Shown: positions 1 to 64,000 of the stretch, piece by piece
Position numbering within the stretch: position 1 is the stretch's first letter
Layout: each line of letters opens with the position of its first letter
Source: Propionispira arboris
GTDB lineage: Bacteria > Bacillota > Negativicutes > Selenomonadales > Selenomonadaceae
DNA: 64,000 nt
Assembly: GCF_900109225.1 (NCBI RefSeq)
Contig: NZ_FNZK01000004.1
Coordinates: forward strand, 62,001 to 126,000
Direction: 5' to 3'
Notes under the pieces: model-generated
Told to the model about the DNA's origin: nothing
Seen by the model: the letters and a program-made list of their open reading frames with translations, nothing else
The model's database searches: none
Program-made: the position numbers and the translations under genes

Positions 1-159
1 TTAGAGAAAATTTGGGGCTATGAATATTATGGTGATACACGTACGGTAGATGTTCATATTCGTCATCTTCGGGCCAAACTTGCCGAAGTTCCCAAAATAA
101 GTGATGCGATTGAAACCGTGCGCGGTGTGGGCTATCGTTTTGCCATGAAAGATAAATAA
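1..159 (+). CDS. Response regulator, C-terminal fragment (PhoB/PhoP type, OmpR family)
   Basis: The window opens inside this gene; 52 residues remain. They match the second half of an OmpR/PhoB winged helix: the recognition-helix segment [15 protein letters not shown] is followed by the wing motif VRGVGYRFA, ending at a TAA stop. The receiver domain lies outside the window. The neighbours downstream are pstB, phoU and a PhoR-type kinase, so the natural reading is the phosphate-starvation regulator that would bind the Pho repeats at 213 and 3670. That identity is inferred from context because the fragment alone fits any OmpR-family regulator. Confidence 0.85.
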
Positions 160-169
160 ACATCAGTCA

Positions 170-214
170 AACAAGGTATAGACAGTTTAAATTTGTCTAT
201 ACCTTGTTTTTGTT
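170..214 (+). terminator. Intrinsic terminator after the response regulator
   Basis: A perfect 15-bp stem (170-184 with 194-208) with a 9-nt loop is followed by a T-rich tail. It separates the regulator transcript from the pstB promoter, whose first Pho repeat overlaps the tail. Confidence 0.85.
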
Positions 215-266
215 TACAAAAACTTAACATTTGCTTAACAACCTGTATTTAGTGGTATGGTATATT
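213..266 (+). promoter_or_regulatory. Pho box and promoter of pstB-phoU
   Basis: Three hexamers lie exactly 11 bp apart: TTTACA at 213, TTAACA at 224 and TTAACA at 235. A candidate -10, TATATT, lies at 261-266, 26 bp from the start of the third repeat. No normal -35 is seen, as expected for a PhoP/PhoB-activated promoter whose repeats replace it. The same geometry is found ahead of pstS (3670) and of the sensor kinase at 26152. Confidence 0.8.
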
Positions 267-301
267 TCCTATAGCGAGTTTTTTGACTGGAGGAAATGAT
301 T

Positions 302-1057
302 ATGGATTATAAAATGCAGGTGAAGAAGCTGAACTTATATTACGGTGAATCACAGGCACTAAAAAATGTATCGCTTGTCGTGAACCCACATTCAGTTGTG
401 GCACTGATTGGTCCATCTGGCTGCGGTAAATCAACATTTTTGAAAACACTGAATCGGATGAATGATTTAATTGAACACGTGCGGATTGAAGGAGAAGTTT
501 CACTCGACGGTGTTAACATATATCAACCAGATACAGATGTCGTGTATCTTAGAAAACGCGTTGGTATGGTTTTCCAGCGCCCCAATCCATTTCCTATGTC
601 AATTTATGATAATATTGCGTATGGTCCCCGAATTCATGGGATAACCAACAAAGTGTTGATTGATGAAATTGTCGAACGCAGTCTTAAAGGAGCTGCTCTT
701 TGGGAAGAAGTGAAAAATCGCCTTTCGGCATCGGCTATGGGGATGTCCGGGGGGCAGCAACAGAGACTTTGTATTGCCAGAGTCCTTGCTGTTGAACCAG
801 AAGTACTTCTGATGGATGAACCATGTTCAGCACTTGATCCGATTTCGACTATGAAAATTGAAGAATTAGTGGCTGAATTAAAAGCAAAATATACAATAGT
901 CATGGTTACGCATAATATGCAGCAGGCGGCCCGTGTTTCCGATTATACGGGTTTTTTCTTAAATGGTGAATTGATTGAACATGATCTGACAAATGTGATT
1001 TTCACAAAACCAGCGAATAAAAAAACAGAAGATTATATTACGGGTCGTTTTGGTTGA
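302..1057 (+). CDS. pstB: Phosphate ABC transporter ATP-binding protein PstB
   Basis: This is the ATPase that powers high-affinity phosphate import by PstSCA. The 251-residue protein has Walker [10 protein letters not shown] near residue 37, the signature MSGGQQQR near 147 and Walker B VLLMDEP near 169, with the closely conserved PstB stretch [16 protein letters not shown] between them. An in-frame ATG lies 6 bp upstream at 296, but only 2 nt separate it from the GGAGG at 289-293, whereas the ATG at 302 has 8 nt, so 302 is chosen. Unusually, pstB and phoU precede the rest of the pst genes and are cut off from them by a reversed phoR. Confidence 0.96.
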
Positions 1058-1083
1058 TTTCTGAAAAGACTAAGGGGGTAGAA

Positions 1084-1755
1084 ATGATGGTTAGAGTTAC
1101 ACGGCAAGGTTATATTGAAGAATTGGATCTCTTGCAGCAAAAGGTAACGGAGATGGGGCAGGCTGTCGATGTTGCTTTAGGATTAGCGATGCAGGCCTTG
1201 CTTGGTATGGATAAAGAGCTGGCGGAAAAAGTCATGAAGGAAGACGATATCATTGATGAGATGACGATTGGTATCGAAGATCGCTGCATGCTGCTCATTG
1301 CAAAACAACAGCCGATCGCCAGGGATCTGCGGGTCATTGCTACAGGTTTCAAAATTTCTACAGACTTGGAGCGGATCGGTGATCATGCCTATGATATAGC
1401 AAAGACAGTTTTGGAATTAGAGGGAGTACCTTTTGTTAAAAAATTGATTGATATTCCCAAAATGGCAGAAAGTGCCAGACGGATGACTGAGCTGGCCATT
1501 CGGGCTTACCAGACAGCCGATCTTAAATTGGCGGAAGAAGTTTGCCAGATGGATGATGAAATCGATTTATTGTTTGCTCGAACCTTTCATGAATTGTCGC
1601 AATTTGTTGGCGATGATGCTGTAAAAGTAAAACAAGCAACTCAATTGATTTTTGTGGCTCGTTATATTGAACGTATCGGTGACCATGCAACGAATATTGC
1701 TGAATGGGTCATTTATTTAGAAACAGCGGAACGTATTCGAAAACCTGAAAAATAA
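1084..1755 (+). CDS. phoU: Phosphate transport regulator PhoU
   Basis: PhoU links the Pst transporter to the PhoR kinase and damps signalling when phosphate is plentiful. The 223-residue, all-helical protein has two related halves, each carrying the metal-cluster type motif seen as DLERIGDHAYDIA and YIERIGDHATNIAE. An in-frame TTG at 1054 overlaps the pstB stop, but the strong GGGGG at 1074-1078 points to the ATG at 1084 or 1087; 1084 is used. It is co-transcribed with pstB and followed by a terminator. Confidence 0.95.
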   Translation: MMVRVTRQGYIEELDLLQQKVTEMGQAVDVALGLAMQALLGMDKELAEKVMKEDDIIDEMTIGIEDRCMLLIAKQQPIARDLRVIATGFKISTDLERIGDHAYDIAKTVLELEGVPFVKKLIDIPKMAESARRMTELAIRAYQTADLKLAEEVCQMDDEIDLLFARTFHELSQFVGDDAVKVKQATQLIFVARYIERIGDHATNIAEWVIYLETAERIRKPEK

Positions 1756-1759
1756 GCAG

Positions 1760-1811
1760 AAAAGCCAATCCTAACTCGCTGGCTGCGAATTAGGATTGGC
1801 TTTTATTTTTT
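1760..1811. terminator. Terminator between convergent phoU and phoR
   Basis: A 15-bp stem (1760-1774 with 1790-1804) encloses a 15-nt loop. It has a long T run on the + strand and an A run on the left arm, so it can serve both genes. Confidence 0.85.
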
Positions 1812-3593
1812 TTATTTCGGTAGATAAAACGTAAAACTGGTGCCAACTTTGAGCTGGCTTTCGACAAAGATGTGACCGCCGAATAATTCAACGATAAATC
1901 GTACCAGTGAGAGACCTATACCAGACCCCCCGCTTGAATCAAGTCGGATGCGAGATTTATCAGCCCGATAAAAGCGTTCAAAAATGAAAGGCAGGTCTTC
2001 GGGGGCAATCCCCAGCCCATTGTCTTTAACCTTTACAAAAACTTTATTCTGATCGAGTGTGCAAGTGAGGGTTATTTGTCCTTGTTCTGGTGTATACTTA
2101 ATCGCATTTTCAGTCAGGTTCATCAATAATTGCATGATCCAGTCGGTATTTGCCTGAACGATAACTGGCTCTATGGGAAGATTTAGTTGAAGATTTTGTG
2201 CTTTTCTATCAATTTGAGCTTGCAGCTTTAGCTTAACAGCCAGGCATACTTCTTTCAGATCGACACTTTCAATTTTGATTTGCTGACGGTATTCTTTACT
2301 ATCTAGTTTGGCAAGCTGCAATAAATCTTTTATCAAACGATCCATTCGTTCAGATTCGGTATGGATGATGGTAATGAATTTTTCACAAAGTACAGGGTCT
2401 TTTAAAGCACCGCTTAAAAGTGTTTCGGAAAAGCCGCAAATGGATGTCAGAGGTGTAGCAAGCTCATGGGATGCATTTGCTACAAATTCAGTCTGACGGG
2501 TTGACATTTCCTGCAAAACAGAAATATCATGAAATACACTGAGAATGCTGATTACAGTATTGTCGCTGTTTATAATCGGGGCGAAAAATACATCAAATGT
2601 CTTTTTTGTATGATTGATGTTGATTTTAAAGGCGATGGATTTTGTCGACATCGTTTTGAGGACTTCTTTTGCTGTTTCACTGAGAAGGGTGCTGCCGATG
2701 GCGTTAATACTTTGTTTTTTCATTAAATCCGGGGTGAGTCGAAAGAGATCACGTGCACGCTGGTTGGCTGTTGTAATATTACCTTGGGTGTCAAGCAGCA
2801 TGACACCGTTATCCATATTTTCTAAAATCAAAGATAATTTACGCGTCTCAGCATCGGCTTCGCTAATTTTTTCTTCCAAATTGGTAGTGAGTTTATTGAT
2901 GGTTTGGGCAAGAACTTCTAATTCATCGTTGGTATAGATATAGATACGCCTGTCTAAATCACCATCGGCAATTTTTTGGGCATCTTCAATCATTTGCCGA
3001 ATGGGTTTTATTTGTCGATAAGCAAGAATAAAACCAGATAGGACGGCCAGAATGATTGTAATACAAAGTGCTGTAAAAATGGTATTCCGAATATGTTTAT
3101 ATGAGTTTTCAATCGGATATAAAGTAGAAGCGGTTCTTACAATACCGACTAGTTCATCGTTTTGATAAACTGGCATTGCCGCATAGAGCATGTTTTCTTT
3201 GATGGTGTCGCTATAACGGATTGACGTACCATATTTTTTATGGAGGGCATCTTGTACTTCTTGGCGTAAGAGATGATTATCTAATTCTTCCGTCTGTTCC
3301 CACGAATCGGCGATCACCTGGCCATTTACATTGATAATGGTAATGCGAAGATTTGTGGCATCGCTGATCTTATGAATTTCATTGTTTACATAATCTTGCT
3401 TTGCCGGGTTATAAAGTGCATCTTCAAGCGAAACTTCAATCGTTCGAGCATTTATGATGAGATTTTCAGTTTTTGTTTTGAGATTTTCATTATAAAAAAA
3501 TTGCAAGAGGTACATTCCAAGTAATGATAAGGATGTAATTGTAATGAGCAGAAATGAAAAAATCAAACGGCGGCTGATTTTTGATTTTAGCAT
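1812..3593 (-). CDS. phoR: Phosphate-sensing histidine kinase, PhoR type
   Basis: This is a membrane sensor kinase that would phosphorylate the PhoB/PhoP regulator at the left edge. The 593 residues show a TM helix near 10-30, an extracytoplasmic domain, a second TM near 168-192, a HAMP segment, a PAS domain, a HisKA box FVANASHELATPLTS with the phospho-acceptor His at about 376, and an HATPase domain with N box NLTENAIKYT, DNGLGI and GSGIGLSL. The gene runs opposite to the pst genes and sits between phoU and pstS. Its partner and the phosphate role are inferred from position; the domain order is that of PhoR/WalK kinases. Confidence 0.88.
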   Translation of the reverse strand: MLKSKISRRLIFSFLLITITSLSLLGMYLLQFFYNENLKTKTENLIINARTIEVSLEDALYNPAKQDYVNNEIHKISDATNLRITIINVNGQVIADSWEQTEELDNHLLRQEVQDALHKKYGTSIRYSDTIKENMLYAAMPVYQNDELVGIVRTASTLYPIENSYKHIRNTIFTALCITIILAVLSGFILAYRQIKPIRQMIEDAQKIADGDLDRRIYIYTNDELEVLAQTINKLTTNLEEKISEADAETRKLSLILENMDNGVMLLDTQGNITTANQRARDLFRLTPDLMKKQSINAIGSTLLSETAKEVLKTMSTKSIAFKININHTKKTFDVFFAPIINSDNTVISILSVFHDISVLQEMSTRQTEFVANASHELATPLTSICGFSETLLSGALKDPVLCEKFITIIHTESERMDRLIKDLLQLAKLDSKEYRQQIKIESVDLKEVCLAVKLKLQAQIDRKAQNLQLNLPIEPVIVQANTDWIMQLLMNLTENAIKYTPEQGQITLTCTLDQNKVFVKVKDNGLGIAPEDLPFIFERFYRADKSRIRLDSSGGSGIGLSLVRFIVELFGGHIFVESQLKVGTSFTFYLPK

Positions 3594-3669
3594 AAAGGAC
3601 CTTCTTTCTGTGTGGGTATTCCTAATATCAATTTTATTGTAACATAAGCGTTTTTTTTGTATAGCGGTT

Positions 3670-3723
3670 TTAACAATTTCTTAACAAACCCTTAACATCA
3701 AAACGGAGTCTCTACGCTAGAAT
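3670..3723 (+). promoter_or_regulatory. Pho box and promoter of pstSCA
   Basis: Three perfect TTAACA hexamers start at 3670, 3681 and 3692, an exact 11-bp period. The candidate -10 TAGAAT starts at 3718, 26 bp after the third repeat starts. This is the cleanest of the three Pho-type promoters in the window. Confidence 0.88.
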
Positions 3724-3768
3724 ATAGGAAGGGAAAGATATAAAAGATATTCAGGAGGGAATGGAATA

Positions 3769-4647
3769 ATGATTTCATTTAAAAAGAGCAAATTACTTAC
3801 AATGGCAGCAGCTTTACTGATTGGAGCTGTTATGACGGCTGGATGCGGCGGTGGAGATAAAGCAGCGAGCACATCTGGTGCTGATAAGGATAATGCAGTC
3901 CTTACTGGACAAATTAGTGCATCAGGCTCGACCGCACTTTTACCACTTTTGAAACCAGCACAGGAAGAATTTCAAAAGAAACATGAGAAAGTAACTGTAA
4001 ATATCGCTGGCGGTGGTTCCTTCACAGGTATGAACCAAGTGGCAGAAGGTGCTGTACAAATTGGTAACTCGGATGTTGATCTTCCTGCAGACTATAAAGA
4101 TAAAGGTCTTGTCGATCATAAAGTTGTTGTTGAACCTTTTGTATTTATAACGAATAAAGATGTAAAAGTGGATAACTTATCTTCGCAGCAAGTTATTGAT
4201 ATTATGACAGGGAAAATTACAAACTGGAAAGAAGTTGGCGGTGCCGATCAAGAAATTACTTTGATTCATCGGGCGAAATCTTCAGGATCTCGTGCAACCA
4301 TTGCGGAAGTTGTGCTAAAAGGTGCTGAATTTACCGATAAAGCAGTTATTCAAGATTCAAATGGTGCTTTAAGAACAGCGATTGCAACCACACCAGGAGC
4401 TATTGGTTATGTAGATGCACCATATGCAGATGACACAGTTAAAGTGTTGAACTACAATGGCGTTAAATATTCAGTACAGGCAATAATTGATGGAAAATAT
4501 CCAATTTATGGGTATGGACATATGTATACAAAGGGTGAAGCTACAGGCGCAGTCAAAGCATTTATTGACTATGTAATGAGCGATGAATTCCAAAATGCAC
4601 AAGTAGAGAAGCTGGGCTTTATTGCAATTAATAAATTGAAAAAGTAA
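3769..4647 (+). CDS. pstS: Phosphate-binding lipoprotein PstS
   Basis: This is the extracytoplasmic phosphate receptor of the Pst transporter. The 292 residues begin with a lipoprotein signal ending in the lipobox TAGC, then the family motifs SGSTALLPLL, NVAEGAVQIGNSD-like and RAKSSGSRATI, which form the phosphate pocket. GGAGGG at 3754-3759 is 9 nt from the ATG; an ATG at 3761 is closed by a stop after two codons. It leads pstC and pstA. Confidence 0.96.
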   Translation: MISFKKSKLLTMAAALLIGAVMTAGCGGGDKAASTSGADKDNAVLTGQISASGSTALLPLLKPAQEEFQKKHEKVTVNIAGGGSFTGMNQVAEGAVQIGNSDVDLPADYKDKGLVDHKVVVEPFVFITNKDVKVDNLSSQQVIDIMTGKITNWKEVGGADQEITLIHRAKSSGSRATIAEVVLKGAEFTDKAVIQDSNGALRTAIATTPGAIGYVDAPYADDTVKVLNYNGVKYSVQAIIDGKYPIYGYGHMYTKGEATGAVKAFIDYVMSDEFQNAQVEKLGFIAINKLKK

Positions 4648-4671
4648 CAAACAGCTAGAAGGGATGTTATA

Positions 4672-5559
4672 ATGTACAGCAAAGATCAGAATCACAAGCG
4701 AAGACTCAGTTATGATCGGTATGTTAAATATCTATTTATTGCCAGTGCGTGTTTGATGGCACTGATAATTTTCTCCATCATATTCTTTGTCGGCAAACAA
4801 GGTTTGATGACGTTTAGCCAAGTGAGTCCATTCGAGTTTTTCTTCACAAGTAAATGGAATCCCATGGGACATCAGTTTGGCGCACTTAGTTTTATTGTAG
4901 GGTCACTTCTTGTTACCATACTGGCGGTTCTGATCGGCGCTCCATTAGGACTCTTAGGGGCTTTATTTATGGCGAAGATAGCACCAAACTGGCTTAGGGA
5001 AATCATGCGTCCAGCTACTGAATTATATGTAGCGATACCATCGATTGTGTACGGTTATATTGGGCTTACCTTGTTGGTGCCGTTTTTACGAGAAGTCTTT
5101 CATGTAAAATCAGGGTTTGGTGTGCTGGCGGCTGCTATTGTACTGGCCGTCATGATTTTACCGACCATTATCAGTATTAGTGAAGATGCAATTTGCTCTG
5201 TGCCGTCGATGATGGAAGAAGCTTCATTGGCACTCGGCGCAACGCGATGGCAGACTATGTTTCATGTGCTGGTTCCAGCAGCCTTGCCGGGAATCCTCAC
5301 GGCAATTATCTTAGCTATGGCCAGGGCAATTGGCGAGACCATGGCGGTACAGATGTTGATTGGTAATACCCCTATGGTTGCCGCGACACTTTTTTCACCA
5401 ACATCAACTCTTACCAGCAATATTGTCGTTGAGATGGGGAACACACCATTTGGGTCCGTTTGGGGCAATTCATTATTTCTCATGGCTTTAGTGCTGCTTG
5501 TCATATCTCTTGGCATGATTTTGCTGATTCGGCGACTGGGCTCAAGGAGGTATGCATAA
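4672..5559 (+). CDS. pstC: Phosphate ABC transporter permease PstC
   Basis: This is one of the two membrane permeases of the Pst system. The 295-residue protein has about six membrane helices and the ABC permease EAA-type loop EEASLALGATRWQT, which docks on PstB. The start at 4672 is preceded by AGAAGGGATG. Its stop codon abuts the ATG of pstA, with the pstA ribosome site AAGGAGG lying inside the pstC end. Confidence 0.95.
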   Translation: MYSKDQNHKRRLSYDRYVKYLFIASACLMALIIFSIIFFVGKQGLMTFSQVSPFEFFFTSKWNPMGHQFGALSFIVGSLLVTILAVLIGAPLGLLGALFMAKIAPNWLREIMRPATELYVAIPSIVYGYIGLTLLVPFLREVFHVKSGFGVLAAAIVLAVMILPTIISISEDAICSVPSMMEEASLALGATRWQTMFHVLVPAALPGILTAIILAMARAIGETMAVQMLIGNTPMVAATLFSPTSTLTSNIVVEMGNTPFGSVWGNSLFLMALVLLVISLGMILLIRRLGSRRYA

Positions 5560-6423
5560 ATGAATGCAAAATTGACGAACTCAGTAGCTACAGCTGTTAT
5601 GTGGCTTGTCGGGTTTATGATTTTAGGAATCTTAATCTTTTTCCTGGGGTATATTCTCTATAGAGGGTTACCAGTGCTGTCGTTTGACTTTATGTTTGGC
5701 AAACCAAGTGATATTCAGGCCGGTGGCGGTGTCGGACCGCAACTGTTCAACTCTTTTTATTTACTCTTTTTGTCTTTGGCAATTTCAATTCCACTAGCAA
5801 TTGGTGCGGGTATCTATTTAGCTGAATATGCCAGAGAAACACGCTTGACGAAAATTGTTCGACTTAGCACGGAAAGTTTGGCTACCGTACCGTCAATTGT
5901 GCTGGGGCTTTTCGGGATGATTATTTTTGTTAATTTTCTAGGATTTGGCTTCAGTATTATTAGCGGGGCGTTGACTTTGGTTCTTTTAAATTTGCCGGTA
6001 CTTGTGCGGGTAACGGAAGAATCAATCCGCACGGTACCGAAAGCTTACGGTGAGGCCAGTCTTGCTCTTGGAGCAACGAAACTCCAGACAATCTGGAAAG
6101 TTATTTTACCAAGTGCATTGCCAGGAATCATAACAGGCATTACTTTAACGGCTGGCAGAGCCTTGGGAGAAACGGCTATTTTGATCTTCACGGCAGGCAC
6201 AACAGTTTCACGCTACCAGGCTGATACGAATTTTTTTGCCGCTGGTGAAACTTTGGCCGTGCATATGTGGTATTTGATGTCAACCGGGCTTGTACCGGAT
6301 CGGGTTACGATTGCGGATGGCATAGGTGCGTTACTGATCATAACAATCTTATGTTTTAACATCTTATTTATGATACCGTTGAAAATCTTACAAAAACGCA
6401 TGGGTGTTGTAAAACATCTATAA
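5560..6423 (+). CDS. pstA: Phosphate ABC transporter permease PstA
   Basis: This is the second Pst permease, 287 residues, with about six membrane helices and the EAA-type loop GEASLALGATKLQTIW. The start follows directly on the pstC stop, with AAGGAGG at 5544-5550 placed 9 nt upstream. It is the last gene of the transcript, which closes with a strong terminator at 6435. Confidence 0.95.
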   Translation: MNAKLTNSVATAVMWLVGFMILGILIFFLGYILYRGLPVLSFDFMFGKPSDIQAGGGVGPQLFNSFYLLFLSLAISIPLAIGAGIYLAEYARETRLTKIVRLSTESLATVPSIVLGLFGMIIFVNFLGFGFSIISGALTLVLLNLPVLVRVTEESIRTVPKAYGEASLALGATKLQTIWKVILPSALPGIITGITLTAGRALGETAILIFTAGTTVSRYQADTNFFAAGETLAVHMWYLMSTGLVPDRVTIADGIGALLIITILCFNILFMIPLKILQKRMGVVKHL

Positions 6424-6434
6424 TGTCCTAATAT

Positions 6435-6478
6435 AAAATGCATGGTGTGAATCACTTGATTCACACCATGCATTTTTT
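6435..6478 (+). terminator. Terminator of pstSCA
   Basis: A near-perfect stem of about 18 bp around the palindromic centre at 6455 is followed by TTTTTT. Confidence 0.88.
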
Positions 6479-6560
6479 GCCGTCCATTTATAGAGTAGGC
6501 GAATGACAATGAATATATATATTTGTCAAAATGTGATAAAATACAAAGATACAAAGAAAA

Positions 6561-6585
6561 AACTATATAATAGCCATATATAGTT
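6561..6585. promoter_or_regulatory. Inverted repeat over the tetR -10 (candidate operator)
   Basis: Nine-bp arms AACTATATA and TATATAGTT flank a 7-bp spacer and overlap a TATAAT at 6566-6571. The site is about 75 bp ahead of the tetR start and could be autoregulatory. AT-richness lowers confidence. Confidence 0.4.
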
Positions 6586-6657
6586 GATTATTTAGCGGAA
6601 AATTAACTTGCAGCGGTGGAGTAGATCATAAATACAGAAGTTATAGAGGTGTTTAAA

Positions 6658-7293
6658 TTGAAAGATGTTATGGAAAAAATAATAAAAATAGCGGTTTCTC
6701 TTTTTGTGAAAAATGGTTTTAAAGCAACGACAACTCGCCAGATCATTAGTGAAGCTAATATAAGAAATGGCACACTCTATCATTATTTTAAAAATAAAGA
6801 TGATATTTTAAAATATATTTTGGTTGATGCATTTGATGAAATTACCAAACGAGCCGAGCAACTTTTAAGTGAAGAGGAAAATCTTGTCATGCATTTTTCT
6901 TTGCGAATTGCCTTGACTTTAAAAATCGTTGATAAAGACCCCCGAATCGCTGATCTTTACACAGAAGCGTATCGGTCTTGGTTAATTATGGAGCGATTGT
7001 TACCTATTTTGATTGAGCAGAGTGAAAAATCTTTTCAAGAATATTCACCGCAACTGACGAAGGAAGAACATTATATTCGTTCGTTAGCTATACTTGGCTG
7101 CATGTATGGATTTATTGCGGAAGGTCATTATAATAAACATATTAATTTTGAAAAAAAAGTATCGGTACTTTTAGATATGATATTGTCTTCCTTTAGTGTT
7201 GAAAAAAAAGCAAGAGAGAGTTTTATAGAAAGAAGTTTATTTATTTTGTCGGGAATGAATGATAATGAAATAGCATTGTTTCCCGATAAATGA
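6658..7293 (+). CDS. TetR-family transcriptional regulator
   Basis: The N-terminal helix-turn-helix of TetR repressors is clear (residues about 15-60: ATTTRQIISEANIRNGTLYHYFKNKDD as one continuous motif, quoted in parts: TTRQIISEANIRNG and LYHYFKNKDDI). The C-terminal ligand domain has no match I can name. A GTG at 6649 lies inside the Shine-Dalgarno AGAGG; the TTG at 6658 has 8 nt spacing and is chosen, giving 211 residues. It precedes an RND pump on the same strand and is separated from it by a terminator and promoter, so it is the likely repressor of that pump. Confidence 0.85.
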   Translation: MKDVMEKIIKIAVSLFVKNGFKATTTRQIISEANIRNGTLYHYFKNKDDILKYILVDAFDEITKRAEQLLSEEENLVMHFSLRIALTLKIVDKDPRIADLYTEAYRSWLIMERLLPILIEQSEKSFQEYSPQLTKEEHYIRSLAILGCMYGFIAEGHYNKHINFEKKVSVLLDMILSSFSVEKKARESFIERSLFILSGMNDNEIALFPDK

Positions 7294-7320
7294 TTTTTAG
7301 AATAAGCAAGTTATTAGAAT

Positions 7321-7383
7321 AAAAAATGTACCCTATGGGATAGACAAGCAAAATTTATCTATCCCATAGGGTACATTTTTTAT
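7321..7383 (+). terminator. Terminator of tetR
   Basis: A perfect 24-bp stem (7321-7344 with 7358-7381) ends in a T run. It isolates tetR from the pump promoter. Confidence 0.88.
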
Positions 7384-7392
7384 TGATAAAGG

Positions 7393-7448
7393 TTGACAAC
7401 TATTTAATCGAGATAGTATAATCTGATTAAGAATTTGAGCATGCTCAA
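7393..7448 (+). promoter_or_regulatory. Promoter of the RND pump with palindromic operator
   Basis: TTGACA at 7393 and TATAAT at 7417 are separated by 18 bp. The perfect 14-bp palindrome TTGAGCATGCTCAA at 7435-7448 lies just past the expected start of transcription and is a good candidate for the TetR operator. Confidence 0.75.
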
Positions 7449-7494
7449 GTAATTTTATTAAATTCTGGAATCTTTTTGAGCTGGAGGCTTTTAT

Positions 7495-8583
7495 ATGAAA
7501 AAATATATTATAACAATCCTTGTTTTAAGTTTATTTATGCTTGTTGCAGGTTGTGGAAAAAAAGAGGAAATTACGCAAACTGAACCATTGGTACAAATAC
7601 AGAAGATATCAGGTGATAGTAGCATCAATATGTCAACGTATCCAGGAAATGTAAGAGGAAGATATGAAAAAGAAATGTCTTTTCAAGTGACAGGAAAAGT
7701 TTTAGCTCGAAAAGTTCAAGTGGGAGACAAAGTACATGCAGGCGATTTGCTCATGATCATTGATCCTAAAGATATTGTGCAGCAAGTGAATCAGAATACT
7801 GCCAAAGTAAATAGTGCTCATGCCCAGCTGGTTTTAGCACAGGCTAATTTGCAGCGCTATCAAGCACTTTATGAACAAGCGGCTGTTTCTGCTTCGACAA
7901 TAGATCAGTATCAAGCGAACTATGATGCGGCAGTTGCTGCTTATCAAGAAGCTGTGGCAGCAGGTGAACAAGGTAAAAATTCTTTATCCTATACGGAACT
8001 GAGAGCAGATAATGATAGTGTGGTTTCTGCTATCAACGTAGAAGCTGGGCAAGTTGTGTCAGCGGGACAAACAGTTCTAAAGTTAGTGGAAACTGGTGAT
8101 CTGGAGGTTGAAATTAATGTACCAGAAAATCGGTTGAAGTATATGCGGCTTGGTACACCCGTAAATGTATCTTTTTGGGCATTAGATAAGACTCAAGTGA
8201 ATGGTAGTGTAAGAGAAATTTCACCGATGGCGGATGCAACAGCGCGTACCTATAAAATAAGAATATCAATTCCGCAAATCCCCGATCAATTACAATTGGG
8301 AATGACGGCTAGTGTCAATACTAGCGATGAAGGTGCAACAACAAATGAAATTGGTGCTACAGTGCCCATGACAGCAATTTATCAGACTGGTGATAAATTA
8401 TCCGTTTGGGTTGTTAATGATGATAACACCGTGAGTTTAAGGACGGTAGAAGCTGAAAATCTTGGCGAGAATCAAGTGAAAATAAAAGGCATTTCTATTG
8501 GCGATGTAATCGTAACGGCTGGTGTAAATAAATTGCACGATGGAGAAAAAGTAAAAATTTTTGAGGATGATAACCTATCATGA
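7495..8583 (+). CDS. RND efflux periplasmic adaptor (membrane fusion lipoprotein)
   Basis: This 362-residue protein would bridge an inner-membrane RND permease to an outer-membrane channel. It starts with a lipoprotein signal whose lipobox is VAGC near residue 20, then a lipoyl half-motif (GKVLARKVQVGDKVHAGDLL), a helical hairpin rich in Ala and Gln, the second lipoyl half (VSAINVEAGQVVSAGQTVL) and beta-barrel segments. The start has GGAGG 9 nt upstream. Its stop overlaps the permease ATG. The substrate is not evident. Confidence 0.92.
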   Translation: MKKYIITILVLSLFMLVAGCGKKEEITQTEPLVQIQKISGDSSINMSTYPGNVRGRYEKEMSFQVTGKVLARKVQVGDKVHAGDLLMIIDPKDIVQQVNQNTAKVNSAHAQLVLAQANLQRYQALYEQAAVSASTIDQYQANYDAAVAAYQEAVAAGEQGKNSLSYTELRADNDSVVSAINVEAGQVVSAGQTVLKLVETGDLEVEINVPENRLKYMRLGTPVNVSFWALDKTQVNGSVREISPMADATARTYKIRISIPQIPDQLQLGMTASVNTSDEGATTNEIGATVPMTAIYQTGDKLSVWVVNDDNTVSLRTVEAENLGENQVKIKGISIGDVIVTAGVNKLHDGEKVKIFEDDNLS

Positions 8584-11500
8584 AAAATTTAACGGAAATC
8601 GCATTAAAAAATAAAGATTTAGTATGGTATTTTATTATTATTACGTTTATTGCCGGGATTGTGTCTTATGTACAGCTGGGGCGAATGGAAGATCCGCCAT
8701 TTACGATACGTCAAATGATAGTTTCTGCTAGTTGGCCTGGAGCAAGTGCGCAACAAATGGAAGAACAAGTTACGGATAAATTGGAGAAAAAAATACAAGA
8801 TACAGTGGGACTGGATTATGTGAAAAGCTATTCCAGTGCGGGTTCAACAGTTATCTATGTAAATCTTCGTCAAGATGTGGATAATGAGAAAATAAGGCAG
8901 CGCTGGCAAGAAGTAAGAAATCTTTGTGAAGATGAAAAAGGAAATCTTCCAGAAGGTGTTTATGGTCCTTATTATAATGATCGTTTCGATGATGTATATG
9001 GTTCAATTTATGCAGTTACAGGTGAAGGCTATTCTTATGAAGATTTAAGAAAAAATGCCGAAAAAATCCGGAGACTATTACTGTCTCTTCCTAACGTTCA
9101 AAAAATAAGTCTTTTGGGAGAGCAAACAGAAAAAGTCTATATTGAAGTCGAAAATCACAAACTTGCCGAATTGGGTATTAGTCCAGAAATCATTGCCAAT
9201 GCAATAAAAACGCAAAATGAAATGACTCCAACTGGCATGGTAGAAACGAAATCAGATAATATCTATTTGCGCATAACCGGAAAATTTAAGGATATTGATG
9301 CAATAAAGGATTTGCCAATTAATGCAGGGGGAAAAGTTTTACGCTTGGGGGATATTGCTAAAGTTGAAAGGCGATATTCAGAACCAGCCGATCCTAAAAT
9401 GTTTTTCAATGGCAAGCCAGCCGTTGGTGTAGCCGTTTCTATGGAACCCGGTGGCAATATTTTAACATTAGGTGATCGGTTAAATGATTTAATCGGAAAA
9501 ATTAAAGACGATGTCCCATTAGGCATAGAAATTAATAAAGTTTCTGACCAGCCAGCGGTTGTGAAAGATTCTATCAGTGAATTTGTAAGTACACTTAGGG
9601 AATCAATTATAATCGTATTGGTAGTTAGTTTCTTAAGTTTGGGTGTAAGAAGCGGCTTGGTAGTAGCTGGCTGTATTCCGCTAGTATTGGCCGGTGTTTT
9701 TTGTGGTATGTATCTTTTGGGGATTGATTTGCAAAAAATTTCATTGGGCTCACTAATTATAGCCCTGGGGTTACTTGTCGATGATGCGATTATTGCTGTC
9801 GAAATGATGAGTGTCAAATTAGAAGAAGGATATAGTCGTTTTGATGCGGCTTGCTATGCATTTCGCGCAACCGCGAAACCGATGCTTACAGGAACTCTTA
9901 TTACGTGTGCGGGTTTTATTCCGGTAGCTTTTTCAAAAGGAATGGCTTCTGAATTTTGTAAAAGTCTATTTCCGGTAATAGCCATTGCACTATTATTATC
10001 TTGGATCATATCGGTAATGGTTGCACCACTATTTGGGTATTATCTTATTCGGATTCCAAATGTTAAAGAAAAAGACGAAAAAAAATCAATTTCCTTGGAG
10101 AAGGTATTTTACGGTTACTTCAAAAAAATGCTGATATGGTGTCTGAATCATCGTAAATTGGTTATTGGATTAACGATTTTTAGCTTCATTGGAGCAATAT
10201 TCTCCTTGAAATTTGTGCGGCAAGAATTTTTTCCACCGTCATTGCGACCCGAAATTTTAGTTGCTTTGGAGTTACCAGAAGGTGCATCGTTAAAAGCATC
10301 AGAAGATGTTTCAGCACAGTTTTCAGAATTTCTAAATGAGACAAAAAATGAAATTGATAATTATTCATACTATGTAGGCGAAGGTGCACCAAGATTTGTA
10401 TTAACAACAAGTCCCAAACTGCCAACGGATAATTATGCACAATTTGTTATTGTAGCGAAAGATGTTGAATCTCGTGAAGACTTAACAAAGAAAATAAAAC
10501 AAGAATTAGCGGAAAAGTTTCCGAGCGTTAGAACGACTTTAAAATTCATACAAACAGGACCTCCAGCCGATTATCCAATTATGCTGCGGGTTTCTGGATA
10601 TGATAAAAATAAAGTTCGTGAGCTTGCTGGAAAAGTCTCAAATATTGTTTCCCAAGATCCAAACAATGAAAATGTTACTTTAGACTGGAATGAAAAAAGC
10701 AAAGTATTGCATTTAATATTGGATCAAGATAAGTTGCGAACTATGGGAATAACAGGACAATCTGTATCGAACATGCTTTATATGGAATTGTCCGGTATGA
10801 CGGTAGCTCAATATTATGCGGGAGATCGTACCGTCAATATTGATTTACGATTAAAAAATGACGATCGACAAGATCTATCTAAAATAAAAGATATTCCAAT
10901 TTACTTAGGAAGTGCAGGGTACGTTCCTTTGGAGCAAGTTGCAAAAATAACGTTTGAAGCAGAAGATGGACTGATTTGGCGGAGAAACCTTAAGCCGACG
11001 ATAACGGTACAAGCTGATATAAAAAGTGGAACTGCCAATGATGCCACACAAAAAATATATGATGAAACCAATGAACTGAGAAATTCATTGCCATTAGGAT
11101 ACAGTATTGAAGTGGATGGGGCATTATCGGATAGTCAGAAAGCAATTCAATTTTTATCAGTACCTGTACCGATCATGATATTGGTGATTATTACTTTGTT
11201 AATGTTCCAGCTTCGAGATATAAAGTTAGTGATTCTTACGTTGTGCACGGCACCATTAGGCTTGATCGGAGTAGGATTTGGAATGTTGATAACCGACAAA
11301 TCCATGGGATTTGTCGCGCAATTAGGGATTTTAGCACTTAGCGGTATGATCATAAGAAATTCTGTAATATTAATTGACCAGATAAAAAAGCATCTTGCCG
11401 AAGGCGAAGATCCTTGGGATGCCGTGATCGATTCAGCTGTATTGCGTTTTCGCCCAATCATGCTAACCGCAGCCGCAGCTATTTTAGGAATGATTCCACT

Positions 11501-11624
11501 CATGAAAAGTACTTTTTGGGGACCAATGGCAGTAGCTATAGCCAGTGGGCTCTTAATAGCTACCATTCTTACCTTGCTTGTTTTACCAACAATGTATGCG
11601 ATTTGTTACAAAATTAAAAAATAA
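8580..11624 (+). CDS. RND-family efflux permease
   Basis: This 1014-residue inner-membrane pump uses the proton gradient. It has the standard RND layout: one N-terminal helix, a large porter loop, a bundle of helices, a repeat of the same half, and a final bundle. TM4 carries the paired acidic residues in GLLVDDAIIAVEMM, needed for proton transfer. It starts within the adaptor stop (ATGA overlap), so the two genes are translated together. It resembles the multidrug/cation branch rather than AcrB proper; the first residues (MKNLTEIALKNKDLVWYFII) differ from the MSRFFIERP start of the pump at 63547. Confidence 0.92.
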   Translation: MKNLTEIALKNKDLVWYFIIITFIAGIVSYVQLGRMEDPPFTIRQMIVSASWPGASAQQMEEQVTDKLEKKIQDTVGLDYVKSYSSAGSTVIYVNLRQDVDNEKIRQRWQEVRNLCEDEKGNLPEGVYGPYYNDRFDDVYGSIYAVTGEGYSYEDLRKNAEKIRRLLLSLPNVQKISLLGEQTEKVYIEVENHKLAELGISPEIIANAIKTQNEMTPTGMVETKSDNIYLRITGKFKDIDAIKDLPINAGGKVLRLGDIAKVERRYSEPADPKMFFNGKPAVGVAVSMEPGGNILTLGDRLNDLIGKIKDDVPLGIEINKVSDQPAVVKDSISEFVSTLRESIIIVLVVSFLSLGVRSGLVVAGCIPLVLAGVFCGMYLLGIDLQKISLGSLIIALGLLVDDAIIAVEMMSVKLEEGYSRFDAACYAFRATAKPMLTGTLITCAGFIPVAFSKGMASEFCKSLFPVIAIALLLSWIISVMVAPLFGYYLIRIPNVKEKDEKKSISLEKVFYGYFKKMLIWCLNHRKLVIGLTIFSFIGAIFSLKFVRQEFFPPSLRPEILVALELPEGASLKASEDVSAQFSEFLNETKNEIDNYSYYVGEGAPRFVLTTSPKLPTDNYAQFVIVAKDVESREDLTKKIKQELAEKFPSVRTTLKFIQTGPPADYPIMLRVSGYDKNKVRELAGKVSNIVSQDPNNENVTLDWNEKSKVLHLILDQDKLRTMGITGQSVSNMLYMELSGMTVAQYYAGDRTVNIDLRLKNDDRQDLSKIKDIPIYLGSAGYVPLEQVAKITFEAEDGLIWRRNLKPTITVQADIKSGTANDATQKIYDETNELRNSLPLGYSIEVDGALSDSQKAIQFLSVPVPIMILVIITLLMFQLRDIKLVILTLCTAPLGLIGVGFGMLITDKSMGFVAQLGILALSGMIIRNSVILIDQIKKHLAEGEDPWDAVIDSAVLRFRPIMLTAAAAILGMIPLMKSTFWGPMAVAIASGLLIATILTLLVLPTMYAICYKIKK

Positions 11625-11806
11625 AATGTATAAAGCATATTAAAATTTTTGTACAATATTGCATCTAGCCTATCAGTCTGTCAGGATGGTGATATAGGGT
11701 ATCGTTTGCTTCATCAGAAAAGTCAATCAACCCTATATTCTAGTCCTGGCGATTGTCATAAAAATTTGTTAATACCTATCTAGTATCCATAAAGATTTTG
11801 AAAAGG

Positions 11807-12292
11807 ATGTCGTCAGAAGTGAGAAGAAAAATATCCGTAGAAGCATTAGCTGAAATAAAAGATGCTATGGAGAATGAAAAGATAGTAAGAGTTTTTAAAA
11901 GATATAAAGCGCTCTATCTATATTTCTCTGGTTTAACCATTCGAGATATAGCAAATCAGACAGGGATAACAGTAAATACGATATGTAATCTACATAAAAA
12001 GTATCAGATTGCAGGACTTTCTGCTATACCGGATAAAAAAATATCAGGAAGACCCGTACGACTTACACTCGAAGCAAGAAATACAGTGAAAGCGGTGATG
12101 CTAAAGCAACATCCTTTTGATGTTGAAATTTCTGATGATTTTAATTGGACAGCGGGATTGCTTGCCAAATATATTAAGCGAGAATATGGTTATGCATATT
12201 CGATTCGCGGAATAACAGCACTTCTAGCGCGACTGGGATTTTATTATAAGTATCCAACGTATGTGCTTGTAAATGCAGATAAAGAAAAATAA
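11807..12292 (+). pseudogene. IS630-family transposase remnant (N-terminal DNA-binding half)
   Basis: The 161 residues match the N-terminal part of IS630-type transposases: two helix-turn-helix units (GLTIRDIANQTGITVNTI and a winged segment near YSIRGITALLARLGF) ending at the usual junction YPTYVLVNADKEK. The DDE catalytic domain that should follow is missing. The next frame reads on as NNDRFYFV and then stops, which may be a relic of the catalytic part. No convincing ribosome site is seen for the ATG at 11807 or an in-frame TTG at 11798. No matched terminal inverted repeats were found. Confidence 0.7.
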
Positions 12293-12402
12293 TGACAGAT
12301 TTTATTTTGTCGTGCAGCAGTATTGTTTAATTTACGTTGAAATTTATTATGTATAGGCCATGTTGAATATAGCTAGGCAATGAATGGAAATATGAATCAC
12401 AT

Positions 12403-12460
12403 AAAAAGAAGTCTGTTGCATTAGACAAAAGTTAGTCGAGCAACAGACTTCTTTTTATTT
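12403..12460 (+). terminator. Strong terminator hairpin after the transposase remnant
   Basis: A perfect 17-bp stem (12403-12419 with 12440-12456) has T-rich flanks. It insulates the downstream flavoenzyme gene. Confidence 0.8.
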
Positions 12461-12509
12461 TATAAATGATGTTGATTAGATATTTTTAGATGGAATTAAG
12501 TGTGTCTAC

Positions 12510-12537
12510 TTGTTTAAAATATAATTTATACTATAAT
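12510..12537 (+). promoter_or_regulatory. Predicted promoter of the flavin oxidoreductase
   Basis: TTGTTT at 12510 and TATAAT at 12532 are 16 bp apart, about 50 bp before the ATG. Confidence 0.5.
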
Positions 12538-12585
12538 TGTATTTATGTAAGATAGGTATGTCAAACAATACTTGAGGAGGAAAAT

Positions 12586-14562
12586 ATGGGAAACTCTTAT
12601 GAATGTTTATGTAAACCTTTTAAAATTGGTAGTTTGACGCTGAAAAACAGATTTTGCATGGCGCCAATAGGTGGAAATCAGCATTATAGTGCACAGGGAG
12701 GTTTTAGTGAAAATGCGATCCAATATTTAGTGGAACGTGCTAAAGGTGGATTTGGTTTGATTTTTACGGGAGCAATTGTGTCAGATTATGAGGTGGATCC
12801 TTATTCTGGAATTGGACCAAGTCCTTTGCAGACACCCGATGCATTTAAATTTTCTGCAACAGAATTAAATGAGCGGGCAGGCGCTTACGGAGCTAAGATA
12901 TTTGCCCAAATTACGATGGGCTTAGGGCGAAATTATCCTGAATTACCAGCCCCCTCGGCAGTTCCTGTTTTTGGTCATGCCGGCATGCTTTCTCCCGTTT
13001 TAACAAATGAACAGATCAAGAAAAAAATTAATGCTGTAGTAAAGACAGCGAAGCTGGCTAAAGAATCAGGGTTTTCCGGCGTGGAAGTACATGCCATTCA
13101 CTGGGGTTATTTGCTTGATCAATTTGCCATGAGTTTCATGAACCATCGAAACGATGAATATGGCGGCAGTCTGGAAAATCGTCTGCGGGCGGCAAAAGAA
13201 ATTCTTGAAGGCATAAAACAGGTTTGTGGAAAAGAATATCCTGTTAGTATGCGCCTGGGACTAAAAACCTTTATTAAAGGGTTTGGTAAAGCCTCTCTGA
13301 CAGGGGAAGAAGAAGTTGGAAGAACTTTAGAAGAAGGAATACATATCGCCAAGCTATTAGAAGGTTATGGGTATGATTCGCTAAGTGTGGATGCAGGCGT
13401 TTATGATTCTTTTTATTATGCTTGTCCACCCATGTATATGCCAAAAGGATATACAATAGCTTTGGCAGAAAAAGCGAAAGCTGCTGTGCACATTCCTATC
13501 TTAGGCGGTGGACGTATGAATGATCCGGATCTTGCCGAAGCCGCAATTCGAGATGGTAAAGTAGATGCTATTGTTATGGGACGAGCGGCCCTGGCTGATC
13601 CGAATTATCCGAATAAAGTGATAACGGGACAATCGGATAAAATTCGTCCATGTCTGGCCTGTAATCAAGCCTGCATTACTAGACTACAGCAAGGTTTGCA
13701 GCCTGGTTGTGCTGTGAATCCAGCGGCAATGAGAGAGAGTAGGCATGGGTTAAAGCCTTCGTTGCAGACAAAAGAGGTTGTTGTTGTCGGTGGTGGTATT
13801 GCTGGAATGGAAGCTGCACGCACGGCAGCAAAGCGTGGCCATCACGTGACCTTGTTTGAAAAACAAAAAACGTTGGGTGGTAATTTGATTCCTGGTGGAT
13901 CGCATAAATTCAAAACAGAAGTTCGTGACTTAAATGCATGGTATCAACGAGAACTCGCAGAGTTGCCGGTGACAATAAAGTTGGGAACGAAAATTGATAC
14001 GGAACAACTGGAAAAATTACCGGCAGACGTCATGATTTTTGCTGTTGGGGCAGAACCGATTATACCAGAAATTTCTGGAATTGAGCAGAACATAGTGATT
14101 GGCTGTATAGATGCACTAAACCATCCAGAGAAAATTGGTGACAAGGTTGTTATTGTTGGCGGCGGTTTAGTGGGGTGTGAAATGGCTTTGACCTATGCTG
14201 AGAAGGGCCATGATGTTACGGTTGTTGAAGCGTTGGATAGTATCCTTTCGGCGGGCATTCCCGTTCCGGTTCCAAACCGACAAATGATTTTTGACCTGTT
14301 TGAGCATCATCATATCAAAGTTTTAAATGGACATAAAATTGTAAAGATTAAAGATCATGGAATTGTTCTAGCGGCAGACGGAAGTGAAATGGATATACAA
14401 GCTGATTCTGTTGTAATTGCTGTTGGATTCCGACCAAGAAAATCTATAGCATCTGAACTGAAACAGAGCAGAGCTGTTGTCTATGAAATTGGTGATGGTC
14501 GTCAAGTAGGAACTATAATGAAAGCAATTTGGGATGGCTATGAAATTGCTAATAATATTTAA
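12586..14562 (+). CDS. NADH-dependent flavin oxidoreductase, enoate reductase / dienoyl-CoA reductase type
   Basis: This 658-residue enzyme has three parts. Residues 1-340 form an Old-Yellow-Enzyme FMN barrel with the active-site region HAIHWGYLLDQF. A Cys cluster C-x2-C-x3-C-x11-C at about 357-376 (CLACNQACITRLQQGLQPGC) would hold a 4Fe-4S centre. The rest is an FAD/NAD(P) domain with two dinucleotide motifs, VVVGGGIAGMEAA and VVIVGGGLVGCEMA. Such enzymes reduce activated C=C bonds with NADH in anaerobes (2-enoate reductase, 2,4-dienoyl-CoA reductase, BaiCD). The substrate cannot be chosen from sequence. GAGGAGG precedes the ATG; the gene is monocistronic. Confidence 0.88.
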   Translation: MGNSYECLCKPFKIGSLTLKNRFCMAPIGGNQHYSAQGGFSENAIQYLVERAKGGFGLIFTGAIVSDYEVDPYSGIGPSPLQTPDAFKFSATELNERAGAYGAKIFAQITMGLGRNYPELPAPSAVPVFGHAGMLSPVLTNEQIKKKINAVVKTAKLAKESGFSGVEVHAIHWGYLLDQFAMSFMNHRNDEYGGSLENRLRAAKEILEGIKQVCGKEYPVSMRLGLKTFIKGFGKASLTGEEEVGRTLEEGIHIAKLLEGYGYDSLSVDAGVYDSFYYACPPMYMPKGYTIALAEKAKAAVHIPILGGGRMNDPDLAEAAIRDGKVDAIVMGRAALADPNYPNKVITGQSDKIRPCLACNQACITRLQQGLQPGCAVNPAAMRESRHGLKPSLQTKEVVVVGGGIAGMEAARTAAKRGHHVTLFEKQKTLGGNLIPGGSHKFKTEVRDLNAWYQRELAELPVTIKLGTKIDTEQLEKLPADVMIFAVGAEPIIPEISGIEQNIVIGCIDALNHPEKIGDKVVIVGGGLVGCEMALTYAEKGHDVTVVEALDSILSAGIPVPVPNRQMIFDLFEHHHIKVLNGHKIVKIKDHGIVLAADGSEMDIQADSVVIAVGFRPRKSIASELKQSRAVVYEIGDGRQVGTIMKAIWDGYEIANNI

Positions 14563-14595
14563 AATGAATGAAAAAACAAAAATAGCAAGGTACTA

Positions 14596-14641
14596 AAAAA
14601 ATTCCTGATGTGAATTATTTAATTCACATCAGGAATTTTTT
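14596..14641. terminator. Bidirectional terminator between convergent genes
   Basis: A palindrome of about 20 bp per arm centred at 14618 with A run on the left and T run on the right can stop both the flavoenzyme and the aminotransferase transcripts; it touches the stop codon of the latter. Confidence 0.85.
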
Positions 14642-15818
14642 ATGGATTTTTATGATAGTTTTTAAGTTTGCCTAAACGTTTGGCGGCAGCTTCTAATGTA
14701 GAAAATTCTTTACAGAAGCAAAAACGCACATATTTTTTCCCATCGGGTACATCATTGCGATAAAAAGTAGAACCTGGAACTACAGCTACGCCGATCGTTT
14801 CTGTCAGATAGAAAGCAAATGCAATATCATCATCCCAGCCGAAAGTTGTAATATCTGCCATGATATAATAAGCTCCGTTTGGTACAATACATTTAAAACC
14901 GACATCGTTGAGTACCTTTACCAAAAAATTTCGTCGTTCCAAATAAAAAGCTGAAAGTTTATCATAATATTCTGGTGGGAATTGGAATGCGGTGGCTACA
15001 GCGGCTTGAAGCGGGGCAGCCGCACCAACCGTCAAGAAGTCATGAACTTTTCGAATGGAAGCGGTCAATTCAGGGGAAGCTGTAACAAAACCAATGCGCC
15101 AGCCAGTGACACTATAGGTTTTTGAAACGCTGTTGATCGCGATTGTACGCTCAAACATATGAGGTAGTGTCCAGATTGGTATATGCTTCGCTTGATCAAA
15201 AACAATATGTTCATAAATTTCATCGCTGAAAACTAACGTATCATATTCTTGGCAAAGTTTGGCGATGAATTCCAATTCGTCGCGGCTAAATACTTTACCT
15301 GTTGGATTGTTTGGCGTATTGAGGATAATGCCGCGGGTATTCTCATTGAATAAAGCAGTGAGTTCATCTCGGTCGATATGGTAATCCGGCTCTTTGAGGG
15401 TAATATAACGTGGTTTGGCACCACATAAAATAACATCCGCTCCGTAATTTTCATAAAATGGTTCAAAGACAATGACTTCATCACCGGGATTTATGGTGGC
15501 TAATAGCGATGCGATCATACCTTCGGTGGAACCACAGCAGACGGTGATTTGTTTTTCCGGGTCTAGTCTGACAGCATAATCACGTTTGATTTTTGCTGTC
15601 AGAGAATCACGCAGATTTTTTGTGCCCCAGGTGATAGCATATTGGTTTTCATTATTGAAAATAGCCTGCGCTGCAGCTATTTTAAGTGCATCTGGTGCTG
15701 GAAAATCAGGAAAACCTTGAGCGAGATTAACAGCCTTGTTGGCACTGGCAACTCGTGACATTTCACGAATGACGGATTCATTGAATTGTGCCGCTTTGTC
15801 GGAAATGAAATTACGCAT
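14640..15818 (-). CDS. Class I/II PLP-dependent aminotransferase
   Basis: This 392-residue enzyme has the fold-type I motifs: the NPTGKVF loop, the Tyr-containing SDEIYEH segment and the PLP lysine in SVSKTYSVTGWRIGF. The overall pattern (start ...NLAQGFPDFPAPD and AITWGTKNLRDSL) is that of the aspartate/methionine/kynurenine aminotransferase branch; the exact donor is unknown. A TTG at 15824 is in frame, but the ATG at 15818 fits the ribosome site better. It is a single-gene unit. Confidence 0.88.
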   Translation of the reverse strand: MRNFISDKAAQFNESVIREMSRVASANKAVNLAQGFPDFPAPDALKIAAAQAIFNNENQYAITWGTKNLRDSLTAKIKRDYAVRLDPEKQITVCCGSTEGMIASLLATINPGDEVIVFEPFYENYGADVILCGAKPRYITLKEPDYHIDRDELTALFNENTRGIILNTPNNPTGKVFSRDELEFIAKLCQEYDTLVFSDEIYEHIVFDQAKHIPIWTLPHMFERTIAINSVSKTYSVTGWRIGFVTASPELTASIRKVHDFLTVGAAAPLQAAVATAFQFPPEYYDKLSAFYLERRNFLVKVLNDVGFKCIVPNGAYYIMADITTFGWDDDIAFAFYLTETIGVAVVPGSTFYRNDVPDGKKYVRFCFCKEFSTLEAAAKRLGKLKNYHKNP

Positions 15819-16021
15819 AAACAATCAACTCGTTTCTATCAAAATCAATTTGCAAGTAGGTATTTAACTAAAGCCATAATAACATATATGAATTTTTTAT
15901 TCAATTACATAAATCATAATTCTTGTAAATAATCTTTTTTTTAGGTTATTTATGCATAAAAAAAGTGGTTATAAAAACCTTGGCGACCAATGCTTTTGTA
16001 ATCACTTTTTCAATCATTTTT

Positions 16022-17254
16022 TCAATAATTGGCTAGCAGCAAATCATGCGCCCAGATCAAAGATTCACGGTACGCTTGCAACACGAGATTTTCCTCGATA
16101 CCGAGTTCTTCGACATACTGGATATATAGTTCCCACTCCCCAGCTTCATAGGTTTTAATCAATTGATATAATACAGAAAAATCGTTGTGTTCTTGACCAA
16201 GTAATGCTTGCTTGATATCGTCTTTTAACGGAATTTCACCTAATATCTGAAGCATCGGTCGATCCAAAAGAACGTCAATATGAGAAAACATACCCATCAG
16301 GAAAGCATCGGAGACTCGATTTCGCCATATCTTTTCTTGGGCTAATTTTTCGGCGAATTTTGCCCGGATGAGCGAGTTCAAGATTAACTCACCTGGTTTA
16401 TCATTTGCTACGCTCTTCAATGCGATGAGTGATATCCATTTTATCAACTCTTTTTGTCCCAGAAGGGCTAAAGCTTGCTGCAAAGAGCGTATCGTAGTTC
16501 TAAAACCAAATATCGGAGCATTGATTAGTTTTAGCAAATTGTAAGACAGCGAAACATCCTGTTTGATAATGGTTTCAATTGCAGCGAAATCCACTTCGGG
16601 CTGATTGATTTCTTTTAAGATATGCAGATAATTTGTTTTGTACCCAGGCAGATTCTTGCCGAATAAGACTAATGGTTTGCAAAAAAAATAGCCTTGAAAA
16701 TACGAATAACCAAGGTGACGAGCAGACTGAAACTCTTCTTGTGTTTCTACTTTTTCAGCCAGAAACTTAATTGGATACCCATCCAGACGCTGCATAAGAT
16801 TGCGTCTTTCAGCCGGTGGTGTAATCCGAAAATCAACTTTTATAATATCAGCTAATTCAATGAGCGGTAGATAATCCGGATGAAATATAAAATCATCTAA
16901 AATCAATAGATATCCATTTTTTTTAAGCTTTTTACAAGCTTCTATTATTTCTTTATCAGGGATGACTGTTTCTAAGATTTCGACACCAAGAATTTCTTTA
17001 GGAAGCATCGCTGGAATATTATTTTTCAAGGAGTTTGCGGTAAAGTTTATAAAAGCTTTTTTCCCATAAGTTAAGGTATCAATACCAATCAGTAAAAAAC
17101 TATTGTTGATGACATCTAGTGTCGCCTGGTCTCCATCTGTACCATCATAACTGTTTATAAAACTACTGCGAAATAGGAGTTCATAGGCAAAAACATTTAA
17201 ATTTACATCGAAAATTGGTTGACGTGCTACATGAACATCTTTTTCTTTTATCAT
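16022..17254 (-). CDS. EAL-HDOD signalling protein (YuxH type)
   Basis: This is a 410-residue cytoplasmic protein. Residues 1-205 resemble an EAL domain of c-di-GMP phosphodiesterases, with LLILDDF, IIKVDFR and FLAEKVET recognisable, but the EAL signature itself reads YELLFRS, so catalytic activity is doubtful. Residues 205-400 form an HDOD domain (YNLLKLINAPIFGF, QALALLGQKELIKWI). Proteins of this type act in motility or chemotaxis signalling in several bacteria. AAAGGAG precedes the ATG. A sigma-28-like promoter lies upstream at 17397-17423. Confidence 0.85.
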   Translation of the reverse strand: MIKEKDVHVARQPIFDVNLNVFAYELLFRSSFINSYDGTDGDQATLDVINNSFLLIGIDTLTYGKKAFINFTANSLKNNIPAMLPKEILGVEILETVIPDKEIIEACKKLKKNGYLLILDDFIFHPDYLPLIELADIIKVDFRITPPAERRNLMQRLDGYPIKFLAEKVETQEEFQSARHLGYSYFQGYFFCKPLVLFGKNLPGYKTNYLHILKEINQPEVDFAAIETIIKQDVSLSYNLLKLINAPIFGFRTTIRSLQQALALLGQKELIKWISLIALKSVANDKPGELILNSLIRAKFAEKLAQEKIWRNRVSDAFLMGMFSHIDVLLDRPMLQILGEIPLKDDIKQALLGQEHNDFSVLYQLIKTYEAGEWELYIQYVEELGIEENLVLQAYRESLIWAHDLLLANY

Positions 17255-17396
17255 AAAAAGCTCCTTTCAGTGTAACTTGCCTGGTACAGTGAAGGTGAAC
17301 TGTGCAAGCAATAGTCAATAGGTATCCTATTTTATGGAAGTCTTCATTATACAATTCTACATTTTAAAATAAATACCTGCCTCGCGAAAGTCAGGC

Positions 17397-17423
17397 TTAT
17401 CGGTATACATAGTGTGGAGTTTG
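17397..17423 (-). promoter_or_regulatory. Candidate sigma-28 (flagellar) promoter of the EAL-HDOD gene
   Basis: On the minus strand CAAA, 15 bp, then ACCGATAA differs from the sigma-28 consensus TAAA-N15-GCCGATAA at two of twelve positions. The transcript would begin with a small GC-rich hairpin (17376-17395). The rest of the 17255-17558 intergenic stretch shows nothing I can name. Confidence 0.5.
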
Positions 17424-17558
17424 TAACGTTGTTAAAACGAAAATAAAATTGTATTTTTTATCCTTCAGCAGATTGACGTAGGGTTTTATAAGCTTTTGAC
17501 GAATACTTTTATTATAGGATTGATTTGATATTTTATTTATTTTTGAGGAGGCAGCTGT

Positions 17559-18551
17559 ATGAATTTAGGAATTATAGGAACAGGTGTCATTGTTAGTGAG
17601 GCATTGGAAGCACTCAGACAGGTGGAAACGATTCACTGTATTGCTATTTGGGCACGTTCACATAGTAAAGATAAAGCGTTAGCGCTTGCTGATCAATATA
17701 AAATACCAAAAGTATATACGGATTACGCTGAAATGCTTTGTGATCTCGAATTGGAAGTTGTTTATATCGGTATTATAAACAGCCAGCATTATAGTTATGT
17801 AAAACAGGCACTTTTAGCAGGTAAGCATGTTATTGTAGAAAAACCATTTACATCGACGAGCAAGGAGGCACAAGAACTGGTTAGTCTTGCAAAACAAAAA
17901 AAATTATTTTTATTTGAAGCGGTTACGCTTTTGCACTTGCCCAATTTTACAGCCATCAAGAAAGCTTTACCAGAAATTGGTGAAATAAAAATGGTACAGT
18001 GTAATTATTCACAATATTCCAGACGCTATGGTAAATATATGCAAGGTGAAGTATTACCGGCATTTGATCCAAAACTTTCTGGCGGGGCTTTATATGATAT
18101 TAATATTTATAATCTAAATTTTGTTATCGGTCTTTTTGGCACACCAAAAGAAGTACATTACATGGCAAATATTGGATTTAATGGTATTGATACATCTGGT
18201 GTGCTTACACTGAAATATGACGGGTTTGCGGCAGTTTGTGTCGGGGCAAAGGACTCAGTCAGTCCAAGCCTGCTTACAATACAAGGAACACAAGGTTATA
18301 TCAGAGTTCATGGTGCACCGAATACATTGGAATCGTTTACTCTATCAGTAGAAGAGCAGGAAATAACAAAAAATGAAAATCTGTATGAGCATCGGATGGT
18401 CCATGAATTTATCGTTTTTGAAGAAATTTATCGCAGGCAAGACCTGCCAGGGTGTTATGCGTATTTAGAGCAGTCATTGCAAGTCATGGCTGTTGCGAGT
18501 CAAGCTCGGGCGGAAATCGGCTTGGTCTTTCCGGCAGATGAGAAGAACTAA
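17559..18551 (+). CDS. Gfo/Idh/MocA-family oxidoreductase
   Basis: This 330-residue protein begins with a Rossmann motif GIIGTGVIVSEAL and has the family signature GKHVIVEKPF near residue 95, followed by the C-terminal alpha/beta domain with the acceptor-site segment LSGGALYDINIYNLNFV. Such enzymes oxidise or reduce sugars, inositols or related polyols with NAD(P). The substrate is unknown. GAGGAGG lies upstream of the ATG. A HAD phosphatase follows 25 bp later, probably in the same transcript. Confidence 0.88.
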   Translation: MNLGIIGTGVIVSEALEALRQVETIHCIAIWARSHSKDKALALADQYKIPKVYTDYAEMLCDLELEVVYIGIINSQHYSYVKQALLAGKHVIVEKPFTSTSKEAQELVSLAKQKKLFLFEAVTLLHLPNFTAIKKALPEIGEIKMVQCNYSQYSRRYGKYMQGEVLPAFDPKLSGGALYDINIYNLNFVIGLFGTPKEVHYMANIGFNGIDTSGVLTLKYDGFAAVCVGAKDSVSPSLLTIQGTQGYIRVHGAPNTLESFTLSVEEQEITKNENLYEHRMVHEFIVFEEIYRRQDLPGCYAYLEQSLQVMAVASQARAEIGLVFPADEKN

Positions 18552-18576
18552 ACTTTACCCAGAAAGAAGCGATGTC

Positions 18577-19254
18577 ATGAATAGCATACTGGATGAACAC
18601 AACAGCTTAGTGATTTTTGATATGGATGGATTAATGTTTGATACAGAAAAAGTATCCTTTCAAAGTTTTATGAAGTCATGTGAATTTTATGGATATGCTT
18701 TAGATGAAGTAACATTTCGTCGCACGATTGGTGTTAATTTGATTCGTGTGAAAGAAATTTATCAGCAGCGTTTCGGTAAAGCGTTTCCGTTTGATATGGT
18801 TTTAGCAAAGAAATTAGAATTTGCAGCACAATATATAGAAGACAATGGCGTTCCAATCAAAGAGGGGCTTTATGAATTATTGGATTTTCTTGCAAAAAAT
18901 AAAATAAAAAAAGCAGTAGCAACATCGTCAAATCGAAAAACAGCAATGCATCTGTTAGCGCTGGCAAATGTTTTAAAAAGATTCGACTATGCCCTTTATG
19001 GAGATGAACTTAAAAAATCGAAACCGGAACCGGATATCTTTTTGGCAGTTGCAAAAAAAATGAACTGCTTGGCAGAAAATTGTATTGTTTTAGAAGACTC
19101 GCCGCTGGGCGTGTTAGCCGGATATCGAGCTGGTATGAAGGTTATTATGGTACCGGATCTACTACAACCGGATGAAGATACGAAAAAGCTTGTATTTAAA
19201 GAAATGAAGACACTGCTGGAAGTTAAAAAATATTTTTCTGATACTGTAATTTAA
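18577..19254 (+). CDS. HAD-superfamily phosphatase (beta-phosphoglucomutase-like)
   Basis: This 225-residue enzyme has the HAD motifs in order: DMDGLMFDTE with the nucleophile Asp near residue 15, the Thr/Ser motif VATSSN, a lysine in KKSKPEPDIF, and the acidic motif VLEDSPLGVLAG. The cap after motif I places it with sugar-phosphate phosphatases or phosphoglucomutases. An open frame extends upstream into the preceding gene to 18493, but the ATG at 18577 has a GAAAGAAG site 7 nt away and the homologous start, so it is preferred. Confidence 0.85.
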   Translation: MNSILDEHNSLVIFDMDGLMFDTEKVSFQSFMKSCEFYGYALDEVTFRRTIGVNLIRVKEIYQQRFGKAFPFDMVLAKKLEFAAQYIEDNGVPIKEGLYELLDFLAKNKIKKAVATSSNRKTAMHLLALANVLKRFDYALYGDELKKSKPEPDIFLAVAKKMNCLAENCIVLEDSPLGVLAGYRAGMKVIMVPDLLQPDEDTKKLVFKEMKTLLEVKKYFSDTVI

Positions 19255-19305
19255 ATAGAGTCGACGATTTTTTTTCAGTGCAATAAAAAAACGCTGTCGA
19301 TATGT

Positions 19306-19353
19306 AAAAGGCGGGATATCCATAGTTGATTCTGTGGATATCCCGCCTTTTTT
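19306..19353. terminator. Terminator between HAD gene and the reversed dehydrogenase
   Basis: A perfect 17-bp stem (19306-19322 with 19335-19351), GC-rich at the core, has T runs on both strands. Confidence 0.88.
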
Positions 19354-19427
19354 GACTTGGATATAGTTCTTGATCTTACCGGAGGTAATTTTCTTGCATT
19401 TTAGAAACTCTGGGGTGTAGCGTTTTT

Positions 19428-20420
19428 TTAATTGACTCGCCAAGGATTTTTTTCGCCAGCGATTTCTAGCAAGCAACTTTTCAGGGATGAATATACCATA
19501 TCATGTACATCTTGATCGGTATAAAATGCCATATGGGGCGTGACGATGACATTCGGATAGCTGCGCAGTATAGCTAAATTCCGATTTGACAATACTTGCG
19601 ATTTCAAGTCATTGTAATAGAGGGAAAATTCATCTTCAATGACATCTAAGGCAGCAGCACCTATCTTTCCGCTTTCGAGCGCATCGAGCAAGGCAGCGGT
19701 ATCAATTAAACCACCACGGGCCGTATTGACCAAAATCACCTGATCTTTCATGGCAGCGATGCTTTTGCTGTTGATCATGTGATAGTTACTTTCATCTAAA
19801 GGAGTATGTAAACTTATAATATCACTTCGTTGGATCAATTCGCTTAAAGAAACATATTGAGCATACTTCTTTACATCCTCACATTCATATAAGGAGCAGG
19901 CCAAAATTGGATTACCAAAACCGGATAAATGACGAATGACGGTTTGCCCGATTTTTCCAGTTCCGATGATGCCGATTGTCAAGGCAGCAAATTCTCTGCC
20001 CTGCAGACCTCGCAATGAAAAATCCTGGATATTTGCGCGCTGCATGATGTGCTTCATTTTTCTAGCCGACATCATCATTAACATAATGGCATAATCAGCG
20101 ACACCATTTGTGGAATAAGTTGCATTGCTAACAGCGATGTCATATTTTTTTGCCGCTGCCAGATCAATGTGATCAAAGCCAATGGTTCGCGTAGAAATCA
20201 TTTTTATGCCAAGTAAATGAAGTTGTTCCATAAGCTCAGCATCAATTGGCGTTGTAATGATGCTGATACACTGGCAATCTTTGGCGAGGCCCATGCTGTT
20301 TTTGGTTGGTCCGGTAGGACAAATTACAAGTTCAATGTTTAATTCTTTGCTGATTTTTTCAAAATACGTTCCTTCATCAAAATCACGATAGTTAAAGACA
20401 CATATTTTTGGCTTTTGCAT
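19428..20420 (-). CDS. D-2-hydroxyacid dehydrogenase (D-lactate dehydrogenase type)
   Basis: This 330-residue NAD enzyme has the D-isomer-specific dehydrogenase layout: nucleotide motif GIIGTGKIGQ near residue 150 and the catalytic Arg (NTARGG), Glu (DVIEDE) and His (TPHMAFYTD) in order. Details such as the IEDEFSLYYNDL segment are typical of fermentative D-lactate / D-2-hydroxyisocaproate dehydrogenases. It would regenerate NAD from pyruvate; an L-lactate enzyme is encoded at 60438. AAGGGAG precedes the ATG. The gene stands alone. Confidence 0.87.
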   Translation of the reverse strand: MQKPKICVFNYRDFDEGTYFEKISKELNIELVICPTGPTKNSMGLAKDCQCISIITTPIDAELMEQLHLLGIKMISTRTIGFDHIDLAAAKKYDIAVSNATYSTNGVADYAIMLMMMSARKMKHIMQRANIQDFSLRGLQGREFAALTIGIIGTGKIGQTVIRHLSGFGNPILACSLYECEDVKKYAQYVSLSELIQRSDIISLHTPLDESNYHMINSKSIAAMKDQVILVNTARGGLIDTAALLDALESGKIGAAALDVIEDEFSLYYNDLKSQVLSNRNLAILRSYPNVIVTPHMAFYTDQDVHDMVYSSLKSCLLEIAGEKNPWRVN

Positions 20421-20651
20421 CAGATCGGCTCCCTTTTATCACATTGATTTTACATTTATAATGGACGAATGTGTGTATTACGTTTCGCTTATTTGATTAT
20501 TATAACATATTCGATTTAAATATTCTTATATTGAGTTTAATTTATTACATTTAAAAGAAATGGTTGTTTTTGTTGATCATATGACAAATTTTTCTCATTA
20601 AAAAAATTGTCTTTGTTAGGTTGAAATAATACAGAATCAGTTGTTATGAAT

Positions 20652-20680
20652 TTGCCAAGAGAGAGACAATGTCTTACAAT
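20652..20680 (+). promoter_or_regulatory. Predicted promoter of the MFS carrier
   Basis: TTGCCA at 20652 and TACAAT at 20675 are 17 bp apart, about 45 bp before the ATG. In the rest of the 20421-20731 gap a TATAAT on the minus strand (20499-20504) may serve the dehydrogenase, but no -35 supports it. Confidence 0.5.
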
Positions 20681-20731
20681 TAAGAGGATATTTATCGAAT
20701 AAATTAAAAATAATAGATAGGTGGGCATAAA

Positions 20732-21937
20732 ATGGCTGAAAGTTATACGGGCGAGCCGTTGGCAGCACATAAAAAAGTTTTATGGACAGGGAGTATGGCT
20801 CATTTTATTCAAGATGGTTTTACGGATATGTTGTATGTTTTTTTCCCTGTTTGGCAGGCACAATTTGCCTTATCTTTTACCGAAATCGGTTTTTTAAAGA
20901 CGCTTTTTTCTGGTACACTGGCAGGATTTCAAGTGCCAGCTAGTTCGTTTGCTCGGCGAATTGGAGCGTTTGAATTACTAGTATCAGGGATACTTCTTAC
21001 AAGTGCGGCTGTTTTTTTCCTAGGTTATAGTGCTGGGAGTCCTATTATGTTAGGCTGTATTCTTGCCGTTGGCGGGATTGGAGCCAGTGTACAACATCCG
21101 CTATCTTCTTTGTTGATTTCAAATGCTTATACAGGTATCAATGCCCGTCGAACGGCATTGAGTACTTTTAATGTGGCTGGCGATATCGGAAAACTGGTTT
21201 TACCAGGGGCGGCCGCATATTTAATGATGCAATATAGCTGGATGTCCGTGAGTCATATATTGGGACTTTTCGGCATGGGACTAGCTGCCGTGATTCTTTT
21301 GAATAATCGCGAGACAAGACCAAAAACGAACGTTCCGGAAGCCAAAACACTTCGTGCTGCAGATGGATACCTCAAATGGAAGGGAAACGAAGCGTTTTGG
21401 TCTTTGTCCACGATCGGTATCGTTGATAGTGCAACGCGGATGGGATTTTTAACGTTTTTACCGTTTTTGCTACAGGAAAAAGGCGCAGCACTGTCAACCA
21501 CCGGCTTAGTACTTTCGCTGATCTTTGCCGGAGGCGCGGCAGGAAAATTTGTCTGTGGGATGATGGCTGTAAAGTTTGGGGTATTGCGGTCGGTGATCAT
21601 TACCGAAATCATGACGACTTTATGTATTTTCGCTATGATTGTTTTTCCGCTGCATGCCGCAATCGTATTTTCGCCAATTATTGGTATTGTGCTCAATGGA
21701 ACATCCTCCGTACTTTATGGGAGCGTTCCAGAATTGGTAGTGGAAAAAAGAAGACAACAGGCTTTTGCTATTTTTTATACATTAACGATTGGTTCAGGGG
21801 CAATATCACCTTCTGTTTATGGCATTATAAGTGATTTTGTTGGGATAAAAGTTTGCGTAATTATCGTTGCGGTAGTGGCGCTGCTTACCATTCCCTTAAC
21901 AGTTCCCTTGAAAAATAAATTTCTAGTCAAAGGATAA
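20732..21937 (+). CDS. Major facilitator superfamily transporter
   Basis: This 401-residue protein has about twelve membrane helices and no soluble domain. The early segment AHFIQDGFTDMLYVFFPVWQ is typical of the fosmidomycin-resistance (Fsr-like) branch of MFS, suggesting drug/metabolite efflux; this assignment is tentative. AGGTGGG lies before the ATG. It is flanked by its own promoter and terminator. Confidence 0.8.
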   Translation: MAESYTGEPLAAHKKVLWTGSMAHFIQDGFTDMLYVFFPVWQAQFALSFTEIGFLKTLFSGTLAGFQVPASSFARRIGAFELLVSGILLTSAAVFFLGYSAGSPIMLGCILAVGGIGASVQHPLSSLLISNAYTGINARRTALSTFNVAGDIGKLVLPGAAAYLMMQYSWMSVSHILGLFGMGLAAVILLNNRETRPKTNVPEAKTLRAADGYLKWKGNEAFWSLSTIGIVDSATRMGFLTFLPFLLQEKGAALSTTGLVLSLIFAGGAAGKFVCGMMAVKFGVLRSVIITEIMTTLCIFAMIVFPLHAAIVFSPIIGIVLNGTSSVLYGSVPELVVEKRRQQAFAIFYTLTIGSGAISPSVYGIISDFVGIKVCVIIVAVVALLTIPLTVPLKNKFLVKG

Positions 21938-21967
21938 GTTGGCAAATTTATTTATTGTTAGCATACT

Positions 21968-22009
21968 AAATTCAGGTATCGTAATATTTTACGATACCTG
22001 AATTTTTTT
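21968..22009 (+). terminator. Terminator of the MFS gene
   Basis: A perfect 17-bp stem (21968-21984 with 21989-22005), a 4-nt loop and a seven-T tail. Confidence 0.9.
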
Positions 22010-22044
22010 ATGCTGTAGTAGATTTGAATATCATATAACGAAAC

Positions 22045-22070
22045 TAAAAACCACCCGTTTAACGGGTGGT
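22045..22070 (-). terminator. Terminator of the GNAT gene
   Basis: Read on the minus strand, the hairpin ACCACCCGT-TAA-ACGGGTGGT is followed by TTTTTAG, directly downstream of the acetyltransferase stop. Confidence 0.8.
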
Positions 22071-22094
22071 CCATCTGATATGGTCAGCATATAA

Positions 22095-22871
22095 TCAATC
22101 AATGATTTCTTTACTGTTGGCGGTTCGTTTTTCGCGAAACCAATAATGATACATCGATTGAAAGCCTAATTTTTCATACAGGGAAATCGCACTTTTATTA
22201 TCGCTTGCTACTTGTAAACAAGCGATACTTGCGCCGTGTTCAATACCAACATTCATCAATGCTTTGCAAAGCTGAATTCCAAGACCCTGACGACGGAATT
22301 TTTCATTGATATGCAGGCTGTAGAGAGCAATAATTTCCTGATCCAGGACAACCCGGCCAAATCCCATAACTTGATTGTCTTGTTTTAGTTCGGCACAAAA
22401 CATATTACTGGATACATTTTGTAAAATGCGGGCGGCAATATCATGAACTTTTTTCGTCTGTGTACCATTGAAATCAATATAGGCATCGAGCCATGACTCG
22501 TTCATACCTTTTGTGATATGAATATTTTCCACAGGCCAGAGCGGCACTTGTGAAAGATTGCAGGCCATTAATTGAACATTTTTGACTAATTGATAGCCGG
22601 AAGCATTCAATATAAAATCTAAATCCATATTGTTTTCATCACTTATTTTAAAAATAGTCGGTAGTTTTTTTTCGGTATACTTTTTTTCACAGTGCTTGAT
22701 TTTTGTTTCAAGATCGATACTGGATTCATATAAAGGCCAAATGCAGTTTGCCCGATGCGTATAACCATCCGAAAACCGTAAGATCCAACCATCATATACT
22801 TCTGTTTGTAATGCTGGAAAGGCATTTAAAGATAATTCTTCAATATGTGTGATGGAATGATTCATAAACAT
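22095..22871 (-). CDS. GNAT-family N-acetyltransferase
   Basis: This 258-residue protein has an N-terminal extension found in a group of two-domain acetyltransferases (WILRFSDGYTHRANCIWPLY) and a C-terminal GNAT domain with the acetyl-CoA motif EKFRRQGLGIQLCKALM and NKSAISLYEKLGFQ. The acceptor is unknown. A GTG at 22877 is in frame but overlaps the ribosome site; the ATG at 22871 has GAGG 5 nt upstream. It lies at the edge of an accessory patch. Confidence 0.85.
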   Translation of the reverse strand: MFMNHSITHIEELSLNAFPALQTEVYDGWILRFSDGYTHRANCIWPLYESSIDLETKIKHCEKKYTEKKLPTIFKISDENNMDLDFILNASGYQLVKNVQLMACNLSQVPLWPVENIHITKGMNESWLDAYIDFNGTQTKKVHDIAARILQNVSSNMFCAELKQDNQVMGFGRVVLDQEIIALYSLHINEKFRRQGLGIQLCKALMNVGIEHGASIACLQVASDNKSAISLYEKLGFQSMYHYWFREKRTANSKEIID

Positions 22872-23075
22872 GAACACCTCTTTATTATCAATTGATATCT
22901 CTAATTTTATTCTTGTCGCCTGCTAAAGTCAAATAGCGAATGGTTCTTGTATGATAAGTATCTTTACTCCATTTTATTAAAAAAATAATATTACAGTTAG
23001 TAGTGATTAAAAATTTTAATTTTATGTGATGAATTAAGTCTATGGTTTTTTTGATTTTGTTTGAAGAATGATTTT

Positions 23076-23103
23076 ATCCATATTGTGGTCGCCAGTATGA
23101 AGG
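23076..23103 (+). pseudogene. Remnant of the 3' end of the 94-residue gene (third copy)
   Basis: The stretch around TGGTCGCCAGTATGAAGGTG matches the last codons and stop of the genes at 24254 and 25704 (which read ...TGGTCGCC-GTACGAAGGTGA) with a few changes, and nothing of the rest of the gene remains upstream. It marks an earlier or deleted copy. The rest of the 22872-23188 gap holds a weak TATAAT (23158) for the next gene and nothing else I recognise. Confidence 0.6.
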
Positions 23104-23188
23104 TGAAAAAAGAAAATGCAGAGCAATGTAAGTGTGTCAAATTATTTAAAAATATTATATAATGAAGATAAACGAGGGGGAATAGATC

Positions 23189-23380
23189 ATGAAGAATGAA
23201 CAAAATGAATTGGATTCTACTTGTGGTGTATCAGATGATGAGCTTACAAAAAGATTTAGTGAGGCAGTTCGAATTGAAAATGAAATCAAAACAATTAAAG
23301 GGCTGCCAATATCAAAATATGACCACGAAAAGAAGGCTCCTTATATACAATACCCTGACGGGAGCAGAGAATATGCATAA
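23189..23380 (+). CDS. Small antitoxin-like protein preceding a zeta-toxin relic
   Basis: The 63-residue acidic protein ends in KGLPISKYDHEKKAPYIQYP and then DGSREYA, a pattern I associate with short genes that sit directly ahead of zeta-toxin-like kinases in Firmicutes. GAGGGGGA is placed before the ATG. Its last codons overlap by 8 bp the ATG of the toxin relic, the coupling expected of a toxin-antitoxin pair. The antitoxin role is inferred from this position only. Confidence 0.6.
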   Translation: MKNEQNELDSTCGVSDDELTKRFSEAVRIENEIKTIKGLPISKYDHEKKAPYIQYPDGSREYA

Positions 23381-23604
23381 GAAACCGGAAATTATAGTAT
23401 TTGCCGGTCCAAATGGGAGCGGAAAAAGTACAAGTGCCAACTCTTTTACAAATATGTGATATTTTCCATATATATGATAATTCAGATCAGCCATTTCGTA
23501 TTTTTAAGAAACGAAAGGATGATTGCTTTTATTGGGAAAATGAATTTTGGGATAGAGAGCATATAAACAAATTAACAGATGCAAATAAAGCAATGCATAA
23601 ATGA
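23373..23604 (+). pseudogene. Collapsed zeta-toxin-like kinase
   Basis: The ATG at 23373 opens a reading frame with the zeta-type Walker A region IIVFAGPNGSGKST, but it stops after 28 residues at 23459. A second frame then reads IFHIYDNSDQPFRIFKKRKD and ENEFWDREHINKL to 23604, which looks like the C-terminal tail of the same family (the YDNS motif). The middle of the protein, normally over 100 residues, is gone. A deletion with frameshift explains both pieces. The toxin is therefore dead while its small partner gene is intact. Confidence 0.6.
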
Positions 23605-23740
23605 GACGATCGACTTGTCGGGGAAACTGTGTAGGGGTCATTTTTTTTGTTGTAAGTGTTTTTTAGATTGTGGTTGTGCTGAAATTTATGTGCTAAGAGC
23701 ACTTTGATGATAAATTAAGAATATGGGTTTTCGTGTGGAC

Positions 23741-23796
23741 AAAACAACAGCGAGATCAACGACTATCAAAAATAGTGTTGGTCTCGCTGTTGTTTT
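23741..23796 (-). terminator. Terminator of the first XRE gene
   Basis: A 15-bp perfect outer stem (23741-23755 with 23782-23796) is followed on the minus strand by a T run; it overlaps the XRE stop codon. Confidence 0.8.
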
Positions 23797-24100
23797 ATTG
23801 ATTTTTACCATATTTTAATCGCATCAAGTCTTTAAATTCTTCGATTCGATCGAGAGCTTCTTGTGGTAAATCACCGGATGCTTTTTCGACTGGTGGGATA
23901 GTGGGCTTAGATTGGTCGGTGCGACCAAGGAGATAGTCTAAACTTACATCAAAAAAATCCGCTAGTAGAATAAGTGTTGCTGAATCAGGATCGCGTTCAC
24001 CACGTTCATACAAGCTGTAAGCTTGTGTAGTTTTATTAATATATTTCGCAATATCTTTTTGGTTTAAATTTTGTCGAAGTCGTAATTCTTTTAAACGCAT
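23795..24100 (-). CDS. XRE-family repressor, module 1
   Basis: This 101-residue protein has an N-terminal helix-turn-helix of the Cro/C1 type (LRLRQNLNQKDIAKYINKTT then SLYERGERDPDSATLILLAD, ending in LDYLLG) and a short helical tail. It is divergent from the 94-residue gene at 24254. Four copies of a 15-bp palindrome fill the intergenic region and cover both promoters, so it most likely represses itself and its neighbour. Confidence 0.88.
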   Translation of the reverse strand: MRLKELRLRQNLNQKDIAKYINKTTQAYSLYERGERDPDSATLILLADFFDVSLDYLLGRTDQSKPTIPPVEKASGDLPQEALDRIEEFKDLMRLKYGKNQ

Positions 24101-24125
24101 AGAGAAAGACCTCCTCTGATCTCTT

Positions 24126-24237
24126 ATTATATAAACAAAACGTTGATAACAAAATAATAATCAACATAAAATTGAAATAAATATTGATATTAAACATTTT
24201 GTTGATTAAAATAAAATAAAGATCAATATAATGTTGA
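24126..24237. promoter_or_regulatory. Array of four 15-bp operators between divergent promoters
   Basis: Four sites fit TMAAYAWWWYGTTGA or close to it: TAAACAAAACGTTGA (24132), TCAACATAAAATTGA (24161), TAAACATTTTGTTGA (24191) and TCAATATAATGTTGA (24223). Their centres are 29, 30 and 32 bp apart, about three helical turns. The first sits next to the minus-strand TATAAT (24126-24131) of the repressor gene; the last contains the TATAAT (24227-24232) of the 94-residue gene and the third overlaps its -35 region. Confidence 0.78.
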
Positions 24238-24241
24238 AAAT

Positions 24242-24539
24242 GGAGGGTGAATTATGGATATTTTTGAAATAATAACAGAAGCATTACGAAATGTGCATGA
24301 TGGCAAAAATTTAGAAGATGTATCGAACCTTTATAGTAAATTGTATGCAGAGAATAATCAAATGGTTGATATTCTTGATAAAACGTTAGTCGGAGAAGAT
24401 TTGAAAGTATTTCATTATTTATGTGATAATTTTTCGTACAGAGAAGTGACGGCAGAAGATATATATTATAACCAAGGGTTTTCGGATGCGATAAAGCTTA
24501 TAGTTCAGTCTATGTTATGGTCGCCGGTACGAAGGTGAA
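24242..24539 (+). repeat. Direct repeat copy A (94-residue gene)
   Basis: Bases 24242-24510 are identical to 25692-25960. Only three differences follow before the stop (24511, 24515, 24526), and similarity ends right after it. The repeat begins at the Shine-Dalgarno sequence, so the duplicated unit is the gene with its ribosome site but without its promoter. Confidence 0.95.
24254..24538 (+). CDS. 94-residue helical protein, DUF6809-like, copy 1
   Basis: The protein is acidic and predicted helical, with no signal peptide, and ends ...YNQGFSDAIKLIVQSM followed by LWSPVRR. The GFxxAxxLIxxSM tail recalls DUF6809 proteins, small proteins of unknown function commonly found next to XRE regulators in Firmicutes; this match is from memory and tentative. 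GGAGGG lies upstream. It is divergent from XRE module 1 and its promoter lies inside that operator array. Confidence 0.7.
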   Translation: MDIFEIITEALRNVHDGKNLEDVSNLYSKLYAENNQMVDILDKTLVGEDLKVFHYLCDNFSYREVTAEDIYYNQGFSDAIKLIVQSMLWSPVRR

Positions 24540-24567
24540 AAAGAGGGTGAGAAAATAGTGAGAAAAC

Positions 24568-25149
24568 CTAAAATCCCATCAAGTGCTTTATGCGTCGACA
24601 ATTTTCCGAAGACGTAAGCATTTCTAATAGTTTAAAAGACACATCTAAAGCTGTTGCTGGTGACGAAGAGGTAATGATATTTCCATCAATTACCATTGCT
24701 TGATTAACAACATTAACACCAAAAGATGCTAATTGCTGTTGTCGATAACCATTATTCAAATGATATGTCGTTCCTTGACGCCCACATAAAACTCCGCTTT
24801 TTCCCAATGGTAAGGCACCAACGCAAATCGCGGCAATTATTTTTCCCGATTGGCTGAACTTTTGAATTATGGACAAAAATTCATCGCAATAGGCATCTTT
24901 ATAAAAGCCGTACGATTCATATCCTCCGGGGATCGCTAATGCATCAAATTCTTTTACATCAACTTCAGAGGTTAGCAATTCAGGCATAACGGTTAAATGT
25001 CCTGTACAAATCAATTTTTTTTGTACGCCGCAAGTAACTAATTTTGTTGATCCATCACCTTCCACCATATTCCAATCCAGTATATCACTAAAAACACTCG
25101 CTTCATATGCTTCAAAACCGTTAGCTAATAATAATAATATTTTTTTCAT
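24568..25149 (-). CDS. DJ-1/PfpI-family protein
   Basis: This 193-residue protein has the class I glutamine-amidotransferase-like fold of DJ-1: an early KKILLLLANGFEAYEA strand-turn, LAIPGGYESYGFY, and the nucleophile elbow IIAAICVGALPL with its Cys, followed by NIITSSSPATALDVSFKLLE. Members act as stress-related deglycase/chaperone or 4-methyl-thiazole-phosphate (ThiJ-like) proteins; the role here is not evident. GGGGTG precedes the ATG. It separates the two XRE modules. Confidence 0.88.
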   Translation of the reverse strand: MKKILLLLANGFEAYEASVFSDILDWNMVEGDGSTKLVTCGVQKKLICTGHLTVMPELLTSEVDVKEFDALAIPGGYESYGFYKDAYCDEFLSIIQKFSQSGKIIAAICVGALPLGKSGVLCGRQGTTYHLNNGYRQQQLASFGVNVVNQAMVIDGNIITSSSPATALDVSFKLLEMLTSSENCRRIKHLMGF

Positions 25150-25195
25150 AACTACACCCCATCATGCAATTACAGAATGTTCTGTTCAGCAATTG

Positions 25196-25495
25196 TTATT
25201 TTACTTGTTCATTTTTAAGTTTCAGGTACTCAATATAATTTTTAGCTTCTTCTTTTAATTCTAGTGGTAAAAGACTTAGTTCATTATCGGTATCTTCGTG
25301 TGCACCAATTAACCAGGCAATGCTTACATGGTTCGCAGCTGCTATTTTTTTTAGCGTTTCGATATCAGGTTCACCGCGACCATTTCTCCAATTAAATACC
25401 TGATCAGCCGAAGCGTTGAAGTTTATGCCAAATTCTTTTTGAGATAATTTTGATTTTTTGTATAAAATATTGAATTGTTCTTTAAATGTAGACAT
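25196..25495 (-). CDS. XRE-family repressor, module 2
   Basis: This 99-residue protein has an N-terminal helix-turn-helix (KLSQKEFGINFNASADQVFN, then WRNGRGEPDIETLKKIA, ending in IAWLIG) and a tail LPLELKEEAKNYIEYLKLK like that of module 1. The DNA-reading helix is quite different from module 1, in line with different operators upstream. It is divergent from the second 94-residue gene. Confidence 0.86.
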   Translation of the reverse strand: MSTFKEQFNILYKKSKLSQKEFGINFNASADQVFNWRNGRGEPDIETLKKIAAANHVSIAWLIGAHEDTDNELSLLPLELKEEAKNYIEYLKLKNEQVK

Positions 25496-25540
25496 TTCGT
25501 ATACTCCTCAATGTTTCTTTTACGTTAATTATAAAATATT

Positions 25541-25633
25541 AATGTTATTAATACATTAATATGGTATTAATAACATTGACGGCGTATAAAAAACGTAATA
25601 TTATAATAAATAGATACTGACGTATAAAATACG
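25541..25633. promoter_or_regulatory. Promoter and operators of XRE module 2
   Basis: A 13-bp inverted repeat (25541-25553 with 25565-25577, 11-bp spacer) lies on the repressor side, next to its minus-strand TATAAT (25528-25533). For the + gene, TTGACG at 25576 and TATTAT at 25599 are 17 bp apart. The 13-mer CGTATAAAAAACG (25583) sits in that spacer and a perfect version CGTATAAAATACG (25621) just after the start of transcription. These differ completely from the module 1 operators. Confidence 0.6.
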
Positions 25634-25691
25634 CTATGGCTGAGCATTACTTGCTTATACGGGCTAACAATTAAAAAATTTACTAAAAACA

Positions 25692-25989
25692 GGAGGGTGA
25701 ATTATGGATATTTTTGAAATAATAACAGAAGCATTACGAAATGTGCATGATGGCAAAAATTTAGAAGATGTATCGAACCTTTATAGTAAATTGTATGCAG
25801 AGAATAATCAAATGGTTGATATTCTTGATAAAACGTTAGTCGGAGAAGATTTGAAAGTATTTCATTATTTATGTGATAATTTTTCGTACAGAGAAGTGAC
25901 GGCAGAAGATATATATTATAACCAAGGGTTTTCGGATGCGATAAAGCTTATAGTTCAGTCCATGGTATGGTCGCCAGTACGAAGGTGAA
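25692..25989 (+). repeat. Direct repeat copy B (94-residue gene)
   Basis: Partner of 24242-24539, offset 1450 bp, with the differences listed there. Confidence 0.95.
25704..25988 (+). CDS. 94-residue helical protein, DUF6809-like, copy 2
   Basis: The protein is the same as copy 1 except for one residue near the end (VWSPVRR in place of LWSPVRR). The upstream region is unrelated to that of copy 1 beyond the Shine-Dalgarno sequence, so the two copies are under different XRE regulators. Near-identity at the DNA level shows a recent duplication or gene conversion. Confidence 0.7.
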   Translation: MDIFEIITEALRNVHDGKNLEDVSNLYSKLYAENNQMVDILDKTLVGEDLKVFHYLCDNFSYREVTAEDIYYNQGFSDAIKLIVQSMVWSPVRR

Positions 25990-26011
25990 TAGGTGCGACT
26001 ATTTCCATGAA

Positions 26012-26065
26012 TTAACTTAAAATTAATATATTGTTAACGAACTGTTAAACTTTTAAAAGTATACT
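26012..26065 (+). promoter_or_regulatory. Pho-type promoter of the phosphorelay operon
   Basis: Hexamers at exact 11-bp steps read TTAACT (26012), TTAATA (26023) and TTAACG (26034), each one base from TTAACA. A TATACT -10 starts at 26060, again 26 bp from the start of the third repeat, as at pstB and pstS. A further TTAAAC at 26045 keeps the phase. Regulation by the phosphate regulator is inferred from this shared geometry. Confidence 0.65.
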
Positions 26066-26151
26066 ATAAGCATGATGATCATTCAATAAAAATGGAGAGG
26101 AAAACGATTTTTATTTGATTACTATAATAAAACAGTGTAGGAGGTTTGCTA

Positions 26152-29100
26152 ATGAAACAGCTGCTTGAGCCTGCAGTTCAAATAATGAATCGATTGAAAT
26201 ATGCTTATAAATTTGGCATGATTGGCTTATTGATTGTATTGCAGGCAGCTGTATTAATTTATATGCTGGTATCGGAATTAAATAAAAATATCGATTTTGC
26301 CATTCGGGAACGAGGGGGCATTGAATACGTCACCAAGCTGACGGATTTATTTAATGAGGCCCAGGCATATCGCAATATCCAGTATGATTTTTCTCATGGC
26401 AATAAAGTACCGCCGGAGGATGTGCTGGCTCAGCAAGCGAAAGTGGATGAAACGTTGGCTGCGGTGGAAGCAGTCGATAAGCAGACAGCGGGTCAAATGG
26501 ATACAACTTGGAAATTGCAGATTGTACAGCAGGATTGGTTGACGCGTAAAGCAGAAACGCTGCAGTCTGATACTGGTCGCGCGCAGCTTGTATTTGATTT
26601 GGACAGCCGCTGGATTAGTGAAATAACGGATTTGATGCAGCATGTTGGTTATGAGTCAAATCTAGCTATGGATTCTGATTTTGACACATCCTATCTAGTT
26701 GATTCCGTATTGCGCAAATTACCGAAAACGGCGGAGACCGTAAGTATGGCGCAGGGACTATCTATTCAATTGTATGAGGGCAATGTTTCTTCGACTAGCC
26801 GAAACCAAATACTGCAAGTTGCGGGGTTGATGCGTTCTAGTTTGGAACAGACAACAGGCGCAGCCAATAAGGTATTTCGTCATAATCCGAAAATAAAGTT
26901 TGAGTTGGAAAAATTACAGACTCCAGTTACTGAATTAGTGCCGATTTTTGCTTGGAATATTGAGCAAAAAACAGTTGGACAGCAGGGGTTGCCGGTTCCT
27001 AAGCAATTATTGACTACGATGGGAAAGCATTCGATTGAAAATATTGAGGCATTACATAAAGCGGAATTAGTTGCTATTGATCAGGAACTTGTTTTACGGA
27101 TCAACCAATATTTACAATATCGAAACCTCGTAATCGTCTTTATTGTAGGCATCTTGTTGTTGGTTTGTTATCTTTTCATGGGCTTTGATATGTCAGTTCG
27201 TAAAGCTGTGTATCAGTTGTCAAAGGTCATGGCGAAGGTTGGAAATGGGGATTTAAGTGTTCGCGGTGAGATTTATTCACACGATGAGATGGGAGCACTG
27301 ACCCATTCAATTAACAATACATTGGATTCTTTGCAGAAAATGTATGAAGAAGTACAAGAATCTCATCTAAAGTTGGAAGAATGGAACCAAAAATTAGAGC
27401 AGAACATTGCAGCACGAACTGCATCTTTGCGAAACCTTCTTGATCATGCAGGACAGGGGTTTCTCTCTTTTGGTGAAGATCTATTGGTTAGTGGACAATA
27501 TAGTGCAGAGTGTACAACGATTTTCGCTCGGGAAATTGTGGGAGAATCAGTACCAGCGTTAATTTACCCCAATGATCGTGACCAACAGGTGTTCTTAGAG
27601 GCTATCTTTAAAAAGATTTTGGCTGAGAAAAACGAGTCTTTGCAAAACCCGTATTTTTCTTTGTTACCGGAAGAAATTGTCTTGGACAGTAGTTATATCG
27701 GGATGGCTTATAAATTGATTGACAATAAACAGGATACCAAAGAGCGCAGCATTATGCTGATTCTTACCGATTTGACATTGCAAAAGACAATGGAAGATAA
27801 CGTGCAGAAGGAACACGATATTTTGGCGATGATTGTGCATGTAGTAACGCATTCAGCTGATTTTTTTGCCGCCGTTAGTCAATATACAGATTTTTGTCAA
27901 GAAGGAATGCCGAGCTTGCTGAATGAGAAAAAGACAGCAAATGATATACTAGCAGCCATATTTCGGATGGTACATACCTTTAAAGGTACATTTGGACAAT
28001 TACATATGGCAAATATCATGGGGAAATTGCACGATATGGAGAGTATTCTGGCGAAAATTCGTTCCAAAGAACTTATGCAATTAGATAGCAAAGAGCTGAA
28101 AGAAAAGCTTAATGATTTTACATCATACGTTATGATTAACTGGCTCGAGGCAGACTTGAATTTGTTAAAAGAAAAACTGGGTGATGAATTTTTTCAGCAG
28201 GAAAATATGCTGATTGTTGATAATCAGCGATTGCTGGAAATCGAGGAGAAAGTAAAAAGAATCTTACCTTACGATGAATGCAATGTACTTTTGCCGGATT
28301 TACATCGGCTGCGATATCAGTCAATCAAAAAATTATTGCAGTCCTATCCGGAATATGTCACGTCTTTAGCTGAACGAAATGAGAAGGCTATCCAGTCTTT
28401 TGATATTGAAGGCAGTGATACACTTGTCGATCCTTTGCGATATAATGATTTTATAAAATCATTGGGTCATGTTTTTCGCAATTCCATCACGCATGGATTG
28501 GAGTCGTTTGAAGAGAGAGCGGAAAAAGGTAAGGATGAAATTGGTAAAATAACCTGTGCCATTAAAGAAAATTCATTGGGAATGACGATTGTTATATCCG
28601 ATGATGGAGCTGGAATGAATCCTGATCATATTCGCGAGGCTGCTGTCAAAAAAGGCATCTGTAGCGCAGAAGAAGCCCAGCGTATGGATGATACAGCGAG
28701 CATCATGTTGATCTTTGCAGATGGGTTTTCAGAGTCTAAAGATGTTAGTGAACTAGCCGGTCGTGGTGTTGGTCTTTCGGCAGTACGAGCGGAAGTGGAA
28801 AAATTGAATGGATCGGTGCAAGTTAATACAGTATGGGGTAAAGGTACGCAATTTGAATTTTTCTTACCATTTACACAAATTGAAGAACATCAATCTTATT
28901 CCATCAGACAGCTGGGAAATCCTCTGGTGCGGGCAACAGAAGCTTTGCTTAAGCAAAATACTGGGCTGCAGTTGAATAATTGCACATATATAGAATCTGC
29001 TGATGGCGGAAAATTAAAACTGCGCCAAGTGACCACGTTCTTAGGGATAAATGGAATAGGTAATTGTCGAATGGTGTTAAGCGCGGATCAGTCGGTTGTA

Positions 29101-29364
29101 AAATATTTAGCCGATGAGTATCCGCTGGAAGAAGCTAGTGACGGGACACCGGGGCAAAAACTTGAAACGATCTTATCGTATTATGCGAAGCAAATATTTG
29201 CGGATGCACTCAAAGAAGTACCAGAGTGGGTTGGGGTTGTTACAACAAAAGCCCTGGTTAGTATTGTGGCGGAAGATGCTTCAGCGAAGTATCCTCAGTC
29301 GGAAACACCAACTTGGCTGCTTGATACGGATTTGGGGAAAATTACGTTAAGTTTAGTATTTTAA
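26152..29364 (+). CDS. Large membrane sensor kinase with Hpt and CheA-like ATPase domains
   Basis: The 1070-residue protein has TM helices near 20-42 and 324-345 around a helical extracytoplasmic domain, then HAMP (to about 400), a coiled coil, a PAS-like region (about 420-545), an Hpt domain with HTFKGTFGQLH (phospho-His near 608), and a CheA-type ATPase with HVFRNSITHGLE (about 772), DDGAGM (816) and GRGVGLSAV (868). No CheW-like domain follows; instead residues 910-1070 (opening NPLVRATEALLKQNTG) look like a CheX/CheC fold without the ExxN phosphatase motif. TAGGAGG is 7 nt from the ATG at 26152; an in-frame TTG at 26146 is too close. It heads an operon with a CheY and a CheX-like gene. 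Confidence 0.83.
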   Translation: MKQLLEPAVQIMNRLKYAYKFGMIGLLIVLQAAVLIYMLVSELNKNIDFAIRERGGIEYVTKLTDLFNEAQAYRNIQYDFSHGNKVPPEDVLAQQAKVDETLAAVEAVDKQTAGQMDTTWKLQIVQQDWLTRKAETLQSDTGRAQLVFDLDSRWISEITDLMQHVGYESNLAMDSDFDTSYLVDSVLRKLPKTAETVSMAQGLSIQLYEGNVSSTSRNQILQVAGLMRSSLEQTTGAANKVFRHNPKIKFELEKLQTPVTELVPIFAWNIEQKTVGQQGLPVPKQLLTTMGKHSIENIEALHKAELVAIDQELVLRINQYLQYRNLVIVFIVGILLLVCYLFMGFDMSVRKAVYQLSKVMAKVGNGDLSVRGEIYSHDEMGALTHSINNTLDSLQKMYEEVQESHLKLEEWNQKLEQNIAARTASLRNLLDHAGQGFLSFGEDLLVSGQYSAECTTIFAREIVGESVPALIYPNDRDQQVFLEAIFKKILAEKNESLQNPYFSLLPEEIVLDSSYIGMAYKLIDNKQDTKERSIMLILTDLTLQKTMEDNVQKEHDILAMIVHVVTHSADFFAAVSQYTDFCQEGMPSLLNEKKTANDILAAIFRMVHTFKGTFGQLHMANIMGKLHDMESILAKIRSKELMQLDSKELKEKLNDFTSYVMINWLEADLNLLKEKLGDEFFQQENMLIVDNQRLLEIEEKVKRILPYDECNVLLPDLHRLRYQSIKKLLQSYPEYVTSLAERNEKAIQSFDIEGSDTLVDPLRYNDFIKSLGHVFRNSITHGLESFEERAEKGKDEIGKITCAIKENSLGMTIVISDDGAGMNPDHIREAAVKKGICSAEEAQRMDDTASIMLIFADGFSESKDVSELAGRGVGLSAVRAEVEKLNGSVQVNTVWGKGTQFEFFLPFTQIEEHQSYSIRQLGNPLVRATEALLKQNTGLQLNNCTYIESADGGKLKLRQVTTFLGINGIGNCRMVLSADQSVVKYLADEYPLEEASDGTPGQKLETILSYYAKQIFADALKEVPEWVGVVTTKALVSIVAEDASAKYPQSETPTWLLDTDLGKITLSLVF

Positions 29365-29404
29365 TGCTAATAAAAATATGTAAAATTAAGAGGGGAAGAT
29401 TAAC

Positions 29405-29788
29405 ATGGCACGGATTATGATTGTTGATGACTCTATGATGATGAGAAACACATTGCGCAGAATACTTGAAAAAGCAGGACATGCGGTGGTTGAAGAAGCA
29501 GTAAATGGTCAACAGGCGATTGACAATTACCCAAAATGTCTGCCGGATTTAGTAACGATGGATATCACAATGCCAGGATTAAGTGGAATTGATGCCCTAA
29601 AGGGGATTTTAGAGTATGATCCACAGGCAAATATTATAGCGGTAAGTGCCTTAGGTCAAAAGCATATCGTTTTTGAAGCTTTGCAAAATGGGGCAAAAAA
29701 TTATGTTTTAAAGCCAATTCATGAAGATAAATTATTATCGGTTCTGGAAATGGTATTGGAGCAGAACGGTTTTGCCGAATCGCATTGA
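29405..29788 (+). CDS. CheY-like single-domain response regulator
   Basis: The 127-residue receiver has the acidic pair in IVDDSMMMRNTLRRIL, the phospho-Asp D53 in TMDITMPGLSG, Ser in VSALGQ and K103 in LKPI. It has no output domain. It lies between the Hpt kinase and the CheX-like protein, so it is the expected acceptor of phosphate from the kinase and the substrate of the next gene product. Its target is unknown. Confidence 0.92.
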   Translation: MARIMIVDDSMMMRNTLRRILEKAGHAVVEEAVNGQQAIDNYPKCLPDLVTMDITMPGLSGIDALKGILEYDPQANIIAVSALGQKHIVFEALQNGAKNYVLKPIHEDKLLSVLEMVLEQNGFAESH

Positions 29789-29846
29789 TTTTGTGAAATG
29801 CAAGCTTGTTATACATGTTTCTTAAAGGAAGAGAGGGCGATATAGT

Positions 29847-30725
29847 ATGCTAAATCAGTATTTCGGACATTATTTATTAAATAAAGGAATTCTGAACAAT
29901 GTTCAGCTGCGTGAGGTATTAGATGCTGAACGGAGTGTTAAGGTTAAACTAGGTCTGCTTGCTGTTAACGTTGGGGTGATGACTGCGGCACAAGTTGAAG
30001 ATATTCATAATTTGCAGCGGACAAGAGATCAAAGATTTGGTGACTTGGCAGTAGCGATGGGGTTTCTGACAAGTGTGCAGGTCGACCAGTTATTGACTTC
30101 ACAGCAAGAAGGACATCTTAGTATTATGCAAGCCATAACCGACAAAAATTATATGACATTGAGCGCGGTCGAAACTGCATTAAGTGATTTTCGTGAGGAA
30201 TATGGCATAACTACAAGCGATGCAGAGACGGAAGATGAAACAGAAATTATTAAGAAATTGGTGGACTTTTCCTCAGCCGCTGATAAAGCGGATTTACTAT
30301 ATAATTATGTGGGCTTGATAAAGCGTAATGCAGTCCGGTTCTTAGATGATCCGTCTTTCATTTTTATACAAAATAGTACAGGTAAAGCAGCGCAGTCAAA
30401 ATGGTTCGTTTCGCAGCAGATCATTGGAGATATCACTTTGTCGGCGGGCTTCCTCATGGAAGAATCTGTTCTTTTAGAAATTGCAGCTCGTTTTTATGGT
30501 GAGAAACTTACGCGCGTTGATGAACTGGCGTTGGATAGTGTGGGCGAATTTTTGAATGTTAATAATGGTGTTTTTTGCAGTTCCTTATCTGATCGCGGAC
30601 TTATGACGGATTTACAACCGCCGGTTGTTATTAAGCAAGATGGTGAGATAGACAAAGCTGTCAATTATCGTGTAAACACAGCCACTTCTTTTGGTGATTT
30701 TGAAATTATATTATCTTTGGCGTAA
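29847..30725 (+). CDS. CheX-like phosphatase with repeated N-terminal domain
   Basis: This 292-residue protein has an N-terminal half (1-130) made of helical repeats such as YLLNKGILNNVQLREVL and DLAVAMGFLTSVQVDQLL, similar to the MshEN/type II secretion ATPase N-domain. The C-terminal half (about 150-292) resembles CheX/CheC: GDITLSAGFLMEE followed by SVGEFLNVNNG, which supplies the E234-x2-N237 pair used by CheX to remove phosphate from CheY. It closes the operon before a terminator at 30748. Assignment rests on motif and context. Confidence 0.72.
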   Translation: MLNQYFGHYLLNKGILNNVQLREVLDAERSVKVKLGLLAVNVGVMTAAQVEDIHNLQRTRDQRFGDLAVAMGFLTSVQVDQLLTSQQEGHLSIMQAITDKNYMTLSAVETALSDFREEYGITTSDAETEDETEIIKKLVDFSSAADKADLLYNYVGLIKRNAVRFLDDPSFIFIQNSTGKAAQSKWFVSQQIIGDITLSAGFLMEESVLLEIAARFYGEKLTRVDELALDSVGEFLNVNNGVFCSSLSDRGLMTDLQPPVVIKQDGEIDKAVNYRVNTATSFGDFEIILSLA

Positions 30726-30747
30726 AAAGGTAGTGTATGAAATAAAC

Positions 30748-30797
30748 AAAAATGTTGAAGTAAGCAAAAATAAAATTGCTTGCTTCAACATTTTTTT
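30748..30797 (+). terminator. Terminator of the phosphorelay operon
   Basis: A 19-bp stem with one G-U pair (30748-30766 with 30777-30795) runs into seven T. Confidence 0.85.
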
Positions 30798-30863
30798 GCC
30801 TGAAAATAGAGTATGCAGTGAAAATCCTTCGATATGGGTTGTATTTAGAGGCGTTGAATCATA

Positions 30864-32009
30864 TTATTTTTTTAGCTGCATGCCGATTTGCAGAAGGCGG
30901 CAGGTGCGCTCTGTGGCATTTTCAAGAAGTGTTTTTGCATTTTTCATACAGTTTTCTAGTGTCATTGGGGCGGGCGGGACACTTGTGATAGCCGAAATAC
31001 CTTGCTGTAAAACTTCTTCGGCACCGTTTCCTAGTGCACCGGAAAGACAAATAACAGGGATGTGGTATTTTTTTGCGCATTGCGCAATTCCCACGGGAGC
31101 TTTACCATGAGCCGTTTGAAAATCTGTATGTCCTTCACCAGTAATAATCAAATCGGCATTTTTAATGAGGTTATCAAAATGAAGTGCGGCAAGGATAAGC
31201 TCTATGCCATTTTTCATTTTTCCTGAAGTAAATAGAATAAGCCCCGCACCCAATCCACCGGCAGCACCACTGCCAGTCATGCTGTTGACATCTATACCGA
31301 CATCTCGTTTCGCAATTTCATTATAGTGGGCAAGTGCAGCATCTAATTCTTTGACTATGGCTGGTGTGGCACCTTTTTGCGGACCGTAAACGACAGAGGC
31401 ACCTTTTTCGCCGCAAAGCGGGTTGTTGACATCACTGGCAATGAGGATTTCTGTATGGATAAGCCGGCTATCTAGTTTTTGCATATCTATATGATCGAGC
31501 TTGGCAAGTGCTGCTCCGCCTTTAGCTAAAACTTGATTCGCAGCGTCAAAAAAACGGACCCCCAAGGCTGAAGCCATGCCAGCACCACCATCGTTTGTGG
31601 CACTGCCGCCTATACCAATGATGATACGGTCTGCTCCTTGATCAAGTGCAGCTTTGATTAGCTGTCCGGTTCCATATGTACTGGCTAAGCGGACATTGCG
31701 GTCTTTTTCTGCTATTAATAAAAGTCCAGAGGCTGTCGCCATTTCAATGACGGCAGTACTGTCGTCGCCAAGTATTCCCCAGAGCGCTTTAACTGGTTTG
31801 CCAAGTGGATTTTCTACGATTGTTTCGATAAATTTCCCTTTGGTTGCAGTAATAAGCGCTTCAACGGTACCTTCACCACCGTCAGCTATAGGAATTTTAT
31901 CTATTTTAGCTGTAGGAAATACACGTTTAATACCTATGATCATAGCGGTGGCCACTTCACTGGCGGTGAGACTTCCTTTGAATGAATCTGGCGCTGTAAT
32001 AATATGCAT
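30864..32009 (-). CDS. glxK: Glycerate 2-kinase
   Basis: This 381-residue enzyme phosphorylates D-glycerate. It matches the GarK/GlxK family along its length, with the opening IITAPDSFKGSLTASEVA, IADGGEGTVEAL, IIGIGGSATNDGGAGMASAL and ITGEGHTDFQTAHGKAPVGI. It would take the glycerate made by the GarR-type reductase at 36924 to 2-phosphoglycerate. A sigma-54 promoter lies ahead of it on the minus strand at 32081-32097, tying it to the activator at 32198. The symbol could equally be garK. Confidence 0.92.
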   Translation of the reverse strand: MHIITAPDSFKGSLTASEVATAMIIGIKRVFPTAKIDKIPIADGGEGTVEALITATKGKFIETIVENPLGKPVKALWGILGDDSTAVIEMATASGLLLIAEKDRNVRLASTYGTGQLIKAALDQGADRIIIGIGGSATNDGGAGMASALGVRFFDAANQVLAKGGAALAKLDHIDMQKLDSRLIHTEILIASDVNNPLCGEKGASVVYGPQKGATPAIVKELDAALAHYNEIAKRDVGIDVNSMTGSGAAGGLGAGLILFTSGKMKNGIELILAALHFDNLIKNADLIITGEGHTDFQTAHGKAPVGIAQCAKKYHIPVICLSGALGNGAEEVLQQGISAITSVPPAPMTLENCMKNAKTLLENATERTCRLLQIGMQLKK

Positions 32010-32080
32010 GATATTTACCCCTTTTTCTATAAAATTTTTTTCATAAGATGATTGTTTTATAGGAACCGTTAATAATAAGA

Positions 32081-32097
32081 AGCAAAATTTATGCCAA
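32081..32097 (-). promoter_or_regulatory. Sigma-54 (-24/-12) promoter of the glycerate kinase
   Basis: On the minus strand TTGGCATAAATTTTGCT gives TGGCA-N6-TTGC with GG and GC 10 bp apart, as sigma-54 requires, about 70 bp ahead of the start codon. Confidence 0.72.
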
Positions 32098-32160
32098 CTG
32101 AAAAGGAGAATAAATCGAGGGTGTCTGGTTTTGATTTTTTAGCTATACCACAGTATAATG

Positions 32161-32193
32161 CTACAAATGTTTAAATTGTGCATCAATTGTAGT
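32161..32193. promoter_or_regulatory. Candidate activator site for the glycerate kinase promoter
   Basis: CTACAA at 32161 and TTGTAG at 32187 form an inverted pair. The segment TGCATCAATTGTAGT (32179-32193) recurs with one change at 34232-34246 upstream of the other sigma-54 promoter. It is 65-95 bp upstream of the -24 element, a normal place for an enhancer site. Confidence 0.55.
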
Positions 32194-32197
32194 GATC

Positions 32198-34144
32198 TTA
32201 TGTATAGCGTTTTTTGATTTCAATTTTATATGTCTTGAGTTTGCGATAGAGGGTACTGCGATCCATAGATAATTGGTTGGCAGCTTTTGAAATGTTAGCG
32301 TGATTATCGGCAATTGCTTGTATGATTGTTTCTTTTTCACTGCGTTCAGGTAGTGGCGTAGTGGATTTTACAAAGTCACTATTTTCACAAATATCGGTAC
32401 GGTCATCCCAATATTTTTCCAGAATGGCAGCATTGATATGGAATTCTTTGGTGATAATAACCAAGCGTTCAATGAAGTAACGCAGTTCGCGAATGTTGCC
32501 TGGCCAATTATAATTTTCGAGTAATACGGTTGCTGAACGATCTAATTCGTGTGGGCGCTGATGCTTCACTGTGTAGTGCTGCAGAAAATGCTGGGTGAGG
32601 TATAAAATATCACCAGTGCGCTGCCGCAGGGGAGGAATCGTAACCGTAAGAACTTTGAGTCGATAGAAAAGATCCTGACGGAAAACACCTTCGCTGACTA
32701 GTTTTGTAAGTTTTTTATTTGTTGCGGCGATAATACGTATGTCAATCGGAATATATTTGTCATCACCAAGCCGCATAACTTGGCGCTCTTGTAATACCCG
32801 TAACAACCGGCTTTGTCCATACGGAGCCATTTCTGAAATTTCATCGAGAAAAATTGTACCACGGTGAGCCATTTCGAAGAGTCCTTGTTTTCCTTTGTGT
32901 CGTGCTCCAGTAAAGGCGCCATCAACATAACCGAAAAGTTCGCTTTCTAAAAGATTTGTTGGCAGTGCTGCACAATTGATGGCAACAAATGGACCGTGGG
33001 CACGGTTGCTGGCGTTGTGTATGCTTTGCGCAAATAATTCTTTACCCGTGCCTGATTCGCCAAAAATCAATACGGTCGTATCAACACTGGCAAATTCTTC
33101 AGCGGTTCGTTTTGCTTCAAAAACTTGAGGGGATTCACCTAAGATATCGTTGAAGTGGTATTTGGCAATGAATTTTTTTGTCAGAACTTCGTTACGAATT
33201 TTGATTTCCATTTCTTGGATTTGAGTGACATCCTGGGATGTAATTGCGGCACCTATGATTTTTTGTTTGACGATGATGGGTAAAAAGTTGAAGTTAATCC
33301 AGAAAGGACCGATTTTAAGAATTTTGTCGATGATTTTCTGTCCGTTTTTTAGGCAGTCGTCAATAAATGGCAGGCATTCTTGTAACAGATGATGATGCTT
33401 AAATTCGTCGATTCTTTTCCCTGTGAGTTCTTTTTGTGATTGCCGTAAAAATATTTCGGCGGCAGAATTGACGAACTGAATGTTTTTTTCTTGGTTAACG
33501 CATATAATACCTTCCCTCAGAGAATTTACGATTGTACGGAATTCTTCGGTGCGTTTCCGTTCGCTGCTGCGGGCCAAAAGGATTTTTTGAGCAGATTTGA
33601 AGGCTTCGCGCAAAGAACAATCTCCTGATTGGACAAGCTGGGTGAGAAATCCACAACTTGCTGCATAACTAACAGCATTTGCGCCACCCATTAAAACATC
33701 TGTGTTTTTTAATGAGATATGATCGATTGTTTTATGGATGTCTTCAGAAGTTTTAAGTTTTAAAACACGCAAATCAATGTCGAGAATGTTGGATAAACGA
33801 ATAATGTCATTTGCCATATTTTCGAAGGCAAGATAGGTCAGCCGGGGATGAGGATGGTGGACCAGTTTTTTTGCTTCATAAAATGCCTGTGCCAGATCTT
33901 GACCTGTGATCATGATTTCAACGATAGGAATGCTGATTTTGGCATTTAAGAGAAGAAATGCTGTGCCATAACGTGAAATGATAGCATCTACATCGGTATT
34001 TTCTAAAGAACGAGCAAGACTGACGGCATCATTCAGTTGAGAAAAATAAAAATCAGTATATTCATAACAGCCAAGTTCCATAGCAATCTGTTTACTGTTT
34101 TTTAATAGGATTTGATCGGGAGCGATAAATGCAATTTTTGCCAT
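32198..34144 (-). CDS. Sigma-54-dependent activator with PrpR N-terminal sensor domain
   Basis: This 648-residue protein has a PrpR-type sensor domain (about 1-180), a PAS domain (about 215-330), an AAA+ domain with Walker A GESGTGKE and the sigma-54 contact GAFTGA, and a C-terminal Fis-type helix-turn-helix ([20 protein letters not shown]). It should sense a small acid and activate the two -24/-12 promoters that flank it. The open frame extends 21 codons further up, but the ATG at 34144 has AGAAGGTC at the right spacing and the typical PrpR start AKIAFIAPD. Confidence 0.9.
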
Positions 34145-34231
34145 ACAGAGACCTTCTTTCATTTGTTCCCTATATCTTATCATTTTTAGACTACGAAGGA
34201 AAAGCAAAAATACATCAAATGTTATATAAAT

Positions 34232-34261
34232 GCTTCAATTGTAGTATATGTGCTACAATTT
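34232..34261. promoter_or_regulatory. Candidate activator site for the garD operon
   Basis: AATTGTAG (34238) and CTACAATT (34254) form an 8-bp inverted repeat with an 8-bp spacer, and TGCTTCAATTGTAGT (34232-34246) matches the site near 32179. It is about 50-75 bp upstream of the -24 element. Confidence 0.6.
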
Positions 34262-34307
34262 TTAGCGAAATTTACAGAATACAACCTTTAAATTCGCCAA
34301 TTCTGTG

Positions 34308-34324
34308 TTGGCATGGAAAATGCA
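34308..34324 (+). promoter_or_regulatory. Sigma-54 (-24/-12) promoter of the garD operon
   Basis: TTGGCATGGAAAATGCA carries TGGCA and TGC with the GG and GC dinucleotides 10 bp apart. It lies about 100 bp ahead of the first gene of the sugar acid operon. Confidence 0.72.
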
Positions 34325-34425
34325 ATATAAAGAATCAGGCAAGACAAGATGGCGTATCATATAATATAGTTTTAAGATTTTTTGCCATATCATTTTTTTA
34401 ATCTATAAAATAAGGGAGATCAATT

Positions 34426-35958
34426 ATGAATACAAAAAAAGAACAGATAGCACGCTGCATAAAGGTTTCTGCTGAAGATAATGTCGCTATTGTTGTGAAT
34501 GAAGGTGGGCTGCCAAAAGGGACAATTTTTGATTTCGGGCTTGAGCTGAAAGATGATATTCCACAGGGGCATAAGGTGGTTTTGCGAGATATTAAAAAAG
34601 ATGAAGAAATTATTCGCTATAACCAGGTGATCGGGTATGCCAATAAAGATCTTTCAGCAGGAAATTGGGTGAATGAATTTATGATGAGTTTGCCAACGCC
34701 ACCGGACTTAGACACGTTACTTTTGCAAAACACAGTACAGACACAAATAGAACCTATGGAGAAAGAGTATTTTTTTTCTGGGTATCGTAATAAGGATGGC
34801 ACCGCAGGTATACGTAATATTTTGGGGATTTTGCCTAGTGTGCAGTGTGCTGTGGGTGTCTTGAATAAAGCAGTTGAGAAATTAAAACAAGATATTTTAC
34901 ACAAATATCCGCATGTGGATGATATTGTGGTTTTAGCTCATAGTTATGGCTGCGGCGTGGCAATTCATGCGCCAGAAGCGAAAGTGCCTATTCGCGCTTT
35001 GCAAAATCTGGCAACTCATCCGAATTTAGGGGGCGAGCTGCTTATTGTCGGACTGGGCTGTGAGAAATTGCAGCCGGAACAGCTTATTGCCCAAGGAACG
35101 CATCCCGAAGTAATTGTACTACAAGAGGAACATGGCTATCAAAACATGATACAGAGTATTGTCGAGGCAGCAGAAAAATGCCTAAAACGATTGGAGAAAC
35201 GACGTCGAGTTTCCTGTCCGTTATCAGATCTTGCTGTTGGTTTGCAATGCGGGGGGAGCGATTCTTTTTCTGGTATTACGGCGAATCCGGCTATCGGTTA
35301 TGCAGCGGATCTATTGGTTCGGTGTGGTGCTTCGGTAATGTTTTCGGAAGTTACGGAAGTTCGTGATGGTATTCATCTTTTGCTGCCACGGGCGGCAAAT
35401 CAAGCAGTGGGGCAGCGTCTTATTGAGGAAATGCGGTGGTATGATACATATCTTGAACTCGGTGGTGCTGATCGAAGTGCAAATCCTGCACCAGGAAACA
35501 AAAAAGGCGGGTTGGCAAATATTGTAGAAAAGGCGTTAGGATCTATTGCCAAATCGGGATCCATGCCGATTTCGGATGTGCTTGCCCCAGGCGAAAAGGT
35601 CAGGGGCAAAGGTCTTATTTATGCGGCGACACCAGCAAGTGATTTTGTTTGTGGTACGATGCAGCTTGCATCCGGCATGCATTTGCAGGTGTTCAGTACG
35701 GGGCGTGGAACAACATATGGTTTGGCTCTGGCACCTGTATTAAAAGTTTCAACACGAAATGAGCTTAAGCAGAAGTGGCAAGACATTATTGATATTAATG
35801 CTGGTCGTATTGCAACGGGCGAGGCGACAATAGAAGAAGTCGGCAAAGAAATTTTCGAGCTTATTATTGAGATCGCTAGTGGAAAAAAAGAATCTTGGGC
35901 GGAACATTGGAAACTGTACAACGATCTTTGCCTTTTTAATCCGGCACCAATCACTTGA
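34426..35958 (+). CDS. garD: Galactarate dehydratase (UxaA/GarD family)
   Basis: This 510-residue protein has an N-terminal SAF domain (about 1-85) and the large UxaA/GarD domain with [36 protein letters not shown] and [18 protein letters not shown]. Family members dehydrate altronate or galactarate. Because two glucarate dehydratases, a tartronate semialdehyde reductase and a glycerate kinase surround it and no uronate genes do, galactarate is the likelier substrate, giving 5-keto-4-deoxyglucarate. AGGGAG precedes the ATG. It is the first gene of the operon. Confidence 0.85.
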
Positions 35959-36019
35959 TACTGCAGGAAAATGTAAAATCAGATAACAATAAATTTTGTA
36001 GAAAAGAGGAGCGAATATT

Positions 36020-36910
36020 ATGCTGGAAATAAAAGGTGTTGTACCACCATTAATTACGCCACTGGATGAAAATGAAAGACTGGATGAAAAAGGGCTGCGT
36101 CGATTGATTGATTATGTTATAAAAGGGGGGGTCCATGGAGTTTTTGTTATTGGCAGTACTGGAGAATTTTATGGCTTGAGCTTTGAAGATAAAAAAAGAG
36201 CTGTTGAAATTACGATGGATGAGGTAAATGGGCGTATTCCAGTTTATGTTGGAGCTAGCGCGATTACGACACGGGAGTGCATTCATCTGGCTGAAATGGC
36301 AAAATATTATGAAGCTGCTGCCATTACGGTACTTACGCCAATGTTTATTACGCCAAATGAAAAAGAATTATATGATCATTTTGTCACAATTGCCAAAGCG
36401 GTCAATATTCCCAATGTTGTTTATAATAATCCAGAGCGTACGGGAGTGAATATGTCCGCCGGGCTTGTAGAACGGTTAGCTGATATTGAAAATATTGTGG
36501 CGGCTAAAGATACAAGTGGTGATATGACGCTTACTTCAGAATATATTCGCCGAACAAGAAATAAAAATTTCAGTATTATGGCTGGTCGAGATACGATGAT
36601 TCTGGCTACGCTGGTTTATGGTGGTACGGGTTGTGTTGCTGGCACTGCTAATGTTGTACCTAAGCTTGTTGTTGAAATTTATGACAAGTTTATGGCGGGT
36701 GATATGCAGGGAGCACTGGATGCGCAATTTAGACTTTCTCTGTTTCGCAATGCTTATAGTTTAGGAAGTTTTCCTGTAGTACCAAAGGATGCGCTCAATA
36801 TACTTGGCGTAAATGTCGGACATCCGATACGTCCGATTCAGCATATGACGGAAGAAAATCAAACAAAACTACGCAAAATACTTGTACAAATTGGTGCAAT
36901 AGAGAAATAA
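36020..36910 (+). CDS. DHDPS/NAL-family lyase, probable 5-keto-4-deoxyglucarate aldolase or dehydratase
   Basis: This 296-residue protein is a class I aldolase barrel of the dihydrodipicolinate synthase family: GSTGEFYGLSFEDKK, the Tyr in VVYNNPERTG and the Schiff-base Lys in IVAAKDTSGD. Real lysine-pathway DapA is unlikely given the neighbours. In this operon it can act either as an aldolase (pyruvate plus tartronate semialdehyde) or as the dehydratase KdgD. Since GarR and glycerate kinase are present and no 2-oxoglutarate-semialdehyde dehydrogenase or GarL is seen, the aldolase role is inferred. Confidence 0.8.
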   Translation: MLEIKGVVPPLITPLDENERLDEKGLRRLIDYVIKGGVHGVFVIGSTGEFYGLSFEDKKRAVEITMDEVNGRIPVYVGASAITTRECIHLAEMAKYYEAAAITVLTPMFITPNEKELYDHFVTIAKAVNIPNVVYNNPERTGVNMSAGLVERLADIENIVAAKDTSGDMTLTSEYIRRTRNKNFSIMAGRDTMILATLVYGGTGCVAGTANVVPKLVVEIYDKFMAGDMQGALDAQFRLSLFRNAYSLGSFPVVPKDALNILGVNVGHPIRPIQHMTEENQTKLRKILVQIGAIEK

Positions 36911-36923
36911 GGAGGACTTTGAC

Positions 36924-37808
36924 ATGAAAATAGGTTTTATTGGTTTGGGAATTATGGGGAAACCGATGAGTAAGAATCTTATCAAAGCAGGTTATCAATT
37001 GGTCGTATCAAATCACAATCCTGTTGCCGCTGCGGAATTAGAAAAACTTGGCGCCGAAGTTGTTGAAACACCGCGAGAAGTTGCTGCGTTAACCGATGTT
37101 ATCATTACGATGCTGCCAAATTCACCCCAGGTAAAAGAAGTTGTGCTGGGGGAAAACGGGCTTAAAGAAGGTGCAAAAAGAGGCAGTGTCCTCATTGATA
37201 TGAGTTCGATTGCACCACTGGCAAGCTGCGATATTTTTGCAGAACTTGAAAAAATTGGTGTGGATATGCTTGATGCACCGGTCAGCGGTGGCGAACCAAA
37301 AGCCATTGATGGTACGATTTCCGTTATGGTTGGTGGAAAACAAGTGATTTTTGATAAGTATTATGACATTTTAAAAACGATGGCTGGCTCGGTTGTTCGT
37401 ACTGGAGAAATTGGGGCGGGCAATGCAGCAAAGCTCGCAAATCAAATTATAGTTGCTGTTAATATCGCTGGCATGAGTGAAGCCCTTGTTCTTGCCAGCA
37501 AAATTGGCGTAGAGCCGGAACTGGTCTATCAGGCAATTCGGGGCGGCTTGGCGGGAAGTACGGTATTGGATGCGAAAGCACCACTTATCATGGATCGTAA
37601 ATTTGATCCTGGATTTAAAATTAAACTTCATATAAAAGATCTTAAAAATGTGTTGGAAACATCTCATGAAGTAGGTGTGTCGCTCCCACTTACGGCAAGT
37701 GTAATGGAAATTATGCAAGCCGTACGGGCGGATGGATTAGAAGAAGGCGATCATAGCAGTATTGTAAAATATTATGAAAAGCTGGCTCATGTGGAAGTCA
37801 AACGATAA
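36924..37808 (+). CDS. garR: Tartronate semialdehyde reductase (2-hydroxy-3-oxopropionate reductase)
   Basis: This 294-residue beta-hydroxyacid dehydrogenase has the NAD motif IGFIGLGIMGKPMSKNL, the substrate motif DAPVSGGEPKAIDGT and the catalytic Lys in GAGNAAKLANQIIV. It would reduce tartronate semialdehyde to D-glycerate for the kinase at 30864. AAGGAGG lies before the ATG, and only 13 bp separate it from the lyase gene. Confidence 0.9.
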   Translation: MKIGFIGLGIMGKPMSKNLIKAGYQLVVSNHNPVAAAELEKLGAEVVETPREVAALTDVIITMLPNSPQVKEVVLGENGLKEGAKRGSVLIDMSSIAPLASCDIFAELEKIGVDMLDAPVSGGEPKAIDGTISVMVGGKQVIFDKYYDILKTMAGSVVRTGEIGAGNAAKLANQIIVAVNIAGMSEALVLASKIGVEPELVYQAIRGGLAGSTVLDAKAPLIMDRKFDPGFKIKLHIKDLKNVLETSHEVGVSLPLTASVMEIMQAVRADGLEEGDHSSIVKYYEKLAHVEVKR

Positions 37809-37820
37809 GTAAATCTATAG

Positions 37821-37854
37821 GGTAATGCAGATGAAGCGCTTTGTCGGCATTACC
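37821..37854 (+). other. Hairpin in the garR-gudP spacer
   Basis: Arms GGTAATGC and GCATTACC (8 bp) flank an 18-nt loop. There is no T run, so it is not a standard terminator; it may be an mRNA processing or stability element within the operon. Confidence 0.35.
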
Positions 37855-37987
37855 TTCCAATATTAACTGAATTATCATAATAAATAGAAAATTATTACTC
37901 AACTCATGCATGGGGACCGGTATACTTCCAGCTGCTAGATTTAGGATAAAAATGAATACGCAAAAATAAGTAATTGGAGTGATCAGA

Positions 37988-39346
37988 ATGTTTTCGGATA
38001 ATACTATGACCACAAGCCCTTTAAAGGCGAAAAAGACAAATGTTCGTTGGATAATCGTTGCTATTCTTTTTGCTATTACCGCCATAAACTATGCAGATCG
38101 GGCAACAATTTCTATTGCAGGTTCGGCAATACAGCATGATTTGGGACTTACGAGTATCCAGATGGGATATATTTTTTCTGCTTTTGGCTGGGCTTATGTT
38201 ATTGCACAATTACCGGGTGGGTGGTTGCTTGATCGGTATGGTTCTAAAAAGGTATATGCCATTGGATTGGTTTTTTGGTCTGTTTCTGTTATGCTGCAGG
38301 GATTCTCGGCATTTTTTGCGGGTATTACCGCAGCGGTCGTTCTTTTCTCTTTTCGCTATCTAATGGCTACGTTTGAAGCTCCGTCTTTTCCGGCGAATGC
38401 CCGTATTGTTGCCGCATGGTTTCCGAAACAGGAACGTGGTACAGCATCCTCTATTTTTAATGCGGCACAATATTTTGCAACCGTTATTTTTGCACCGCTT
38501 ATGGGTTGGATCGTGCATTATTTCGGTTGGCATTATGTCTTTTTTGTTATGGGCGCGATAGGCTTGGTTATGTTAATTTTTTGGCTGAAGTTTATTCATG
38601 ATCCCAAAGAACATCCTATGGCCAATAAAGCCGAAGTTGATTATATCGAAGAAGGCGGCGGCTTAGTCAGCATGGATATGGGGAAAAAAGATAAAACTGC
38701 GAAACAAAAGGGACCCAATTTTAATCTTATTAAACAGTTGCTGATGAATCGGATGTTTGTTGGGATATACCTAGCACAATACTGTATCAATGCAATGACG
38801 TTTTTCTTTATTAGTTGGTTTCCAGTCTATCTTGTCCAAGCCAGAGGAATGGATATACTTCATGCCGGTTTTGCAGCGGCTATTCCGGCTTTATGCGGTT
38901 TTAGCGGAGGTATCTTTGGCGGTGTATTTTCTGATTTTTTATTGCGAAAAGGTTATTCACTTTCGTTGGCACGTAAATTTCCGATTGTCGGCGGGATGAT
39001 AATGAGTATGGCGATGATCGGCTGTAACTATGTCGATTCGATTCCGCTGGTTATTTTGTTTATGTCCTTATCTTTTTTTGGCAAAGCTTTTGGTGCTTTA
39101 GGCTGGGCTGTTGGGTCGGACACTTTTCCTAAAGAAATTTCGGGGCTTGCCGGAGGGCTTTTTAATATGTGCGGTAATCTTTCAAGCATTACGACGCCTA
39201 TCGTTATTGGCTATATTGTAGCAGTAACCGGGTCTTTTGAATGGGCACTTGTATTTACAGTGGCACATGGTTTTGTTGCAGCATTTTGTTATCTGTTCTT
39301 AGTTGGTGATATCCACCGTGTTGAATTAAAAGCAGTTAAGGAATAA
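37988..39346 (+). CDS. gudP: MFS glucarate/galactarate transporter
   Basis: This 452-residue carrier belongs to the anion:cation symporter branch that includes GudP and GarP. The opening VRWIIVAILFAITAINYADRAT and then SIAGSAIQHDLGLTSIQMGY is characteristic, as is AQLPGGWLLDRYGSK. About twelve helices are seen. A GTG at 37979 is in frame, but it lies inside the TTGGAG site; the ATG at 37988 has 8-nt spacing. It sits between garR and two gudD genes and would import the sugar acids. Confidence 0.9.
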   Translation: MFSDNTMTTSPLKAKKTNVRWIIVAILFAITAINYADRATISIAGSAIQHDLGLTSIQMGYIFSAFGWAYVIAQLPGGWLLDRYGSKKVYAIGLVFWSVSVMLQGFSAFFAGITAAVVLFSFRYLMATFEAPSFPANARIVAAWFPKQERGTASSIFNAAQYFATVIFAPLMGWIVHYFGWHYVFFVMGAIGLVMLIFWLKFIHDPKEHPMANKAEVDYIEEGGGLVSMDMGKKDKTAKQKGPNFNLIKQLLMNRMFVGIYLAQYCINAMTFFFISWFPVYLVQARGMDILHAGFAAAIPALCGFSGGIFGGVFSDFLLRKGYSLSLARKFPIVGGMIMSMAMIGCNYVDSIPLVILFMSLSFFGKAFGALGWAVGSDTFPKEISGLAGGLFNMCGNLSSITTPIVIGYIVAVTGSFEWALVFTVAHGFVAAFCYLFLVGDIHRVELKAVKE

Positions 39347-39428
39347 AGGAAACTTTGTTCCTTGGACGAAAATTTAAAATAATAGTACATAATAATGGTA
39401 TTTTACAATACGTTAGGGGGATTTATGT

Positions 39429-40814
39429 ATGAATGATACACCTGTGGTAAAAGAAATGAAGGTTATTCCTGTAGCGGGGCATGACAGTATGCTGTTGAAT
39501 TTGTGTGGTGCACATGCACCGATTTTTACGCGGAATATTGTTATCATCAAAGATAATCAGGGAAATACCGGAGTTGGTGAAGTTCCTGGCGGCGAAGGGA
39601 TAAGGCTGACACTGGAAAAATCAATTGGTCTGGTTGAAGGCAAATCCATTGGGCGGTATCATGATATTCTTAAGATGATTCGACAGGTTATTCTTGGCGA
39701 AGGTTTTACTAAAATAAAGACTACGGTTCATAAGGTAACCTCGGCTGCAGAAGCTGCTGTACTGCAACAACCGCATGAAATTAATTTGCGAACTGATAAT
39801 GTAATTACGGCTATTGAAGCAGCACTACTGGATTTATTGGGACAATATCTTAATGTGTCCGTTGCAGATCTTTTAGGTGATGGGCGTCAGCGTGATGAAG
39901 TCCGTATGCTGGGATATCTTTTCTATGTAGGCAATCAAAAAAAGACGAATTTAAATTATCTTTCTGCAGGTTACAGTAAAGATGAATGGTATCAAATTCG
40001 TCATGAGGAGACGTTGACACCACAAATGGTTGTGCGGCAGGCTCAAGCGGCATCGCTGAAGTACGGTTTTCAGGATTTTAAATTAAAGGGCGGCGTTATG
40101 AGTGGAGAAAAAGAAATAGAAGCGATTGCGGCATTAAAAAAAGCGTTTCCTCAGGCGAGAATCACGCTTGATCCGAACGGATCATGGCTATTGGATGATG
40201 CTGTTAAACTTTGTAAAGGGCGCTCTGATATTCTCGCTTATGCGGAAGATCCTTGTGGACCGGAAAATGGTTATTCAGGGCGGGAAATTATGGCTGAATT
40301 CAAAAGGGCAACGGGTTTGGCAACTGCAACGAATATGATTGCAACGGACTGGCGCCAGCTTGGACATTCTATTTCTTTGCAGTCTGTGGATATTCCTCTG
40401 GCCGATCCACATTTTTGGACTATGCAGGGGGCGGTTCGTGTGGCACAGATTTGCCATGAATGGGGACTGACGTGGGGATCACATTCCAATAACCATTTTG
40501 ATATATCACTCGCCATGTTTACGCAGGTGGCAGCGGCAGCTCCTGGTCTGATTACTGCTATCGATACACACTGGATTTGGCAGGAAGGTCAGGAACATCT
40601 TACAAAGGAACCACCGAAAATCGTTGGTGGAACAGTCAAAGTTCCAGATAAGCCTGGATTGGGAATTGATATTGATATGGAACAAGTGGAAAAAGCAAAT
40701 AATCTGTATGAAAAATATGGCAAGGGTGCACGCAATGATACTATGGCGATGCAATATCTTGTAGCAGACTGGAAATATGATCCAAAGAAGCCAGCATTTA
40801 TGCATGATTTATAA
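39429..40814 (+). CDS. Glucarate dehydratase paralogue 1 (divergent)
   Basis: This 461-residue enolase-superfamily protein keeps the glucarate dehydratase opening ([20 protein letters not shown]), KLKGG lysines, the metal ligands in TLDPNG, YAEDPCG and TNMIATD, and the [12 protein letters not shown] and SHSNNHFDI catalytic regions. It differs in the substrate-side loop: canonical GRGxQTFDLRT is missing and the region reads [20 protein letters not shown]. The C-terminus FMHDL is also unlike the usual PCxVR. It may act on another hexarate. GGGGG is 8 nt from the ATG. Confidence 0.85.
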
Positions 40815-40850
40815 AGTTTATTTCTTAAAAGCAAAGGAGATATGATATAT

Positions 40851-42197
40851 ATGAAAATCAGCAGTAAAGATAGTTCTCCAATTATCACGGAGATGCAGGT
40901 TATTCCCGTAGCGGGACATGATAGTATGCTGCTCAATCTTAGTGGTGCCCATGGTGCATTTTTTACGCGGAATATCGTAATCTTGAAAGATAGTATCGGG
41001 CATATCGGGGCAGGTGAAGTTCCTGGCGGAGAAAAGATACGCAGTACGATTGAGGATGCAAAAGAACTTGTTATCGGTAGGCCTATTGCCCGCTATAACC
41101 ATATTCTCAATGAAATAAGAGCGGCTTTTAAAGACCGCGATGCTGAGGGACGCGGTGTACAAACGTTTGATTTGCGTACAATGATTCATGCAGTTACGGC
41201 TGTAGAAGCAGCCTGCCTTGATCTTCTGGGGCAATATCTTGGCGTGCCAGTTGCTGAACTGCTTGGGACAGGAAAGCAGCGTGATGAAGTCGAATTCTTG
41301 GGATACCTTTTCTTTATTGGTGATCGCAAAAAAACGGATTTACCCTATTTAAGTGAAGAATCCGAAAAAGATGATTGGCTTCGTATCCGCCATGAAGAAG
41401 CATTGACGCCAGAAACGGTGGTCCGTCTTGGGCAAGCGGCAGCGAATCGATATGGTTTTAAAAACTTCAAACTGAAAGGCGGCGTATTAAGTGGAGATAG
41501 GGAAATCGAAGCGGTCACTGCTTTAAAGAAAACGTTCCCTGATTCACGGATTACGCTTGATCCGAATGGAGCATGGTCGCTGGATGAAGCTATACGTTTG
41601 TGCAAAAACAAGAGCAACATTCTTACATATGCTGAGGATCCCTGTGGGGCGGAAAATGGCTATTCCGGACGTGAAATTATGTCGGAGTTTAGGAAGAGCA
41701 CTGGACTGGCAACAGCAACGAATATGATTGCTACAGATTGGCGACAACTCAGCCATGCTGTTATGCTGCAATCTGTTGATATTCCGCTTGCTGATCCGCA
41801 TTTTTGGACGATGCAGGGAGCAGTGAGAGTGGCACAGCTTTGTCATGAATGGGGACTTACCTGGGGTTCACATTCTAATAATCATTTTGATATTTCCTTA
41901 GCTATGATTGCACAAACCGGGGCTGCAGCTCCCGGCGAGATTACGGCACTTGATACGCATTGGATTTGGCAGGAACACACGGAGCATTTGACGAAAGAGC
42001 CTATGCAGATTATTGATGGGAAAATTAAAGTGACAGATCAACCTGGCCTCGGTATTGAAATAGATATGGGTAAAATTGAACAGGCACATGAACTTTATCA
42101 GAAACATAATCTTGGAGCACGTGATGATGCCAAGACGATGCAGTACCTTATTCCAAATTGGCAATATGATCCTAAGTGCCCCTGCCTTGTTCGGTGA
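40851..42197 (+). CDS. gudD: Glucarate dehydratase
   Basis: This 448-residue enzyme dehydrates D-glucarate (and L-idarate) to 5-keto-4-deoxyglucarate. It has all the family features, including [62 protein letters not shown] and the terminal CPCLVR. It is about as long as the E. coli protein and closer to it than the preceding paralogue. An ATG at 40842 lies too near the AAGGAGA site, so 40851 is preferred. It is the last gene of the operon. Confidence 0.93.
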
Positions 42198-42282
42198 TGC
42201 AACGAGATAAATAATTTAATCTGCTTTATAAATTGAAAAAAGTCCTCAGTTCATATGAACAAAATTTAGCTTGTATAATAAT

Positions 42283-42325
42283 AAACTGCCTGATGAATCG
42301 AATAATTCATCAGGCAGTTTATTTA
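42283..42325 (+). terminator. Terminator of the sugar acid operon
   Basis: A perfect 16-bp stem (42283-42298 with 42305-42320), a 6-nt loop and a T-rich tail. Confidence 0.82.
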
Positions 42326-42386
42326 TGGGGGATTATGGAGTTATTCAAATATGTTCGTCAAAGCGTAGACACTTAGTGATGTGGAC

Positions 42387-43607
42387 TTATGACATTTGGG
42401 GATGATAATCTGCTTTGATTTGTACGAATAAGACAACGAAAACAAATAGAAACAGGAGTGAGGTGACCCAGAAAATAGAGGAAATCCCAAAGAAGATGGA
42501 AAAGAGTCCGGCACATAGTGGGCCTAAAACGTTGCCCATTAGAGCAGCACCACCAGTTATACCATAAGCGGCTCCACGTTTTGCTTCAGGAATCAGATAC
42601 GTCACAATAGTATTGGCACTTGGGATCATGGCTCCGATACATAACCCATTGACGGCACGCATGATTCCTAGCGTGAAGATACTGTTTGCTGCAAGCTGAC
42701 CGATAAAAGTAATGGCGCATAAGATTGATGCTATGGTAAGAATCCGACGATGGGAATAATGTTTGCTGATAAAACCCATACTGGCAGAGGCTAAAGCACT
42801 GGTTACACCGCCAATGGCAATGATTGTGCCTGAAATACTGGCCAAACTGCCTGTATTGGATACCATACCTTGAATATAAATCGGCAAGATTGGTCCGATG
42901 CTTTGCATAGCAAATTGTGCTAAGAATAAAACCATCAGCATGACTTTTAAATCACCTAAAGAACAAATATAATGAAGAGTTTCTTTGATGGAAGTTTGTT
43001 CGTTTTTGGGTGCTGGTGTGAAAGCTTCTGAAATGGCAAAACGAACAATCACTAATGTGAGTAAACACAGGCAGCCAAAAATAACAAAGGGTACACGATA
43101 GCCAAACAAATCGGCAATGATACCGCCGATCATTGGCCCAACGGCACCACCGACAATGAGTGCTGTTTGAAACATACCCACAATGAATGGGATCTTTTCT
43201 TTTGGTGCCATACTGATGCCGAGTGCGGTTGCAGCAGCGACAAAACCACCGCAAAGACCTTGAAATATGCGTAAGGCTAAAAGCTGATAGACGTTGGTTA
43301 CAAACGCCATTACAATCATAATCAGCCCAAAGATAAGCAATACTTTTTCAACCATTGGTTTGCGACCTTTGCGATCGGCCATAGCCCCCCAATATGGATT
43401 CGAAAGTGCGGCAAAAAATGAAGTAGCACCCATGAGAATTCCGGCCCAGAGACCTAAAGAGGATGTATTGGTGACACCAAGCTGCGTTATATAAAGGGGT
43501 AAAAATGCAACGACACCAGTGATTGCACTCATACCGATAAATTGTGCTGCCCACATAATATAAAAAGAACGTTTCCATTGTGATTGATTTGTGTTATTTA
43601 TAGACAT
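42387..43607 (-). CDS. MFS transporter, probable drug efflux
   Basis: This 406-residue protein has about twelve membrane helices, the loop motif GAMADRKGRKPM between helices 2 and 3, and GMFQTALIVGGAVGPMIGGIIAD in helix 5, the antiporter motif C seen in drug exporters. It is divergent from a LysR regulator at 43762, which may control it. The substrate is unknown. Confidence 0.82.
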   Translation of the reverse strand: MSINNTNQSQWKRSFYIMWAAQFIGMSAITGVVAFLPLYITQLGVTNTSSLGLWAGILMGATSFFAALSNPYWGAMADRKGRKPMVEKVLLIFGLIMIVMAFVTNVYQLLALRIFQGLCGGFVAAATALGISMAPKEKIPFIVGMFQTALIVGGAVGPMIGGIIADLFGYRVPFVIFGCLCLLTLVIVRFAISEAFTPAPKNEQTSIKETLHYICSLGDLKVMLMVLFLAQFAMQSIGPILPIYIQGMVSNTGSLASISGTIIAIGGVTSALASASMGFISKHYSHRRILTIASILCAITFIGQLAANSIFTLGIMRAVNGLCIGAMIPSANTIVTYLIPEAKRGAAYGITGGAALMGNVLGPLCAGLFSIFFGISSIFWVTSLLFLFVFVVLFVQIKADYHPQMS

Positions 43608-43761
43608 AGTATACCTTCTTTAAAAATAAATTATAAAAAATCAATTTTTTTACTTGAAACTATTGATGATTCTTTGAAAGTATAGCACAATAAGAAGTAT
43701 GGTAAAACTAGCAAAAAAGTATATGTAATATATAAAATCGGAATACAAATGGGGGAAGTAT

Positions 43762-44640
43762 ATGGAATTTAAAGATATGCATTCATTTTATGCAGTCGTG
43801 GAGGAAGGTAATATCAGCCATGCAGCAAAACGTTTGGACATTGCGCAACCGGCCCTCAGTAAACAAATGAAAAAACTGGAGGAATCTCTGGGGGTTCAAC
43901 TTTTTGAACGCGGCAGCCGCAGAATCAGGCTTACGGAGGCTGGACGAATTCTTTATACAAGAGTTGAGCAAATATTAGGTATGGTAGATGGAACAGTCAA
44001 TGAAATTACGGCGATTGGCTCAGGCGTAATGGGATCGTTAATGATTGGTACGGTGACGACCTCTGGTGCTACGCTTTTGCCTGGATTGATTAAAGAATTC
44101 CATAAACGGTATCCCAAAGTTACATTTCAATTATGGGAAGGAGAAGGCGCTCGCATTTTAGAACTTTTGGATAATCGGATCATTGAGATTGGTATCACGC
44201 GCACGCATGTTGATCCTAAGATTTATGAGTCCATTACACTTACCAACGAGCCACTGGTTATGGTTATGCAGAAAAATTTGTGCTGCTGTGGGAAACGTGT
44301 GGATCGGGTAAGTCTGCGGGAACTTAAAGATCAGCCACTCATTATTCCTCTGCGTTGGAAGACAATTTTTTTAGCACAATGTAGTACCTTGGGTTTTGTA
44401 CCGAATATTGTTTGTGTGAGTGACGGGATTTTGCAAAATATTTTATGGACGAAAATGGGAATTGGTATGGCCTTGGTGCCGAAGTCTACTGAGGAATTGT
44501 TGACGGAAGATAATCTTGTATATAAAGCGATTGTTGATCCGGTGATTTCGACGCAAACTGTAGTAGCTTGGTTGAAAAATCGTACATTGTCGCATAGCGG
44601 ACAGCATTTTTTGACACTATTTAAAGAAATGTTTCATTAA
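43762..44640 (+). CDS. LysR-family transcriptional regulator
   Basis: This 292-residue protein has the LysR helix-turn-helix (GNISHAAKRLDIAQPALSKQ, then MKKLEESLGVQLFERGSR) and a periplasmic-binding-like effector domain. A GGGGGAAG site precedes the ATG. It is divergent from the MFS gene and followed 79 bp later by a thioesterase; either could be its target. The inducer is unknown. Confidence 0.9.
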   Translation: MEFKDMHSFYAVVEEGNISHAAKRLDIAQPALSKQMKKLEESLGVQLFERGSRRIRLTEAGRILYTRVEQILGMVDGTVNEITAIGSGVMGSLMIGTVTTSGATLLPGLIKEFHKRYPKVTFQLWEGEGARILELLDNRIIEIGITRTHVDPKIYESITLTNEPLVMVMQKNLCCCGKRVDRVSLRELKDQPLIIPLRWKTIFLAQCSTLGFVPNIVCVSDGILQNILWTKMGIGMALVPKSTEELLTEDNLVYKAIVDPVISTQTVVAWLKNRTLSHSGQHFLTLFKEMFH

Positions 44641-44719
44641 TACAATGGATAAAATAGCCAAATGAGATCGTAGTGAAAAAATATTATATATGGAAAATGA
44701 AAAGAGTGGAGATGTTGTT

Positions 44720-45115
44720 ATGGATTTTGAATTTAAAATAGGGATGAAAGAAACTGCACAAGATGTGGTAGCTGAGCAAAATACGGCAGTTTTTATGGGT
44801 AGCGGAAGTTTACCGGTATACGCGACGCCGGCAATGCTTGCACTTATAGAAAAAGCTAGTGCGCTTTTGGCACAAAAAACTCTCCCGGAGTTGATGTCTA
44901 CAGTCGGTATTTTGCTGAATGTAAAGCATATTGCCGCAACACCTGTGGGGATGAAGGTGCGTGTAGAGAGTGAACTTATTCTTGTAGAAGGTCGAAAACT
45001 GACTTTTAAAGTCACAGCTTTTGATGAAAAAGAAAAAATTGCCGAAGGAATCCATGAGCGCTTCGTTATTAAAAAAGAGCCTTTTTTGCAAAAAGCAGAG
45101 GCGAAATTGTATTGA
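44720..45115 (+). CDS. Hotdog-fold thioesterase (FlK-like)
   Basis: This 131-residue protein matches the fluoroacetyl-CoA thioesterase-like group: the strand YATPAMLALIEKASALLAQ with a conserved Glu and TVGILLNVKHIAATPVGM with the conserved His, followed by VRVESELILVEGRKLTFKV. It probably hydrolyses a short acyl-CoA. An upstream ATG at 44690 is in frame, but GGAG 8 nt before 44720 marks that ATG as the start. Confidence 0.85.
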   Translation: MDFEFKIGMKETAQDVVAEQNTAVFMGSGSLPVYATPAMLALIEKASALLAQKTLPELMSTVGILLNVKHIAATPVGMKVRVESELILVEGRKLTFKVTAFDEKEKIAEGIHERFVIKKEPFLQKAEAKLY

Positions 45116-45142
45116 TAAATAAAAAATGTAGATTTTGAACAC

Positions 45143-45176
45143 AAAAAAGACGAGCCATAATTCATTATGACTCGTC
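45143..45176 (-). terminator. Terminator of the tRNA-Pro gene
   Basis: On the minus strand, a 12-13-bp stem ending GCTCGTC is followed by six T, 15 bp beyond the tRNA 3' end. Confidence 0.8.
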
Positions 45177-45190
45177 GTCTGTTTAAAAAC

Positions 45191-45267
45191 TGGTCGGGAT
45201 GACAGGATTCGAACCTGCGACCTCATCGTCCCGAACGATGCGCGCTACCAAACTGTGCTACATCCCG
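45191..45267 (-). tRNA. tRNA-Pro (anticodon CGG)
   Basis: The 77-nt minus-strand sequence folds into a full cloverleaf: acceptor CGGGATG/CATCCCG, D loop AGTTTGGTA, anticodon stem CATCG/CGATG with loop TTCGGGA, and T arm GCAGG-TTCGAAT-CCTGT. The CCA end is encoded. The D stem has one A-C mismatch. Confidence 0.95.
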
Positions 45268-45328
45268 ATTAACACACTACATATTATATTGCGTTTAGTA
45301 GAAAAAATCAAGTAATTTATACATATTT

Positions 45329-46771
45329 TTACAGATGAGTTTCAATAGCTTTTCCGATGATTTGCATGCCGGCAGTTATTTCTTGCAGCCGAATGGTGGC
45401 AAAACTGATTCGAATATGTTGATCTGAGGTTTGGCGAGGGAAAAAAGGGGATCCTTCTGTTAGCAGAACCCCGTTTTGAAAAGCGAGTTCCACGATGCTT
45501 TTTGCTGAGACATTTTGTGGCAATGTAAACCAGATCGATAGACCGCCATTGGGCTTGATGAAATGAACATCTTTCGGCAGGTATTTTGCAATAGCTTGCA
45601 GGGTAAATTCAAATTGTATTTGGTAGGTTTGTTTGATTTCGGCAAGGTGCTTTTGCCAGATGCCTTGGCGCAGATATAAATCAAATGCTCTTTGGGTAAG
45701 ACCAGATGTCGATATATCGGATAGATGCTTTACATTTAATAATTTGGCAGCAAAGACTTTTGGCATTGTTAAAAAAGCCAGGCGGAGTCCCGGCATAAAT
45801 ATTTTTGAAAAGCTCTTGAGATAGATGACACGGTCGTCACGATCAAGGGCTTTGAGTGGTGCTAAAACGTCTTTGCTATAGGATAAATCACTGATATAAT
45901 CATCTTCCAAAATAAAAACATTATAATATCTTGCAAGTCCCATTAAGCGGTTTCGTTTGGCAATTGAATAGGAAATTCCTGTAGGATTTTGGATGTTTGG
46001 CATAACGTAAATTAGTTTTGGGCGAAACTGGCGGAGCTTTTTTTCGAGGTCATCGATATCAATACCGTCTACTTCTAAATTAATATCAATGATTTTGGCT
46101 CCGCGTGAGCGAAAAGCGTCGATTGCGCCGGGGTACGTTGGTCTTTCAGTGAAAACATAATCACCATAATTCAATAAAGCTCGGGCAACGATATCGATAC
46201 CTTGTTGGGCGCCGGAAATAATTTGTACGGTATCGGGTGTTGTCTTCACACCGCTTTTGTTGAAATGTGCGGCAATGGATTCACGCAATGGATAAAAGCC
46301 TTGGCTCTCTTGATAGCTGAAGGCGTAACCTTGATCGCGGTCGAGGACTTCAATAAGGACCTGCTTAAATTTTTCGACGGAAACAATATCTGGATTTAGC
46401 GAGATACTAGACATATTTATCATGGCAGAATCAAACGGTGATAAAGTTTCGGGATCATCGATTTTTCGGTCATTGATCTCTAGGGGCTGTTCCTCATCAA
46501 TTGAGGTATTCGATTCTGCGACATAACTGCCACTGCCGGAACGTGAAAAAATATAGCCATTTTTTTCAAGTTCTTTATAAGCACTAACGACTGTTCCGGC
46601 ATTAATATTTAAAAATGCGGCAAATTTTCGTATGGGCGGTAAAAGGTAACCAGGTGCAAGACGACCAAGTTTAATATATTCACAAAGCTGATTGTATAGT
46701 TGTACATACAGTGCCTCTTTACTATTTTTTGCTAATTGTATTGATACAAAATCAATGAAATTATTTTCCAT
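45329..46771 (-). CDS. MocR-type GntR regulator with aminotransferase domain (PdxR-like)
   Basis: This 480-residue protein has an N-terminal GntR winged helix (about 10-80: LYVQLYNQLCEYIKLGRL, then FLNINAGTVVSAYKELEKNG) fused to a fold-type I aminotransferase domain with LEDDYISDL and the PLP-lysine region YLKSFSKIFMPGLRL. MocR proteins use bound PLP as the signal. It is divergent from pdxS-pdxT, the PLP synthase genes, so it is probably their activator PdxR. The regulatory role is inferred from this pairing. Confidence 0.88.
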   Translation of the reverse strand: MENNFIDFVSIQLAKNSKEALYVQLYNQLCEYIKLGRLAPGYLLPPIRKFAAFLNINAGTVVSAYKELEKNGYIFSRSGSGSYVAESNTSIDEEQPLEINDRKIDDPETLSPFDSAMINMSSISLNPDIVSVEKFKQVLIEVLDRDQGYAFSYQESQGFYPLRESIAAHFNKSGVKTTPDTVQIISGAQQGIDIVARALLNYGDYVFTERPTYPGAIDAFRSRGAKIIDINLEVDGIDIDDLEKKLRQFRPKLIYVMPNIQNPTGISYSIAKRNRLMGLARYYNVFILEDDYISDLSYSKDVLAPLKALDRDDRVIYLKSFSKIFMPGLRLAFLTMPKVFAAKLLNVKHLSDISTSGLTQRAFDLYLRQGIWQKHLAEIKQTYQIQFEFTLQAIAKYLPKDVHFIKPNGGLSIWFTLPQNVSAKSIVELAFQNGVLLTEGSPFFPRQTSDQHIRISFATIRLQEITAGMQIIGKAIETHL

Positions 46772-46830
46772 CTTGTATATTACACCTCACTTTGCTAGAA
46801 TAAGAGAAATTTAAGGCCGATCAGTTATTT

Positions 46831-46844
46831 TTGTATCGGTACAA
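46831..46844. promoter_or_regulatory. Candidate PdxR site between the divergent genes
   Basis: TTGTATCGGTACAA is an inverted repeat (TTGTA/TACAA), and further ATACAA/TTGTAT half-sites lie at both ends of the 127-bp spacer. Confidence 0.4.
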
Positions 46845-46898
46845 TTTTATTTTAACAAATACAAAGTAATATAACAATAGGAAAAGAGGAATAATTTT

Positions 46899-47777
46899 AT
46901 GGGAAACAGATATGAATTAAATAAAAACTTGGCACAAATGCTTAAAGGCGGTGTCATTATGGATGTGACAAACGTACAACAGGCTAAGATTGCAGAAGCA
47001 GCTGGCGCAGTAGCTGTTATGGCACTGGAACGTGTTCCGGCAGATATCCGTAAAGAAGGTGGTGTTGCCCGTATGTCAGATCCTAAAATGATCCGTGAAA
47101 TTCAGGCTGCTGTATCGATTCCGGTTATGGCAAAAGCAAGAATTGGTCATTTTGTTGAAGCACAGATATTAGAAGCACTTGGTATTGATTATATTGATGA
47201 ATCAGAAGTACTGACTCCGGCAGATGATGTGAATCATATTGATAAGGCTGCCTTTAAAATTCCTTTTGTCTGCGGGGCACGTAATTTAGGGGAAGCGCTG
47301 CGCCGTATTGGTGAAGGAGCAGCAATGATTCGTACGAAGGGCGAAGCTGGTACAGGCAATGTAGTGGAAGCAGTCCGTCATATGCGTACGATGGTGAATG
47401 ATATGCGCCGTGTACAAGCTGCTTCGCAAATGGAACTTATGACAATTGCCAAAGAATATGGTGCACCATTTGACCTGATACAATATGTGCATACAAACGG
47501 GAAACTCCCTGTTGTGAATTTTGCTGCTGGCGGGATTGCAACCCCGGCGGATGCGGCACTAATGATGCAGCTTGGCGTAGATGGTGTATTTGTCGGTTCA
47601 GGTATCTTCAAATCAGGTGATCCGGAAAAACGTGCGAAAGCAATTGTTGAAGCAACAACTTATTATAATGATCCAGTTAAACTCGCCGTGATTTCGGAAG
47701 ATCTTGGTGAAGCAATGGTGGGGATTGAAATTGATACGCTCGCACCACAGGAACATCTGGCAAACAGGGGCTGGTAA
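46899..47777 (+). CDS. pdxS: Pyridoxal 5'-phosphate synthase, PdxS subunit
   Basis: PdxS makes PLP from ribose-5-P, glyceraldehyde-3-P and ammonia. The 292-residue barrel has [20 protein letters not shown], the catalytic lysines in [10 protein letters not shown] and [10 protein letters not shown], and [18 protein letters not shown]. It is full length. AAGAGG precedes the ATG, and pdxT follows after 2 bp. Confidence 0.97.
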
Positions 47778-47779
47778 AT

Positions 47780-48370
47780 ATGTATAAAGTTGGTGTACTG
47801 GCGATTCAAGGCGCTGTGTCAGAGCATATTGCCTGTCTGGATCGTTTGCCTGATGTTGAAGGTCTTGCCGTTAAGACAATGGCTGAAATCAATCAAGTTG
47901 ATGGACTTATACTGCCCGGAGGAGAATCTACAGCGATGGGGAAAATCCTTGGTTATTATAATATGTTGGAACCGCTTCGCACTAAGATAGCCAATGGATT
48001 GCCTGTTTGGGGGACTTGTGCTGGTCTTATTCTGTTGGCAAAAGAAATAACAGGACAGCCAGTGCGCTATTTTTCAACGATGGATATTACCGTTCGTCGT
48101 AATGGCTACGGCAGTCAGCTTGATAGCTTTGAAACAACTGTTTCGTTACCGAACGTTTCGCATGGCAATATACCGCTCGTTTTTATTCGAGCACCTTATA
48201 TTGAGAAAGTTGGGGAATCTGTGGAAGTTTTAGCCAAGATACAGGGGCGCATTGTAGCAGCCGCGCAGAATAATATGTTGGTGACTTCGTTTCATCCGGA
48301 ACTTACGACTGATTTGAGTTTTCATCGGTATTTTTTCGAACATTTTATTCAAAATCGAGCGGCGAAATAA
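47780..48370 (+). CDS. pdxT: Pyridoxal 5'-phosphate synthase glutaminase subunit PdxT
   Basis: PdxT hydrolyses glutamine and passes ammonia to PdxS. The 196-residue class I amidotransferase has LILPGGESTAMGK, the Cys in VWGTCAGLILLAK and the His-Glu pair in TSFHPELT. It begins 2 bp after the pdxS stop. Confidence 0.96.
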   Translation: MYKVGVLAIQGAVSEHIACLDRLPDVEGLAVKTMAEINQVDGLILPGGESTAMGKILGYYNMLEPLRTKIANGLPVWGTCAGLILLAKEITGQPVRYFSTMDITVRRNGYGSQLDSFETTVSLPNVSHGNIPLVFIRAPYIEKVGESVEVLAKIQGRIVAAAQNNMLVTSFHPELTTDLSFHRYFFEHFIQNRAAK

Positions 48371-48409
48371 ATATTTTTTTATATTTTAAGAAGATTTATA
48401 GGTATAAGG

Positions 48410-48455
48410 CACTAGATAGGTACAATATTTTTGTCCTAACTAGTGTCTTTTTGTT
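48410..48455 (+). terminator. Terminator of pdxST
   Basis: The stem CACTAG-TAGG-ACAA pairs with TTGT-CCTA-CTAGTG (one mismatch, one bulge) and is followed by TCTTTTTG. Confidence 0.75.
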
Positions 48456-48612
48456 TGTAAAAAACAAAAAGAAAATTCTAATAAATTTATCTTTATAAGA
48501 GAAAAAACGATTAAACCAATGAAAATAATAGAATAAATACTAAATTTTCAGAATAATATATTATAAAGCTTGTTTTTGTCTTTATTTAAGCGAATATAAA
48601 GAATATTTGCTA

Positions 48613-48680
48613 TTGAAAGAAAAAAATAAATCTATATAATAGAGATATAAACAAAAACGATAAAAAAAGATAAAAATAAA
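48613..48680 (+). promoter_or_regulatory. Promoter and operator of the porin-galactanase unit
   Basis: TTGAAA (48613) and TATAAT (48635) are 16 bp apart. Two bases after the -10 begins a 24-bp block (48643-48666) including ATAAACAAAAACGATAAAAA, identical to one placed the same way ahead of the deoR gene. CGATAA and AGATAA lie 10 bp apart inside it, like DeoR-family direct repeats. The rest of the 48456-48770 gap is very AT-rich with no other named feature. Confidence 0.72.
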
Positions 48681-48770
48681 ACATAATACATAAAGTATCG
48701 AACACAAAGGGACATACTTAAAGTGCGTATTCTTAAATTTTATATAAAAGAAACATAGGGGGAGTCACAC

Positions 48771-50195
48771 ATGAAAAAGAAGTTAATCTTTAGTGCAGCG
48801 GTTATAGGGGCATTGGGTCTGTCGAACGTTGCGATGGCGGCACAGGCAAATCCATTTGCCAGCGTACCGAAAGATCATTGGGCCTATTCTGCGGTGGAAA
48901 AGTTAGTGCAGGATGGTCTGGTTGATGGTTATGGTGATAGCGATTTCCGTGGAGAAAAAGCGATTACCCGTTATGAAATGGCAGAACTTGTAGCCAAAGC
49001 AATGTCGAATGTGGATAAAGCAGATGATGCCAACAAAGCATCTTTGGATCGCCTGTCAAAAGAATATTCAAGTGAACTGGATAATATGGGAGTGCGCCTC
49101 AAAAAAGTTGAAGATAAAATGTCTTCGTTTAAATGGTATGGTGATGCACGTTTTCGTTATTATGAAAATAAAGATAATAAAATAAAAGATACGAATGATG
49201 GTCATACGTCAAAGGCTAGTCAGTTTGAAGAACGTGTACGTTTGGGGATTTATGCTGAACCCGGGAAAAATTTATCCATTAACGGGCGTATCAAATATGA
49301 AAATCAAATTAATGTGAAAAATGGCTGGGGCGGCAACAATCAGAACTTTAATTCTTGGGATAACAGCTATCGGGATCAGGGCGCATTCAGACTTGATAAA
49401 TTCAGTTTGGACTGGGACCATGCGAATACAAAAGTTTCGCTTGGCCGTGTTGAACTGAATTTGGGACAGGGCCTTCTTTGGTGGGAAAATCAGATTGATG
49501 GTATCTATGCTACACATAAATTTGGCAATAATGTGACAGCTTCGGCTGGCTGGGGTGACATGGCAGCCGAAGGCTGGCAGGATTCCAATATGGGAGCATT
49601 TATGGCAAATGTTGACGTTACTACAAGTGCTGCTACCCATGTTACGCTGGCTCATTTAAAAACGAATGGAACATTGAAAAATCATTCTACAGAATATCAA
49701 AATAAATGGATTGATGTAGGTGGAACTTGGACTCAAATGCCTGTGCTTACGGACGTATGGACGGACCAGGCATATGCATTTGATCAATATGCATTGGGCT
49801 TTAATTCACAAATTAGCAAAAAGGTTAATTTGATTGCTGAATATGTGAAGAATAATGCAGAATCTGCTGATCAAAATCATGGCTATTGGACGAGATTGAC
49901 ATATGGCAATCAAGTTTGGAGTCAGGCGAAAACATGGAAAGTGTATGCTGAATACATGAGTCTTGGCAATGCAGCAATTGATTCTAAATATTGGGGGCAT
50001 AGACTTAACGTAGCTGGTGGGAATGGTTACAATGGTGATGGCGATAAAGGCTGGGGTATTGGTGCAAGTTATATGCTGGCTAGCAATACAAATTTAGAAT
50101 TAACTTATTATAAAATGCAGCCGTATGATAGTGGAAAATCCGGCTTTAGCAAATATGATGATATAGCATATGCAGCTGTTACCGTTAGCTTCTAA
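48771..50195 (+). CDS. SLH-domain outer-membrane porin
   Basis: The 474-residue protein has a signal peptide (cut near AMAAQA), an SLH domain (about 28-80: FASVPKDHWAYSAVEKLVQD, then ITRYEMAELVAKAM) and a coiled coil (about 85-115), followed by beta strands to the terminal aromatic residue (AVTVSF). This is the OmpM/Mep45 type of Negativicutes, where SLH binds polyaminated peptidoglycan and the barrel spans the outer membrane. Placement ahead of a secreted galactanase suggests a channel for galactan oligomers. The spacer to the next gene (104 bp) shows no terminator. Confidence 0.9.
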   Translation: MKKKLIFSAAVIGALGLSNVAMAAQANPFASVPKDHWAYSAVEKLVQDGLVDGYGDSDFRGEKAITRYEMAELVAKAMSNVDKADDANKASLDRLSKEYSSELDNMGVRLKKVEDKMSSFKWYGDARFRYYENKDNKIKDTNDGHTSKASQFEERVRLGIYAEPGKNLSINGRIKYENQINVKNGWGGNNQNFNSWDNSYRDQGAFRLDKFSLDWDHANTKVSLGRVELNLGQGLLWWENQIDGIYATHKFGNNVTASAGWGDMAAEGWQDSNMGAFMANVDVTTSAATHVTLAHLKTNGTLKNHSTEYQNKWIDVGGTWTQMPVLTDVWTDQAYAFDQYALGFNSQISKKVNLIAEYVKNNAESADQNHGYWTRLTYGNQVWSQAKTWKVYAEYMSLGNAAIDSKYWGHRLNVAGGNGYNGDGDKGWGIGASYMLASNTNLELTYYKMQPYDSGKSGFSKYDDIAYAAVTVSF

Positions 50196-50299
50196 ATTAA
50201 AAATTTAAATTTATTTCGTAGATTCGTTTGAACAAGGCAGGTGGATTTACGAACATTGGTAGATGTATATTATTCAAAACAAATATATGAGGTGAAGAC

Positions 50300-52162
50300 A
50301 TGAAAAAAAACAAATTAGCTTCGCTGGTGCTTTCTGCGATTATGACAGGTACTCTTATTTTTGGTGCAACCGATGCAGAAGCTGCAATTCAGGTGAATCC
50401 GATCGATGGTATTCGTTCTGATTTTATTAAGGGCGCAGATATATCAATGCTCAAAGAAATCGAATTAAAAAATGGTAAATTTTATGATCAGGGTGTAGAA
50501 AAAGACTGCTTAGATATTTTGCAGCAGCATGGCATTAATTGGGTTCGTTTACGGATCTGGAATAATCCGATCGTGAATGGTGTTGAAGTGGGCGGCGGCA
50601 ATACGGATGAAGCAAAGGCTTTGGAAATTGCGGCAAGAGCAAAAGCAAGAGGCATGAAAGTTTTACTTGATTTCCATTACAGTGATTTCTGGGCTGATCC
50701 GGGTAAACAAAATAAACCAGCAGCCTGGGCGAATCATAATGCAAAACAACTGCAAAAAGATGTTTATGACTATACGAGCAAGGTTATGAAAGACTTTACG
50801 GCAAAAGGTATTGCACCGGATATGGTGCAAATTGGGAATGAACTTAATAATGGTATGCTGTGGCCGGAAGGGAAACCTGTGTCACCGGAAGGTTATAAAA
50901 ATCTTGCGGGGATGATCGGTCAAGGCTTGAAAGCAGTTCATGATAATGACCCAAATCACCGGGTTAAGTTGATGGTTCATTTGGCAAATGGTGGCGATAA
51001 TGCATTGTACCGCAGCTTTTTTGACTCTTTAATTGTGACGAATAAAGTGAATGATTTCGATGTAATTGGCTTATCTTATTACCCATTCTGGCATGGTAAA
51101 ATGGAACAGCTTGAAAATAATATGAATGATATTAGCGGTCGCTATAATAAAGATGTTGTTGTAGTAGAAACAGCATTCGGCTTTACAAATGATGGCTTTG
51201 ATGCACAGAAAAATGTTTACGGACCGACGGAAGAACGAATTGGTGGTTACAAGAGCACTGTTCAAGGGCAGGCGACCGGGCTTCGGAATGTTATGGAAGC
51301 TGTAAGTAAAGTAAATAATAAACGCGGTATGGGTATCTTTTATTGGGAACCAGATTGGATTCCGACCCCTGGCGCTGGCTGGAAACATGGCGAGGGCAAT
51401 GAATGGGAAAATCTTGCGATGTTTGATTTCAAAGGTAATGCTTTAGAATCTTTAGATGTCTTTAATCTTGTGTCTGCGAAAGATAATAAATTTGTACAGG
51501 CTGCGATTAAAGCGTTGGAACCGGCTGATGTAGTGGGGAATATAGGAAAACCAACTGAATTGCCACAAACGGTTAGTGCGGTTTATACAGATGATTCCAC
51601 GAAAGACCTCCCAGTTATTTGGAATACGGCAGCACCAGTTTATGATGCTGTTGGGAATTATCGTGTCAGTGGCAGTGTTGCTGGCAGTGATATTAAGGCG
51701 ATAGCTAAAGTGACTGTGATCAATAAAGTAAATCTTGTTAAAAATGGCAACTTTGAAACAGGTGATTTAAATCAATGGACAGTTAAAGGCGATATGAGTG
51801 CGGTGAATAACTCTAATTCTGCTGGTGATGTCCGTGATAAGAGTGCCATGCATTATTGGGCAGATAAAGCTTTTTCCTTTACGGCAACACAAACTATTAC
51901 TGGTTTGAAAAATGGGAAATATACGTTGTCGGTTTGGACGCAAGGCGGCGGTGGTGAAAAAACTGTGCAACTGTTTGCAGATCAATTTGGCGGTGCAAAA
52001 GTAATGACACCGATTACCAACGATGGCTGGAATAAATGGCATCAATGGACAATTAAGGACATTGATGTTACGAATGGACAAATTACAATTGGTGTCGACA
52101 ATCAAGCAAATGCAGGTAATTGGGGCTCCATTGATGATGTGGAATTGTATGTTCAAGAATAA
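50300..52162 (+). CDS. Secreted endo-beta-1,4-galactanase (GH53) with galactan-binding module
   Basis: This 620-residue enzyme has a signal peptide (cut near TDAEAA), a GH53 barrel (about 30-395) with acid/base Glu 181 in QIGNELNNG and nucleophile Glu 290 in VVVETAFG, a bacterial Ig-like domain (about 410-475) and a C-terminal beta-sandwich (about 478-620, starting VKNGNFETGDLNQW) like CBM61. It cuts beta-1,4-galactan outside the inner membrane. No SLH or lipobox is present, so it is free or held by its binding module. GAGGTG precedes the ATG. Confidence 0.93.
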   Translation: MKKNKLASLVLSAIMTGTLIFGATDAEAAIQVNPIDGIRSDFIKGADISMLKEIELKNGKFYDQGVEKDCLDILQQHGINWVRLRIWNNPIVNGVEVGGGNTDEAKALEIAARAKARGMKVLLDFHYSDFWADPGKQNKPAAWANHNAKQLQKDVYDYTSKVMKDFTAKGIAPDMVQIGNELNNGMLWPEGKPVSPEGYKNLAGMIGQGLKAVHDNDPNHRVKLMVHLANGGDNALYRSFFDSLIVTNKVNDFDVIGLSYYPFWHGKMEQLENNMNDISGRYNKDVVVVETAFGFTNDGFDAQKNVYGPTEERIGGYKSTVQGQATGLRNVMEAVSKVNNKRGMGIFYWEPDWIPTPGAGWKHGEGNEWENLAMFDFKGNALESLDVFNLVSAKDNKFVQAAIKALEPADVVGNIGKPTELPQTVSAVYTDDSTKDLPVIWNTAAPVYDAVGNYRVSGSVAGSDIKAIAKVTVINKVNLVKNGNFETGDLNQWTVKGDMSAVNNSNSAGDVRDKSAMHYWADKAFSFTATQTITGLKNGKYTLSVWTQGGGGEKTVQLFADQFGGAKVMTPITNDGWNKWHQWTIKDIDVTNGQITIGVDNQANAGNWGSIDDVELYVQE

Positions 52163-52190
52163 AGCTCTTTGATTTCAATTGATAGGCAAT

Positions 52191-52266
52191 AAAACATCTA
52201 TCTCAGCTGGGTTCTTGTTATGAAAAATATAAGAATCTAACTTAAGATAGATGTTTTATTTTAAAC
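52191..52266 (+). terminator. Terminator of the galactanase gene
   Basis: A perfect 16-bp outer stem (52191-52206 with 52248-52263) and an inner 7-bp stem form a long hairpin with a T-rich end. Confidence 0.82.
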
Positions 52267-52430
52267 TATGTTTGATTAGAACACGTAATAGGATCGGAAA
52301 TAAAATATAGATATAATAAAAAACAGCGTAATATTGTAATATAAAGATAAAAACATATATAAAATTGATTTAATACAAAAAAAATAGACTTATATGGTTA
52401 TAAATGATCTAAAATGATATAAATATAACA

Positions 52431-52495
52431 TTGAAAGAATCTTCGTAAACGTTATAATAAAGATATAAACAAAAACGATAAAAAACGATAAACAA
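52431..52495 (+). promoter_or_regulatory. Promoter, operator and cre-like site of the lac/tagatose operon
   Basis: TTGAAA (52431) and TATAAT (52453) are 16 bp apart; the shared 24-bp block starts at 52461, as at 48643. CGATAA repeats lie at 52475 and 52485. CGTAAACGTTATAA at 52444-52457 fits the CcpA cre consensus with two mismatches and overlaps the -10. Confidence 0.7.
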
Positions 52496-52545
52496 AGAAC
52501 ATGATTTGTATTATAACTTTTATATAACAGAAAAGAGATGACGCA

Positions 52546-53319
52546 ATGTTAAAAGAAGAACGGCAAGAACTTATATTGGAGAGTTTAAACAAAGCCGATA
52601 TTATTCGGGTAGCTGATTTAACACGAAAACTGGAAGCGACTGAAATGACAATTCGTAGAGATTTGCAAAGTTTGGAAGAACGAGGTCTGTTGATTCGAAT
52701 TCATGGGGGAGCTCGCAGTAAGGAAAGTGCGAAATTTGAAGAACTTTCTTTGAATGAAAAAAGAGGTATCAATACAGAAAACAAGATTGAAGTTGCTAAA
52801 ATTGCGGCAAGCTTGGTGAAAGATCATGATATTATTTACGTCGGACCAGGAACTACAGCTGAATTTTTAGCGGATTACATCAAAGTATCAAATGTCAAAG
52901 TAGTCACAAATTGCTTAAGTGTATTTGAACGTTTTCGCGGGGATGATCGTTTTGATCTGATTTTAGTCGGTGGTCGCCTGAGAGCCAAAACAAATACCTT
53001 TGTTGGTAGTTTTGCTAACGATATGCTGGCGAAGATACGTGTGAAAATTGCGTTTATTGGGGCCAATGGTGTCGCAGGCAATGATGTTATGACCTCAAAT
53101 GAAGAGGAAGGCCATTGTCAAAAAATCATCATGAATAATGCCATCGAAAGATATCTTTTATGTGATTCAAGTAAGATTGAAAAAGAAGATTTCTATACGC
53201 TATATAATTTAGAAGAAATTACTGCACTCCTTACAGACTCGAAAATTGATCCAGATTTAAAGCTAAAATATTCGAAGTATTGTAAGATCATGAATGCAGT
53301 TCAGGAGGAAAACTTATGA
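52546..53319 (+). CDS. DeoR-family transcriptional repressor (LacR-like)
   Basis: This 257-residue protein has the DeoR helix-turn-helix (VADLTRKLEATEMTIRRDLQ, then RGLLIRIHGGA) and the sugar-phosphate sensor domain with IYVGPGTTAEFLADYI and AFIGANGVAG. By position it is the lactose/tagatose-pathway repressor LacR, responding to tagatose-6-P or a related sugar phosphate. Its stop overlaps the lacA start (ATGA). Confidence 0.9.
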   Translation: MLKEERQELILESLNKADIIRVADLTRKLEATEMTIRRDLQSLEERGLLIRIHGGARSKESAKFEELSLNEKRGINTENKIEVAKIAASLVKDHDIIYVGPGTTAEFLADYIKVSNVKVVTNCLSVFERFRGDDRFDLILVGGRLRAKTNTFVGSFANDMLAKIRVKIAFIGANGVAGNDVMTSNEEEGHCQKIIMNNAIERYLLCDSSKIEKEDFYTLYNLEEITALLTDSKIDPDLKLKYSKYCKIMNAVQEENL

Positions 53320-53741
53320 AAATATTGATTGGTTCAGATCATGACGGGTATGAATTGAAGGAACATATTAAAGGGTACCTTACAGGTAAAGGGATAGACG
53401 TGGTGGATAAAACGACGGATACGGTTGATTTTGTCGATGCAGCGGCGAGAGTTTCGCAGGGTATTCTTGCCAAAGAAGCGGATCGAGGGATTTTAATTGA
53501 TGCGTATGGAGCTGGTTCCTTTATGGCAGCGAATAAACACAAAGGTATCATTTGTGCCGAAGTATCTGATGAACATTCTGCTTATATGACACGAAGCCAT
53601 AACAATACTTCAATTATTGCCCTTGGTGCCGGCATTGTTGGTGCACAGCTTGCGGAAGCGATTGTGGATTCTTATATTGAAGCAGAATATGCGGGAGGAC
53701 GTCATCAGATTCGTGTAGATATGTTGAATGAAATGTTATAA
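53316..53741 (+). CDS. lacA: Galactose-6-phosphate isomerase subunit LacA
   Basis: The 141-residue RpiB-fold protein has the LacA pattern IDAYGAGSFMAANKHKG instead of the Cys-containing loop of LacB. With LacB it turns galactose-6-P into tagatose-6-P. It overlaps deoR by four bases. Confidence 0.93.
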   Translation: MKILIGSDHDGYELKEHIKGYLTGKGIDVVDKTTDTVDFVDAAARVSQGILAKEADRGILIDAYGAGSFMAANKHKGIICAEVSDEHSAYMTRSHNNTSIIALGAGIVGAQLAEAIVDSYIEAEYAGGRHQIRVDMLNEML

Positions 53742-53765
53742 GAAATTAAACTAGGAGGAATTGGT

Positions 53766-54284
53766 ATGAAGATAGCAGTTGCATGTGACCATATTGTTAC
53801 GGATAGAAAAATACATGTTGTGGATTATTTAAAACAGAAAGGGTATGAGGTGATTGATTGCGGGACCTATGATCATGCCAGAACGCATTATCCTATTTAT
53901 GGTAAGTTAATGGCGGAAACAGTTGTATCGGGTAAAGCAGATTTAGGAATAGCAATTTGCGGAACTGGCGTTGGGATTACAACATCGGCTGATAAGGTTG
54001 TTGGTGCAAGAGCTGCCTTGGTTCGGGACATGACAAGTGCAATTTATGCGAAAAAACATTTAAATGCAAACATTATTGGTTTGGGTGGCAGGATTACCGG
54101 AGTGGGACTTATGGAAGAAATTCTGGATGCCTTTATTGAAACGAAATTTGAACCAACCGGAAAAGATAAGAATTTAATTGCAAAAATCGATGTGATTGCT
54201 AAACGAAAAGATAGCCAATATTTAAATGAGCATCTATTTGACCCGTTTATTGAAAAGTGGAATCGCGGCGAATATCACGATTGA
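53766..54284 (+). CDS. lacB: Galactose-6-phosphate isomerase subunit LacB
   Basis: The 172-residue RpiB-fold partner of LacA carries the catalytic loop [15 protein letters not shown] with its Cys and the start [20 protein letters not shown] lies upstream. The C-terminal [20 protein letters not shown] is typical of LacB. Confidence 0.94.
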
Positions 54285-54316
54285 TTTGAGTTTTTTTAAT
54301 ATGGGGGATGAAACGT

Positions 54317-54634
54317 ATGACAAATGAAGAAATGGAAATGACTACAGTAGAAATTGTTGCATATGCAGGAGATGCAAGATCAAAATACATCGGTGCTTTA
54401 ACCGCTGCGAATAATGCAGATTATGAAAAAGCGGCAGCCATGATTCAAGAGGGTGATGATTTGATCACCGAAGCACATAATACGCAGACTAAATTATTGC
54501 AGATGGAAGCTTCCGGAGACTCTGTAAAGATTACTTTTTTGACAGTTCATGCGCAGGATCATCTTATGACGGTTATGCTGCTGCGTGATCTCGTGAAAAA
54601 CTTTATTCAACTTTATAAAAAAGTAAATAAATAA
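54317..54634 (+). CDS. lacF: PTS lactose/cellobiose-type EIIA
   Basis: This 105-residue helical protein has the phospho-His in TVHAQDHLM, at residue 78 as in known EIIA-Lac proteins, and the segment AAMIQEGDDLITEAHNTQT. It passes phosphate to the EIIB domain of the next gene. The ATG at 54308 overlaps the GGGGGA site, so 54317 is preferred. Confidence 0.92.
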   Translation: MTNEEMEMTTVEIVAYAGDARSKYIGALTAANNADYEKAAAMIQEGDDLITEAHNTQTKLLQMEASGDSVKITFLTVHAQDHLMTVMLLRDLVKNFIQLYKKVNK

Positions 54635-54657
54635 AAGAAGAAGCAGGAGGGAACTAA

Positions 54658-56325
54658 ATGGAAAAGTTGATTGCCCTGATTGAAACAATGAAACCGTTTT
54701 TTGAAGCGGTTTCCAAAAATCCATATTTAAGAGCGATTCGGGATGGTTTTATCAGTTGTATACCAGTTGTTTTATTTTCAAGTTTATTTATCCTGGTTGC
54801 CTGTGTACCGGAAATCTTTGGTTTTAAATGGCCTGATAATATCAGTGCTCTGCTTTGGCAGGCTTATGGATATTCAATGGGGATTTTGGCAGTTCTAATG
54901 GTTGCTACGATTGGGAAAAGTTTAACGGATAATATCAATAATACGCTGCCGAAACTTCGTCAGATCAATTCAGTATCGGTTATGATTGTGGCGATTATTT
55001 GTTTCTTATTATTGAGTGTTGAAAGTGTAAAGGGTGGTTTGTCAACCGAGTTCATGGGTACAAAAGGTTTGCTCTCTGCCTTTGTTGTTGCTTTTATCGT
55101 TCCGAATATTTACAAGTTTTTTGTGAAAAGAAATATTACAATCAAAATGCCGGATCAGGTGCCACATAACATTTCACAGACGTTTGCTGATCTTATTCCT
55201 TTAGCTGTATCTATTTTAGCGTTTTGGGCATTTAATATATGGTTCAAAGATGCATCCGGGATGGTGTTTAGTGCCTGGATTTTAGAAGTATTTAAACCGC
55301 TTTTTACCGCAGCGGATGGTTATACGGGTTTAGCTATTATCTATGGTGCGATGGCAATGTTTTGGTTTGTTGGAATACATGGTCCTTCCATCGTTGAACC
55401 AGCTGTAACAGCGATTTATATTGCCAATGTGGAAGCTAATTTACAGCTTTATCAGGCAGGACAACATGCAACCTTTGCTTTAACGCATGGTACTTCCTAT
55501 TTTGTTGCTACCTTAGGTGGGACTGGTGCAACTTTGATGTTTACCGCAATGTGTGCTTTTATTGCAAAATCAAAGCAGCTGCGCGCTGTTGGGAAAGCGT
55601 CGATTGTTCCAGTAACCTTTGCGGTTAATGAACCGATTTTATTTGGGGCACCGATTGTATTAAATCCTGTATTATTTGTACCATTTATTTTGACCCCGAT
55701 TTTAAACGTATGGTTGTTTAAATTCTTTATTGATAACTTAGGAATGAATGGGTTCTTATATATTCTCCCATGGACTACTCCGGGGACGATCGGTTTGATT
55801 TTGGGGACAGGGTTTGCTAAAATGTCATTCCTGCTCGCTCCACTTTTGCTTATTCTTGATGCTATTGTTTATTACCCGTTCTTCAAAGCCTATGATGATG
55901 GGCTGGTTGTCAAAGAAGCTGCAAATGGTGGCGAAATCGTTGAAGATGAAATTGTAGCTGCACCAATGACATCATTACAAGAAAACGTTGTGCAGGCATC
56001 TCAAGAAAAAGATCTTTCCGTTTTAGTGCTTTGTGCCAGTGGTGCGACGAGCAGCATGCTTGCAAAAGCAATTTCCAAAGGTGCAGCCAAAGAGGGTGTG
56101 CATATGGAATCCATTGCGATGGCATATGGCCAGCATAAAGAAAATATCACGGATTTTGATTTGATTATTTTAGCACCACAGATGGCTTCAATGTATGATG
56201 AATTGAAACATGATTGTGATGCAAAGCATGTAAAATCAGCTACTACTTCCGGCAAGGAATATGTGAACTTAACAAGAGATCCAGAGGCTGCCTTGAATTT
56301 TGTTTTAAGGTTGATTCAAGCCTAG
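54658..56325 (+). CDS. lacE: PTS lactose-type EIICB permease
   Basis: This 555-residue membrane protein imports and phosphorylates lactose-like beta-galactosides. Residues 1-410 are the EIIC domain with about ten helices and VGIHGPSIVEPAVTAIY, FAVNEPILFGAPIVLNP; a linker leads to the EIIB domain (about 450-555), whose Cys 459 lies in VLVLCASGATSSMLA. Given the galactanase upstream, beta-1,4-galacto-oligosaccharides such as galactobiose are a likely substrate. Confidence 0.93.
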   Translation: MEKLIALIETMKPFFEAVSKNPYLRAIRDGFISCIPVVLFSSLFILVACVPEIFGFKWPDNISALLWQAYGYSMGILAVLMVATIGKSLTDNINNTLPKLRQINSVSVMIVAIICFLLLSVESVKGGLSTEFMGTKGLLSAFVVAFIVPNIYKFFVKRNITIKMPDQVPHNISQTFADLIPLAVSILAFWAFNIWFKDASGMVFSAWILEVFKPLFTAADGYTGLAIIYGAMAMFWFVGIHGPSIVEPAVTAIYIANVEANLQLYQAGQHATFALTHGTSYFVATLGGTGATLMFTAMCAFIAKSKQLRAVGKASIVPVTFAVNEPILFGAPIVLNPVLFVPFILTPILNVWLFKFFIDNLGMNGFLYILPWTTPGTIGLILGTGFAKMSFLLAPLLLILDAIVYYPFFKAYDDGLVVKEAANGGEIVEDEIVAAPMTSLQENVVQASQEKDLSVLVLCASGATSSMLAKAISKGAAKEGVHMESIAMAYGQHKENITDFDLIILAPQMASMYDELKHDCDAKHVKSATTSGKEYVNLTRDPEAALNFVLRLIQA

Positions 56326-56349
56326 GATATTTTTGGATAAAAGGATGGA

Positions 56350-58652
<2,303 letters not shown>

Positions 58653-58695
58653 TTCTAAAGAAATAGTCAGTTGATTATTTTTAGGAAAATGATTC

Positions 58696-58732
58696 AAAAA
58701 GCGCAGGACTAAAAGGTCTGCGCTTTTTGTTT
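58696..58732 (+). terminator. Terminator-like hairpin before the kinase
   Basis: An 11-bp stem (58696-58706 with 58718-58728), GC-rich at the core, has a TTTTTGTTT tail. It lies inside the operon and would lower expression of the kinase relative to the genes before it. Confidence 0.75.
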
Positions 58733-58773
58733 GAAAAGATCGCAGTGTAAATGGAAAGGGAGCGAATAAAGTT

Positions 58774-59703
58774 ATGATTTTAGCAGTCAATTTAAATGCA
58801 TCGGTAGATAAAAGATATGAGTTGGACGCAATTCAAACCGGCTGTGTTATGCGGGCGCGTTCTGTAGAAAATACCGCTGGCGGCAAAGGAATTCATGTGG
58901 CAAATGTTGCTATGATCTTAGGCGAGGAATGTTTGGTAACGGGTTTTTTAGGTGGGAAAAACGGCGAATTTATTGAAGCTAAATTACAAGAGTGTGGCAT
59001 AAAACAAGATTTTGTCAAGATTCAAGGGGATACGCGCGAGTGCTTAGCCTTTATTACAGATGATAAAGTACAAACGGAAATATTAGAACCGGGACCGGAA
59101 GTCACCTGGAAAGAACAAGAAATCTTTCTAGACCAATATAAAGATTTCTTGGAAGGCGTCGATTTGGTCGTTGCATCCGGTAGCCTGCCTCGCAATACAG
59201 TACCTGATTTTTATCGCAAATTAATTGATTTAAGTCATCAAGCGGGCAGACGATTTTTACTGGATGCAAGTGGTAAGTTTTTGCAGGAAGGAATTAAGTC
59301 CGTGCCATTTTTTATCAAACCCAATCAAACAGAGGTGGAAGCCTTAACGGGACGGGCAATTAAGACGCCGACGGATGCTGTACGCGAAATCAAGCTGTTT
59401 CAAAAGGCTGGTATAACTTTCGTTGTGATTTCCTTTGGCTCGAAGGGCTCTGTAGCAGGTTATGAAAATCAATTTTATCATGTAACGTTTCCTAGTGTTA
59501 ATGCCGTTAATCCTGTCGGGTCGGGGGATGCTTATGTGGCGGGCGTTGCAGTTGGACTCGCTCGTAATTACGAGATAAAAGAACTTTTAAAATTTGCTTC
59601 GGCGTGTGGAACAGCAAATGCGATGGAAAAAGAAAGCGGGTTTGTCAATTTGTCGACCGTAAATACATTGAAACAATTGGTACAGGTGCAGGAACTATCA
59701 TAA
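58774..59703 (+). CDS. lacC: Tagatose-6-phosphate kinase (PfkB family)
   Basis: This 309-residue kinase has the PfkB motifs ENTAGGKGIHVANVAMILG near residue 35 and VNPVGSGDAYVAGVA with the catalytic Asp near residue 250. It would make tagatose-1,6-bisphosphate for the aldolase. 1-phosphofructokinase is the close alternative, but the locus favours LacC. AAGGGAG lies before the ATG. Confidence 0.9.
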   Translation: MILAVNLNASVDKRYELDAIQTGCVMRARSVENTAGGKGIHVANVAMILGEECLVTGFLGGKNGEFIEAKLQECGIKQDFVKIQGDTRECLAFITDDKVQTEILEPGPEVTWKEQEIFLDQYKDFLEGVDLVVASGSLPRNTVPDFYRKLIDLSHQAGRRFLLDASGKFLQEGIKSVPFFIKPNQTEVEALTGRAIKTPTDAVREIKLFQKAGITFVVISFGSKGSVAGYENQFYHVTFPSVNAVNPVGSGDAYVAGVAVGLARNYEIKELLKFASACGTANAMEKESGFVNLSTVNTLKQLVQVQELS

Positions 59704-59740
59704 CGAAGAATGCATGAAGTTAAAATAATATACAAATTGG

Positions 59741-59769
59741 TTGACAACGTATTTGTCGTGTGATATGAT
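59741..59769 (+). promoter_or_regulatory. Strong promoter of the leader RNA / small membrane peptide
   Basis: TTGACA (59741) and TATGAT (59764) are exactly 17 bp apart. The arms GACAA (59743) and TTGTC (59753) form a small inverted repeat within it. Confidence 0.78.
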
Positions 59770-59775
59770 GTATAA

Positions 59776-59940
59776 ATAAGTTCTGAGTGATGACTAAGCG
59801 ATCTTTCCTTAAAACTTGTCAGAGTTGCCATTGTTTTAAAGAAAAGTTGTAGAGTATTATTTGGATATAATTGTTAGCTGATCAGAGACTGATAGCAAAA
59901 GATATTCAGGAGAATAACTCCAGATGTCTTTTGCATTTTT
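59776..59940 (+). ncRNA. Structured leader or small RNA ending in a terminator hairpin
   Basis: About 165 nt lie between the expected start of transcription and a clear terminator (59895-59934: GCAAAAGA... pairs with ...TCTTTTGC, inner GGAG/CTCC, T-rich tail). A second hairpin, GCTGATCAG with CTGATAGC, precedes it (near 59877-59896). No coding frame with a ribosome site is seen, and I match no known riboswitch. It is either an independent RNA or an attenuated leader for the peptide at 59963. Confidence 0.5.
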
Positions 59941-59962
59941 ATTTTATAGGAGGAGGCTTATT

Positions 59963-60133
59963 ATGATGAAAGAAAAAACATATATATGGATTGCATCCAT
60001 TTTATTTATGCTTAGCTTTTTAGCGGCATATCATTCTGATAATCAAAGAGCCAAATCAGTTCATGCAGAATATCAAAGTACTGATTCGGCGAAGGGTTTA
60101 TCGGATTCCGGGCTATTATTAGCAAAAAAGTAA
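59963..60133 (+). CDS. Small single-span membrane protein (56 aa)
   Basis: A strong AGGAGGAGG (59948-59956) precedes the ATG at 59963 (another ATG at 59966). The peptide has a charged start MMKEK, one hydrophobic helix (about 6-23: YIWIASILFMLSFLAAY) and a polar tail of about 30 residues. A cleavable signal is possible. I do not recognise the family. It is expressed past the terminator of the leader at 59895. Confidence 0.65.
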   Translation: MMKEKTYIWIASILFMLSFLAAYHSDNQRAKSVHAEYQSTDSAKGLSDSGLLLAKK

Positions 60134-60315
60134 AAACGAAATTATTTGTTGTCAAGCAATAAATAAATAAACCAAAAAATTTATGTAATGTATTATAGAT
60201 CGTATCCCTTTAGTTTAAAAATATGAATGAAGGTGCATCATGGTAGAAGAGATACATTTAATCAGCTAACAAACATGTAGAAGTGACTCGTAAAGAGAGC
60301 TTGTACCTTATTACG
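60134..60315. other. Intergenic stretch without a recognised gene
   Basis: AT-rich; no reading frame with a ribosome site and no named RNA motif was found on either strand. Confidence 0.5.
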
Positions 60316-60367
60316 AAAAACGGCTTATTCAAAAGTTTAAATATAAACGAATGAATAAGCCGTTTTT
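60316..60367. terminator. Bidirectional terminator between the small protein and ldh
   Basis: A perfect 15-bp stem (60316-60330 with 60353-60367) with A run on the left and T run on the right. Confidence 0.85.
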
Positions 60368-60437
60368 AGATTCAGTTTTATAATGAAAAAAGAAAGACCA
60401 TTTGCTTTGTATTATATAATGAAGGAAACTGTTTGTT

Positions 60438-61394
60438 TTAAATCAAATGACTTGCTTTTAAAACAGCTTTGATGCTGTCAGCACTGGCATGAAGATTTTT
60501 TAGCTCTTTATCACTTAAGTGGATGGCGAGACGTTTCTGCACACCATTTTCCGTAATGAGGCTCGGCAGACTGAGTGCAACATCGGTTAAGCCATATTCA
60601 CCCTGCAGCGGTGTAGAGACAGGCGTTATACAGTGTTCATTAAATAGGACAGCTTTGGCAAGTCGACAGGCTCCCATGGCAATGCCAGTATTGGTCCAGC
60701 CTTTCGACATCAGCACATCATAGGCTGTCTGGACAACGTCGGCAGCAAGCTTATCTTTATCAAGCGGTTTTTTTGTTTCGAAATAAGAATCTAGCTGATC
60801 AACGGGAATGCCGCCAATATTAACCATGCTCCAGGCAGGAAAAGCAGAATTACCATGTTCGCCCAGCATGTAACCTTGGACATCTTTTGCATCTACATTA
60901 TAATGATCGGCAAGGATTCGTTTGAAACGAAGTGTTTCAAGTGTTGTGCCGGTACCAAATAGTTTGCCCGCAGGATAATCGAATTTCGTTGCGGCCAGAT
61001 AAGTGGTCACATCAAGTGGGTTTGTTATCATGATGAAGATGGCATCTCTTGTATAACGAGTGACTTCTGCCATGATGTCGCCAATCACTTTAACGTTGCG
61101 TTCAGCTAAGATTAATCGGTCCAGTTTTTCACCGGGAATGATGCTTGGTCCGCCAGAACAGATGATGATGCTGGCATCTTTGCATTCTTCGAAACCACCG
61201 GAATAGACTTTAATGCCGGGAAGATATGTACAGGGCGTGGAATGGCTGGCATCTAATGCTTCGCCATGGGCTTTTTTTTCGTCCGTATCGATACAGACGA
61301 TTTCTGGTGCTAATTGACACGCAATGGCACGAGCGAGTACGGCTGAACCAACGTGGCCTAAGCCGATGATGGCTATTTTATTTTTTTTGATCAT
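60438..61394 (-). CDS. ldh: L-lactate dehydrogenase
   Basis: This 318-residue NAD enzyme reduces pyruvate to L-lactate. It has AIIGLGHVGSAVLARAI, the Arg/Asp motif of the substrate site (NPLDVTTYLA) and the catalytic His in MLGEHGNSAFPAWS. The frame runs 15 codons further up, but AGGAGG lies right before the ATG at 61394. L-2-hydroxyisocaproate dehydrogenase activity cannot be excluded. An unusual leader with an attenuator-like hairpin precedes it. Confidence 0.9.
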   Translation of the reverse strand: MIKKNKIAIIGLGHVGSAVLARAIACQLAPEIVCIDTDEKKAHGEALDASHSTPCTYLPGIKVYSGGFEECKDASIIICSGGPSIIPGEKLDRLILAERNVKVIGDIMAEVTRYTRDAIFIMITNPLDVTTYLAATKFDYPAGKLFGTGTTLETLRFKRILADHYNVDAKDVQGYMLGEHGNSAFPAWSMVNIGGIPVDQLDSYFETKKPLDKDKLAADVVQTAYDVLMSKGWTNTGIAMGACRLAKAVLFNEHCITPVSTPLQGEYGLTDVALSLPSLITENGVQKRLAIHLSDKELKNLHASADSIKAVLKASHLI

Positions 61395-61495
61395 ACGAAA
61401 ACCTCCTAAAATTAAAAGCCAGAATAACGTAATCGTCATCCTGGCTCAGCAAGAACGGAAAATCTTTACCTATGAAAGATTCCTGACTTGAAATT
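61395..61495 (-). promoter_or_regulatory. ldh leader with terminator-like hairpin (possible attenuator)
   Basis: Between the ldh promoter and start codon, the minus strand has a first hairpin GGAATCTTT...AAAGATTTTCC (61457-61483) and then a fully paired 13-bp stem (61417-61446, AGCCAG to CTGGCT, two G-U pairs) directly followed by TTTTAATTTT and the AGGAGG. This is the layout of a transcription attenuator or riboswitch expression platform. I recognise no known ligand-binding motif. Confidence 0.6.
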
Positions 61496-61496
61496 T

Positions 61497-61525
61497 AGTT
61501 TACAGCATTACAAAAATAATGTCAA
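61497..61525 (-). promoter_or_regulatory. Promoter of ldh
   Basis: On the minus strand TTGACA (61525-61520) and TAAACT (61502-61497) are 17 bp apart. Confidence 0.7.
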
Positions 61526-61625
61526 TGAAAGTGCAATGGAAAGCAAAGCTGTATATATTTTTCTTTCATTTATAATAAAAAATGAGACCCAATGATCTCA
61601 TTGTGAAGACAAAATAAATATAAAC

Positions 61626-62060
61626 TTAAAACATTTTTTTAAATAAAGGTGCAAGAACTTTAAGAGACTGGTCGAATGATGTGATTTCGGTGTTGCTCAA
61701 TAGATTGATTCTTTTTTCAAACAGCATTTTTGTTACAGAATCTTGTACACTTAAAAGTTTTATGCCTTTTTCGGTCAATGTAACATTTGTACAGCGGCGG
61801 TCTCGTGCGTCCGTATGGCGTTCAACATAGCCATTCTTTGACAGCTTATCGATAATAGGGGTCATCTGTTGTTTGGAAATAGCTAATTGTTCACTTAGGG
61901 TTGTAATCGTAAGTGTTCCATGATCCGATAAAGATACTAATGTCATAAAGTGATTTGCGGGAACAGGAAATGTCATTTGATGGAAAAAATTTTTATGGAA
62001 GGTGAATAGAAAATCAATAAACTCATCAGAAAGCTGTTTACGGTTTACTACGGGTTTCAT
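61626..62060 (-). CDS. MarR-family transcriptional regulator
   Basis: This 144-residue protein has the MarR winged helix (LTITTLSEQLAISKQQMTPI, then IDKLSKNGYVERHTDARDRR). It is divergent from an RND pump and is the likely repressor of it. Its only in-frame ATG is 15 nt from the AAAGGAG; a mini-ORF (ATG TTT TTA TGA) uses that site and its stop overlaps the marR ATG by four bases, suggesting coupled translation. Confidence 0.87.
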   Translation of the reverse strand: MKPVVNRKQLSDEFIDFLFTFHKNFFHQMTFPVPANHFMTLVSLSDHGTLTITTLSEQLAISKQQMTPIIDKLSKNGYVERHTDARDRRCTNVTLTEKGIKLLSVQDSVTKMLFEKRINLLSNTEITSFDQSLKVLAPLFKKMF

Positions 62061-62196
62061 AAAAACATAACGACTCCTTTCTAATAAAATAATCGACTTT
62101 AAAAATATAGTTGGATAAACAATAAAAAATCGAAAAATGAATAAAAAACAATTGTTTTAAAAAGAAAAAAATAGTGGATTTGAACGGCGGGATACC

Positions 62197-62258
62197 TTGA
62201 CTTTTATATGAATATACTATACTATAATATTCATCAATAGTAAACATTTATTTACTAT
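62197..62258. promoter_or_regulatory. Promoter and MarR-type operator of the second RND pump
   Basis: TTGACT at 62197 is followed by overlapping -10 candidates TATACT (62218) and TATAAT (62223). The palindrome of 62237-62258 has perfect 8-bp arms (ATAGTAAA and TTTACTAT) around a 6-bp centre and lies near the transcription start, a typical place for a MarR operator. Confidence 0.55.
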
Positions 62259-62372
62259 CTGTAAGTGTGTACTATGTATATATCTATTAATTTAAAAATT
62301 AAAATTTGCGTTCAGTCACATTCACAGGGAATGTGATTATTGTGGGTTTTAATAGGGGAGGTAAGAACTATT

Positions 62373-63533
62373 TTGTTTTCAGTGAAAAGCATGAAGACGT
62401 ACTGCTTAGCTTTATTAGCTGTACTCGCAATGTTAGTTGTTTCAGGCTGCGGAGCAGCAAATACTGCAAAAACGGGTGGAGCAACACCAGTTAAAGCAAT
62501 GAAAGCTATTCAGAAAGATACACCGCTTAGCTATGAATATGCCGGGCAGGTAAAAGGCAAAAATGAAGTAAAAGTTCAACCGAAAGTTTCTGGTACGATT
62601 GTCGAAAAATATGTTTCAGGTGGTCAATATGTACATGCGGGACAGCCTTTGTACAAAATTGATTCACGTCAGTATGAAAGTGCCTTGCTTTCAGCACAGG
62701 CCACTCTGGCACAATCGGAAGCAACTTTAAATAACTCGCAGATTGATTTAAAGCGATATCAAGAGTTGCTTGCTTCCGATTCGATTGATGAACAGACTGC
62801 CACGACACAAGCATCAACAGTTCGTCAAAATACAGCGGCAGCTGATGCAAATCGTGCACTTGTACAAAAAGCACAGGAAAATCTCGATGATACACTTGTA
62901 GTTGCGCCAATGGATGGGCGGCTTGATGTTAATGATGTGGCAATTGGTACCTATGCATCAGCTGGTTCAACAACGCTGGTTACCGTGGGGTCGATAAATC
63001 CTGTATATGTACAGTTTAGTATTAGTGAAAATGAGTACTTGAAGTTCATGCAGAATAATACGAATAATGCTGTAAGTGGTGGTCCGGGAGCCAGTGTAAC
63101 GATTACGTTAAGTAATGGTACAAATTATCCTGTTCCAGGTAAAATTGAACAATTGGATCGTTCTTTATCGACTAATACAGGCGCATTAACTGTGAAAGCA
63201 GCTTTTGATAATCCTGATAACATTTTATTACCGGGCATGTTTGCTCGTGTGAAGGTTAGCGGTGAAGTAGTGCCAAATGCAATTCTCGTTCCCCAGCGTG
63301 CAGTTCAGCAATTACTGGATAAATCTTTTGTCACGGTCGTTGGTGCGGATAATAAATCTGAATCACGTGCTGTAACACTTGGTGAAAAAGTTGGTGGTTT
63401 TTGGATTATTAAAGATGGCTTGACAGCAGATGATACCGTTGTCGTTGAAGGTTTGACAAAACTTCAGGCCGGTATGGATCTGGATGTGACAATGGTAACT
63501 CCGGAAGAGTTGAATTTGTCCATGAATTCCTAG
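62373..63533 (+). CDS. RND efflux periplasmic adaptor (AcrA-like lipoprotein)
   Basis: The adaptor has a lipoprotein signal (LALLAVLAMLVVSGC), lipoyl halves (KVQPKVSGTIVEKYVSGGQY and VVAPMDGRLDVNDVAIGTYA), a helical hairpin and a barrel domain, about 386 residues. GGGGAGG at 62355-62361 points to a TTG start at 62373; an ATG at 62391 is the alternative and would shorten the signal. It precedes an AcrB-type permease and would connect it to an outer-membrane channel. Confidence 0.9.
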   Translation: MFSVKSMKTYCLALLAVLAMLVVSGCGAANTAKTGGATPVKAMKAIQKDTPLSYEYAGQVKGKNEVKVQPKVSGTIVEKYVSGGQYVHAGQPLYKIDSRQYESALLSAQATLAQSEATLNNSQIDLKRYQELLASDSIDEQTATTQASTVRQNTAAADANRALVQKAQENLDDTLVVAPMDGRLDVNDVAIGTYASAGSTTLVTVGSINPVYVQFSISENEYLKFMQNNTNNAVSGGPGASVTITLSNGTNYPVPGKIEQLDRSLSTNTGALTVKAAFDNPDNILLPGMFARVKVSGEVVPNAILVPQRAVQQLLDKSFVTVVGADNKSESRAVTLGEKVGGFWIIKDGLTADDTVVVEGLTKLQAGMDLDVTMVTPEELNLSMNS

Positions 63534-63546
63534 GAGGTGCTATATT

Positions 63547-64000
63547 TTGTCAAGATTTTTTATTGAACGACCGATTTTTGCGATTGTTCTTGCAATTATG
63601 ATCGTTATTATCGGGACGATTTCTGGTGTGAGTCTGCCAATTGCGCAGTATCCTCAGATATCACCACCGACAATTAGTGTTTCTACAACTTATACTGGTG
63701 CAAATGCCAGCGTTGTGAATCAGACTGTTGCTCAGGTTATTGAACAGCAGGTTAATGGTACCGATGGTATGGATTATATGAGTTCCAATACTGATGATAC
63801 CGGTAGATATAGTTTAAGTGTTGTATTTAAATTAGGTACAGATGGCGACATGGATTCTGTAAAGGTACAGAATAATGTTGCTATAGCGAATGCAAGTTTA
63901 CCATCAGATGTTCAGACTGTTGGTGTCACAACGAAAAAAGCCTCGGCTGATATGGCTTTGATGGTATCGTTATATTCACCAAATAGTACGTATAACAGTG
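63547..64000 (+). CDS. RND efflux permease (AcrB/MexB type), 5' part
   Basis: The reading frame opens with TTG at 63547 behind AGGAGGT and runs off the window after 151 codons. It begins MSRFFIERPIFAIVLAIMIV, continues SLPIAQYPQISPPTISVSTT and GTDGMDYMSSNTDDTGRYSL, the exact N-terminal pattern of hydrophobe/amphiphile exporters. It lies 13 bp after the adaptor stop. It would form a tripartite drug pump. Confidence 0.93.
   Translation, partial: MSRFFIERPIFAIVLAIMIVIIGTISGVSLPIAQYPQISPPTISVSTTYTGANASVVNQTVAQVIEQQVNGTDGMDYMSSNTDDTGRYSLSVVFKLGTDGDMDSVKVQNNVAIANASLPSDVQTVGVTTKKASADMALMVSLYSPNSTYNS

Follow-up and report, generated by a model that had tools for sequence, protein, structure and literature searches.

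Introduction

Starvation alters the amount of the normal chemotaxis machinery that bacteria make. A whole separate relay of kinase, CheY and phosphatase that is controlled by PhoP and has a Fur-controlled sister has to our knowledge not been described. In a literature search of open papers, where absence is not proof, we found no report of a PhoP- or Fur-controlled CheA-like relay.

Pho boxes of the PhoB/PhoP type are direct repeats with an 11-bp pitch that lie over the -35 region before pst, ugp, phn and phosphatase genes, and the review that describes them makes no mention of chemotaxis (PMC4415409). In Pseudomonas, phosphate chemotaxis through CtpL and CtpH is a case of chemotaxis-type signalling produced at low phosphate, in which receptors feed a normal CheA; one of them, CtpL, has a large sensor (about 286 aa) that is helical (PMC4926252). 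Fusions of a CheC/CheX phosphatase domain to CheA are known from Leptospirae, where the kinase part is a true CheA with P5 (PMC10782961). Finally, the c-di-GMP receptor domain MshEN is built of two 24-residue motifs with 5-residue spacers, and its listed architectures already include fusions to CheA and to CheX (PMC5013675); no report of a characterised MshEN-CheX protein was found in the same kind of search, with the same reserve.

In this study we focus on an operon in a window of 64,000 nucleotides from Propionispira arboris, a member of the Negativicutes (contig NZ_FNZK01000004.1, positions 62,001 to 126,000).

Proposed function of the operon

We consider it likely that the operon at 26152-30725 belongs to the Pho regulon of Negativicutes and encodes a stand-alone relay, with the motor as candidate output (Table 1). 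At low phosphate, phosphorylated PhoP would occupy three 11-bp direct repeats overlapping the -35 region, and would activate a promoter with a -10 and without a usable -35. The kinase would autophosphorylate its Hpt domain at His608 through the CheA-type ATPase, under a helical sensor, and the phosphate would pass to Asp53 of the lone CheY, from which the separate CheX phosphatase would strip it. The MshEN-type N-terminal domain of the latter probably allows tuning by c-di-GMP. As sensor and kinase are in one protein, no CheW or receptor array would be needed. The most likely output would be that the flagellar motor receives CheY signals from a second source, altering swimming in phosphate hunger. 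Promoter layout and conservation, domain content, active-site residues and gene order are read from the sequence, and we infer PhoP binding, the direction of phosphate flow, c-di-GMP control and motor output.

Table 1 Features of the operon and of two reference promoters (positions in the window).
Feature	Position	Strand	Basis or remarks
pstB promoter, reference site	213..266	+	same layout
pstS promoter, reference site	3670..3723	+	exact 3x TTAACA
Pho-box repeat 1, TTAACT	26012..26017	+	position kept in orthologues
Pho-box repeat 2, TTAATA	26023..26028	+	11 bp after repeat 1
Pho-box repeat 3, TTAACG	26034..26039	+	11 bp after repeat 2; -10 at third repeat + 26 bp
Fourth in-phase hexamer, TTAAAC	26045..26050	+	window sequence
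-10 hexamer, TATACT	26060..26065	+	without matching -35
Ribosome-binding site, AGGAGG	26139..26144	+	read from sequence
Membrane sensor kinase, 1070 aa	26152..29364	+	Pfam, active-site residues, fold matches
Single-domain response regulator, CheY type, 127 aa	29405..29788	+	D8, D9, D53, S81, K103
MshEN-CheX fusion, 292 aa	29847..30725	+	MshEN-type repeats 5-28, 34-57, 63-86; C-terminal CheX domain, E234-F-L-N237
Likely terminator, 20-bp hairpin then T run	30748..30795	+	-25.2 kcal/mol, z -8.3

The relay proteins

The description of the products as a chemotaxis-like phosphorelay, made in an earlier note on this DNA, is supported by their predicted domains and active-site residues. That note correctly named an Hpt/CheA-like kinase, a lone CheY and a CheX, and missed both the CheX-like domain at the C-terminus of the kinase and the putative c-di-GMP-binding domain of the CheX protein. 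The relay shares with CheA-CheY-CheX chemotaxis an Hpt phosphotransfer domain, a P4 ATPase of the CheA type, a CheY and a CheX with ExxN. In contrast to that system, genes for a receptor, CheW, CheR and CheB are missing from the operon, and its kinase has its own membrane sensor and HAMP domain and lacks CheW/P5 and P2, so that the usual route into a receptor array is closed to it. No relative was found in viral contigs.

The kinase begins with a helical sensor of NIT-like fold (residues about 33-330), for which a sequence search against solved structures gave no match. The top fold match is the NIT sensor domain of NasR (PDB 4akk; Z 20.5, rmsd 3.9, 273 residues), although identity is 12% and Pfam finds nothing significant in the sensor, nor in the PAS region or the C-terminal domain. 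In being large and helical it resembles the CtpL sensor, a likeness that does not imply homology (PMC4926252). A HAMP domain (residues 355-395) and a PAS-like linker (about 425-545) lead to the Hpt domain, in which both the HTFKG motif and its His608 are conserved; its Pfam score is 20.6 bits, under the cut-off of 24.6, which the sister kinases described below exceed. The P4 ATPase (residues 721-908) keeps the N, G1 and G2 boxes and superimposes on CheA 1i58 with Z 23.3 over 175 residues. Residues 686-908 align with CheA P3P4 (4xiv) over 215 residues, without a Pfam match to P3.

The last domain of the kinase (residues 919-1070) is identified as CheX-like because the sister kinases pass the CheX cut-off and the fold matches CheX 3hm4 (Z 14.9), but it lacks the catalytic ExxN. 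It occupies the place of a CheW/P5 domain, to which no Pfam match was obtained, and for want of a CheW domain the kinase is not a CheA. This is the difference from the true CheA fusions of Leptospirae, which likewise join a CheX-type phosphatase domain to a CheA-type kinase (PMC10782961). Moreover, the fused domain of the Pho-type clade has lost ExxN and a separate CheX, predicted to be active, is encoded.

In that separate protein, EFLN is invariant and the CheX fold is recognised with E 1.7e-9. Its N-terminus matches the NCBIfam c-di-GMP_motif NF053729 at 52.2 bits (cut-off 38) and MshE 5htl with E 1.8e-5; these MshEN matches supersede a weak match to DUF4388/PATAN. As in the described MshEN domain the motifs are tandem, 24 residues long and separated by exact 5-residue spacers, but there are three rather than two and they are partly degenerate (PMC5013675). 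Gln57, Gln86, Gly36 and Gly65 are invariant, while the arginine is Lys or Arg at 34 and variable at 63. As the first Arg and some of the hydrophobic residues deviate from the motif, c-di-GMP binding by the predicted domain is uncertain. The operon of a Massilibacillus MAG carries no CheX gene. The relay offers a compact test bed for CheA-type kinases without receptor arrays, and also for c-di-GMP control of a CheY phosphatase and for the role of a lone CheY in a starving cell.

Output of the relay

For the target of CheY-P the flagellar motor is our leading guess, held at slightly less than even confidence. The operon CheY is 45-47% identical to the nearest other CheY proteins of the genome, one of them encoded next to flagellar genes, and FliM occurs in 24 of the 25 genomes with a kinase of this family; this co-occurrence says little, since FliM is common in the class anyway. 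In the Propionispira genome the canonical fliM is interrupted by an internal stop codon and cheA lies in two separate frames, which makes a motor output doubtful in this strain, while the operon itself is intact. Against this background stands, with a probability approaching one half, a Pho-controlled relay whose CheY-P acts elsewhere; type IV pili, an anti-sigma switch, development and a c-di-GMP enzyme are examples of such targets. The MshEN domain joined to the CheX partner is of a type that is known from ATPases of pili and of secretion systems (PMC5013675). Furthermore, in the sister operons CheY has a C-terminal extension (one weak STAS match, E 0.088), and one of them (L114) lies directly behind a STAS-like gene, traces that point to partner-switch outputs. 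These observations favour a target other than the motor; the CheY identities and the FliM counts speak for the motor.

The promoter and the Pho regulon

The three hexamers and the -10 stand, to the base, where the earlier note had placed them, in the layout of the pstB and pstS promoters, and each hexamer does deviate from TTAACA by one base. The fourth hexamer is not conserved in the orthologues compared and is probably dispensable. Promoter prediction listed no sigma-70-type promoter at this site on the + strand; a missing -35 is expected for an activator-dependent promoter. A reading of the site on the minus strand, where an exact TTAACA pair occurs (26032-26048), was rejected: the pair is the near-palindromic counterpart of these repeats and lacks conservation.

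A genome-wide pattern (three TTAACA at 11-bp steps, N20 and TANNNT, with at most three mismatches) gave 14 matches in the 4.26-Mb Propionispira genome, and its reversed control none. Ten of the 13 companion sites precede evident phosphate genes, the other three being unclear. Behind these sites lie pstS, pstB, relatives of UgpB and UgpA, paired exopolyphosphatase and ppk genes, a transporter for aminoethylphosphonate with phnW and phnX behind it (both above curated cut-offs), a PhnS2 relative, PhoH, a purple acid phosphatase and a secreted HAD-type phosphatase assigned from sequence reading only. Thus the "phosphate-type promoter" of the earlier note is well supported as a prediction, the same layout marking pst, ugp, phn, ppx-ppk, phoH and phosphatase genes. 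The boxes resemble those of the PhoB/PhoP type in pitch, position and company; here the consensus is TTAACA and the target a signalling relay (PMC4415409).

On a weight matrix trained on phosphate-gene promoters only, partly on sites from the same pattern, the operon site scores 25.3, a value reached by none of 2000 dinucleotide shuffles; the median best score across 357 real upstream regions is -9. The earlier note had named missing repeats before orthologous operons as a refutation; instead, they precede the full-length orthologue in all 12 genomes compared (seven genera, 50-98% identity), and all 12 promoters outscore every shuffle. The -10 is kept at 26 bp from the third repeat in six of the seven genera; in G314 and G315 the repeats are kept and it lies 12 bp more distant, at 38 bp. 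In the readable genomes with an orthologue, the pstS promoter was located through its gene rather than through the pattern; it shows these boxes too, and the -10 follows at 26 bp, or at 27 bp in two of them. Repeats and -10 are confirmed as real, far beyond chance.

Control of the operon by PhoP is very probable, judging from these sites. The evidence supports control of expression; phosphate starvation as a signalling input to the relay, as the earlier note had it, would be a further assumption. The model of three TTAACA at 11-bp pitch with a -10 at 26 bp can be used to annotate the phosphate regulon of Negativicutes.

The repeats could instead be sites of another regulator of the OmpR family. 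The WalR box, TGTWAH-N5-TGTWAH, has the same 11-bp pitch, and a perfect TGTTAA-N5-TGTTAA is present at 26032-26048. However, this pattern is seen only in Propionispira, being absent from the conserved site in all distant orthologue promoters and from pstB and pstS, whereas the TTAACA-like repeats are conserved in every orthologue and mostly accompany phosphate genes; we rejected WalR, and regard any such regulator as very improbable. That imperfect, AT-rich hexamers line up by chance in intergenic DNA that is itself AT-rich has a negligible probability given the empty control, the shuffles and a fixed geometry over seven genera.

Sister operons and Fur boxes

The kinases of the Pho-type operons cluster with a support of 84/93. 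Those of the sister clade have a short sensor, and ExxN is kept wherever the CheX domain is kept. Sister operons carry Fur boxes in place of Pho boxes, often with adjoining feoB or siderophore genes: a 19-bp Fur box (14-19 of 19 positions matching) lies near the promoter in eleven sister loci and is absent in L073 (G123), L070 and L072. With the Pho matrix, Pho-type operons reach scores of 8.8-25.3 and sister operons -16 to 2.3; the Fur match of the Pho-type operons is at most 13/19. The promoter type thus tracks the kinase clade.

The relay module seems to be wired to starvation regulons generally, and appears to form a family of modules that signal hunger for nutrients, here phosphate and iron. 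We tentatively propose, as a possibility rather than the probable case, that Negativicutes possess one-piece modules bypassing chemotaxis under starvation regulators (PhoP for phosphate, Fur for iron), and that in the Pho version the CheY phosphatase has shifted from the CheX domain of the kinase to a separate CheX gated by c-di-GMP. If so, nutrient hunger and the swim-or-settle messenger would converge on one CheY.

Results

A probable Pho-type promoter ahead of the kinase operon

Three co-directional genes, separated by gaps of 40 and 58 bp, lie behind a promoter whose layout recurs in the window at pstB and pstS (see table). Upstream of the operon and on its strand, a promoter search found no sigma-70 promoter with a -35, as is expected for activator-dependent starts. 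The host is a Propionispira genome of 4.26 Mb, with a kinase 98% identical to that of P. raffinosivorans DSM 20765. Across this whole genome, a pattern of three TTAACA at 11-bp steps followed by 20 free bases and TANNNT, with at most three mismatches, gave 14 sites, against 0 for the reversed pattern used as control. The genes behind them were read and then checked against protein families. Besides the kinase operon, sites stand ahead of pstS and pstB; of a UgpB relative (with ugp genes behind it) and a UgpA relative; of an exopolyphosphatase with a polyphosphate-kinase-like gene behind it; of an aminoethylphosphonate transporter with PhnW and PhnX behind it, which score over curated cut-offs; and of a PhnS2 relative, PhoH, a purple acid phosphatase and a secreted HAD-type phosphatase (by reading only, a family match being absent). 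For the other three a phosphate link is not evident: one precedes an HD-domain protein, one a TIM-barrel protein close to the phosphonate cluster, and the third, at C36:142826, looks like chance. At the level of sequence, the phosphate genes mark the motif as this organism's Pho box without relying solely on the two window sites. The kinase promoter is thus very probably Pho-type: the phosphate-type promoter proposed in the earlier note holds, on its spacing as at pstB and pstS and on the 14 sites against none in the control.

The HD-domain protein (L126:3877-5097, G000:C15) looks secreted and has a good Pho box with two mismatches; it is possibly a new phosphohydrolase of the Pho regulon.

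Promoter features of the kinase operon, its orthologues and the sister operons
Feature	Position	Strand	Sequence or remark
Pho-box repeats	26012, 26023, 26034	+	TTAACT, TTAATA, TTAACG; read from sequence
-10 hexamer	26060 (start)	+	TATACT; 26 bp from third repeat; read from sequence
pstB promoter	213-266		layout identical to kinase-operon promoter; same window
pstS promoter	3670-3723		layout identical to kinase-operon promoter; same window
Operon-end hairpin	30748-30795		strong, with T run
Massilibacillus MAG repeats			TTAACA/TTAACT/TTCACC
CTSoil MAG repeats			TTAACA/TTAACA/TACACC
Sporomusa KB1 repeats			TTAATA/ATTACA/TTTACA
G047 repeats			GTAACA/TTAACC/ATCACG
G046 and its three relatives, repeats			TTAACC/TTTACT/TTCACC
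G314 and G315 repeats			TTAATA/TTAACC/TTAACG or TTAATC
Sister kinase-CheY operons with Fur-box-like sites	L060-L069, L074		neighbourhoods L104-L113

Conservation of the promoter

Full-length kinase orthologues occur in 12 of the genomes searched, and the three hexamers at 11-bp steps, whose conservation the earlier note had set as a check, were found upstream in all 12. The -10 starts exactly 26 bp past the third repeat in six of seven genera, and at 38 in G314 and G315. The pstS promoters of ten orthologue genomes besides the window genome, located via the gene and not via the pattern (the G037 pstS locus being left out), carry the same boxes, with the -10 at 26 bp, or 27 in two. On a weight matrix trained on phosphate-gene sites only, the kinase promoters score 8.8 to 25.3, and for each region none of its 2000 dinucleotide shuffles reached that score. 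The 357 real upstream regions scored had a median of -9 and a 95th percentile of 15.1, the upper tail being largely phosphate genes and these kinase promoters. A site scoring 19.6 also precedes an interrupted long-type kinase gene in G304 (L115).

Near the kinase operon of G314, an MGDG-synthase-type glycosyltransferase (L117:4125-5276, L050:12048-13199) carries a Pho box of its own (score 26.5), which likely reflects lipid remodelling at low phosphate. In G315 a PhoH-type gene is divergent, upstream of the operon; with a Pho-like site (22.9) at another neighbour, L051:3173-4297, L051:3173-6325 is a local phosphate cluster.

The encoded proteins

Domains and motifs bear out the proposed Hpt/CheA-like membrane kinase, CheY and CheX-like phosphatase. 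Profile searches place a HAMP domain at residues 355-395 of the kinase and an ATPase domain, with N, G1 and G2 boxes conserved throughout the family, at 770-908. The Hpt motif, HTFKG here and HTWKG among the sister kinases, contains the family-wide conserved His608. In the AlphaFold model (mean pLDDT 68.5), residues 721-908 resemble the CheA P4 domain (Z 23.3, rmsd 1.8, 175 residues) and residues 919-1070 resemble CheX (Z 14.9, rmsd 3.4, 145 residues). The modelled helical sensor matches the NIT-domain protein NasR (Z 20.5, rmsd 3.9, 273 residues, 12% identity), and because a common arrangement by itself can give helical bundles a Z of about 14, we call it NIT-like only. No CheW domain was found in the kinase by domain search. 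Four domains define CheA, P5 among them (PMC10782961); by its predicted domains the kinase is therefore not a CheA. It should work like one.

The sensor family also occurs in two chemoreceptors of the window genome with MCP domains (L121:5595-7676 and L122:4033-6102; E 1.3e-18 and 7.1e-13), one of them near an aminoethylphosphonate transport cluster with Pho boxes.

The CheY (127 aa) has all receiver residues (D8, D9, D53, S81, K103) and is 45-47% identical to the genome's two nearest other CheY, one of which lies beside flagellar genes. The third protein (292 aa) includes a CheX domain in which EFLN is invariant, and its model matches CheX 3hm4 (Foldseek E 1.7e-9). Its N-terminus contains three MshEN-type motifs of 24 residues, at 5, 34 and 63, with spacers of exactly 5 residues, and scores 52.2 bits on the NCBIfam c-di-GMP motif model (cut-off 38). 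A profile search with it retrieves MshE with c-di-GMP (5htl, E 1.8e-5), on which the modelled N-terminus fits at 1.0 A over 54 columns (35% identity; Foldseek E 0.12, probability 1.00). In motifs 2 and 3 the glycines and glutamines are invariant and the arginines are not, so the predicted c-di-GMP binding is graded as likely. Wang et al. list MshEN joined to CheX and to CheA, and note that the motif may not have to be perfectly conserved (PMC5013675).

Sister operons with Fur-box-like sites

A search with the kinase family yielded a sister group with a short membrane sensor. Upstream of eleven sister loci, from Sporomusa-like and other genera, stands a Fur-box-like 19-mer matching GATAATGATAATCATTATC at 14 to 19 of 19 positions; none of the eleven gave a Pho-promoter score on the Pho matrix. 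Several adjoin feoB or siderophore, ExbB/ExbD and TonB-type genes, as read from translations. In the kinase-core tree a branch with support 84/93 sets the Pho-type kinases apart, and the ten Fur-type kinases in that tree cluster with one member, G123, without a Fur box; Sporomusa sp. KB1 (G306) has one module of each type. Predicted promoter type thus follows kinase clade. Both regulators, Pho and Fur, answer nutrient starvation; on our reading the module serves as a starvation-specific relay.

The C-terminal CheX domain, over the Pfam cut-off in sister kinases, is missing in five of those examined; those retaining it retain ExxN (SEFFN, AEFFN, SEVCN). Every Pho-type kinase has lost ExxN there (SYYAK, SHYAK and similar). 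This loss, together with the extra CheX gene of the Pho-type clade, suggests a relocation of phosphatase activity from the kinase to a separately controllable protein.

Discussion

The operon pairs probable membership of the Pho regulon with a chemotaxis-like relay. Each is of a known kind, but to our knowledge the pairing is so far undescribed; the sister is predicted to be Fur-controlled. Low phosphate would activate PhoP and switch the operon on; the membrane kinase would sense a periplasmic signal, autophosphorylate on His608 and pass the phosphate to CheY, which the CheX protein would dephosphorylate under control of c-di-GMP. Judged from domains and motifs, the biochemistry of the relay is probable.

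The weakest step of the mechanism is the output. Our leading guess is the flagellar motor, given the likeness of the CheY to flagellar CheY and the presence of FliM in 24 of the 25 genomes carrying the kinase family; we hold it tentatively, at slightly less than an even chance, as flagella are common in this class anyway, so that the co-occurrence weighs little, and the window genome itself has an internal stop in fliM and cheA split into two frames. The split cheA lies at L123:7778-9861 (G000:C24) and fliM, with its internal TAA, at G000:C24:37600-38172. The sister species G001 has both genes intact; the interruptions reflect either decay of flagellar chemotaxis or an error in the assembly.

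A 300-bp stretch encoding a 94-aa protein, for which no Pfam family was found, is duplicated at 98% identity (window 24237-24536 and 25687-25986), each copy adjoining a small XRE-type regulator gene on the opposite strand. P. raffinosivorans has a different region here, so this one, immediately ahead of the kinase operon, has the look of an accessory insertion.
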